Assembly: GCA_011369465.1 (NCBI GenBank)
Contig: DRQG01000078.1
Coordinates: forward strand, 1-39,448
Reading direction: 5' to 3'
DNA length: 39,448 nt
DNA from: Caldithrix abyssi
GTDB taxonomy: Bacteria; Calditrichota; Calditrichia; Calditrichales; Calditrichaceae
Position 1 is the first letter of the stretch. Every line of letters starts with the position of its first letter. Position numbers and translations under genes: made by a program. The notes under the pieces were generated by a model. It was given only the letters and a program-made list of their open reading frames with translations, did no database searches and was not told the DNA's origin. Positions 1 to 39,448 of the stretch are shown piece by piece.

Positions 1-54
1 AGCTAATAAACTGTTAAAAATAATGTGCGCTATCGCGCGTACACAAAACTATTT

Positions 55-79
55 TGTGGATAACTATGTGCATATCCAC
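55..79. repeat. Inverted repeat with a DnaA-box-like nonamer
   Basis: GTGGATA (56-62) and TATCCAC (73-79) form a perfect 7-bp inverted repeat with a 10-base spacer. The left arm lies in TGTGGATAA (55-63), an exact complement of the DnaA-box consensus TTATCCACA. The right arm departs from the consensus at its ends. This is a single site near a window edge, with no AT-rich unwinding region or box cluster seen, so it could equally be an operator or chance. Confidence 0.35.
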
Positions 80-142
80 TCGAAATTCGCTTGATTTTAG
101 CACTTGACAAAGTCATAGAAATCAGGGAACGAAGACTGAGCG

Positions 143-227
143 TTCGACAGAACTCAGGGCAAGTAGTCAAAAGCCGATGGCCGATCCTTCGACTTCGCTC
201 AGGACAAGTAGTTGACAACCGACAGCC
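143..227 (+). repeat. Two degenerate copies of a ~40-bp repeat
   Basis: Positions 143-182 and 189-227 align over their length. Both carry TTCGAC, then CTCAGG, then CAAGTAGT, then a CCGA..GCC segment. The second copy contains TTCGACTTCGCTCAGG, a motif that recurs in intergenic repeats of many bacterial genomes (recollection, not searched). The copies are head to tail with about 46-bp spacing. Function is unknown. Confidence 0.55.
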
Positions 228-228
228 A

Positions 229-299
229 ACTTAATAACTCAATAACTTAATAACTTAGAACTGAATACTGAAAACTGACGACTGATAACTAACAACCAA
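229..299 (+). repeat. Degenerate 8-bp tandem array (AATAACTY-like)
   Basis: The array begins with near-perfect units TTAATAAC, TCAATAAC, TTAATAAC and then decays into ACTGA/ACTGATAAC-like units. It stops directly at the complement of the barrel gene stop codon. It is low-complexity and non-coding. Such AACTGATAACTG-like tracts may be recombination or slippage products. No function can be assigned. Confidence 0.5.
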
Positions 300-2018
300 C
301 TAAAATATCCAGTTAATTTCCGCGCCGTATTTAATACCGTTGTAGGTTTCATAACCGTTAAAATACATGGGCCCGTAATCCGGGTCTCCGATCACCTTTA
401 ACGCCTGCTCTTTGGTGTAGTCCATGCGCCGCCCGTCGCTGCCGCCCAGCACTTTCAGAGAGATATTCGGCGTGAAGAAATACTCCAACGCTACTTCCAG
501 GGCCAGCTGGTTGTAATTGTTCAGCAAATCGTTGTAGCCTTTACCGCCGTCGGCTTTATTCAAAATATAGTTCAGCGTGGTTTCAAATTTCAGTTTCATG
601 GGAATGATATCCCAGCGGCTGCTCTCGTACAAAACCAGATTTTTGCTTTGTTCGCCCCCGGTCATTCTTAACGTGCTGTACACGGCCCCGCCGGAAATAA
701 AGAGCAGATTAGACGGGCGGGTATAAAAATTCAGACTAAAAACCACTTGCTCGGTGGCCTGGGTGCTGTCGCCAAAAACTAGACTGTTGTCATCCAGATT
801 CACATAAATGCCGGATAGCGAAATACGATTATTGCCGGAAGCATAGCCCACCGTCGCGTCGAAGGTACGCGATATTTTATCGGTGCGGGTCAGGTTATTG
901 TCGTCATCATAAATATCGTTGCTCAAATCGTCCTGGAAGCGCCAGCGCAAACTGAGATCGGGCCAGCGGCGAAAATTGGTATTGAGACCGACGCCGGCAA
1001 TCCGCGTTTTTGTGGTGGGCAGATAGTCGAATTTTTTAAGATTGTTTGAATATTGTTGCCCTTCCACATCAAAGGTCAATCCCTGTACCACTTCCACCGC
1101 GCCCAGCAGTTTTACCCCCTGCCAATCATTCAGCAGGAAGGGATTACCGGCCGTGTAATAATCATAGCCGAGGCGTTGATAAAAGGCCTGTAATTTCACC
1201 TTGTTAAAGCGCAAATCCAGGCCGGCCTTGTAGGCGTAATCTTCGGCCTTGTCGGCGTTAATGGTATCCTTTTTACTGGCGTATCCTTCGGCAAACAGCT
1301 TGATGTGCTGATCCCAGAAATAGAGCGCCGCATTCAGGCCGGCATTTTGGTTGAGCAGGGGCGAATTGACTGACTCGGTAATGGAGTTGGGATCATCTTT
1401 GGCATATAGATAATTCAAACCGATGCTGAACTTATCCCGTTCACCCAATTCCACCTGGGCGGAACCGAAATAACGTTCATACAATGCGGAATTAACATAT
1501 TGTTTGTATAGGGTCGGCAGTGCCTCACCCTCTTTCACCGCTTTTTGCACAATGCCGCCGACCACACGGGTTTGCAAATAGGCGTAACGGTTCCATAAAT
1601 CTTCGAAAACAAAATCCAGTTTGGCACCGCGCACATCGCGGCTGAACAGGTACAGTTCGGAAGATGATTCGAAGAAATCACCCAGCACAATTTCATTTCC
1701 GGAAAACCGGGCCGAAAGGGTCAGCCGCTCCACCCGTTTATAGGAATCCAGAGGGGTCCACTTATCGTTGCGAATATCGCCCAGCAAACTGATATCCAGT
1801 TTACTGGTGCGGGCAAAAACAGCCATATTCAAATATTGCTGCAAACCCGGAACCAATGTGGTTTTGCCGTAATTAGCCGAATCCGGATTCAATTCGGAAG
1901 TTTCATCGTAGTCCACGTTAAATACCCGTAAAGAAACGCGTCCGGTTACGTCCATACCCTGGGCAAGCAGGACAGCGGACATCAGTAAAAGAAGCAGCCC
2001 AATCCTTGATGCGTACAT
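300..2018 (-). CDS. Outer-membrane beta-barrel protein
   Basis: A 572-residue protein with no family I can name. A signal peptide spans about residues 1-20 (hydrophobic LLLLLMSAVLLAQG). The rest is a long series of alternating polar/hydrophobic strands rich in Tyr, Asn, Asp and Leu with short turns, typical of a barrel of 16 or more strands. It ends in Trp-Ile-Phe, and a C-terminal Phe is the usual BAM recognition feature of outer-membrane barrels. The ATG at 2018 is preceded by AGAGAGGAA, a good ribosome binding site. It is the last of three minus-strand genes, 17 bases after the FecR-domain gene, so probably cotranscribed with it and with the giant surface protein. A role as porin, anchor or surface-display partner is inference only. 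Confidence 0.8.
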   Translation of the reverse strand: MYASRIGLLLLLMSAVLLAQGMDVTGRVSLRVFNVDYDETSELNPDSANYGKTTLVPGLQQYLNMAVFARTSKLDISLLGDIRNDKWTPLDSYKRVERLTLSARFSGNEIVLGDFFESSSELYLFSRDVRGAKLDFVFEDLWNRYAYLQTRVVGGIVQKAVKEGEALPTLYKQYVNSALYERYFGSAQVELGERDKFSIGLNYLYAKDDPNSITESVNSPLLNQNAGLNAALYFWDQHIKLFAEGYASKKDTINADKAEDYAYKAGLDLRFNKVKLQAFYQRLGYDYYTAGNPFLLNDWQGVKLLGAVEVVQGLTFDVEGQQYSNNLKKFDYLPTTKTRIAGVGLNTNFRRWPDLSLRWRFQDDLSNDIYDDDNNLTRTDKISRTFDATVGYASGNNRISLSGIYVNLDDNSLVFGDSTQATEQVVFSLNFYTRPSNLLFISGGAVYSTLRMTGGEQSKNLVLYESSRWDIIPMKLKFETTLNYILNKADGGKGYNDLLNNYNQLALEVALEYFFTPNISLKVLGGSDGRRMDYTKEQALKVIGDPDYGPMYFNGYETYNGIKYGAEINWIF

Positions 2019-2035
2019 TCTTTCCTCTCTTTTAA

Positions 2036-3496
2036 CTACCGTACCAGTATTTTTCTGCTGTCATCACGATAAATATTTCCGGCCACATCTTCGGCAAAAA
2101 CAGACAAACGGTTTTCGCCGCGGCGCAGGTTGATTATCGCTTCAAAAGTACCATCGGAATTTGGTCTGATTTCTTTACCATTAATACCGAAGCGCTTTAT
2201 CTTGGAAGACGGCTCGGGATCGATAATGATTCCGCGTACCACCTGATTGAACCGCTCGGTGGCAAAATCCCGGGCCCGGTCGGGGGGTAAAGGCGGCTCA
2301 AAACGGGTCACCACTTCCTGAGCCGGTTGGGTAATGGTTACAATCGGTTTCACCGTATCCAGAAAAATCTGTTCGGCTTTTTCGGTTACGTTTCCGGATC
2401 GATCCACAGCGCGAAGTACGATGTTATTTTTGCCTTCCTTTAAAATGATGGTGCGGTTAAAGCTGCCCCTGCCGCTTACCTCGGCCACCAGCTCGTCATT
2501 GATATATACCTTGACCTTGTCCATCGGTGTGGGATCGAACACGGCGCCGCTCAGGCTGTAATCGCGCCGGTTCACGAAACGAGCCGTAACAGGTCTGGAA
2601 ATCTGTACCTCGGGCTTTTTTGTATTCACGAAAACGCGCACGGTTTTGGTCTGGCGGTTATTATTCCAGTCCACGCTGACGCGTATGGTATTCAATCCTT
2701 CCTGGGCTTTAACCCGCCCCCTGAAGCGGCCGTCGGGCGAAACGGTCATAGGCGTACCGTTGGCTTCCACACGGGCGCCGGGATTTGCCTTTCCTTCCAG
2801 AGGAATACCTGCGGCCAAAACGGCCGGATCGGTAAACTGTAACTTGGGGGTTCGGACTTCAAAAACCAGATCGCCCGCAGGTTGGGCGGAAGAGGTTTTT
2901 GCGGTGGGTTTGGGCGGCGTTGGGTTTTTGCCTTTGCGCACCACGGTTTGCTGGTTGCTTTTAACAATGACTTCGCCGCCGGCGTCTTTGGATTTTACGG
3001 CCACTTTTCCTTCCACCACGCGTACGGTAGTAGTGGCGTCGCCGGCCACGTCCATATCGATAATGGTACCGCGGATGGCCACAACGGCGCTGGGACTTTC
3101 AATCTCCCGCGTCTGGCGTCCGCTGATCACCTTTTTAAACGAGGCCCACAGGTTGCCGGCCCACAGGGTAAAACTCATCCGGTCTTCTTTGTCTTCTTCC
3201 TGTGTTTTCAGCTCCTTCACATCGAATACGGTGTTTTCGTTTATTTTCAGAACCGAACCGTCGGGCATTTCCAGTTCGATGCGGGCGTTTAGCGCCGTAC
3301 GCAGCCGATCCCCCTGCTGTACGGGCATGCCCATGCGTACTTTCTGCCAGGAAGTTTTTCCACCGGGCAGCAGCTCGGATTTACCGATGGTGAATTTTAT
3401 CTTGGCCGGTTTCCCTGCCTGAAGAGAAGATATGGACAACAGCAATGAAAGGATCAAAATAAAAATATCGGTACGACAATTCCTTGCATAACGCAT
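2036..3496 (-). CDS. FecR-domain protein with Ig-like repeats
   Basis: A 486-residue exported protein. The signal peptide ends near residue 27 (LLLSISSLQAG). Residues about 30-190 form a FecR domain: a QQGDRLRT segment, a DGSVLKINENTVF strand, a LWAGNLW segment, then VVAIRGTIIDMDV and VVEGKVAVKS, all characteristic of the fold. A Pro/Thr/Lys linker (about 190-205) leads to three Ig-like repeats of the type found in Big_9 or glucodextranase-B domains (about 207-292, 295-385 and 385-486), with GSFNRTIILKEGKNNI and GTFEAIINLRRGENRL as matching strands. Classical FecR is an inner-membrane anti-sigma regulator; here there is no internal transmembrane helix and no sigma gene nearby, so a structural periplasmic or surface role is more likely. 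It lies 13 bases after the giant gene and 17 before the barrel gene. Confidence 0.85.
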   Translation of the reverse strand: MRYARNCRTDIFILILSLLLSISSLQAGKPAKIKFTIGKSELLPGGKTSWQKVRMGMPVQQGDRLRTALNARIELEMPDGSVLKINENTVFDVKELKTQEEDKEDRMSFTLWAGNLWASFKKVISGRQTREIESPSAVVAIRGTIIDMDVAGDATTTVRVVEGKVAVKSKDAGGEVIVKSNQQTVVRKGKNPTPPKPTAKTSSAQPAGDLVFEVRTPKLQFTDPAVLAAGIPLEGKANPGARVEANGTPMTVSPDGRFRGRVKAQEGLNTIRVSVDWNNNRQTKTVRVFVNTKKPEVQISRPVTARFVNRRDYSLSGAVFDPTPMDKVKVYINDELVAEVSGRGSFNRTIILKEGKNNIVLRAVDRSGNVTEKAEQIFLDTVKPIVTITQPAQEVVTRFEPPLPPDRARDFATERFNQVVRGIIIDPEPSSKIKRFGINGKEIRPNSDGTFEAIINLRRGENRLSVFAEDVAGNIYRDDSRKILVR

Positions 3497-3509
3497 GGTA
3501 AGTATCCTT

Positions 3510-6500
3510 CTATTTAATGAATATCATTTTGCGCGTAACATGAAATTCTTCACCGCGGAAACGGATAAAATAGATTCCGCTGCTCAAAACCCGGCCGCGG
3601 TCATTTCGCGCATCCCAGGTAAATTCATACAGGCCGCTTTCCAGTTTGCGCTTTAACAGCGTTTTAACGCGCTGCCCCAGGGTGTTGTAAATGGCCAGCT
3701 CGGCCTGCTGGCCGTCGGCAAAATAGGGAACGGCCAAACGGATGCGGGTTCGATGATTAAAAGGATTCGGATAATTTTGCGAAAGGTTGAATTCTGTCGG
3801 CAAAATTTTTGGTTCAAAATCGGCATTGTCGGTAGCGTACAATTTAAAATGTTCCACCGAACGCGGTTTTTCCAGGGTATATTCCGGCGTATCGTTCAGG
3901 TTGAACCACTGGCCGCTTTCCAGATGATAGAGGAACAAATAGGTTTCCTGCGGTTCGGTGATCCAACTCCAGCGCAAACGAACAGGTTCGTTTTGTGAAC
4001 CGCTTTCCAGATAGATATCCCAAACCTGCTCTTTGAATGTGTTGCCGAATTCAACCAGATTTCCGGACATTTTCCTACCGTCCACAATCGTGTACAGACG
4101 CAGTAAATCATCGATGGTAGGCGGTTCGGGGGCGGAATGATAATAGACCGGAAAATCATCCAAATCGGAGCAAACGCCAAAAAAATTGTCCGGGTCGGAC
4201 ATCTCAGCGCCGATGGCTTCCAGCTGAACCAAAGCGTCGGCCGAACCGTCGCTTTTGGGCAGAGGAATCGTTTCCTCTTCATTTACAGAGAATTTTACCG
4301 GCGAGGCATCCAATTGTAATGTTCCTTCCGCACGCGAGTACAGCCAAAACCCGCGGTTGGGAAACAGGCGGTAATAGACGTCCCGTTCATAGTGGCGCAG
4401 AGGATAGGCCTCGTAATGATAAATAAACGGGCTAAGCAGGCTATCTTCCACGGCCTGCATAAAGGTATGAGTTCTATTGTCGGAATCGATCAGGCGGGTG
4501 TTCTGCCAGGATACATTCCAGGCCCACGGGTTGCCCACCTGATTCCAACCGGGCCGAATGGCCACGCGCACAGTTGTGTCGGCGGGTACAAAATCCAGTT
4601 GGTTCAGATCCACTTCCATTTTATTCCGGCTGATCACCCAGTAACTCTCACCCAGCTTCAGTGAATCGGGTGAGACATCCAGATAGGCTTCTTCCGGTCC
4701 CCAGCGTTTCAAAGCCAGTATGTCGGGGTTGGTTACAATTTGGGCAAATTGGTCACGCCGGCGCGACGGGGCGATCATCAGCCAGCGGTTACGCGGTAAA
4801 ACGGGTTTTCCGGCCTCTACCCACACCTCATGGGCGGCGGCGTTTATATCACCGGGCGTGCCGTTGCCGGCCGTGTCGCGGGCGGCCACTTCAAAAAGAT
4901 AGTGTCCGTCGCGCACCGGATAAACCATTGTCGCTGTGCTGTCGCTTTGACCGGCCAGCGCCTCCGTAGTATCGGTTCCGTTAATGCGCCGCAAGCGCCA
5001 CACATAGCGCAGCAGTTCCGGAGGCGTACCGATGGTGCTGAAGCGTCTGTCGTCTCCCTTGAAGCGATAATGCAGCAAGGCCTCATATACCGTATCGGGA
5101 TATGTGCCGATCAGTTCGGTAACCGGCGCCAGTAAATCGCGGTAGGAAACCCACATGGTTACCGGCAGGATGCGCACCCGGGCGCTGTCTTCCTGCGGGA
5201 AAAAGCGTATATCGTGCTGATAAAGAGAATCTTTCTCCAACCCGACGGCCGAAAAACGCAGCCAGAAACGAGCACTGTCTCCGGCGGCAATCTGACGCTG
5301 TTTTGGTAAAATATTCATCCAGTCCGGCAGATCGGAATCCACCAGCATGTGCAGATCGACCGTGCCGCCATTATGCACCAAAACCGGCCGGATCAGGGTA
5401 TCCCCCTGCCCCAGCTGGACATCCACTCTGCCGTAGGACAGCTCGTAAATCAGCTTATCCAGACGTCCGGGCAGTTCTTCGCTATAACCGGTTACGCCGC
5501 CCAGGCTGTCCACAAAGGCCAGGCGGTAAAAATAATCACGGCCAAAGGCCAGCCCGGTTTCGTTATAGGCGGTTTGCCCCTTGTCCAAAAGCGCCAGCAT
5601 ATTGGCGGTATCGGGCACAAAGCCCTGCTGTTCGGAACGGAACAAAGCCGTGGCTTTCCATAAATTCCAATTTTCCGGCGCGGGCGTTTGCCACTGTATG
5701 ATCAATACGCTGTCCTGCGCGTCCGCTTGTGCCTGCGGCCGCTCGGAAAAGACGTACGGCGCACTCAGATTACCAAACATCCCCATATCGGCGGGGCTGT
5801 CGTCGCCGCTTAAACTGTCGGGATGCCCGGCGTCAATCAAAGAGGAACCGGGCGCCAGCCGCCAGGCTTGTTGGTCAAAAAGGGAATCGCCGGGAGGAAA
5901 TGCAGCGGCAAAAGGATAATGGTCTTTCACGAAAAGCGGATTTTCGAAACGCGTGCCCGGGCCGGGCAGAGCATTGGTCCAGTTTTCCAGATTGCCGTAA
6001 AAATCGTTATAGCGAAAACTTACCGTACTGGCCGGCGCTTCGATGCCAACCCCGTTATGCAGGAAGATGCTGTTTAGCACACTGCCCTGACTGGTCTGGG
6101 CCGCATAAAGGGCGGCTCCGCTCTGCAGCCCGCTGGAATCGTTCCGGGCCAGAATGGAACTATAGATTTTAAAAGAGCTGTTTTCAAAGCGCAGGCCGTA
6201 CCGGCTGTGGCCGCCCACAAAAACATTTCCCAGGGTAATACTGGACTGATTGACCGCTTCCACACCGGAGGCGCTCACCGTTCCGTCCGGGTTTCCATTA
6301 CCGAGCAGAGCAGCGTAGCGCAGATTCAATTGGGCATTGTCGGCATAAATCTGAGCAACTGAATTGCCGAACAGACGGCTGTTTTCCACACGTGCCGCAC
6401 TGTTGACCAGCCGAATCCCGTACTCGAAACCGCTGATGGTCAGGCCGTCCAGATGGAGCGAATCGCCGCCGTCAGCCGCAATCCCCGCTTTACCCGCCAT

Positions 6501-9500
6501 ACCCGTTTTGTTTGCCAGTTCCAGGCCGTTTAATATAACAGAACGGTCCGTGGCAATTTCTATAAGGGCCGACGGGATGCCGCCATCCGGAAAGACCAGC
6601 CGGGGAGGTTCCGATTGATAGCCGACCATAGCCACGCCGTAGTCCATACGCAGGTTTTCCCGGTACTCGCCGCCGGCAATCCAGATGCTGTCACCGTTGA
6701 AACTGCGGTTCAGGGCGTCGCTGATGCGGGCGAAAGGAGCGGAGGCGCTGCCGTCTCCGTTGGCGCTGCCCGCCCGCACCCACCAGCGCCGGGCCTGCCG
6801 GGCGCGGTTTTCATAGACCCGCCAGCCGTCTTCGCTGAGAACCAGAATATCCAGATCGCTGTCCTGATCCAGATCGGCGCTGAGCAACCGCCGTCCGTTC
6901 GTTTCCGTGGCAAAAGGCGACCGCATGGTTAAACCGCTCAATCCGTTTTGCACCAGACGAAGGGTGCCGTCTTCCTGTAACAACAGAATATCCATCCGGC
7001 CGTCGGAGTCGTAATCCGCCGCCTTCATATCCGTAAGCGGGACGGACAAAGCCCATTGGATTTGCCGCAGCAGGCTGCCGTCCAGTTGCGCATTAAACAC
7101 CCGTAAAACCGGCGTACCGCCGTCATCCAAGCCGCTCAGCAGCACTTCTCTGCGGTTGGGATATTGGGGATCGAACCAGACATTACCGCTCTGCAGCAAG
7201 TTCTGATTGCTGAATCCCGCAGCGCTGCTGATGGTGCGGGTAAAGCCCGTACGGGTGTTTTCCAGCAAGGCCAGATTGGAATTATCGGAGCCGTTGCTGG
7301 TCAGCAAATCCATCAATCCGTCCCCGTCTATATCCATACTCAGCAAACGGTGGGCCCGTCCGATCAGGTTGAGGGAAAGCGAATCCCCGCTGACGTACCC
7401 CCCGTCAAAAGCGCCATAATAGATCAATATTTCATTAAAATAAAGCATTTCCTTCAAAACAGCCAGATCGGTCACCCCGTCGTTGTTCCAGTCGCCCCAA
7501 AGCGCATCTTTGAGCTGCCCGTCCTGTGGCAGGGATTTGGCAAAGATGGGGCTGAATCCGACCGATGGATTATAGTGATAGACCTGCATATAGCTATCGT
7601 TGAACAAAAAGACGTCCAGGCGGTCGTCGCCGTTGAGATCGCCGGTCAATAATTTTGTAAAGGACCGCTCCGGTGTTATGCTGTCGGTAGGTACGAAATT
7701 CAAGAGTCCGTCGTTACGTAAAAAGATCAGACGGCCCTGGCGCAGTTCCAGTAAATCGGGTCTTCCGTCGGCATCCAGATCGCCTGTAGCGTAATCGAGG
7801 CCGGCAGCCCGGTTGTATTTTGCGGTCGGCTGAAATGTGCCGCTTCCGTAAAAAGCGGCTACGTTAAAATGCCAGGCATAGCCGTTTTCTTTGTACTTGC
7901 CGTCCTGTGTAAAAATGGTGTCGCTCAGAGTGATGCGCACCTCTTCTCCGGCGTAAAAGGGTCTCTCGGTCTGTAAATACAGGGTATTTCCGGCCGCGTC
8001 ATAGAGCGGCGTAAAACCGTGCCCTGCCGATTGCATGCCGCTTATCCGGATAAATTGATCATTCAAAAACGCGCTGTTCACCGGTTGGTTGAAACGAATA
8101 TGGGGCAGCGCCTCGGGTAACATTTCGGCGCTATTGGGTATTGGCCAGACCTGCATGGCCGTGTCGGGCGGGTTGGCCTGAAAACCGATGCCAAACTGAC
8201 GCGCCGGCAATGTTTCAAAAGTACTGTTTAGCATTTGAATGCTGTCCGCCAGTGTTGTAGGCGCCGACTGCCACAAGCCCTGCTGCTCATCCTGGTAAAT
8301 AAGCAGAAGGCGCGCGGGATCGGGACTGCCCGCATCGTTTAATTCATCGGTATCGTAATACAACGAGAGCGTGAAAGCCTGCTCCCGCAGATCCGCAGGC
8401 AGATCCAGAGCATAGAGTTTATTCAGATGGGACAGTTCGCTGCCGCTGTCGTAGAGGGTGTCCATGGCCAACGCAACGGAAAAACGACCGCTGCCGTCGA
8501 ATACCGGCCGACTGTCTTCGAAGGACAGTTTTCCGTCGCCAAACCAGTACAGATAGCGTTCGGGCAGCAGAACATTTTCCACCACGAAGGGCCGGAGCGC
8601 GTACTGAAGATTGCTGAGATTGCTGCCCGGCACAACGATTTGCAGTTTGACGGCATTCTCTTCCTTAAATCCCCAATAGTTGTAATCCAGCCCCAAACTG
8701 GCGATGGCGCTGGCCGAATAGACGGCGTTCAGCGCACCGTTGGCCCGGTTGTGGAAAAAATTGTTCTGCAGATTTTCCGCCCCGCCGATGGACACATTAT
8801 CGCAATTTAAAAAATAGACGCCGCCGCCGTCGCCATCGGCCTGGTTGGCCGATACCTGATTGGAATGCATATCGACGCTGGCCGTGCCCAGCTCCTGCAA
8901 GTGGAACCCGCCGCCGTCACCCCCGGCCCGGTTGTTGACCACAATATTATCCCGGATGATGATATTGGCTGTCTGCCGGGCGAACAGACCCGCGCCGTCA
9001 CCTTGCGCGATGTTCTCCGCCAGTGTATTGTTTAAAAACGCCGTTGTAACGCTGTTCCCTTCCAGATAGATCGCTCCGCCGTCGGTGAAGGCCGAATTGG
9101 CGTAGAGCAGGTTTTCCGTAAAATTTTCGGACTGGGCTTGCTGGGCCTGATCGTTGAGGATGAACAGCCCGCCTCCGCGCCCGGCCTTGTTGTTGATCAT
9201 CTGGTTGCGATGGATTTCCAATCCGTAGCAGGAAACCAGTTTTACCGCGCCCCCGTCGCCCTGCCCGGCGTCGTTGTTGCGGAAACGGTTGTTGCGCAGT
9301 TCCACCCGGGCGTTGCGGGCGTATAAACCGGCCCCGCCCGCGGCCGTGTTATCGGTGATGTCGCAGTTTTCCAGAAGAGGAAATACCGAAGCGCCGGTGT
9401 CGATGATGCGCACTCCGCCTCCGGAACTGTCGACCAGCGCATTGGCCGTAATGGCGCAATCGTAAACAGTGGCCGAGCTGCCCAGCAATTCCAGACCCGG

Positions 9501-9911
9501 GCCGCCGGGTGTGCCGTTGGCCGGGTTATGGGTGATCACCAGGTTTTCCAGACGCATGGTCCGGTCGTTTATATAGCGGATGGATACGGCCGGGCCCTCT
9601 GCCGGAGCGTTAATCACGCTGGTGCGATATCCTTCATAACCCTTTAAGACAAAAGGCGGACGATCTTCCAGAACAATCTGCTCGTTAAAATTGCCGGCCA
9701 GCAGGTACAGCGTGTCCCCGGCGCTGATATAGCCGAGGGCATGGGCAATGGTGGCAAAAGGCGCGCCAAAACTTCCATCGTTCTGGTCATCGCCGGAAGG
9801 CGAAACAAAATAACTGGCCTGGGCAAAAAGACTGCCGTCAATTCCGTTTGCAAATGGCAGGAGAAGTATAAAGATTACAGCCCGCAGCCGGGCCGATATG
9901 GTGACTGGCAT
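3510..9911 (-). CDS. Giant secreted beta-helix/VCBS protein with T9SS tail
   Basis: 2133 residues. A signal peptide ends near 32. Residues 33-80 begin a DUF1565-like right-handed beta-helix (to about 410) with many repeated NN-turn segments. About 587-680 resembles a Big_5 Ig-like domain. About 710-1030 carries six FG-GAP/VCBS-type calcium loops (DLDADGRPD, DLNGDDRLD, DWNNDGVTD, DIDGDGLMD, DYDSDGRMD, DLDQDSDLD), probably a beta-propeller. A second beta-helix starts near 1043 with the same opening pattern as the first and ends near 1377. Fn3/Ig-like regions follow. The last ~95 residues are a T9SS type A sorting domain (LSQNYPNPFNHRT ... GLYEFTWDARNDRG ... GIYFIRF). It should be translocated through T9SS and anchored or released at the surface. 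An adhesin or polysaccharide-binding/lyase role is possible, but I see no catalytic signature. Start chosen at ATG 9911 behind GGGGAGAAG. Confidence 0.88.
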   Translation of the reverse strand: MPVTISARLRAVIFILLLPFANGIDGSLFAQASYFVSPSGDDQNDGSFGAPFATIAHALGYISAGDTLYLLAGNFNEQIVLEDRPPFVLKGYEGYRTSVINAPAEGPAVSIRYINDRTMRLENLVITHNPANGTPGGPGLELLGSSATVYDCAITANALVDSSGGGVRIIDTGASVFPLLENCDITDNTAAGGAGLYARNARVELRNNRFRNNDAGQGDGGAVKLVSCYGLEIHRNQMINNKAGRGGGLFILNDQAQQAQSENFTENLLYANSAFTDGGAIYLEGNSVTTAFLNNTLAENIAQGDGAGLFARQTANIIIRDNIVVNNRAGGDGGGFHLQELGTASVDMHSNQVSANQADGDGGGVYFLNCDNVSIGGAENLQNNFFHNRANGALNAVYSASAIASLGLDYNYWGFKEENAVKLQIVVPGSNLSNLQYALRPFVVENVLLPERYLYWFGDGKLSFEDSRPVFDGSGRFSVALAMDTLYDSGSELSHLNKLYALDLPADLREQAFTLSLYYDTDELNDAGSPDPARLLLIYQDEQQGLWQSAPTTLADSIQMLNSTFETLPARQFGIGFQANPPDTAMQVWPIPNSAEMLPEALPHIRFNQPVNSAFLNDQFIRISGMQSAGHGFTPLYDAAGNTLYLQTERPFYAGEEVRITLSDTIFTQDGKYKENGYAWHFNVAAFYGSGTFQPTAKYNRAAGLDYATGDLDADGRPDLLELRQGRLIFLRNDGLLNFVPTDSITPERSFTKLLTGDLNGDDRLDVFLFNDSYMQVYHYNPSVGFSPIFAKSLPQDGQLKDALWGDWNNDGVTDLAVLKEMLYFNEILIYYGAFDGGYVSGDSLSLNLIGRAHRLLSMDIDGDGLMDLLTSNGSDNSNLALLENTRTGFTRTISSAAGFSNQNLLQSGNVWFDPQYPNRREVLLSGLDDGGTPVLRVFNAQLDGSLLRQIQWALSVPLTDMKAADYDSDGRMDILLLQEDGTLRLVQNGLSGLTMRSPFATETNGRRLLSADLDQDSDLDILVLSEDGWRVYENRARQARRWWVRAGSANGDGSASAPFARISDALNRSFNGDSIWIAGGEYRENLRMDYGVAMVGYQSEPPRLVFPDGGIPSALIEIATDRSVILNGLELANKTGMAGKAGIAADGGDSLHLDGLTISGFEYGIRLVNSAARVENSRLFGNSVAQIYADNAQLNLRYAALLGNGNPDGTVSASGVEAVNQSSITLGNVFVGGHSRYGLRFENSSFKIYSSILARNDSSGLQSGAALYAAQTSQGSVLNSIFLHNGVGIEAPASTVSFRYNDFYGNLENWTNALPGPGTRFENPLFVKDHYPFAAAFPPGDSLFDQQAWRLAPGSSLIDAGHPDSLSGDDSPADMGMFGNLSAPYVFSERPQAQADAQDSVLIIQWQTPAPENWNLWKATALFRSEQQGFVPDTANMLALLDKGQTAYNETGLAFGRDYFYRLAFVDSLGGVTGYSEELPGRLDKLIYELSYGRVDVQLGQGDTLIRPVLVHNGGTVDLHMLVDSDLPDWMNILPKQRQIAAGDSARFWLRFSAVGLEKDSLYQHDIRFFPQEDSARVRILPVTMWVSYRDLLAPVTELIGTYPDTVYEALLHYRFKGDDRRFSTIGTPPELLRYVWRLRRINGTDTTEALAGQSDSTATMVYPVRDGHYLFEVAARDTAGNGTPGDINAAAHEVWVEAGKPVLPRNRWLMIAPSRRRDQFAQIVTNPDILALKRWGPEEAYLDVSPDSLKLGESYWVISRNKMEVDLNQLDFVPADTTVRVAIRPGWNQVGNPWAWNVSWQNTRLIDSDNRTHTFMQAVEDSLLSPFIYHYEAYPLRHYERDVYYRLFPNRGFWLYSRAEGTLQLDASPVKFSVNEEETIPLPKSDGSADALVQLEAIGAEMSDPDNFFGVCSDLDDFPVYYHSAPEPPTIDDLLRLYTIVDGRKMSGNLVEFGNTFKEQVWDIYLESGSQNEPVRLRWSWITEPQETYLFLYHLESGQWFNLNDTPEYTLEKPRSVEHFKLYATDNADFEPKILPTEFNLSQNYPNPFNHRTRIRLAVPYFADGQQAELAIYNTLGQRVKTLLKRKLESGLYEFTWDARNDRGRVLSSGIYFIRFRGEEFHVTRKMIFIK

Positions 9912-10002
9912 TCCGCTTCTCCCCGATTTATGATGTGGCGATATTTTCCAGGATTTTGGTCGGTATTAATGATCCTGTGCTCCGTGATCAAAAATATTTT
10001 CT

Positions 10003-10031
10003 AATATTGACAGAAGAAGCGGTGTTCTCAA
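10003..10031 (-). promoter_or_regulatory. Candidate promoter of the surface-protein operon
   Basis: On the minus strand TTGAGA (complement of 10026-10031) is followed after 17 bases by AATATT (10003-10008), a 5/6 and 4/6 match to sigma-70 hexamers. It lies about 90 bases upstream of the giant gene start. This is a weak match from reading alone, and FCB primary sigma factors can prefer different -10 sequences. Confidence 0.25.
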
Positions 10032-10092
10032 TGACAAAAGTCACAACGTCTATTTATTTGAAAAATCAGAGGTTGGGAAGGACATTTCCAGG

Positions 10093-10839
10093 TCAGAAAA
10101 TATGACGGTAGGTCTGATACATGGACCAGATATTTTCCACATAGTTGATGGTCTCGTTGTAGCCGTAAAAATAGCCAAAGCGCGGTTTGCCGCTGGGCCA
10201 AACCTGCAGGTGCAGCTGCCAGTCGGTTTTTTTGAGCATGGCCAGATAGGGACGCACATTTTCCCACACATTGGGCGGACGTTTGTAATAACGGGCGATA
10301 TCCTGGGCGTCAAAGACCCGGCCGGCGCCGGCGTTGTAACTGGCCAGGGCCAGTTTGACCCGGTTATTCCGATCGGCATTGGGAAAGAGACGGTATTGCT
10401 TGTGCAGATGGTAAATTCCGGCGGTGATATTTTCCCGCGGGTTACGCATAATATACTGAATATCCAGCTCACGGCTGATCTCCCGCGCCGTCTGCGGCAT
10501 CAGCTGCATCAAACCGGAAGCGCCCTTATGACTGCGCGCTTTGATACGGAATCCCGATTCCTGCACAATCTGAGCGGCAATCAAACGCCAGTCAAACCCG
10601 TATCGTTTGGAGTATTTTTTGATAATGGGTTTATATTTGAGGATTTCCCGCCCCAGTCCGCTTTCCAGCAATTTGAGACGCATGCGATCCAGTTCCATTT
10701 TTTGCTCGATACGCTGGCGGATCAGCGTACGCAGCGAATCGTCCGCGGCAAGGGAAGAGGGGTTATCGGCCCGGTTACGGCAGGCGGACAGGCCGACAAA
10801 AAGCAGCAGTGCACTTGTCCATAAGAAGAGGCGTATCAA
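10093..10839 (-). CDS. Lytic transglycosylase lipoprotein (SLT, GH23)
   Basis: 248 residues. A lipoprotein signal ends in a lipobox at Cys20 (VGLSAC). The SLT domain spans about 75-240. The catalytic Glu is probably E94 in QESGF, followed by KGASGLMQLMPQTA, the NPRENITAG segment and LASYNAGAGRV, the standard GH23 motif set. It cleaves peptidoglycan between MurNAc and GlcNAc, forming 1,6-anhydroMurNAc, from a membrane-anchored periplasmic position. The start is TTG at 10839, overlapping the TGA stop of the upstream DUF350 gene (TTGA), which suggests translational coupling. No in-frame ATG is available before the lipobox. The closest relatives are probably MltC/MltF-like single-domain SLT proteins. 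Confidence 0.9.
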   Translation of the reverse strand: MIRLFLWTSALLLFVGLSACRNRADNPSSLAADDSLRTLIRQRIEQKMELDRMRLKLLESGLGREILKYKPIIKKYSKRYGFDWRLIAAQIVQESGFRIKARSHKGASGLMQLMPQTAREISRELDIQYIMRNPRENITAGIYHLHKQYRLFPNADRNNRVKLALASYNAGAGRVFDAQDIARYYKRPPNVWENVRPYLAMLKKTDWQLHLQVWPSGKPRFGYFYGYNETINYVENIWSMYQTYRHIF

Positions 10840-11072
10840 TTGAGACTCATCCCGATAATTAAACCGACAATCAGACCGATCATCACAAAAATGCCGGAAA
10901 CCACCACACCCACCGCCAGATTTCCCTTTTCCAGCTCGTTGGGAATATCGAAGCGGGTGGTTTTGTTGACCAGTTTGTACGTGCTGATGGAAGCCACCAT
11001 ACCTACGAGAACGCCTAAGACGGCATAAATAAAATTACGCACCATGATAAGATCGAACCAATCAAATTCCAT
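10836..11072 (-). CDS. DUF350 family small membrane protein
   Basis: 78 residues with two predicted transmembrane helices (about 11-31 and 52-76) separated by a short polar stretch with FDIPNELEKGNLAVGV. The ENLEKGNxAVG-like segment is the hallmark of DUF350 proteins. Function is unknown; the family is small and integral to the inner membrane. The ATG is preceded by GAGGAAGGAATT. It is the middle gene of DUF2851 - DUF350 - lytic transglycosylase, 48 bases after DUF2851 and overlapping the transglycosylase start, so an envelope-related role is a contextual guess. Confidence 0.8.
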   Translation of the reverse strand: MEFDWFDLIMVRNFIYAVLGVLVGMVASISTYKLVNKTTRFDIPNELEKGNLAVGVVVSGIFVMIGLIVGLIIGMSLN

Positions 11073-11120
11073 AATTCCTTCCTCGACCGTTTGTTTGAAA
11101 ATCTTGAAAAGTTTAAAGAT

Positions 11121-12410
11121 TTAATACGCCGATGTCAAAGTTTTCCTGCGCAGCGGGCAGGCGGAACAGCAGCCCGGCAAACAATAGGAACGGTGCAATT
11201 GCAGCATGGCCTGATTGTAAAAGGCCCTGGGCCGGCCCGGCAGAGCGGAACAGATGGCCGGGAATTGGCGTTGTGCGAAACCGTAACAGCCGCCGGACGG
11301 CCAGTTCAGATAGAGGTCTTCCAGATAGGAAACAAACCCTGCGCTGCCAGTGGCGGCGGCCCGGGCCGTAAAAAAGGGAATCAGCAGATTAACCAGGATT
11401 TCGCTGATCCGTTCCGGCCCGAAAAAACGACGCCGGGAAGTACGGCAGCGGCGGCCCAGAGCAAAATGCGTTTGCCAGTATTCCGGTACCGGCACTGTAA
11501 AATATTCTTGGATATGCATCCTCAAGGCAGACAAAACAGGGCGGGCCGCCAGGATGTCCCACAGATCAGTATGAAAGCGCAGGCCGCGCCCGGCCAACAA
11601 GTGCGCCCAACCGGCCAGCCGAAAATGGGGATGATTGTGATAGCGCAGCGCGGCCAGCGTCCAACGCCCCGGCTGCAAGGGCGCCCGGCTGAACCTGCAG
11701 CGCAGCCCGCGGTACAGGGCGGCAAGGCGGCGGGCGTAGGCATCCGGATGGGCAAGGGGCAGAAAACCGGCCTGGCCGGCATAACCGGCCAGAATACCCT
11801 CGGCGGGAAAACCGGCTTCGAACAAACCCTGTACTTCGCTAAACGGCGCGGCCAGGGCCAGAGCCTCAAAGGCGGCGCCGTTGTGCGGATAGCCCAGAAT
11901 GCGCAGGAAATGACGATAAAAAACCTCTTCCGGCAGGGTATGTTCCAGCCGGGCGGTAAAAGCCCGCACTTTGATGGAAAGCCGTTCTGCGGCTAACCGG
12001 CGCAGGGCCTCTCCGGATACCGGTTTTTTGCCGCTGTGCAAAGCACAAAGAGAGGTACGCCGGGGCGGCGGGGGAAGCGCCAGCGAGGGAATACCCCGCG
12101 CGCTGGAATGATGCCGCACCGGGGTCAGAGGCCGATTTTCTTCGGAAGCGCACAGGTGCAGCAGTACGCCCGCGTAGGCCGGATCCAGATGGTGCCCGTG
12201 CCCGTACCAGTCCCGCAGTGCGGTGTGAAATTCCACAGCGCCCTGATAGACAATCCCGTCCAGCTCAAAACGGGCCGAGGGGATGTCCGGGCCGTAAACG
12301 CGGTTGAGCCGCCCGGCATCCAGGATGCATAAGCGATGCCCGCCGGTGGCAATGACCGTGGCAGCGCGGGCCCAGGCAAACCAACGCTGGTACAGCTCTT
12401 CTTCCGTCAT
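11121..12410 (-). CDS. DUF2851 family protein
   Basis: About 429 residues from ATG 12410. An extended frame from TTG 12434 adds eight residues, but MTEEELYQRW is the normal family N-terminus. Neither start has a clear Shine-Dalgarno sequence. The family signature is present: GRLNRVYGPDIPSARFEL, then GAVEFH, then DWYGHGHHLDPAYAGVLLH. The C-terminus carries a Cys cluster (YCLPGCCSACPL) that could bind a metal. DUF2851 proteins are widespread in Bacteroidetes and relatives and, as far as I know, uncharacterised. The D...E-x-H pattern resembles a degenerate PD-(D/E)XK nuclease core, which is inference. It starts divergently from a Cro/C1-type regulator across a short repeat-containing region and may be under its control. 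DUF350 and a lytic transglycosylase follow. Confidence 0.82.
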   Translation of the reverse strand: MTEEELYQRWFAWARAATVIATGGHRLCILDAGRLNRVYGPDIPSARFELDGIVYQGAVEFHTALRDWYGHGHHLDPAYAGVLLHLCASEENRPLTPVRHHSSARGIPSLALPPPPRRTSLCALHSGKKPVSGEALRRLAAERLSIKVRAFTARLEHTLPEEVFYRHFLRILGYPHNGAAFEALALAAPFSEVQGLFEAGFPAEGILAGYAGQAGFLPLAHPDAYARRLAALYRGLRCRFSRAPLQPGRWTLAALRYHNHPHFRLAGWAHLLAGRGLRFHTDLWDILAARPVLSALRMHIQEYFTVPVPEYWQTHFALGRRCRTSRRRFFGPERISEILVNLLIPFFTARAAATGSAGFVSYLEDLYLNWPSGGCYGFAQRQFPAICSALPGRPRAFYNQAMLQLHRSYCLPGCCSACPLRRKTLTSAY

Positions 12411-12413
12411 AAT

Positions 12414-12509
12414 ATTACAATAATTATTTTTCAAAGCATTTGGAATATACCGTTTTTCAGGCTATATTACAAATATTATTTTATATACCTTTTGTAATAA
12501 TTCAAAGCA
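12414..12509. promoter_or_regulatory. Divergent control region with inverted and direct repeats
   Basis: ATTACAAA (12466-12473) and TTTGTAAT (12491-12498) are a perfect 8-bp inverted repeat with a 17-base AT-rich spacer. A further ATTACAA lies at 12414-12420, beside the DUF2851 start. AATAATT followed closely by TTCAAAGCA occurs twice (from about 12420 and from 12496). Together these form repeated half-sites placed between a divergent HTH gene and DUF2851, so they are candidate operators for the HTH protein. No binding motif for this regulator is known to me. Confidence 0.4.
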
Positions 12510-12546
12510 ACAATCGGATTAAAAAGCAATAATGAGGTCCTGTTCA

Positions 12547-12918
12547 ATGATCAATGCCACAGAAGTCACCCGACGTATCGAGAGCATCCGCCGGCAAAAA
12601 GGCTGGACGCAGGAAGAGCTGGCCGCTCAACTGGGCATCAGCCAGCCGGCGGTCAGCAAATACCTGCGCGACCGCATCCCTCCGGCCGCCGTTCTGTTGC
12701 GGCTGGCCCGGCTGGGCAACACCACCGTGGAATGGCTGTTAACCGGACAAAAATCGTATCTGTACGAGGCGCCGCGGGTAAGGGAAAAATCAGCCGCGTA
12801 TGATATTGATTACACGCTGGCCCGCAAGATTGCAGGGCTCCCTCCCCCGCTGCGTCAGGCCGTGGAAACATTGCTGGAGCATCTTGTGCCGGTCAGGGAA
12901 GAATCCGGCGGGCGGTAA
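12547..12918 (+). CDS. Cro/C1-type (XRE) helix-turn-helix regulator
   Basis: 123 residues from ATG 12547. An earlier ATG at 12532 is in frame, but it overlaps the GAGG at 12534-12537 that is well placed to serve as ribosome binding site for 12547. Residues about 4-58 form an HTH_3 domain: RIESIRRQKGWTQEELAAQLGISQPAVSKYLRD is the helix 1-3 region, with QPAVSKYL as recognition helix. TTVEWLLTG follows, as in phage-type repressors. The remaining 60 residues are partly helical and may mediate dimerisation. It is likely an autoregulator and a regulator of the divergent DUF2851 operon. The 3' end overlaps the convergent NlpC/P60 gene by 26 bases. Confidence 0.85.
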   Translation: MINATEVTRRIESIRRQKGWTQEELAAQLGISQPAVSKYLRDRIPPAAVLLRLARLGNTTVEWLLTGQKSYLYEAPRVREKSAAYDIDYTLARKIAGLPPPLRQAVETLLEHLVPVREESGGR

Positions 12919-13387
12919 CATAGCGGCGTTGATAATACCGTGCTCCCAGCTCGGAAATGACCACGCCGCGCTGCAGGGAAGCATGCACAAAACGGCCCTG
13001 CCCCAGATAAATCCCCACGTGATCCACCGCGCTGCTGCCGCCGGTACGGAAAAAGAGCAGATCGCCGGGCTGCAGGCGGGCCTTCTGAACAAAACGGCCG
13101 GCCTGTATCTGCAGCTCCACCGTGCGGGGCAGTTCGATCCCGTACACCTCACGATAGATACGGCAGGTCAGTCCGGAACAATCGATACCCTGACGGCTCT
13201 CTCCGCCGAAGCGGTAGGGCACATTCAGCCATTCGTCGGCGGCACGCCGCAGGGCGTCTTCCTGAACTTTTTTGGGAGCGGATGACGGAGCGGAAGCGGA
13301 GGGTCGGTCGGAGGCGGCCCGGAAACGGGTGGTCGAGACACAGCCGGCCAGCAGCCCGAGCAAAACCAGCGCGATCAGCCGGCCCAT
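12893..13387 (-). CDS. NlpC/P60 peptidoglycan endopeptidase lipoprotein
   Basis: 164 residues from ATG 13387, two bases after the prenyl synthase stop; a TTG three codons earlier is possible but overlaps that gene. The lipobox is LLAGC with Cys16 as the lipidation site. A Ser/Ala/Pro linker (about 25-40) precedes the NlpC/P60 domain. The catalytic triad is visible as Cys70 in GIDCSGL, His122 in DHVGIYLG and His134 in FVHAS, with LQPGDLLFF between. The enzyme should cleave D-Glu-gamma-meso-DAP or a related bond in the stem peptide, from the outer or inner membrane periplasmic face. It is the last gene of EIIA - prenyl synthase - NlpC, which is probably an operon; a functional link among the three is not obvious. 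Confidence 0.92.
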   Translation of the reverse strand: MGRLIALVLLGLLAGCVSTTRFRAASDRPSASAPSSAPKKVQEDALRRAADEWLNVPYRFGGESRQGIDCSGLTCRIYREVYGIELPRTVELQIQAGRFVQKARLQPGDLLFFRTGGSSAVDHVGIYLGQGRFVHASLQRGVVISELGARYYQRRYVTARRILP

Positions 13388-13389
13388 GG

Positions 13390-14331
13390 CTACCAATCCC
13401 TGTTTTTGATGGAATCGGTCAAAGCCAGAAGCCGTTCTCTGGCCGGGCTGGCAGGCAGTTGCTGCGCTTTGTTCCGCGCCTGATCAAACAGGTCTTGATA
13501 TTGTTGACGGGTTTCGGCCAGCACGCCGCTTTCATCCAGCAGTCGCCGGAATTCCTTCAAAGGCAGGTCAAAAAATTGGTCGCTGCCGGTTTTTTCGCGC
13601 AGCTTGATGGTGAGCAGGGTTTGTTTGTGCATGGAAAGATCGCTGCCGGTCTTCTTCCCCAGATGGCTTTCGTCGCCCACCACGTCCAGCACATCATCCT
13701 GAATTTGAAAGCCCAGACCCAGCGCATAACCGAATTCCCTCAAAAGCAGTACGGTGTCTCTGCCGGCTCCGGCCACCATGGCCCCTAACTCACAGGCCAG
13801 TTCGATCAAAACGGCGGTTTTGCGCTCGATCATCTGTAAATAGAGGGCGGAATCCACACTGCTCCGAGTCTCAAACATTTTGTCCTGGCCCTGCCCTTCG
13901 CAGATGAGCAGCATGGCTTCGGTAAAACGACGGGCCATGGCGGTCACATCACCCTGCGGCGTGTCCAGCAGTTTCCGGAAAGCCAGCCCCATCAGCCCGT
14001 CCCCGGAAAGGATGGCGGCATTGACATCCCATTTTTTATGTACGGTTTGCCGGCCGCGCCGAAAATCGTCCTGATCCATGATGTCGTCGTGGACGAGGGT
14101 AAAATTGTGCAGCAGTTCCACGGCGGCGGCGGGATAGCGGGACACCTGCGGCGGCACGTCCAGCGCTTCGGCGCACAGCATGGTCAGCAGAGGACGTATG
14201 CGTTTCCCCTTCAATCGCAAAATATAGCGGATCGGTTCATAAAAGAAGGTCACCTGACGATCGCCCGAAAATTTATTGATCTCTTTTTCGATGATTTTCA
14301 GGTAGGGTTGTAATTCCTGCTGCAAATTCAT
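13390..14331 (-). CDS. Short-chain polyprenyl diphosphate synthase
   Basis: 313 residues from ATG 14331, chosen because the family begins close to this point and the open frame upstream overlaps the EIIA gene. Motifs: GKRIRP (42-47), first Asp-rich motif DDIMD (82-86) followed by FRRGRQTVHKKW, and second Asp-rich motif DDVLD near 211 followed by GKKTGSDL. It condenses isopentenyl diphosphate onto allylic diphosphates. The residue five positions before the first motif is Phe77. An aromatic here normally blocks long products, while octaprenyl synthases have Ala, so farnesyl or geranylgeranyl diphosphate is the likely product (family knowledge plus inference). It begins 10 bases after the EIIA stop and ends two bases before the NlpC/P60 start. 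Confidence 0.9.
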   Translation of the reverse strand: MNLQQELQPYLKIIEKEINKFSGDRQVTFFYEPIRYILRLKGKRIRPLLTMLCAEALDVPPQVSRYPAAAVELLHNFTLVHDDIMDQDDFRRGRQTVHKKWDVNAAILSGDGLMGLAFRKLLDTPQGDVTAMARRFTEAMLLICEGQGQDKMFETRSSVDSALYLQMIERKTAVLIELACELGAMVAGAGRDTVLLLREFGYALGLGFQIQDDVLDVVGDESHLGKKTGSDLSMHKQTLLTIKLREKTGSDQFFDLPLKEFRRLLDESGVLAETRQQYQDLFDQARNKAQQLPASPARERLLALTDSIKNRDW

Positions 14332-14341
14332 AGCGTGCTCG

Positions 14342-14800
14342 TCAGGCTTTAAAGTCTTCGCGGATGATGCGCATGACGTCTCCGGCGGAGGCGGCCCTTT
14401 CCAGTTTTTCGCGCAGGGCATTGCCTTTCAGATTGCGGGAAATCGTAGCCAGGGTTTGAATATGCGGGCCGGATGTATCGCGCGGGGACAGGACCAGAAA
14501 AATCAGACGGGCCGGTTTGCCGTCCAGCGATTCAAAGTCGATACCGTCCGGGCTGACGCCAAAGGCGATTTCCAGACCGGAAACCCCGTCGGTTTTGGCG
14601 TGCGGAATGGCCAGGCCTTTTTCCAGGCCGGTGCTGGAATACCCTTCCCGTTCCAGCACATCCTTTAAAGCCAGATCACGGTCGTTCAGTCGGTGGTTGC
14701 GCTGCAGAGCATCCACCAGTTCTTCGATGGCCTGAAATTTGGACGTGCTCTTCAGGGGAACGACGATGTGTTTCTCGTGCAGGTGTTTCGAAATATCCAT
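14342..14800 (-). CDS. PtsN-like PTS EIIA domain protein (first copy)
   Basis: 152 residues, a single fructose/mannitol-type EIIA (PTS_EIIA_2) domain. The phosphoacceptor is His67 in GLAIPHAKTD, preceded by VLEREGYSSTGLEKG. LIFLVLSPRDTSGPHIQTLATISRNL is the C-terminal core of the fold. No EIIB or EIIC component lies nearby, so this is a regulatory, PTS-Ntr-type EIIA rather than a transporter subunit. Its N-terminus faces a second EIIA gene transcribed the other way. The ribosome binding site is GGAGG. The gene leads the prenyl synthase and NlpC/P60 genes. HPr or EI-Ntr partners must be elsewhere in the genome if it is phosphorylated. Confidence 0.9.
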   Translation of the reverse strand: MDISKHLHEKHIVVPLKSTSKFQAIEELVDALQRNHRLNDRDLALKDVLEREGYSSTGLEKGLAIPHAKTDGVSGLEIAFGVSPDGIDFESLDGKPARLIFLVLSPRDTSGPHIQTLATISRNLKGNALREKLERAASAGDVMRIIREDFKA

Positions 14801-14921
14801 TATTCCTCCGTTTCAGAAAATAAAATTTAGACAATTGGCAAAAATATGTCAAACGATTAATAAAAGTATTGGCTTCTTTTACAGAATTCCCTAAATTTAC
14901 CCAAATAAATTTGGAGGAAAG
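14801..14921. promoter_or_regulatory. Divergent EIIA-EIIA promoter region
   Basis: An AT-rich 121-base gap separates the two divergent EIIA genes, each with a strong GGAGG site next to its start. AAATTTA (14893-14899) and TAAATTT (14906-14912) form a 7-bp inverted repeat with a 6-base spacer directly before the plus-strand ribosome binding site. TAAAATTTAG near 14821 is a related sequence. Promoters for both directions must lie here or further upstream, but I cannot place hexamers with confidence. Confidence 0.4.
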
Positions 14922-15395
14922 ATGCGACTGACGGACATTTTAAAAGAATCTCATGTACTGATGCCCCTGAAAAGCGACGAACGTGACGACGCCATCCGGG
15001 CGCTGATCGATATTCTGGATCAAAACCAGCTGCTGAGCGACAAGGAAAAAGCCTTTCAGGCCGTTTTGGAAAGGGAAAAAATTATGACCACCGGTGTCGG
15101 CAACGGGATTGCCATCCCGCACTGCAAAGACAGCTCCTGCCCCAATTTTGCCGTTGCGCTCGGTCTGCATCCCAAAGGAGTGGATTTTCATTCTCTGGAC
15201 AAAAAGAAGGCTAAAATCGTTTTTCTTCTGGTCGGTCCGGAAAACAATCCGGGAATGCACATTAAACTGCTCAGCCGTATTTCCCGTCTGATGAGCAACG
15301 AAGAGCTGCGCGAACAGATTATATCCTGTAAGAAACCGGAAGAAGTGATCGAAATCATTCAGGAAGAAGAAGAATACTACTTCGATTTAGATTGA
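14922..15395 (+). CDS. PtsN-like PTS EIIA domain protein (second copy)
   Basis: 157 residues, paralogous to the divergent neighbour along its whole length (ESHVLMPLKSDERDDAI against EKHIVVPLKSTSKFQAI). The phosphoacceptor His67 is kept in GIAIPHCKDSSC, preceded by VLEREKIMTTGVGNG. It differs by an acidic tail (EEEEYYFDLD) and two Cys residues after the active His. GGAGGAAAG precedes the ATG. The stop overlaps the ATG of the P-II-like gene by one base (TGATG), so the two products are probably made together. It is likely a signalling EIIA, phosphorylated by a general PTS phosphotransferase, acting on its neighbours or elsewhere. Confidence 0.9.
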   Translation: MRLTDILKESHVLMPLKSDERDDAIRALIDILDQNQLLSDKEKAFQAVLEREKIMTTGVGNGIAIPHCKDSSCPNFAVALGLHPKGVDFHSLDKKKAKIVFLLVGPENNPGMHIKLLSRISRLMSNEELREQIISCKKPEEVIEIIQEEEEYYFDLD

Positions 15396-15736
15396 TGCCT
15401 ATGCGCCTGGTTATTTTTTTCCTCAACAAGGAGGAACATCTGCAGGAGGTGCTGGAGGCCTTTATCGAACTGGGGATCAACGGCGCCACCATTCTGGACA
15501 GCGTGGGTATGGGGCGTATTCTGGCGCACGATATTCCCATCTTTGCCGGTTTCCGCAACCTGCTGCAGGATTCCCGCCCCGGCAACAAAACCATCCTCAG
15601 TGTCGTTCCCAGGGACAAAACAAAGGCCATGATCAAAGCCATTGAGCAAATTGTGGGCAGCCTGGACGAATCGGGCAACGGGCTCTTTATCAGCCTGCCG
15701 CTGGACGACGTTAAAGGTTTGCCCAAAGGGATTTAA
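15395..15736 (+). CDS. P-II-like protein without a T-loop
   Basis: 113 residues from the ATG that overlaps the preceding TGA; a second ATG two codons on is also possible. The N-terminal part (RLVIFFLNKEEHLQEVLEAF, then LGINGATILDSVGMGR) matches the first beta-alpha-beta unit of the P-II fold, in which GlnB has GxTVTEVxGFGR. KTILSVVPRDKTKAMIKAI and GLFISLPLDDVKGL resemble the second half. The long T-loop with the modified Tyr is missing, replaced by a short AHDIPIFAGFRNLLQDSR segment. It is therefore probably not a classical ammonium sensor. The context, after an EIIA and one base before a Ser/Thr kinase, suggests ligand sensing in the same circuit (inference). P-II assignment rests on pattern reading only. 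Confidence 0.65.
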   Translation: MPMRLVIFFLNKEEHLQEVLEAFIELGINGATILDSVGMGRILAHDIPIFAGFRNLLQDSRPGNKTILSVVPRDKTKAMIKAIEQIVGSLDESGNGLFISLPLDDVKGLPKGI

Positions 15737-15737
15737 C

Positions 15738-17219
15738 ATGGCCGATATTAAAGCCAACGATTATATCAGCGATTACAAAATCCTCAGTAAATACAGCGAA
15801 GGCGGCATGGCCCTTATTTACAAGGCCCTTCAGCCGTCCCTCAAACGCACGGTCATCATCAAAAAACTAAAAGACCCCAACCGCGAAATTATCCGCCGTT
15901 TTAAAAAGGAAGCCCTGATCAGCGCTTCGTTCCATCAGGAAAATCTGGTGGCTATTTATGATTTTTTATACATTGACCGGGCTTACTATCTGGTGATGGA
16001 ATTTGTGGACGGAGAAGATTTGCGCACAGTGATCGATCACACGGCCCCTTTGCCGGCCTATCTGGCGGCCTTGATCGTGCTAGGCATCGCCCGCGGTCTG
16101 GAATACACCCACGCCCGCAATATCATTCACCGCGATATCAAACCGAGCAATATTCTGATTTCCTACGGCGGAGATGTTAAACTGATCGACTTTGGCGTGG
16201 CCAAGGATGATATTTCCACCCGCCTGACCATGACCGGCATGATTGTGGGCACGCCGGCCTATATGTCCCCGGAACAGGCCAACGGGGACCCCCTCTCGGC
16301 CCGCAGCGATCTTTTTTCGCTCGGTATTTTATTGTACGAAATGCTGACCGGTGTCAAGCCCTTTTACGGGGAAAACAACACCGAAATTCTGGCCAAAATC
16401 GTCCGCAACCGTTACGTGCCTCCGGAACGCATCAATCCGCGTATTCCTTTTCGCCTGCGGCGGATTATAAAAAAAGCGCTGCGCAAAGACCCGGCCCGGC
16501 GTTACCGCAACGCCACCGAACTTATCCACGATCTGGAGCTGTTTATTCCCTGGCAGCTGCGCAGCCGGCGCAAAGAACAACTGGCCGACTTCTTAAGCCG
16601 CATGGACAAAACCAAAACCAACACCTTTAGCGAAAACATCAACCTGTCCCTGTATTCGGGCAGGCGTTTGTGGACCTGGCGGCTGCTGCGGGGCGCCGTG
16701 GCCGCTGCCGCGCTGTATCTGATCGGTTTTCTTTCCTGGCAGTTCCGGGATCATCAACTGGGTTATCTGAATGTGCTTACCGAAGAAAAAGCGGCCACAG
16801 TAAAACTGGACGGACGTCAGCCCCTGAGCCTTTCCGCCGCGTCAGCGGTCATCGGCCCGCTGCGCCGGGGCCCGCACCGTGTGGAAATCAGCGATTCCAG
16901 CGGACAGCGGTTTTTTATAACCACGGCGCATATCCCTGCAGCCGATACCCTGCGGCTGCGCGCCCGTTTTACCCAGCTCGACGCACCGGTTCGCATCTCG
17001 GTTTCCACCTTTCCTCCGGCGGCCGAGGTCTTCGTGGACGGTTACCCGGTTGGCTATTCTCCCCTGTACAATCTGCCCGTGGAACCGGGCAGCCATATCA
17101 TTGCCGTTAAAAAAGACGGCTACCGGGAAATCAGCGACAGCCATCGCCTGGCGCCGGCCAAAGCCTACAGTCTGCATTATCCGCTGCAGCCGGAGGATAA
17201 GGCGCAGGAGAACAGATAG
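15738..17219 (+). CDS. Membrane Ser/Thr protein kinase with PEGA domain
   Basis: 493 residues from ATG 15738, one base after the P-II-like stop. The kinase domain covers about 10-275: an altered Gly loop (YSEGGMALIYKA, first and third Gly replaced by Ser and Ala), Lys42 or Lys43 in TVIIKKL, HRDIKPSN with Asp133, DFG with Asp151, and TPAYMSPEQ. A single transmembrane helix lies near 312-337. The extracytoplasmic part ends in a PEGA domain (about 417-475; VDGYPVGYSPLYNLPVEPG), a module that is thought to bind surface ligands or proteins. Overall this is a Hanks-type receptor kinase reading an envelope signal. Placed after the EIIA and P-II-like genes with tight spacing, so one signalling operon is likely. 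Confidence 0.92.
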   Translation: MADIKANDYISDYKILSKYSEGGMALIYKALQPSLKRTVIIKKLKDPNREIIRRFKKEALISASFHQENLVAIYDFLYIDRAYYLVMEFVDGEDLRTVIDHTAPLPAYLAALIVLGIARGLEYTHARNIIHRDIKPSNILISYGGDVKLIDFGVAKDDISTRLTMTGMIVGTPAYMSPEQANGDPLSARSDLFSLGILLYEMLTGVKPFYGENNTEILAKIVRNRYVPPERINPRIPFRLRRIIKKALRKDPARRYRNATELIHDLELFIPWQLRSRRKEQLADFLSRMDKTKTNTFSENINLSLYSGRRLWTWRLLRGAVAAAALYLIGFLSWQFRDHQLGYLNVLTEEKAATVKLDGRQPLSLSAASAVIGPLRRGPHRVEISDSSGQRFFITTAHIPAADTLRLRARFTQLDAPVRISVSTFPPAAEVFVDGYPVGYSPLYNLPVEPGSHIIAVKKDGYREISDSHRLAPAKAYSLHYPLQPEDKAQENR

Positions 17220-17236
17220 GGGGAATTCCCGGGCTC

Positions 17237-20200
17237 ATGAAATTTATCGCCGATCTGCATATCCATTCGCATTATTCCATCGCCACCAGCAAACAACTCA
17301 TTCCCGAATATCTGGATTACTGGGCGCGGATCAAAGGCATCACCGTGGTGGGCAGCGGCGACTTCACCCATCCGGGCTGGCTGAAGGAATTGAAAGAAAA
17401 GCTGGAGCCGGCCGAAGAAGGTTTGTTCCGCCTTAAAGAACAGTTCCGGCCGCAGGCCCACAGCCTGCCGCTTCCCGCACCAACGGGTCAAACGCGTTTT
17501 ATGCTGACGGCCGAGATCAGCAATATCTATAAAAAAGACGGGCGGCTGCGTAAAGTGCACAACCTGATCTTTGCCCCCGATTTTGAAACGGCGGAAAAGA
17601 TTCAGAGCGCTCTGGCCCAAATAGGCAATATCGCCTCCGACGGCCGACCCATTCTGGGACTCGACTCCCGCGACCTGCTGGAAATCGCCCTCAACTGTTC
17701 CGAGCGCATCTTCTTTGTTCCGGCACATATCTGGACGCCCTGGTTTTCGGCGCTGGGCGCCAAATCGGGTTTTGATTCCATCGAAGCCTGTTACGGCGAT
17801 TTAAGCGATCACATTTATGCCGTGGAAACCGGTCTGTCCTCCGATCCGCCCATGAACCGCATGTGCGGGTTTCTGGATAAATACACGCTCATCTCCAATT
17901 CGGACGCACATTCGCCGGAAAAGCTGGGACGGGAAGCCAATCTGTTTGAGTGCGGCTTATCCTATTCCGACATCACCGAAACGCTGAAAGGACGCGACGG
18001 CGGGCGCTTTTTGGGTACCGTGGAATTTTTCCCGCAGGAGGGTAAATATCATTACGACGGGCATCGTAAATGCAAGGTATGCTGGGATCCTCTGCAGACG
18101 CTGCAAAACGACGGGCGCTGCCCGGTGTGCGGAAAAATGGTTACCGTGGGGGTGATGCACCGCGTGGCCCGTCTGGCCGACCGCGATCACACGGAGATGC
18201 CCGACGGCCAACCGCCTTTTTATTCGCTCATTCCTTTAAAAGAACTGTTGTCGGAATTGTACCGCAGCGGGCCGGCCAGCAAAAAAGTGAGCGAAGCTTA
18301 CCTGCAGCTCATCAAAAAAACGGGTTCCGAATTCAATGTTTTGCTCCATTGGCCGCTGGATGAACTGAGCCGGGTTGCCAACGAATTGCTGGTGGAAGGC
18401 CTGCGCCGCATGCGCAGCGGACAGGTGCGTTTGAGTGAAGGCTACGACGGCGAGTTCGGCCGTATCCGCGTCTTTGACGAAAAAGAACTGCGCAGCATTT
18501 CCAGCCAGACCAAGCTGTTTGCTCCGGCGGTGAAAGAAACGGAAACTGCCTACAACGGCATGCGGCATATTCGTTTTGATATAGCCGAATACCGCCGTTT
18601 GTTTGAGCGGAAACGTCCCAAACAGCTCGATCTGGTGGAGGTGCTGAACGAAAAAAAGGAAGCCCAACGGAAAACGCATCCTTTGCTGGCGCCGCTGAAC
18701 CGGGAACAACGCGCCGCCGTGGAATACGAATCGGGCCCGGCCCGGATAACCGCCGGACCGGGCACCGGTAAAACCCGCGTGCTGACTACAAAAATCGCCT
18801 GGCTGATCAAAGTAAAAAAACAGGAACCCTGCCATATTCTGGCGGTTACCTTCACCAATCGCGCCGCCCGGGAAATGCGCGAACGCCTGCAGATTATGCT
18901 TGATTCGCCGGAACAAAGCCAGGCGCTTACCGTAACCACCTTCCACGCTTTGGGATTTCGTCTGCTGCAGGAGCGTATTGAAGAAACCAGGGTGATTATC
19001 GATGAAACGGAAAAGCAGCGGATTCTGCTGCGTGAGCTGGACTGCCCCGTGGAAGAAGTAAAGGAACAGGCCGCCCGGATTACCCGCTTTAAGCAAACCC
19101 TTACCGGGCCCGAAAAAAGCGGCCATGCCCTGTACCAAAGCTATCAACGCTTTTTGGATGCCCAGCGGCTTTACGATATGGATGATTTGATCAGCCGGCC
19201 GGTTTTTATGCTGAGAGAGTCGCCCGATTTTCTGGAACAGATCAGGGAACGCTACCGCCGGATACTGGTGGATGAATTTCAGGACATCAACGAAGCCCAG
19301 TATCAATTGCTGCGTCTGCTGGCCCCGCCGCCCCGACCCGATTTGTTTGTTATCGGCGATCCCAACCAGGCTATTTACGGTTTCCGCGGGGCTTCCGCGC
19401 AATTTATCCCTCGTTTTGCAGAGGACTATCCGCAGGCCGCCGCGTTTACCCTGCACCAGAGCTACCGCTGCAGCCAGTCGGTTTTACGGGCTTCGCACAA
19501 TGTGGTCGCTTCCGGCCCCATGCTAAAGGGACTGCAGGAAGGCGTCAAGATAACCATCGCCCCGCAGAGCAGCGATAAAAGCGAGGCCGAATTCATCGCC
19601 CGCAGGATCGAACAAATGCTGGGCGGCGTGCGTTTTTTTTCCATAGACAGCGAGGTAAGCGACGGACAAAGCAGCGAAGAGCTGCAGAGCCTGGGCGACT
19701 TTGCCGTACTGGTGCGCACCTCGCGGCAGATGCGGCTGATCGAGAAGGCCTTTGCCGATCACAGCATTCCCTGGCAGTCCGCCGGCGATGAACTGCTGTT
19801 CCACAAAGAACCGCTGCGTTCGCTGCTGGACATTTTGCGCTTTACCGATCAACCCGATCATCCTTATCTGCGCAAGAAATGGACATCCCTTGTCGGACAA
19901 GAACCATCCGCTATGGTCGGCGAACTGGGCGCTTTGCCTTTGAAAGAACGTATTACCCGTATTGCCGCCCTGTTTTTTGCCAGGGAGTTTGACGGAAAAA
20001 CGGATCGACTGGAGGCCCTGCTGCAATTTGCCGGAGATTTTTCCGGGGATGTGAAGGAATTTTTACAGGCGGTCACGCTGGGCAGCTCCATAGACGCCTA
20101 TCAGCCGGACAGCGACAGGGTGGCTTTGCTGACCCTGCATGCCGCCAAAGGTCTGGAATTTAAATGCGTTTTCATTGCCGGCTGCGAAGACGGACTGCTG

Positions 20201-20452
20201 CCCTATGCTCTTTCCGGTACATCGCCCGCCGATACGGAAGAAGAACGACGTCTTTTATACGTGGGGATGACCCGGGCACAAAAATATCTTATATTAACCC
20301 ATAGCCGGCGAAGATTTCTGATGGGTCGTTCATTGCGTATGCGGCGCAGCCCCTTTCTGGACGCTATCGAAAAAGAGCTGATTGACCTGTATAAAAGCAC
20401 TTATACAAAATCGCCGTCCAAAGATACCGGCCAGCTCAACCTGTTCGGATAG
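17237..20452 (+). CDS. Endonuclease Q-like PHP domain fused to UvrD/PcrA helicase
   Basis: 1071 residues. Residues 1 to about 400 match the EndoQ/TIGR00375 family: PHP metal site in DLHIHSHYS (His8, His10), GSGDFTHP (39-46), VPAHIWTPWFSALGAKSGFDS, SNSDAHSPEKLGREAN, and a four-Cys zinc site (Cys279, 282, 295, 298). EndoQ nicks DNA 5' of deaminated bases and abasic sites. From about 490 a complete superfamily 1 helicase follows: Walker A GPGTGKT (507-513), TFTNRAAREM, DEFQD (679-683), GDPNQAIYGFRGA, LHQSYRCS, LHAAKGLEFK and RLLYVGMTRAQ. All helicase motifs look intact. A coupled nick-and-unwind DNA repair enzyme is the natural inference. ATG 17237 is 17 bases after the kinase stop. Fusions of this type probably exist in other bacteria, but I know of no biochemical study of one. 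Confidence 0.92.
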   Translation: MKFIADLHIHSHYSIATSKQLIPEYLDYWARIKGITVVGSGDFTHPGWLKELKEKLEPAEEGLFRLKEQFRPQAHSLPLPAPTGQTRFMLTAEISNIYKKDGRLRKVHNLIFAPDFETAEKIQSALAQIGNIASDGRPILGLDSRDLLEIALNCSERIFFVPAHIWTPWFSALGAKSGFDSIEACYGDLSDHIYAVETGLSSDPPMNRMCGFLDKYTLISNSDAHSPEKLGREANLFECGLSYSDITETLKGRDGGRFLGTVEFFPQEGKYHYDGHRKCKVCWDPLQTLQNDGRCPVCGKMVTVGVMHRVARLADRDHTEMPDGQPPFYSLIPLKELLSELYRSGPASKKVSEAYLQLIKKTGSEFNVLLHWPLDELSRVANELLVEGLRRMRSGQVRLSEGYDGEFGRIRVFDEKELRSISSQTKLFAPAVKETETAYNGMRHIRFDIAEYRRLFERKRPKQLDLVEVLNEKKEAQRKTHPLLAPLNREQRAAVEYESGPARITAGPGTGKTRVLTTKIAWLIKVKKQEPCHILAVTFTNRAAREMRERLQIMLDSPEQSQALTVTTFHALGFRLLQERIEETRVIIDETEKQRILLRELDCPVEEVKEQAARITRFKQTLTGPEKSGHALYQSYQRFLDAQRLYDMDDLISRPVFMLRESPDFLEQIRERYRRILVDEFQDINEAQYQLLRLLAPPPRPDLFVIGDPNQAIYGFRGASAQFIPRFAEDYPQAAAFTLHQSYRCSQSVLRASHNVVASGPMLKGLQEGVKITIAPQSSDKSEAEFIARRIEQMLGGVRFFSIDSEVSDGQSSEELQSLGDFAVLVRTSRQMRLIEKAFADHSIPWQSAGDELLFHKEPLRSLLDILRFTDQPDHPYLRKKWTSLVGQEPSAMVGELGALPLKERITRIAALFFAREFDGKTDRLEALLQFAGDFSGDVKEFLQAVTLGSSIDAYQPDSDRVALLTLHAAKGLEFKCVFIAGCEDGLLPYALSGTSPADTEEERRLLYVGMTRAQKYLILTHSRRRFLMGRSLRMRRSPFLDAIEKELIDLYKSTYTKSPSKDTGQLNLFG

Positions 20453-20500
20453 ACGGCAGGGTTCTATCTGAAAAAACTTATTTTAACCCGAGGAAATACT

Positions 20501-21541
20501 ATGGATCAAATTAAGACCTCAACCTGGCAGCGTTTATTTGACGCCGCCGAAGGTTTCCGCAAGCTGGCGCCCTGGCGCTGGATGAGAGAAATCGACCTGT
20601 TTGCCGTCCGTCCCCCCGAGAGCGAAGAAACGGGTTATTGCTGCGTTTTGGGCAGCGGCGGAGAACATTTCGCGCTTAATGTGTATCGCGGCACCCGCGG
20701 GCTCGACGGATTGCTGGCCATCTGGCAGCAATCGGAAAACGATCCCCTGGATTTGCTCAGCTACCAGGACTGTCTGGTGGCCGGTTTCGAAAATAAGGAT
20801 ATGCTGGACGAAGAAGACCTGCAAATCATTAAAAAATGCAACAGGCAGTACAGGGGTAAAAACAACTGGCCTATTTTTCGCGACTATACCCCCGGGTATC
20901 ATCCCTGGTTTTTAGGCGGCGAAGAGGACGCCTGGTTTTTGATCCATGCTCTGGAATAGGGCAGCGAAATCTGCCGGAAGTATAAAAATCAGACCGATGT
21001 ATTCACTTCCAAAGACTACCGGGAATTTTTATCCCGGGCGTCGTCCCCGACTCCGGAAGGTCCGCAATGGGAAGAACGATGGTTGCCCATGCCGGAGGAA
21101 GAACTTGACCGGGAAGAAAAATTATCACCCATTTTGTATAATCAGATCAAGGTTCAGCAATTATCCAAAACGTGTCCCTCCGGCGACCAGATCTGGCAAA
21201 CAGGCTTTTTTATTATGCATGACGCCATAGCCGACGGCGGCGAGCGTCCTTACTTCCCCCATGTTTTTTTATTTGTGGATGAAAACAGCGAACTGATCAT
21301 CCATTTTGCCATGAGCCATCCGGCCCGTTATAAGCAGGATTTTATCAATGCCTTGCTGGAAGCGGTGGAAAAAACAGGCAGCCGCCCCCGGGAAATTCGT
21401 TTTACCGAAGAAATGCTTGTTGAAATGGCCCAGCCCGTCTTGCAAGAACTGGAAATCCGATCTTCCGTTCTGGAAGAAGAAGCAGCGGTGGATCGAATCT
21501 TTGAAGGAATGATTGAGGCGGCCATGCAGCACAAAGACTGA
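20501..21541 (+). pseudogene. Uncharacterised protein gene interrupted by in-frame TAG
   Basis: One continuous frame runs from ATG 20501 (behind CCGAGGAAA) to TGA at 21539-21541, broken only by TAG at 20957-20959. The first part (152 residues) has LFDAAEGFRKLAPWRWM, TGYCCVLGSGGEHFALNVYRG and GYHPWFLGGEEDAWFLIHALE. The second part includes WLPMPEEELDREEKL, YFPHVFLFVDENSELIIHF and a helical tail. I think this is the DUF7309/DUF6930-type family of unknown function, where the sequence after ALE normally continues; naming of the DUF is from memory. CAG to TAG (Gln to stop) is a one-base change that would restore it. TAG is an ordinary stop for several neighbours, so recoding is unlikely. Options are a recent nonsense mutation, a sequencing error, or two separately made halves; a TTG at 21083 or ATG at 21089 could restart but lacks a good ribosome binding site. 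Confidence 0.75.
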
Positions 21542-21570
21542 TAATTTAAAATTAAATAAAAGGAGTAAAT

Positions 21571-22806
21571 ATGAGTGTACATATTGAGCGCGAAAAACTG
21601 GAAAAATGGGCCGACTACCTGCTGGATTACTCGCTGGGCGGCATTAAGGAAGACGACGTGGTTATGATCAAAGGCGAACATATTGCCTGGCCGCTGATGT
21701 CGGTTTTGCAGGATAAAGTGTTTGCCGCCGGAGCCATCGCGGATATGAATATTGTAGCGCCGGACAACGATCGGGGCAAGGTGTGGGGCGCTTCTATGGC
21801 CCGCCACGGTTCGGTGCGGCAAATTGAACGGGTACCCCAATGGCACATCGACCGTTACAAGGCCATGACCAAATATATCGAAATCCTGGGCGCGGAAGAC
21901 CCTGCCCTGTATGCCGGAACACCGGAAGAAACCGCTCAGGCCATCATGCGCGTGGACGAACCGGTTAAAAATATCCGCCTGCTCAAACCCTGGGTGCTCA
22001 CGCTCTACCCCACCCAGGGCTTCGCCGATATGGAAGGCATGAGTCTGGAACGCTATACCGAGGTGATCGTCAACGCCAGTATGGTCGATCCGCGCATGCT
22101 GGATGAGGTGGAGGACGACATCTATCGGTTGATGGACAAAAGCGACACCATCCGCATCGTCACCGAGCACCCCGACAACGGCAAAGAGCTGCAGCTCACC
22201 ATGGACATCAGCCGACGCAATATTATTAAATGTACCGGTAAGCGCAATTTCCCCGACGGCGAGGTTTTTACCAGCCCCAATTACAGCACGGTGGAAGGCG
22301 AAATTTTTGTGGACCTGCCCGTCTCCTTTGTGGGCACAACCATCCGCGGCATCCATCTGCGGTTTGAAAAAGGACGCATCGTGGACTACAGCGCCAAAGA
22401 GGGTTTTGAGGCCCTGCAAAAAATCATCGAGACCGATGAGGGATCGCATCATCTGGGCGAAGTGGCGCTGGGGATGAACAACGGCATCGAAGAGGTGCTC
22501 AAACATCCGCTGTTTGTGGAAAAAGTGGGCGGCACCCTGCACATTGCCATAGGCGCCAGCTATCCCGAGTGCTATGTGGACGATCCCGCTTCGGAAGAGG
22601 GGAAAAAACAAACCGACGAACTCAATAAACAGGGCAAACTAAACCGTTCCGCCCAACATGTGGATATCGTCACCGATTTTCGTCCCGGAGGATCGGGCCG
22701 TGCGGTTTATCTGGATGACGTCAAACTGGACATCGAAAACAATATCTGGGTGGTACCCGAAAAACACCGGGTAAAAGGTCCGGCCGTCGCCAAAGGGAAT
22801 TGGTAG
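21571..22806 (+). CDS. M29 family metallo-aminopeptidase
   Basis: 411 residues, the usual length for the M29 (thermophilic aminopeptidase T / AmpS) family. Metal-ligand and catalytic candidates are visible: Glu231 in DGEVFTSP, Glu297 in GEVALG, His324 in LHIAIGASY, and His363/Asp365 in QHVDIVTDF. The enzyme removes N-terminal residues from peptides with two divalent metals (often cobalt or zinc) and is cytoplasmic; no signal peptide is present. AAAGGAG precedes the ATG. It stands 29 bases after the interrupted gene and may share its transcript. It is well conserved in sequence and looks intact. Confidence 0.93.
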   Translation: MSVHIEREKLEKWADYLLDYSLGGIKEDDVVMIKGEHIAWPLMSVLQDKVFAAGAIADMNIVAPDNDRGKVWGASMARHGSVRQIERVPQWHIDRYKAMTKYIEILGAEDPALYAGTPEETAQAIMRVDEPVKNIRLLKPWVLTLYPTQGFADMEGMSLERYTEVIVNASMVDPRMLDEVEDDIYRLMDKSDTIRIVTEHPDNGKELQLTMDISRRNIIKCTGKRNFPDGEVFTSPNYSTVEGEIFVDLPVSFVGTTIRGIHLRFEKGRIVDYSAKEGFEALQKIIETDEGSHHLGEVALGMNNGIEEVLKHPLFVEKVGGTLHIAIGASYPECYVDDPASEEGKKQTDELNKQGKLNRSAQHVDIVTDFRPGGSGRAVYLDDVKLDIENNIWVVPEKHRVKGPAVAKGNW

Positions 22807-22888
22807 TACCGCCATATCCTCACTCGAGGAGGCAAGGCGGCAGAACAGACGCTCGATTACAGCGGCTTTTTTACCGATTGCCAGGGAG

Positions 22889-22925
22889 CCGGGCCAAACG
22901 CCGATTCCGGAATGGCAAGGCCCGG
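22889..22925. repeat. Nested inverted repeat downstream of the aminopeptidase
   Basis: CCGGGCC (22889-22895) pairs with GGCCCGG (22919-22925). Inside the loop, GCC-g-ATTCCGGAAT-GGC (22900-22916) forms a second dyad. No T-tract follows, so it is not a canonical intrinsic terminator. It lies in the 152-base gap before the phosphodiester glycosidase gene, and might act as a transcript-stability or attenuation structure. The rest of that gap holds nothing I can identify. Confidence 0.4.
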
Positions 22926-22958
22926 GACAGATTCGGGCCATATTGAAAAGGGATCATT

Positions 22959-25430
22959 ATGAAAACCTTCAGAAGCTTCATTCTTTGGCTGACGGCATTA
23001 CAGGCCATCGCTTTTTCTGCCGACTGGCAGGTTCAATCCACAACAATCGTCGGGCCCGGGGTGGTGCACAAACATTATGTGGATGCCGAAATGCCCTGGA
23101 ATATGAACGTGCTGGAAGTGGACCTGACCAATCCCTACCTTTCTGTGGAAACGGTGAAAGCCGGCGATGCGGTTGTGGGCAGAGAAACCACCAGCTCGAT
23201 GGCGGCGCGCAGCAGCAGAAAAGAACACCGCGTGGTCGGCGCCGTAAATGCCGATTTTTACGCCGAGGGAGGCGTACCCATCGGAGCGCAGATTGTCCGG
23301 GGAGAACTGCTGAAAGGCCCCTATCACTATTCCACAATCGGTTTTGATGTGAACAACAAGCCGATGATCGCCATTCTGGACTTCAGCGGTTCGGTTCATG
23401 CAAACGAACATTCTATTGCCATTTCCGGCGTCAATAAAAGCCGGGATACGGATCAGCTCATTCTGTATAACCGCTATTTCGGCTCCACCACGGGAACCAA
23501 CCAATGGGGCAAGGAGCTGCTGATTGCTCCCCTTGAGGGGTGGACGGTGAACGATACCCTGCGTTATGTAGTGGAAAAAATTGAAAACAACACAGGCAGT
23601 ATGGCCATCCCTAAAGGTAAAGCGGTATTGAGTGCGCACGGCGCTTCTATTTCCTTTTTTGATACCTATGTCCGCAGCGGCGATACATTGCGGCTGGCGC
23701 TGTCGCTCAAACCGGCTCCGGATAAGCTGAAAGAATTGGTCGGCGGTTTTCCGCGCATCGTAAAAAACGGAAAAAACTACGCCCTCAAAGGGTATCAGGA
23801 AGAGGGCGGATCGTCCTCCTTTGCCACGGCCTATCATCCGCGAACATCCGCCGGGTTTAATGAAGACAGCACCAAATTATTTTTGTTCGTTATGGACGGT
23901 CGGCAGGACCAGTTAAGCCGGGGAATGAGTCTGCCCGAACTGGCTGATTTCATGATCGCGCAGGGCGTGACCGAAGGCATTAATCTGGACGGCGGCGGAT
24001 CGAGCACCATGGTTGTTGCCGCCGAGATAAAGAATTCCCCTTCGGACGGGAGCGAACGCGCCGTAGCCAACGCGCTGCTGATTATTTCCTCGGCACCGCA
24101 GGGCCCGCTGCGATATCTACAAATAGAACCTGATTCCTATACGCTCTTCCGCGGCGAGAAGCGGCGTTTTTCGGCCAGCGGCTGGGACAGCCTTTACAAC
24201 CCGGTGCAGTTAAGTACGGACACACTGCTCTATTACGTGGACAGTACGCTGGGAACCATCGACACACAGGGCTATTTTACGGCTACAGCCAACGGCGGCG
24301 ACGGTTTTATCTACGCTTTGTACGGAGAACTGAAGGATTCGGCTCATGTACACATCCGGGGTTTGAGCCACATCGAGCTGGTGCCCCGCAACGCTGTAAT
24401 CGACACCTTGAGCACGATCCGGTTTACAGTAAACGCTCTGGATGAATTATCCCAGCCGATCAGCCTGCCCGGCGACAGCTACACCTGGAGCCTTTCCGAC
24501 AGCACGATCGGGACGATCGACCGCTCCGGTCTGTTCAAAGCCTTTAGAGAAGGCCGCGTAAAGGTGTTTGTTGAATATGCCCAACTGAAAGACAGCGCCG
24601 AAGTGCAGGTGGAAGTCAAAAAAGGTAAAACGGTGCTGGATTCCATGGAGTCCCTGCAGGGTTGGCTGCTTTCCGGTGAACAGATCGATACGGCTTTGAC
24701 CCGGCTATCCGTTTCGGACAGCATTTCTACGCTGGGGCAGCGTTCCCTGAGGATTGATTATCATTTTACCCGTCTCTCTTCCGAATACAGTTACGTCCAT
24801 CTGGATACGGATATTCCCGTGGAAGGCGTACCCGAATATATCGATGTGGACGTTAAATCCGACGGATTCAAACATAAACTGTATATGGTCGTGAGCGACG
24901 AGAACGGAGAGTATTTTAAGTCCTCAGCCAGCGGATACGCCGATAACTCCATAAGCTGGGACACACTCACCGCCCGAACCCGCAGCTTCAGGCCGCTGGA
25001 AGAAGGCGAATTTCACTATCCGATTCGTATCAAAAGTATCTGGATCCGCCTGGGAACGGATGTGTCTTACGGCGAACAAAGTTCCGGAACCATTTTTTTG
25101 GACAATTTGCGGGTGCGCTATCCCGAGATTACGGCTTTGTCTTCCCCTGCTCCCCAACTTCCGGCCGGACAGAGCCGGTTGTTTCCTAACTATCCGAACC
25201 CTTTCAACCCGCAGACCACTATTGTTTTTTACGTGGCAAGCAACGGGGCGGTGCGGCTGGACATCTATGATGTGCTGGGCCGTCGGGTGAAGACCTTGCT
25301 CAATAAGGAGCTGAAACGCGGCCGGTACGAAATACGCTGGGATGCGGCAGGGCGGGCCAGCGGCGTTTATATATGCCGCCTGCAAACGGAGAAGGAAACC
25401 CGTCTGCGGAAGATGCTGCTGATACATTGA
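22959..25430 (+). CDS. Secreted NAGPA-type phosphodiester glycosidase with T9SS tail
   Basis: 823 residues. A signal peptide spans 1-20. The NAGPA (DUF2233) domain lies at about 80-370: GAVNADFYAEGGVPIGAQI, VGGFPRIVKNG, HPRTSAGF and INLDGGGSSTMVV (the last near 342-353), the family signature. NAGPA enzymes remove GlcNAc from GlcNAc-1-phosphodiesters, and bacterial members act on wall or exopolysaccharide phosphodiesters. Two Big_2-like Ig domains (about 380-550) each carry a xGTIDxxGxF motif. A beta-sandwich, CBM-like region covers about 555-725. The last ~75 residues are a T9SS type A sorting domain (FPNYPNPFNPQTT, then GRRVKTLLNKELKRGRYEIRWDA). Surface or secreted glycan hydrolysis is expected. 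ATG 22959 is preceded by AAAAGGGATC. The former downstream partner is the MEMO gene, now separated by an insertion. Confidence 0.9.
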   Translation: MKTFRSFILWLTALQAIAFSADWQVQSTTIVGPGVVHKHYVDAEMPWNMNVLEVDLTNPYLSVETVKAGDAVVGRETTSSMAARSSRKEHRVVGAVNADFYAEGGVPIGAQIVRGELLKGPYHYSTIGFDVNNKPMIAILDFSGSVHANEHSIAISGVNKSRDTDQLILYNRYFGSTTGTNQWGKELLIAPLEGWTVNDTLRYVVEKIENNTGSMAIPKGKAVLSAHGASISFFDTYVRSGDTLRLALSLKPAPDKLKELVGGFPRIVKNGKNYALKGYQEEGGSSSFATAYHPRTSAGFNEDSTKLFLFVMDGRQDQLSRGMSLPELADFMIAQGVTEGINLDGGGSSTMVVAAEIKNSPSDGSERAVANALLIISSAPQGPLRYLQIEPDSYTLFRGEKRRFSASGWDSLYNPVQLSTDTLLYYVDSTLGTIDTQGYFTATANGGDGFIYALYGELKDSAHVHIRGLSHIELVPRNAVIDTLSTIRFTVNALDELSQPISLPGDSYTWSLSDSTIGTIDRSGLFKAFREGRVKVFVEYAQLKDSAEVQVEVKKGKTVLDSMESLQGWLLSGEQIDTALTRLSVSDSISTLGQRSLRIDYHFTRLSSEYSYVHLDTDIPVEGVPEYIDVDVKSDGFKHKLYMVVSDENGEYFKSSASGYADNSISWDTLTARTRSFRPLEEGEFHYPIRIKSIWIRLGTDVSYGEQSSGTIFLDNLRVRYPEITALSSPAPQLPAGQSRLFPNYPNPFNPQTTIVFYVASNGAVRLDIYDVLGRRVKTLLNKELKRGRYEIRWDAAGRASGVYICRLQTEKETRLRKMLLIH

Positions 25431-25523
25431 GAATAAGCCCGAGATCAATTGTGTCCGGTTAAACGATCGACGAATGCCATAACTTGGATTTGTAACACTT
25501 AAAAAAACTATTGACCCTCCCCT

Positions 25524-25541
25524 GCCCCGACAGGTCGGGGC
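25524..25541. repeat. Perfect 8-bp hairpin inside the insertion
   Basis: GCCCCGAC (25524-25531) pairs with GTCGGGGC (25534-25541) across a two-base loop. It sits inside the element flanked by the 13-bp inverted repeats. It could slow transcription into the next gene, but no T-tract follows. It may be a nested palindromic repeat of its own. Confidence 0.6.
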
Positions 25542-25543
25542 TT

Positions 25544-25570
25544 CCCCTCCCTAATGCGATTAGGGAGGGG
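25544..25570. repeat. Perfect 12-bp hairpin inside the insertion
   Basis: CCCCTCCCTAAT (25544-25555) pairs with ATTAGGGAGGGG (25559-25570) across a three-base loop (GCG). With the neighbouring 8-bp hairpin it makes a palindromic block within the insertion. Dispersed palindromes of this kind are common repetitive elements. Its origin, separate from or part of the insertion, cannot be decided here. Confidence 0.6.
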
Positions 25571-25712
25571 ATTAGCCGAAGGCGAGGGGTGGGTTAGTAA
25601 TTTGGCCCCAAAATGAAGTCATATTCTAATCAGAATCCATCTATTCTTGCTGGAATTGAATTTATGGTAAAAGCCTCGTTTTTAACCGGACACTACTAGC
25701 CCGAGATACAAA

Positions 25713-26822
25713 ATGAAAAAACAATATGTTTTATTCTTTGGAGCCGCCGTTATATTGGCGGGAGTTTGCGCTGCCTGCAATCCGGAAAACAAGGGGGAAC
25801 CGTCCCGGATACGCAGCGTTGTGGATACCGTCGGTTTCGCCCACCGCGCTTCACAGATGGACTCCGTCATGGCGCGGATTATCCGCTATCAGCAGCCTTT
25901 GCTGCAACAGGCCGAAGACCGGGCGCAAATCACAGCACAAACCACCTGGAAACTGGTCATTTCGCCGCATGATGATTACATTTATGCCGGTTATCTTTAC
26001 CCGGCTGCACTGCGAAATGTACGCGCCAAAACATTGATTCTTTTCGGCGTGGCGCATAAGGCCCGCACATTGGGGTTACAGGATCAAATCATCTTCGACG
26101 GCTTTGACGCCTGGCAGGGACCGTACGGCCCCATTAAGGTGTCTTCTCTGCGAGAGCAGCTCACAGGCCTGCTTCCGGACAGCCTGTATCAGATCAATGA
26201 TACGATGCAGGCCATGGAACATTCCCTGGAAGCCCTGCTGCCCTTCCTGCAATATTACCATCGCAACATCGAAATCGTACCCGTTTTGGTGCCTTATATG
26301 TCGTATGAGCGGATGGATCGGATTGCGCCTTTGCTGGCCGGGGCAATCAACCGCCTCTCCCGGGAAAAGGGCTGGCGCTGGGGTAAAGACTTTGCTCTGA
26401 TCATCAGCAACGACGCGGTTCATTATGGGGACAAAAACTGGGGTGGCAAAAATTTTGCCCGTTACGGCGCGGATTCCAGCGGATACGGAAAGGCGCTGCA
26501 GCATGAGGAAGAAATTATCCGCACCTGCCTGACCGGATCACCCGCTGCGCCAAAAGTAAAACATTTTACAGAATACACCGTGCAAAAAGACGATTATAAA
26601 CAATATAAATGGACCTGGTGCGGACGATATGCACTCCCTTTCGGTTTGCTTACAGCTTACTACTTACAGAAAGAGCAGAACACAAAAATTAAAGGCAGAC
26701 TGATCGGCTACGGAACCAGTATTGCCCAAAAGCCTCTGCCGGTGCGCGATTTGGGAATGGGCATTACTGCACCAGCCAATATCCGACATTGGGTAGGTTA
26801 CGTGGCCGTTGGATACGAATAA
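25713..26822 (+). CDS. MEMO-family lipoprotein (AmmeMemoRadiSam system protein B-like)
   Basis: 369 residues. A hydrophobic N-terminus (about 4-18) ends in a possible lipobox with Cys22 (VCAAC), so it is probably an exported lipoprotein. The MEMO domain follows from about 75: His86 in ISPHDDYIYAGY, FGVAHKARTLG, MEHSLEALLPFLQYY, and ISNDAVHYGD near the C-terminal third. These match the MEMO1 signatures PHAGYxYSG, HSxExxLPFL and SSDxxHYG; the Cys that binds metal in human MEMO1 is Val here. The molecular role of bacterial MEMO proteins is unknown. Usual partners (AMMECR1 and a radical SAM protein) are not in the window. It was probably 20 bases from the phosphodiester glycosidase gene before the insertion. 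Confidence 0.85.
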   Translation: MKKQYVLFFGAAVILAGVCAACNPENKGEPSRIRSVVDTVGFAHRASQMDSVMARIIRYQQPLLQQAEDRAQITAQTTWKLVISPHDDYIYAGYLYPAALRNVRAKTLILFGVAHKARTLGLQDQIIFDGFDAWQGPYGPIKVSSLREQLTGLLPDSLYQINDTMQAMEHSLEALLPFLQYYHRNIEIVPVLVPYMSYERMDRIAPLLAGAINRLSREKGWRWGKDFALIISNDAVHYGDKNWGGKNFARYGADSSGYGKALQHEEEIIRTCLTGSPAAPKVKHFTEYTVQKDDYKQYKWTWCGRYALPFGLLTAYYLQKEQNTKIKGRLIGYGTSIAQKPLPVRDLGMGITAPANIRHWVGYVAVGYE

Positions 26823-26912
26823 ATTGGATTGGTTGGCAACAATCTAAATCGCTGCGCTCTCTCCACATAATTTGATGCGTAACTTCTCTGCCTGTTTATC
26901 CCCTGTATTTAC

Positions 26913-26941
26913 TTGTTATTCAACACGATAAAGTTTATATT
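26913..26941 (+). promoter_or_regulatory. Candidate promoter for the TPR lipoprotein gene
   Basis: TTGTTA (26913-26918) and TATATT (26936-26941) are 17 bases apart, a plausible sigma-70 pair. The start codon of the TPR gene is only 11 bases past the -10, so the leader would be very short, and no Shine-Dalgarno sequence is visible. Tentative. The rest of the 130-base gap (26823-26952) shows no other signal. Confidence 0.3.
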
Positions 26942-26952
26942 AAGCGACTATT

Positions 26953-28635
26953 ATGAAACGGATATTATTCATATTTTTAATCGCATTTATCGCTGCGGGT
27001 TGTTCTTCTTCCCGGAAGCTGGTCAAAAAGGAACCCAGGCTTAAAACGGTTTCTCTGAAAGCGCGCGATCATTTCCTGAAAGGGATGTTTTACCAGGAAC
27101 AGGAAGAATTCGAAAAAGCGCTGGTGGAGTTTTACCAGGCGCTCAGTTTCGATTCCACCTCGGCAACCATCTACAACAGTATCGCCGAGAACCACATCCG
27201 TCTGGGCCATTTCGACAGCGCTCTATTGCTGCTGGAAAAGGCGTTGAAACTGGACCCGCAGAATATCCAGTCGCTCAGCCTGCTGGCCGATAGTTATTTC
27301 CGTTTGCGGGAAGACGAAAAGGCCATCGCCACCTATAAGAAAATGCTGGAAATCGATCCCTACAACGAGGAAGCCCGCCGGATTCTTATTTTTCTGCTGG
27401 AAAAAAATCATAAAAACAAAGAACTGGCTGAGCAGTACGAAAAGCTGATTACAATCTACGGCGAGCGGCGCCAATATTACGAAAAACTGGTCGAAATTTA
27501 CCTGCAGCAGCAGGACTACGAAAAAGGCAAACGAGCATTGGATCTACTGATCCAACTGGATCCCGGAAACGCCCGGGCGCTGTATTTAAAGGGCGTTATT
27601 TACCAGCATACCAATCAGGCCGATTCCGCTCTGGCCAGCTTTGAGCAGGCGCTAAAGGCCAACCCGGAATTCGTGCTGGCCGCTGAACAGATGGCCATGA
27701 TTTATCGCAACCTTCGCGAGTGGGATAAAATTGTCGATGTGTACACGCCTTTACTGCAGGCCAAAGATTCCACCACGGTACGCAACGCGCGGCTGACCAT
27801 TGGAGAAGCGGAATTTTACTTAAAAAATTACGACCGGGCCAAAGAACTGCTGCAGCCCTTAAAAGAAGACCCGGACGCGCCCTGGGGTGTGTTCGATCTG
27901 TTGGGACGCATTGCTTTGGAAGAAAAAAACTATGACGAGGCGGTGGCCAATTTTGAACATATTCTTGACATAGACAACAAGAACCGTTTTGCCTGGCTCT
28001 TTTTGGGTTTCACCTATTCCGATATGGATAGTTTTGCCCGGGCCGAAAAAGTTTACGCCCGGGCGCTTGAACTTTTGCCCGATGATCCTTCGATACTGGC
28101 TTTTTACGGCATAAGCCTGCAACAACAGGAAAAATATCAGCAGGCCGTAAAACCGCTGGAACGGGCCTTGCAGCTCGATCCGCAAAATCTGAACGCCATA
28201 ACCAGTTTGCCGGTTGTGTACGAAAATCTGAAAATGACCGATAAAAGCGACAGTTTATACCGCGAAGCCATCAAGCGTTTCCCGGAAAATGATTTGCTGC
28301 TGAACAATTTCGCCTACAGCCTTTCCGAACGGGATACGCTGCTCGAGGAAGCGTTGCAAATGGTAAAAAAGGCGCTGCAACTCAAACCGGATAACGGCGC
28401 TTATCTGGACACCATCGGCTGGATTTACTACAAACTGGGCCGCCTGCAGGAAGCGGAAAAATACATCCTTCAGGCGCTGGACAAGCGGGAAAGCTCGCCC
28501 GTACTGTACGAACACCTGGGCGACGTTTACTTTAAAATGAACAAACCGGACTTAGCCAAAGATTACTGGATAAGGGCTTTTAATCGGGATCCTTTTAACG
28601 AAAAACTTAAACAAAAACTGGAAAAATTACCTTAA
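26953..28635 (+). CDS. TPR-repeat lipoprotein
   Basis: 560 residues. A lipoprotein signal ends at Cys17 (IAAGCSSS). From about 35 to 555 the protein is a string of tetratricopeptide repeats, with recurring Ala/Leu/Tyr-Pro unit features such as KALVEFYQALSFD, SALLLLEKALKLDPQN, KAIATYKKMLEIDPYN, SALASFEQALKANPE, EAVANFEHILDIDNKN and QAVKPLERALQLDPQN. There are roughly a dozen repeats. TPR lipoproteins act as scaffolds in envelope assembly; the partner here is not known. The TAA stop overlaps the ATG of the DUF4292 gene (TAATG), so the two are translationally coupled and probably work together. Confidence 0.9.
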   Translation: MKRILFIFLIAFIAAGCSSSRKLVKKEPRLKTVSLKARDHFLKGMFYQEQEEFEKALVEFYQALSFDSTSATIYNSIAENHIRLGHFDSALLLLEKALKLDPQNIQSLSLLADSYFRLREDEKAIATYKKMLEIDPYNEEARRILIFLLEKNHKNKELAEQYEKLITIYGERRQYYEKLVEIYLQQQDYEKGKRALDLLIQLDPGNARALYLKGVIYQHTNQADSALASFEQALKANPEFVLAAEQMAMIYRNLREWDKIVDVYTPLLQAKDSTTVRNARLTIGEAEFYLKNYDRAKELLQPLKEDPDAPWGVFDLLGRIALEEKNYDEAVANFEHILDIDNKNRFAWLFLGFTYSDMDSFARAEKVYARALELLPDDPSILAFYGISLQQQEKYQQAVKPLERALQLDPQNLNAITSLPVVYENLKMTDKSDSLYREAIKRFPENDLLLNNFAYSLSERDTLLEEALQMVKKALQLKPDNGAYLDTIGWIYYKLGRLQEAEKYILQALDKRESSPVLYEHLGDVYFKMNKPDLAKDYWIRAFNRDPFNEKLKQKLEKLP

Positions 28636-29411
28636 TGCGCTATATCCTTTTTCTGATGCTTACCGTTCTGATCGGTTGCACGACGTCCAAAATATCCGTA
28701 AAAAAGAATCTGAATCTGAGCTACAGAGAATTATTGCAGCACAATATAACCTGGCAAAAAACGATCCGCACCCTGCAGGGACAGGCGCATATCGTACTGG
28801 ACACGCCGCAGTATTCCGGAAATTTTGAAGCGGAAATTCTGATCAGCGGCGCCGATTCGCTTCTGCTTTCCGTAAACGGCCCCTTTGGGATGGATGTGGG
28901 TAAAGTGTTCATCGGGCGCAGCCGCTTTATCTTTTATAATCAGGTTAACAACCAGTTTTATATGGGAGACAAAAGTATCTTTGCCGAGCGTAATTTTCTG
29001 CATTTCCCTCTTAAAATAAATCAACTGCGGGATATTTTCATGGCCGGGGATTATTTTGACGTACTGAAAAAGGATTTGTATGAAATCCGGGATGATCAAT
29101 ATTATATTGAGGCCTCCAACGGAAACAGACAGTATAAAATGTGGTTTAGTCCTTACTATTTGCATATCAACCGCATCGAGTATTACGAAGAAGACCGGCT
29201 TCTTTACTATAAGGAATACAGCCAGTTTAAAGAGATAAACGGCATCTACTTTCCTATGGCCATCGATTTTGTGCGGCCGCGGGAACAACAGGCCGTTTCC
29301 ATTTATTATAACAATCTGCAATTGAATGAACCGATCGATAACGGGTTGTTTGAGATAAAAATCTCGGATTCCGCCCGGCAAATCGATTTATCGTTGGAAA
29401 ACCAACTATAA
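28635..29411 (+). CDS. DUF4292 (LolB-like) lipoprotein
   Basis: 258 residues. A lipoprotein signal ends at Cys15 (VLIGCTTS). The body is a series of beta-strands with SVNGPFGMDVGKVFIG and FYMGDKS, the features of the DUF4292/LolA-LolB-like fold, in which a half-barrel binds a lipid or lipoprotein acyl chain. The family is common in Bacteroidetes and relatives and is thought to help outer-membrane lipoprotein delivery, without direct proof. It is coupled to the TPR lipoprotein gene by a one-base overlap. The GT2 gene starts 11 bases later, so a long envelope operon is possible. Confidence 0.8.
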   Translation: MRYILFLMLTVLIGCTTSKISVKKNLNLSYRELLQHNITWQKTIRTLQGQAHIVLDTPQYSGNFEAEILISGADSLLLSVNGPFGMDVGKVFIGRSRFIFYNQVNNQFYMGDKSIFAERNFLHFPLKINQLRDIFMAGDYFDVLKKDLYEIRDDQYYIEASNGNRQYKMWFSPYYLHINRIEYYEEDRLLYYKEYSQFKEINGIYFPMAIDFVRPREQQAVSIYYNNLQLNEPIDNGLFEIKISDSARQIDLSLENQL

Positions 29412-29422
29412 CGGGAAATGGT

Positions 29423-30346
29423 ATGGATGTTTCAATTGTTGTGCCTCTGTATAATGAGGAAGAATCACTGCCCGCGCTTACCGAACAAGTAGCGGATCAG
29501 TTAAATAAACTGAAAAAAGATTTCGAAATCATTTTTATCGATGACGGTAGCGATGATCGTTCCTTTGACGTACTGCTGGAGCTTAAACAGCGTTATCCGC
29601 AAATTAAGGTGATTCGTTTCAGGCGTAATTTCGGCAAGAGCGCCGCCCTGTCCGAAGGATTCAAACTGGCCGAGGGCAAAACGGTGATCACTATGGACGC
29701 GGACCTGCAGGACGATCCGGCGGAAATTCCCAATATGCTCAAGCGGCTGGAGGAAGGATATGATCTGGTTTCCGGCTGGAAGAAAAAACGTTACGATCCC
29801 ATCAGTAAAACGATTCCGTCCAAATTTTTTAACGCCGTCACCCGCTGGCTCACCGGTATTAAAATCCACGATTTTAACTGCGGTTTTAAAACCTATCGAC
29901 ACGAGGTGATCAAAGCCATTCCCGTTTACGGCGAGCTGCACCGTTACCTGCCGGTGCTGGCTCACTGGCAGGGATTTAAGGTGGGCGAACTGGTGGTGCA
30001 GCATCATCCGCGACAGTTCGGTAAATCCAAATTCGGACTGCGCCGCTTTTTAGACGGTTTTTTTGATTTACTTACGGTTTTGTTTATTACCCGATATCGT
30101 CAAAAGCCGCTGCATCTGTTCGGTTTTCTCGGTTTGTTGTTCAGCTTAGCCGGTTTCGGTGTTTTGCTCTATCTGTCCATTCTCTGGTTTCAGGGGCATC
30201 CCATCGGACACCGGCCGCTGCTCTTTTTGGGCGTTTTGCTGGTCATTGTGGGCAGCCAGTCCTTTTCGCTGGGTCTTATCGGCGAAATGATTACCAGCAC
30301 CAGGGATACATCCATAAAATATGCCATACGCGAGATCATAGAGTAA
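29423..30346 (+). CDS. GT2 polyprenyl-phosphate sugar transferase (GtrB/DPM1-like)
   Basis: 307 residues. The catalytic GT2 domain occupies about 1-225: SIVVPLYNEEESLPAL, IIFIDDGSDDRS, RRNFGKSAALSEGF, TMDADLQDDP (DxD-type) and DFNCGFKTYRH, all typical of dolichyl/undecaprenyl-phosphate sugar synthases. Two predicted membrane helices follow (about 230-255 and 265-290), as in GtrB/ArnC-type enzymes. It should transfer a sugar from a nucleotide donor to a polyprenyl phosphate on the cytoplasmic face. A GT-C-like YfhO protein, a possible user of such donors, is two genes downstream. Start ATG 29423 follows ACGGGAAATG. Confidence 0.9.
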   Translation: MDVSIVVPLYNEEESLPALTEQVADQLNKLKKDFEIIFIDDGSDDRSFDVLLELKQRYPQIKVIRFRRNFGKSAALSEGFKLAEGKTVITMDADLQDDPAEIPNMLKRLEEGYDLVSGWKKKRYDPISKTIPSKFFNAVTRWLTGIKIHDFNCGFKTYRHEVIKAIPVYGELHRYLPVLAHWQGFKVGELVVQHHPRQFGKSKFGLRRFLDGFFDLLTVLFITRYRQKPLHLFGFLGLLFSLAGFGVLLYLSILWFQGHPIGHRPLLFLGVLLVIVGSQSFSLGLIGEMITSTRDTSIKYAIREIIE

Positions 30347-30408
30347 AGGCTGGGCTGCCTCCCGATCGGCATAGTACAAAGCGGTAATCATCCCGGGGTT
30401 ATCTGTAA

Positions 30409-30428
30409 AGACGCGCCGCCGCGCGTCT
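30409..30428. repeat. Perfect 8-bp hairpin between the two GT2 genes
   Basis: AGACGCGC (30409-30416) and GCGCGTCT (30421-30428) enclose a four-base loop. A smaller dyad, GCACG-gt-CGTGC (30462-30473), follows. Similar GACGCGCC/GGCGCGTC palindromes are known as dispersed repeats in several phyla (recollection). There is no T-tract, so termination is not clearly implied. The remaining 30347-30497 gap holds no other signal. Confidence 0.5.
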
Positions 30429-30497
30429 CATATATGAACAATACATAAAAACAGAACGCACGCACGGTCGTGCATTGTAACCTGACAAAAACGAAAT

Positions 30498-31508
30498 ATG
30501 AAACGATACCAATACTTCTCCGTCATCATCCCGTCTTACAATCGCGCGGATGAGCTGAGCGAGTTGTTCGACTCGGTGCGGCAGTTGAATTTCCCCAAAG
30601 ATTCCTTTGAGGTGATCGTGGCCGATGACGGCTCCACCGACGAAACCCCCAAATTTATTGAGGAAACACAGGCTAAAAACGAATTTACCCTGCGTTATTT
30701 TACCCAGCAGAAAAAAGGCCCCGGCGCCGCGCGTAATTTGGGCATGGAAAACGCTAAAGGCGATTTTTTCATTTTTATCGATTCCGACGTTATTCTTCCG
30801 CCGGACTGGCTTAAAAATATCGAAGAGGCGGTGAACCGGGAACAGGCCGACGCCTTCGGCGGTCCGGATACGTACTTAAAGAGTTTCCCACCGCTGCTCA
30901 AAGCCATCAATTACACGATGACCTCTTTTATAACCACGGGCGGGTTGCGCGGTAAAAAGGGCAAGATGCTGGCCAAATACTATCCCCGTTCCTTTAATAT
31001 GGGACTCAGCCGGGAACTGTGGCAGAAGATCGGCGGGTTTCATCCCCGTTATTACGGCGAGGATATCGAATTCAGCCATCGGATTATCAATGCCGGCGCC
31101 AGGGTAATCTTTATTGAATCGGCCTTTTTGTACCACAAACGGCGCACCAATCTGCGTAAGTTTTTCACCCAGGTGTACCGGATGGGCTCGGCGCGGATCT
31201 TTCTGTACAAAATTGATCCGGCCATGCTGGAACCCCTGCACGCCATACCGGCGCTGGCCGCCCTGGCAGCGGTTCTGGTGGCTGTACTGGCTCTGTTTTT
31301 TGAACCTTTCCGTTACCTGTTTGCCGGGGGACTGCTTTTAGCCGCACTGGTGGTTGTTTTTTCGATGCTGGACAGCATTCGTATGTATAAAGATATTCGC
31401 CCGGCCCTGTATCTGCCGCTGGTCATACCGGCGCAGGTGTTCGGCTACGGTTTCGGTTTTATCAGCAATTATATCCGCCGGGTTTGGTTTAACCTGGAAC
31501 AGAAATAG
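30498..31508 (+). CDS. GT2 family glycosyltransferase with C-terminal membrane helices
   Basis: 336 residues. The GT2 fold spans about 5-235: SVIIPSYNRADEL, VIVADDGSTDETP, GPGAARNLGMENA, IDSDVILPPDW (DxD), and GGFHPRYYGEDIEFSHR (the GED/acceptor motif). The C-terminal ~90 residues contain two to three hydrophobic segments (from about 245), so it is membrane-attached. It probably adds a sugar to a surface polysaccharide or lipid-linked oligosaccharide; donor and acceptor cannot be told. ATG 30498 has a weak ribosome binding site. It is 23 bases before the YfhO gene. Confidence 0.9.
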   Translation: MKRYQYFSVIIPSYNRADELSELFDSVRQLNFPKDSFEVIVADDGSTDETPKFIEETQAKNEFTLRYFTQQKKGPGAARNLGMENAKGDFFIFIDSDVILPPDWLKNIEEAVNREQADAFGGPDTYLKSFPPLLKAINYTMTSFITTGGLRGKKGKMLAKYYPRSFNMGLSRELWQKIGGFHPRYYGEDIEFSHRIINAGARVIFIESAFLYHKRRTNLRKFFTQVYRMGSARIFLYKIDPAMLEPLHAIPALAALAAVLVAVLALFFEPFRYLFAGGLLLAALVVVFSMLDSIRMYKDIRPALYLPLVIPAQVFGYGFGFISNYIRRVWFNLEQK

Positions 31509-31531
31509 ACAGTTATTGGCAGGAGCATAAC

Positions 31532-34042
31532 ATGGCAAAATCCGCAAAAAAATCCAAACGCCCCGAAAAACAAACCAAGCCGGCGCCGGCACCTTTTCGG
31601 TTATCCCATCGCGCTCAGGATGCGATTTTTCTTGTTCTGATCGCGGTGTTGCTGGTTTTTCTGCTGAAACCGTTTGTCATCGACGGGCTCTCGGCGCAGG
31701 GCGTTGACGTGGTTGCCTCCATCGGCAGCGGACACCAGATTAGCGAGTACCAAAAGGAAACGGGCGAACGGGCGCTCTGGAATCCATATATTTTTAGCGG
31801 AATGCCCATATATTACCGGCATCACCCGGTGGCCTTCTCTCTGGATAATCTGTTCGTAATTTTAGGCCGTTTGATTAACTCCGTTTTTATTTACTATTTG
31901 TTTGCCGCCATAGGGTTTTACCTGTTGGTGCGTTATCTCAAATTCAGCCCGGTCATCGCCTTTGCTGCCACAGTGGGCTATATTTTGATGCCCCACTACA
32001 AATCGCTTTTTCTGGAAGGGCATTTTACCAAATTTCGCGCTCTGATGGTTCTGCCCTGGGTGGTGCTTACTTTTAAATATTTTTTGGACCGGCGCACACT
32101 TTTGGCGGCGGCGTTGTTCAGCCTGGCCTTTGGCCTGCAGATCCGCACCCAACATTATCAGATTGTGTTTTATACGGCCCTGCTTATTTTTGCCGTCGGG
32201 GTCGGCCCGTTCATCCGCCATTTAGTGGATAAAGAATACAAACAATTCACCCGTTCAACAGCCATGCTTATAGCGGCGTTGGCCCTGGCGCTGGGGATGG
32301 CCGCCCAGCCTCTTTTTCTGGCCAAGGAATATTTACCCTATTCCAAACGGGGAAAAACCACCATCGATGTAAGCAATCCGAACCAGACTGAGCAGAAAAA
32401 ATCCGACGGGGTTTCCATGGACTACGCTACCCAGTGGTCCACCCATCCTGCGGAACTGTTCACCTGGATAGTGCCCCGTTTTTACGGCGGCATGTCGCAG
32501 GAAAAATACGATGGCAGCGAAGTGCCTCAGGCGCGCGGACAGGCCATTTCCGGTTATTGGGGCTATATGCCGTTTACTCAGAGCTACGAATATATGGGCG
32601 CCATAATGGTACTGCTGGCGGCCATAGGCTTTTTCTTTAATCGTAAAAACGGTTTTATACTGGCGCTGGCCATTTTCGGGGCGGTGCTCGTGCTGTTATC
32701 TTTCGGACGGCACCTGTCCTGGTTTTACAGTCTGTTTTATCACTATATTCCCTATTTCAATAAATTCCGCGCCCCGATGATGAGCGTAACGGTGAACTTT
32801 TTTATTGTTTCCCTTTTTGCCGCCTACGGTCTTCATTATTTGGCCCAAATTAAACGGGACACGTTTGATTGGAAGGAGCACAAAAGCCTGCTGATCATTT
32901 TAGGCGGTTTTTTGGCCCTCGGCGTCATTCTGTGGATTGCCGGTCAGACCTTTTCCTTCATAAAAGCCAGCGGCGAGCCATACCAGGGCCAATCGCTGGA
33001 GGCGGTACGCCGCATTCGGGCCGAATACTTCAACAAAGATGTCTTCCGCTACATCCTGCTTATCCTCGTCGCTGCAGGTCTCATTTTTGCCTATATCAAA
33101 AAGAAAATTAGTTTTACCATTGCCGCTCTTGTGTTGGCGATTATTACGCTGGTGGATCTGGTCAATATTCAATCACGGGTGCAAAAAAAATACATCAATA
33201 TGAAACGGTTGGAACGGCAATACTTCCGCGAAACCTCAACGGATCGTTTTCTGCTCAGCGACAGCAGCATGTACCGCATTTTCCCGGTCGGAAAACTGTT
33301 CGGGGATAATCGTTGGGCCTATTACCACCAGTCCATTGGCGGGTACACCCCAATAAAAATGTATGTAATTGAAGAACTGGTGGAAAAGAACATCCTCAAC
33401 GGCCCGGATAAAAATCTGCCCATTAACTGGAATGTGCTTAAAATACTCGACGTAAAATACGTTGTTCTGCAAGGCCGGGTGCAAAGCGATCATCTGAAAC
33501 TGGTACACAGCGATTCCGGGCAGAAATGGCTGACCTACCGATTCAACGAATTTTTACCCAGAGCCTTTTTTGTCGGCGGTTACAAAGTAATCAAAGACGA
33601 ATTCGAACGGCTGCATCTCATCAACAGTGCGGAGTTTGATCCGGCGAGTACGGCCATTGTGGAAGAAGAGATCGCCCAAAAGATCGAACAGCCCGATTCT
33701 GCCTGGACGCGCGTTACGGCATTCACCCCCAATCTGCGGGAGTTTGAGGTGTTCACGGATAAGCAGGCTCTGCTGGTGCTGTCCGAAGTGTATTATCCGC
33801 CGGGCTGGAAAATCAGTATAGACAATCAACCGGTAGAAAAGATCTATAAAACCGACCATGCCGTGCAGTCCATTGTAGTACCGGCGGGACGGCATACCGT
33901 TACCATGCGTTTTGCACCCGACTCCTATTACAATGATATCCGCATCGCCTGGATTTCGGTCGGCATTTTATATTTGGTGATTTTTGCTTCGCTTTTTCCT
34001 GCAATCCGTACCAGCGTAAGCCGCAAGAGTGCGCAAAGTTAA
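31532..34042 (+). CDS. YfhO-family multi-spanning membrane protein (GT-C-like)
   Basis: 836 residues with a charged N-terminus (Lys-rich) and about a dozen transmembrane helices between 30 and 560. SAQGVDVVASIGSGHQISEYQ, LWNPYIFSGMP and GHFTKFRALMVLPWV sit in the first loops, and SFGRHLSWFYSLFYHYIPYFNKFRAP is the characteristic YfhO region. The ~270-residue C-terminal part is extracytoplasmic. YfhO-type proteins are thought to be GT-C glycosyltransferases that use polyprenyl-phosphate sugars, for example on lipoteichoic acid in Bacillus. The GT2 polyprenyl-phosphate sugar synthase upstream would provide the donor (inference). CAGGAG precedes the ATG. Confidence 0.88.
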   Translation: MAKSAKKSKRPEKQTKPAPAPFRLSHRAQDAIFLVLIAVLLVFLLKPFVIDGLSAQGVDVVASIGSGHQISEYQKETGERALWNPYIFSGMPIYYRHHPVAFSLDNLFVILGRLINSVFIYYLFAAIGFYLLVRYLKFSPVIAFAATVGYILMPHYKSLFLEGHFTKFRALMVLPWVVLTFKYFLDRRTLLAAALFSLAFGLQIRTQHYQIVFYTALLIFAVGVGPFIRHLVDKEYKQFTRSTAMLIAALALALGMAAQPLFLAKEYLPYSKRGKTTIDVSNPNQTEQKKSDGVSMDYATQWSTHPAELFTWIVPRFYGGMSQEKYDGSEVPQARGQAISGYWGYMPFTQSYEYMGAIMVLLAAIGFFFNRKNGFILALAIFGAVLVLLSFGRHLSWFYSLFYHYIPYFNKFRAPMMSVTVNFFIVSLFAAYGLHYLAQIKRDTFDWKEHKSLLIILGGFLALGVILWIAGQTFSFIKASGEPYQGQSLEAVRRIRAEYFNKDVFRYILLILVAAGLIFAYIKKKISFTIAALVLAIITLVDLVNIQSRVQKKYINMKRLERQYFRETSTDRFLLSDSSMYRIFPVGKLFGDNRWAYYHQSIGGYTPIKMYVIEELVEKNILNGPDKNLPINWNVLKILDVKYVVLQGRVQSDHLKLVHSDSGQKWLTYRFNEFLPRAFFVGGYKVIKDEFERLHLINSAEFDPASTAIVEEEIAQKIEQPDSAWTRVTAFTPNLREFEVFTDKQALLVLSEVYYPPGWKISIDNQPVEKIYKTDHAVQSIVVPAGRHTVTMRFAPDSYYNDIRIAWISVGILYLVIFASLFPAIRTSVSRKSAQS

Positions 34043-34053
34043 GTTGAAGAATG

Positions 34054-34078
34054 AGCAATGATTTTCGTTCTCATTGCT
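34054..34078 (+). terminator. Weak stem-loop after the YfhO gene
   Basis: AGCAATGA (34054-34061) pairs with TCATTGCT (34071-34078) across a 9-base loop, followed by TTTGGG rather than a clear T-run. It lies 12 bases after the YfhO stop and before an AT-rich gene of different composition. It could end the upstream transcript, but the stem is low in GC, so this is a tentative call. Confidence 0.3.
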
Positions 34079-34159
34079 TTGGGCGTGATTGTTTTGAATT
34101 TGATTTTAATTTTACTTTACAATATATTAAATATAAATGATACTATGGTATAACTTATA

Positions 34160-35407
34160 TTGAATATTTTGGAAAACAAGCTATACAAAAGAACGGTTTT
34201 AGATAGGATCCTACCATATCTGAATACGAGAGATGTAATCGTTATTCAAGGCGCCCGGCAAACAGGGAAAACGTCTTTGCTAAAACTCTTAATAAGCTGC
34301 CTCAAGGATGAAGCATATTTTTTTATGGATTTGGAAGACAGCCGCTATCTGGATATTTGTGAAGAAGGTTGCGCTTCCGTTATGGAATACCTGAAACTTA
34401 AAGGGATTTCTGCGGATAAAAGGCTATTTCTGTTTATTGATGAGATTCAATATCTTTCCAATCCGTCATCTTTTATCAAGATAATGCATGACCACTATGA
34501 AAAGGTTAAACTTATCGTATCCGGTTCTTCCAGCTTCGAAATAAGAAGTAAATTCAAAGATTCTCTTGTGGGAAGAACGGTTACATTCGAACTGTTTCCC
34601 CTAAGTTTTGAAGAGTTTCTTATTTTTAAAGAAAAAAAATACAATTTAAAAGAAGCAGGTTCCTCATCGGTTTTGAGTAAAGAGTTAAGCCGGCTGTATT
34701 CGGAGTATGCGCTTTTTGGCGGTTATCCTAAAATTGTTTTGGCGGATTCGGGGGAGAAAAAAGAAGCCTATCTGCAACAGATTATCGATACCTATATCAA
34801 AAAGGATATTCGCGATTTGGCCAAAATAAGAGATATTGTGAAATTTAATAAATTTATATCCGCATTGTCTGCACAAAGCGGACAGCTTATCAATATTAAT
34901 GAGCTTTCCGGTACGACCGGTTTAGCCAGAAAAACAATTGAGCATTATCTGTTTATTCTTGAAAATACCTATATAATAAAGTTGCTATTTCCTTACTCCA
35001 GGAATATTCGCTCGGAGCTTTACAAGACTCCTAAAATATTTTTTTATGATACAGGTTTGTTACACATGCTTCATTTAAAAATGATTCCGTCTGTATTAAC
35101 AGGGCACTCGTTTGAAACATCGGTTTTCTCCGAATTCATAAAAAATACAAAAAGGGATACATTATTTTATTGGCGGACACAGGACAAAAAAGAGATAGAT
35201 TTTATTTACACCGGTTCTGGTAAAGCGATACCATTTGAGGTAAAATTGAATGCGGCAAGTTTAAAAACAACTGCGCTTTATTATTTTAGGGAAAAATATA
35301 ACACAGCTTCTTCCTATTGTGTAAGGATGGAAGGGCCGGCAGATCAAAAAAATATATATATTGATTACATTTATCCGTGGGAGATTAAACGCGTTACAAC
35401 CGTGTAG
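34160..35407 (+). CDS. AAA ATPase of the DUF4143 type
   Basis: 415 residues, the usual size of this family. Walker A is GARQTGKTS (about residue 31), Walker B LFLFIDEIQYL, sensor segment LIVSGSSSFEI, and GGYPKIVL. A DUF4143 C-terminal region follows, with a restriction-endonuclease-like core (YWRTQDKKEIDFIYTG, then FEVKLN). Members are scattered among genomes and often flank other accessory genes; activity is unproven. The start is TTG: the nearest in-frame ATG upstream (34145) runs into TAA two codons on, and no ATG precedes the Walker motif. Composition differs from its neighbours: 15 of the 60 bases from 34801 are G or C, against 35 of 60 from 35461. It probably arrived by transfer, interrupting a polysaccharide cluster. 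Confidence 0.85.
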   Translation: MNILENKLYKRTVLDRILPYLNTRDVIVIQGARQTGKTSLLKLLISCLKDEAYFFMDLEDSRYLDICEEGCASVMEYLKLKGISADKRLFLFIDEIQYLSNPSSFIKIMHDHYEKVKLIVSGSSSFEIRSKFKDSLVGRTVTFELFPLSFEEFLIFKEKKYNLKEAGSSSVLSKELSRLYSEYALFGGYPKIVLADSGEKKEAYLQQIIDTYIKKDIRDLAKIRDIVKFNKFISALSAQSGQLININELSGTTGLARKTIEHYLFILENTYIIKLLFPYSRNIRSELYKTPKIFFYDTGLLHMLHLKMIPSVLTGHSFETSVFSEFIKNTKRDTLFYWRTQDKKEIDFIYTGSGKAIPFEVKLNAASLKTTALYYFREKYNTASSYCVRMEGPADQKNIYIDYIYPWEIKRVTTV

Positions 35408-35416
35408 ATTTCCATT

Positions 35417-36706
35417 ATGAAAAAAGTACTCATCATCACCTACTACTGGCCGCCGGCGGGCGGGCCGGGCGTGCAGCGCGTTTTGAAATTCGTTAAATAT
35501 CTGCCCGACTACGGCTGGCAGCCCATTGTGCTTACGGTGCGGGACGGTGAGTTTATCGCTTTGGATGAAAGTTTACAGAAAGAGATTCCGGACGGACTGA
35601 AGGTTTACAAAACGAGAGCTCTCGAGCCGAATCTGTTATATAAAAAATTTGTAGGAATGGATAAACAGGCCATGATCCCCGATGCGGTTCTTACCGAAAA
35701 AGAGATCGATTGGAAAAAGAAATTTTCGCATTGGGTCCGGCTTAATCTTTTTCTGCCGGATGCAAAAATCGGCTGGCTGCCTTTCGCCGTAAAGAAAGGA
35801 AAGGATATCATTAGAGAAGAAAAACCGGATGTGTTGTTTTCCTCTTCACCGCCTCCAACAGTTCACCTGATTGCCAAAAAGCTGGCCGCATTTGCCAAAT
35901 TGAAATGGGTGGCCGATTTCCGCGACCCCTGGACCAATATCCATTATTACAATAAACTGCCCAAAAGCGCTATGGCCGAATGGTTGGATAAACGTCTGGA
36001 AGAAAGCGTGCTGAAAAAAGCCGACCGTATCACCGTGGTAAACGATGATTTTTTTGACCGGGTAGATGCCCCGAAAACCAGCATCATCAGCAACGGATTC
36101 GATTCTACAGACCGGCCGCCCATCGATAGCAAAAAACGTAACCCCCGCTTTACCATTCGTTATATGGGGTCTTTGAAAATCCGCCAATATGTGGAATCGT
36201 TCTTTAAGCTGGTGGGCGAATTGTGCAGCAAGAAAGAATTCACAGATAAAATATCAGTAGAATTGATCGGCAATATTTCGCCTGAGGTGCGGCAAAAGAT
36301 AGAACAGCACAATATTTCATGTCCCGTGCAGCTTATTCCTTATCAGAATCATGATGCGGTTCTGCAAAAAATTGCCGAGGCGGATTTGCTTCTGTTGTTC
36401 ATCGGCCGGAGCGACATGGCGCCTAAAATCATCAGCGGGAAGGTTTTCGAATATCTGATGGTTCAGAAACCCATTTTGGCCTATGGGCCGGTGGGCGGGG
36501 CGGCGGATGAACTGTTAAAGAAAACCGGTGCCGGCACTTTATTCGATTATGAAGATTACAACGGCGCCAAGGAATTTCTTTTATCTCTGTTAAAAAACTG
36601 GCAGGAAAACAAAAAATTTAGCAGATTTAACCACGAGGAAATAAATAAATATGAACGCAAGGCGCTCACCGGCAGACTTGCTTCTTTGTTCGAGGAACTG
36701 ACATGA
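35417..36706 (+). CDS. GT4-type glycosyltransferase
   Basis: 429 residues. The N-terminal Rossmann domain carries VLIITYYWPPAGGPGVQRVLKF, the opening common to GT4 enzymes of surface polysaccharide clusters. DFRDPWTNIHYYN and SIISNGFDSTD precede the donor-binding domain, in which GKVFEYLMVQKPILAYGPVGG holds the conserved Glu. It is cytoplasmic with no membrane helix. The nucleotide-sugar donor cannot be predicted. It begins nine bases after the AAA ATPase gene without a strong ribosome binding site, and its TGA overlaps the PIG-L start (ATGA). Confidence 0.9.
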   Translation: MKKVLIITYYWPPAGGPGVQRVLKFVKYLPDYGWQPIVLTVRDGEFIALDESLQKEIPDGLKVYKTRALEPNLLYKKFVGMDKQAMIPDAVLTEKEIDWKKKFSHWVRLNLFLPDAKIGWLPFAVKKGKDIIREEKPDVLFSSSPPPTVHLIAKKLAAFAKLKWVADFRDPWTNIHYYNKLPKSAMAEWLDKRLEESVLKKADRITVVNDDFFDRVDAPKTSIISNGFDSTDRPPIDSKKRNPRFTIRYMGSLKIRQYVESFFKLVGELCSKKEFTDKISVELIGNISPEVRQKIEQHNISCPVQLIPYQNHDAVLQKIAEADLLLLFIGRSDMAPKIISGKVFEYLMVQKPILAYGPVGGAADELLKKTGAGTLFDYEDYNGAKEFLLSLLKNWQENKKFSRFNHEEINKYERKALTGRLASLFEELT

Positions 36707-37338
36707 CCCATTTTCAGAAGATACTCATATTGGGGCCGCACACCGACGACGGCGAGTTCGGCTGTGGCGGCACTATCGCCCGTTTTGTGGAAGAAAAACG
36801 GGAAGTGTATTACGCTACTTTTTCCCTGGCCGAGGAATCGGTGCCGGAAGGTTTGCCCAAAGATATCCTGTTTACCGAAGTGCAGAATTCCAGCAAAGTA
36901 TTGGGCATTAAGGATGACCATCTGCTTATCTACCGCTACCCGGTGCGCAAATTTGCCCAGTACCGGCAGGAAATTCTGGAAGATTTGGTGCAACTGAAAA
37001 AAGATTTGGACCCCGATCTGGTGCTCATGCCCTCACCGCACGATCTGCATCAGGACCATTACACCATTGCCGTGGAGGGTTTGCGCGCCTTCAAGTTTAC
37101 GTCGATCCTCGGCTACGAGATGCCCTGGAATAATATCAATTTTGAAACACGCTCGTTTATTCACTTGCAGGAACGGCATATCGACATCAAGCTCAAATCG
37201 GTACAGTGTTACCGTTCGCAAACCGGACGAAAGTATGCCAATGCCGACTTTATTAAAGGATGGGCCAAAACCCGAGGCGTGCAATGCGGAGTAGATTTTG
37301 CGGAAACGTTTGAAGTGATCCGCTGGATCATTCGTTAA
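36703..37338 (+). CDS. PIG-L family deacetylase
   Basis: 211 residues, the standard length for single-domain PIG-L/LmbE. The zinc site is visible as PHTDDGEFGCGG (His and both Asp) near residue 12 and as HDLHQDH near 113. These enzymes remove acetyl from N-acetylglucosamine in lipid, thiol or antibiotic precursors. In a polysaccharide cluster the substrate is probably an amino-sugar unit (inference). The start overlaps the GT4 stop by four bases, so the two are coupled. Confidence 0.9.
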   Translation: MTHFQKILILGPHTDDGEFGCGGTIARFVEEKREVYYATFSLAEESVPEGLPKDILFTEVQNSSKVLGIKDDHLLIYRYPVRKFAQYRQEILEDLVQLKKDLDPDLVLMPSPHDLHQDHYTIAVEGLRAFKFTSILGYEMPWNNINFETRSFIHLQERHIDIKLKSVQCYRSQTGRKYANADFIKGWAKTRGVQCGVDFAETFEVIRWIIR

Positions 37339-37363
37339 ACAACAGTTTAAACAAGCGGACGCT

Positions 37364-38362
37364 ATGGAAAAAGAGCTGAAAGATTTTTACAAAAAACGTC
37401 ACGGCGGATACATAAAAAAAGAAGATGACGAGCGGTTTTTACAGGAACTGAACCGGACTTTGCAAAAAGCCGAACAGGCCGGTTATCGTGACCTGCCCAT
37501 CGAACACCCCTATATTTTTGTGTTTGGTCTGCCTCGTTCCGGAACCACATTGATCACTCAGCTTATAGCCCATGCGTTCGATATCGGTTACATTAACAAT
37601 TTTATGGCCAGGTTTTATCTGGCTCCGCTGCACGGCATTCGTCTTTCGCAAATCGTACTGGGAGAAAACCGGGAGACGAATTTCACCTCGGATTACGCCC
37701 GTACGAAGCTGCTTACCGATATTCACGAATTCGGGTATTTCTGGCGGTATTGGCTGAAGAAAGAAGAAATTCGCGGAATTACTCAGGCCGATCAGATTGA
37801 AAACGAGATCGACTGGGATGGATTAAAAATTACCTTGGCCAATATGCAGCAAGCATTCGGAAAGGGAATGGTCTTTAAAAACATCTTCGGTTCTTACCAT
37901 ACGGAACAGCTGAACCGTGTATTGCAAAAAGTGATTTGGGTTTACATCCGCCGCGATCCGCTGGACTCGGCCATATCCATCCTGGAAGCCCGCCGCAAAT
38001 ATTATGACGATTTAAATACCTGGTGGAGCTATATGCCCGTGGAATATGAAAAGATAAAAAACCTCGACTATTGGCGGCAAATCGCCGGACAGGTGTATTA
38101 TCTTCGCCGCTATTATAATCGGATCAGTAGCAGCCTACCCAATGTGATAACCATCGAATACAAGGAGTTAACTGCTAACCCCGGCGCTGTGTTGGCTGCC
38201 ATAAACCGTAAAGCGGGTGACTGGTACGACTATTCCTTTAAAACCGTTCAGGAACCGCCGGAGTCCTTCCCTTTCCGCAGCTATGCGGAAAGAGAGGAAC
38301 TGCGGGAGAAATTCAAGATCCTTATTAAGGAATTTGAACAGAAAGAAAACCATCATGTCTAA
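37364..38362 (+). CDS. Sulfotransferase family protein
   Basis: 332 residues. The 5'-phosphosulfate loop is FGLPRSGTTLITQL (about residue 54). The 3'-phosphate site is VYIRRDPLDSAIS (about 202). These are the two hallmarks of PAPS-dependent sulfotransferases. It is cytosolic with no signal peptide. Next to glycosyltransferases it likely sulfates a glycan precursor or a lipid-linked sugar. The last eight bases overlap the WbqC gene. A PAPS-synthesis operon is not in the window. Confidence 0.88.
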   Translation: MEKELKDFYKKRHGGYIKKEDDERFLQELNRTLQKAEQAGYRDLPIEHPYIFVFGLPRSGTTLITQLIAHAFDIGYINNFMARFYLAPLHGIRLSQIVLGENRETNFTSDYARTKLLTDIHEFGYFWRYWLKKEEIRGITQADQIENEIDWDGLKITLANMQQAFGKGMVFKNIFGSYHTEQLNRVLQKVIWVYIRRDPLDSAISILEARRKYYDDLNTWWSYMPVEYEKIKNLDYWRQIAGQVYYLRRYYNRISSSLPNVITIEYKELTANPGAVLAAINRKAGDWYDYSFKTVQEPPESFPFRSYAEREELREKFKILIKEFEQKENHHV

Positions 38363-39050
38363 AACCATGGCTATGCACCAGGCCAATTACATTCCGTGGC
38401 TCGGTTTTTTTTACAAGATTGCGCGGGCGGATGTATTTGTTTACCTGGATGTTGTGCAGTACCCGCGCGGACAGAGTTTTGCCGCCCGCAATCGTATCAA
38501 AACACCTAACGGCGCCGCCTTTTTAACCATACCGGTATCCATTCCTAAAGGGCATGAGGGGAAGGCCTTGTATTCCGAAGTCACCTTTGCCGACGATAAA
38601 TGGCGCGATAAACATATAAAATCGCTAACGCTTAACTACAAAAAAGCGCCGTTTTTTAATGACATTTTTCCGATGGTGCAGCAGCACATCGGCACAGCGC
38701 CCAACCTGCTGGAATTGAACATATCCTTAATTGAGAGTGTTTGCCGGCTGCTTAAAATAGATACCGAACGGATTCGCCTGTCTCAGATTTTGGATGATTT
38801 CGGACAAAAAACCGATTTGATTATTGATATTTGCCGCGCCGTTAACGCCGACGCCTATTTATCCGGCACAGGCGGCGGGCGTGATTATAACGATGAAAAC
38901 AAAATGAACGCAGCCGGGATTAACCTGATTTACAGCGATTTTAAACATCCTGTTTATAAACAGCTCTGGGGCGAATTCATCCCTAATCTGTCCGTTCTGG
39001 ATTTATTGTTCAACCTCGGACCGGATAGCCGGACTGTTTTATTGGGATAA
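38355..39050 (+). CDS. WbqC family protein
   Basis: 231 residues from ATG 38355, which overlaps the sulfotransferase stop; the open frame extends further upstream inside that gene, but the family begins MxxHQPxYxPWLGFF, matched here by [39 protein letters not shown] and [13 protein letters not shown] are further conserved segments. WbqC proteins occur in O-antigen and capsule clusters, often beside DegT-type aminotransferases; their biochemical role is not settled. Here a DegT family gene starts 34 bases later, fitting that pattern. Confidence 0.9.
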
Positions 39051-39084
39051 TAATACAGCCATAAAAAATAAGGAAGATACAAAT

Positions 39085-39448
39085 ATGCCAACGATAACAT
39101 CCGTACCTTTACTGGACTTAAAAGCCCAATATGCTACCATTCGCGAGGAGATTGAACCGGTAATAAAGGAAGTCATAGAATCTCAATATTTTATTCTGGG
39201 CCCAAAGGTTAAGCAATTCGAAGAGCGGGTGGCCGCCTATTGCGGTACAAAATATGCGCTGGGGGTTTCATCGGGCACCGACGCCTTGCTTATCGCCCTG
39301 ATGGCTCTGGATATCGGCCCCGGAGACGAAGTCATCACCACCACCTATTCCTTTTTTGCCACGGCAGGATCAATCGCCCGGCTGGGGGCCACACCCGTTT
39401 TTGTTGACATCGATCCGCGCACATACAACATCGATCCGGCGCGTATCG
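39085..39448 (+). CDS. DegT/DnrJ/EryC1/StrS aminotransferase (partial)
   Basis: The window ends inside this gene; 121 codons are visible. ATG 39085 follows AAGGAAGA. The start reads [19 protein letters not shown], then [68 protein letters not shown], all diagnostic of PLP-dependent sugar aminotransferases. The PLP Lys lies beyond the window. These enzymes make amino sugars (for example 3-amino or 4-amino-6-deoxyhexoses) for surface glycans. The following genes should supply the rest of the pathway. Confidence 0.93.

Follow-up and report, generated by a model that had tools for sequence, protein, structure and literature searches.

A widespread bacterial fusion of endonuclease Q to a UvrD-type helicase, with clamp-binding-like motifs and a predicted role in glycosylase-independent repair

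A 39,448-nucleotide stretch of Caldithrix abyssi DNA (contig DRQG01000078.1; hereafter the window) encodes a bacterial endonuclease Q (EndoQ) fused to an SF1A helicase. On balance, this protein probably serves to repair deaminated bases and AP sites independently of a glycosylase – as a clamp-tethered enzyme that would nick damaged DNA and then unwind it. EndoQ has been described as mainly archaeal, with a published bacterial distribution limited to few groups (PMC4357722, PMC6202378), yet the fused form recurs over many bacterial phyla. The breadth of the family, two clamp-binding-like motifs, and the lack of a detected UDG-superfamily gene in the source genome all go beyond the preliminary description of this DNA. 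If the proposed role is correct, bacteria would gain a self-contained, glycosylase-free means of repairing deaminated bases, and the fused motor would supply the downstream step after the EndoQ nick, which has so far only been proposed.

Architecture of the fused protein

The preliminary description placed an EndoQ-like nuclease and a UvrD helicase within one chain. This assignment holds: on the contigs of the source genome the fusion is an intact, uninterrupted frame (Table 1), and both halves are homologous to the proteins named. The whole-chain structure prediction that the description had proposed was carried out with AlphaFold2 on a 56-sequence alignment (mean pLDDT 85.6, pTM 0.69). Within this model, Foldseek matched the N-terminal half to PfuEndoQ structures (TMt 0.88-0.90; 0.90 to 5zb8) and the C-terminal half to DNA-bound UvrD (TMt up to 0.76).

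Table 1. Features of the EndoQ-UvrD fusion in the window.
Feature	Position	Strand	Basis
EndoQ-UvrD fusion ORF, 1071 aa	17237..20452	+	ATG to stop, no frameshift
Endonuclease Q domain (aa 1-415): PHP catalytic, zinc, and C-terminal helical domains	17237..18481	+	5zb8 match, AlphaFold2 model
H8-x-H10 metal residues (Pfu H8, H10)	17258..17266	+	93/93
E93 (Pfu E76)	17513..17515	+	93/93; PMC8307549
H108 (Pfu H84)	17558..17560	+	93/93; PMC8307549
H164 (Pfu H139; metal ligand and base-pocket wall)	17726..17728	+	93/93; PMC8307549
G199-L200-S201 lesion pocket (Pfu G169, S171)	17831..17839	+	93/93; PMC8307549
D223-A-H225 (Pfu D193, H195)	17903..17911	+	92/93 and 93/93
Zinc site H276-C279-C295-C298 (Pfu C249, C252, C268, C271)	18062..18130	+	all invariant, 93 sequences
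Internal beta-clamp-binding-like motif QTKLF (aa 424-428)	18506..18520	+	conservation, pLDDT <50
Variable linker, nuclease-helicase	18521..18679	+	sequence and length variation; mostly low pLDDT
SF1A UvrD/PcrA-type helicase (aa 482-1050)	18680..20386	+	homology and modelled fold
Walker A GPGTGKT (aa 507-513)	18755..18775	+	motif alignment
Motif II DEFQD (aa 679-683)	19271..19285	+	D679, E680, Q682, D683 invariant in 56
Reduced 2B subdomain region (~aa 874-955)	19856..20101	+	inter-landmark distance versus genome's own UvrD
C-terminal beta-clamp-binding-like motif QLNLF (aa 1066-1070)	20432..20446	+	conservation, pLDDT <50

Residues 5-385 of PfuEndoQ (5zb8) align to residues 5-415 of the fusion (E=1.4e-53), which covers the whole crystallised length. 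To compare active sites, we aligned PfuEndoQ with 93 relatives of the fusion. Pfu D42 (also D42 in the window protein) and the H8, H10, E76, H84, H139, G169, S171, and H195 positions listed in Table 1 are invariant in all 93, and the D193 position is kept in 92. The PHP metal residues reported in the preliminary description are thus retained, and the loss of EndoQ active-site residues that it had named as evidence against its reading was not seen upon careful alignment. In PfuEndoQ, activity is abolished by the E76A, H84A, and H139A replacements, and normal bases are excluded by a pocket shaped by H139, G169, and S171 (PMC8307549). The description was right about a conserved four-ligand zinc site but wrong about its composition: rather than four cysteines, the ligands are His-Cys-Cys-Cys, with the invariant H276 aligned to Pfu C249. 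C282 – probably the fourth Cys that was counted – is Cys in only 39 of the 93 relatives. These alignments give good support to the N-terminal half being an EndoQ with its active site preserved. TIGR00375, the curated NCBIfam equivalog for stand-alone EndoQ, matches only residues 102-410 and scores 170.5 bits against a cut-off of 326.6; the fusion falls outside that equivalog as currently defined.

Over residues 481-1050 the protein is homologous to PcrA, UvrD, and Rep (E down to 1e-70), and the helicase half matches both UvrD-helicase (Pfam, E=3e-64) and UvrD_C. The motif residues Q491, Walker A, DExQD, R717, R744, and T1012-R1013 are invariant in 56 full-length fusions. The helicase had been called a complete UvrD, and this is accurate for the catalytic motifs but not for the surrounding architecture. 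Compared with the 739-aa UvrD that the source genome also encodes, the stretch holding 2B is ~66 aa shorter (112 versus 178 aa), the stretch holding 1B is ~22 aa shorter (78 versus 100 aa), and the C-terminal tail is absent. Against the pcrA equivalog, the fusion scores 355 bits versus a cut-off of 911.

The linker around the clamp-like motifs varies widely in sequence and length across fusions. Most of it is modelled at low confidence – with one confident helix at residues 449-459 – which suggests that the nuclease and helicase are flexibly joined. An INFDLxEYRxLK-like motif lies at this helix (residues 446-459; ~18572-18613); it is confidently modelled in the window protein, and its strict pattern occurs in 15 of 56 fusions.

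The two clamp-binding-like motifs occupy distinct positions, with QTKLF directly following the EndoQ domain and QLNLF-G (residues 1066-1071) forming the protein terminus. Across 56 fusions, the C-terminal motif retains its Q in 56, its fourth-position L (L1069) in 55, and its F in 50; the internal motif retains F in 55, L in 48, and Q in 44. Strict patterns are found in 43 (C-terminal) and 37 (internal) of the 56, versus at most 2 and at most 5, respectively, in 2000 composition-preserving shuffles, which ignore relatedness. The terminal motif is absent from all 29 ordinary UvrDs examined in the phylum. The published beta-clamp consensus is QL[S/D]LF, with Q-phi-x-[L/M]-[F/L] as a looser form (PMC13254535, PMC9690074). 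QLNLF fits the looser form fully. QTKLF agrees with it in its Q, L, and F, whereas its second residue is not the aliphatic one that the consensus calls for. Consistent with exposed short linear motifs, which are expected in disordered segments, both segments have pLDDT values below 50.

Archaeal EndoQ has a C-terminal PIP box that binds PCNA, PCNA stimulates its activity, and bacterial EndoQ homologs carry beta-clamp consensus sequences at their C-termini (PMC4858679). The internal motif thus has a precedent, and the second motif, C-terminal to the helicase, is a new element. The source genome encodes the beta clamp gene DnaN, and we infer from the QxxLF motifs that the fusion may be tethered to the clamp. 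One stand-alone EndoQ among the relatives (L111; ORF from 5924 on the + strand, 469 aa) has a C-terminal clamp-like motif of its own, with the sequence ending in DGQLQLFL.

Distribution, history, and genomic context

An EndoQ domain is present in 15 of the 40 phylum genomes examined. Thirteen of these encode long frames of 900-1229 aa, one has a contig-edge copy (995 aa), and one has a copy with a stop. The preliminary description had called for a search for the architecture across genomes, and we found that at least 558 GTDB genome-contig stretches encode a relative of the fusion. The best 80 of these relatives comprise 55 full-length fusions, 16 that run off the contig end, 1 that is interrupted, and 8 that are stand-alone or split. 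With the long frame recurring in the phylum and in these full-length copies, the fusion is neither accidental nor a product of misassembly. Relatives were found in Caldithrix/KSB1, Geobacter and other Desulfobacterota, Chloroflexi, Bacteroidales, Spirochaetota, Aminicenantes, Omnitrophota, Elusimicrobia, Cloacimonadota, Neomarinimicrobiota, and Sedimentisphaerales, where single taxon assignments may be wrong because most relatives are metagenome bins; named strains that carry one include Geobacter argillaceus and Mariniphaga sediminis. Among 50,697 phage and 72,556 plasmid records there was no match, and we rejected a phage or mobile-element origin. The fusion is old and widespread over many bacterial phyla.

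The two domains share a history: pairwise distances in the EndoQ and helicase halves are correlated (r=0.76, whereas none of 2000 permutations exceeded 0.20). The nuclease half has the lower mean pairwise distance (0.59 versus 1.16 for the helicase half). In our trees, stand-alone EndoQs such as L064, L072, L116, and L062 group as sisters of fusions with support of 0.91-0.995. Because these stand-alone proteins nest among fusions, the fusion is ancestral within the sampled set and fission secondary. In L062 and L116 the ends of the stand-alone ORFs keep part of the fusion-type linker (FD-x-x-EY/F), which suggests a recent loss of the helicase. Fused helicases form a group apart from ordinary UvrDs, whose clade has support of 1.0; the exception is L100, which lies outside an otherwise supported split (0.94); their strict monophyly was thus nearly but not fully recovered, and we rejected it. 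A second nuclease-helicase fusion was observed in the genome of one relative, as a 993-aa UvrD-like helicase with an apparent DnaQ-type exonuclease insert (FDLETTG...; L120:2362-5343, - strand).

This shared history bears on whether the two activities work together. UvrD-type helicases work in several pathways, and the fused helicase could act mainly elsewhere – in fork or transcription conflicts or in mismatch repair – with the EndoQ domain as a separate, passenger activity on a long and probably flexible linker. However, 13 of the 15 EndoQ-positive phylum genomes encode an ordinary UvrD as well, the fused helicase has no UvrD-like C-terminal tail, and the two halves have been retained together across phyla. 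We consider independent activities highly improbable and favor a coupled nick-and-unwind enzyme.

Searching to E=10, we identified no UDG-superfamily (PF03167) gene above threshold in the source genome, which is 98.5% complete and encodes EndoV; 38 of the 40 phylum genomes have such a gene. This absence rests on one draft genome and may reflect an assembly gap. We rejected UDG replacement as a general rule: of the 15 EndoQ-positive phylum genomes, 14 also carry a UDG, which weighs against the favored reading in that the fusion would usually add to UDG rather than replace it. More tentatively, the fusion could perhaps represent a widespread machine for alternative excision repair – a nickase, a strand-displacing motor, and two clamp anchors – that might replace UDG in organisms such as this one, where UDG is apparently absent.

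In the source genome, a Ser/Thr protein kinase with a PEGA domain (15738-17219, + strand) ends 17 bases upstream of the fusion and is possibly co-transcribed with it. Neighbors vary among relatives, and we rejected the idea that the upstream kinase, DUF7309, or M29 genes form a conserved operon with the fusion. Weighing against the favored repair role, no repair gene was consistently adjacent in the relatives' neighborhoods, where a search for shared neighboring ORFs yielded mainly out-of-frame ORFs overlapping the fusion, plus scattered small clusters.

These neighborhoods also bear on a possible role in anti-phage or anti-plasmid defence, in which the nuclease would attack foreign DNA containing uracil or altered bases and the helicase would unwind it, as in Gabija. 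The helicase half gives hits to GajB helicase profiles, as any UvrD-like protein would, and an antiviral role suggested for Bacillus EndoQ is mentioned in a review (PMC8307549). Arguing against this role, the scanned neighbors in the window match only generic kinase and HTH profiles, which led us to reject a defence island, and no conserved defence neighborhood was recognised. The lack of phage and plasmid matches, the slow evolution of the nuclease half, and clamp-like motifs that indicate the host replisome point the same way. A defence function thus seems very unlikely, and we continue with repair as the favored role.

A proposed nick-and-unwind pathway

Domain identity, residue and motif conservation, and breadth are observed features of the family; from them we infer clamp binding, nicking, and unwinding, with nicking followed by strand displacement within one chain as a plausible order. 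One or both QxxLF motifs would dock in beta-clamp pockets and hold the enzyme near sites of replication or repair. The EndoQ domain, given its intact catalytic and pocket residues, would then flip out a uracil, hypoxanthine, or AP site and nick 5' of the lesion. Characterised EndoQs have been demonstrated to nick in this manner, with a free 3'-OH on one side of the nick and a 5'-phosphate strand carrying the lesion on the other. Because the lesion is left at the downstream 5' end, a 3'-to-5' motor that tracks the undamaged strand from the nick would displace exactly the lesion-bearing strand. A clamp-bound polymerase could next extend the 3'-OH, with a flap or single-strand nuclease removing the displaced strand and ligase sealing the nick. 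The predicted outcome is a form of excision repair in which deaminated bases are removed with no need for a glycosylase. For the step after the nick, PolB has been proposed to carry out strand-displacement synthesis in archaea, followed by Fen1 cleavage (PMC4858679). In bacteria, a fused helicase tethered to the clamp could take over this displacement.

The order of events could, in principle, be reversed, with the helicase opening or scanning DNA – behind the fork or on the clamp, for example – and feeding single-stranded DNA to the EndoQ domain. The 2B subdomain of Rep and UvrD is linked to helicase autoinhibition; the shortened 2B region of the fusion could lessen such autoinhibition, and the linker modelled as flexible would give the nuclease freedom to act in this order. 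PfuEndoQ also cleaves uracil and hypoxanthine better in ssDNA (PMC11354406). Nevertheless, EndoQ binds duplex DNA, bends it, and shows a preference for AP sites in dsDNA (PMC8307549, PMC11354406), so that a motor would be unnecessary for recognition. We therefore regard unwinding before nicking as unlikely and retain nicking followed by unwinding.

The preliminary description knew of no study of such a fusion. The open-access full texts searched likewise yielded no account of an EndoQ-helicase fusion or its biochemistry, though subscription papers may mention one.

Relation to known systems

The fusion shares features with several characterized systems. As in Gabija (GajA nuclease plus GajB), a nuclease is coupled with a UvrD-like helicase, though in the fusion an EndoQ PHP nuclease takes the place of GajA, a single chain carries both activities, and no defence context was seen. 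As in AddAB, RecBCD, and AdnAB, a helicase and a nuclease would act jointly. The nuclease of those complexes is RecB-type and end-processing, whereas that of the fusion is of another kind and is a predicted lesion-specific nickase. RecB also binds the beta clamp (PMC13254535).

With the SF1A helicases UvrD, PcrA, and Rep, the fusion has in common all helicase motifs and the modelled fold. It differs from them in its reduced 1B and 2B, in its lack of the UvrD-type C-terminal tail, and in having an N-terminal nuclease and a C-terminal clamp-like motif. With PfuEndoQ, TkoEndoQ, MacEndoQ, and the Bacillus pumilus EndoQ, it shares a full-length EndoQ domain, the PHP metal residues, the residues of the uracil and hypoxanthine pocket, and a clamp-binding-like motif right behind the C-terminal helical domain – the archaeal counterpart of which is the PIP box. 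Unlike these EndoQs, the fusion has an HCCC rather than a CCCC zinc site, a helicase downstream, and a second clamp-like motif at its new C-terminus.
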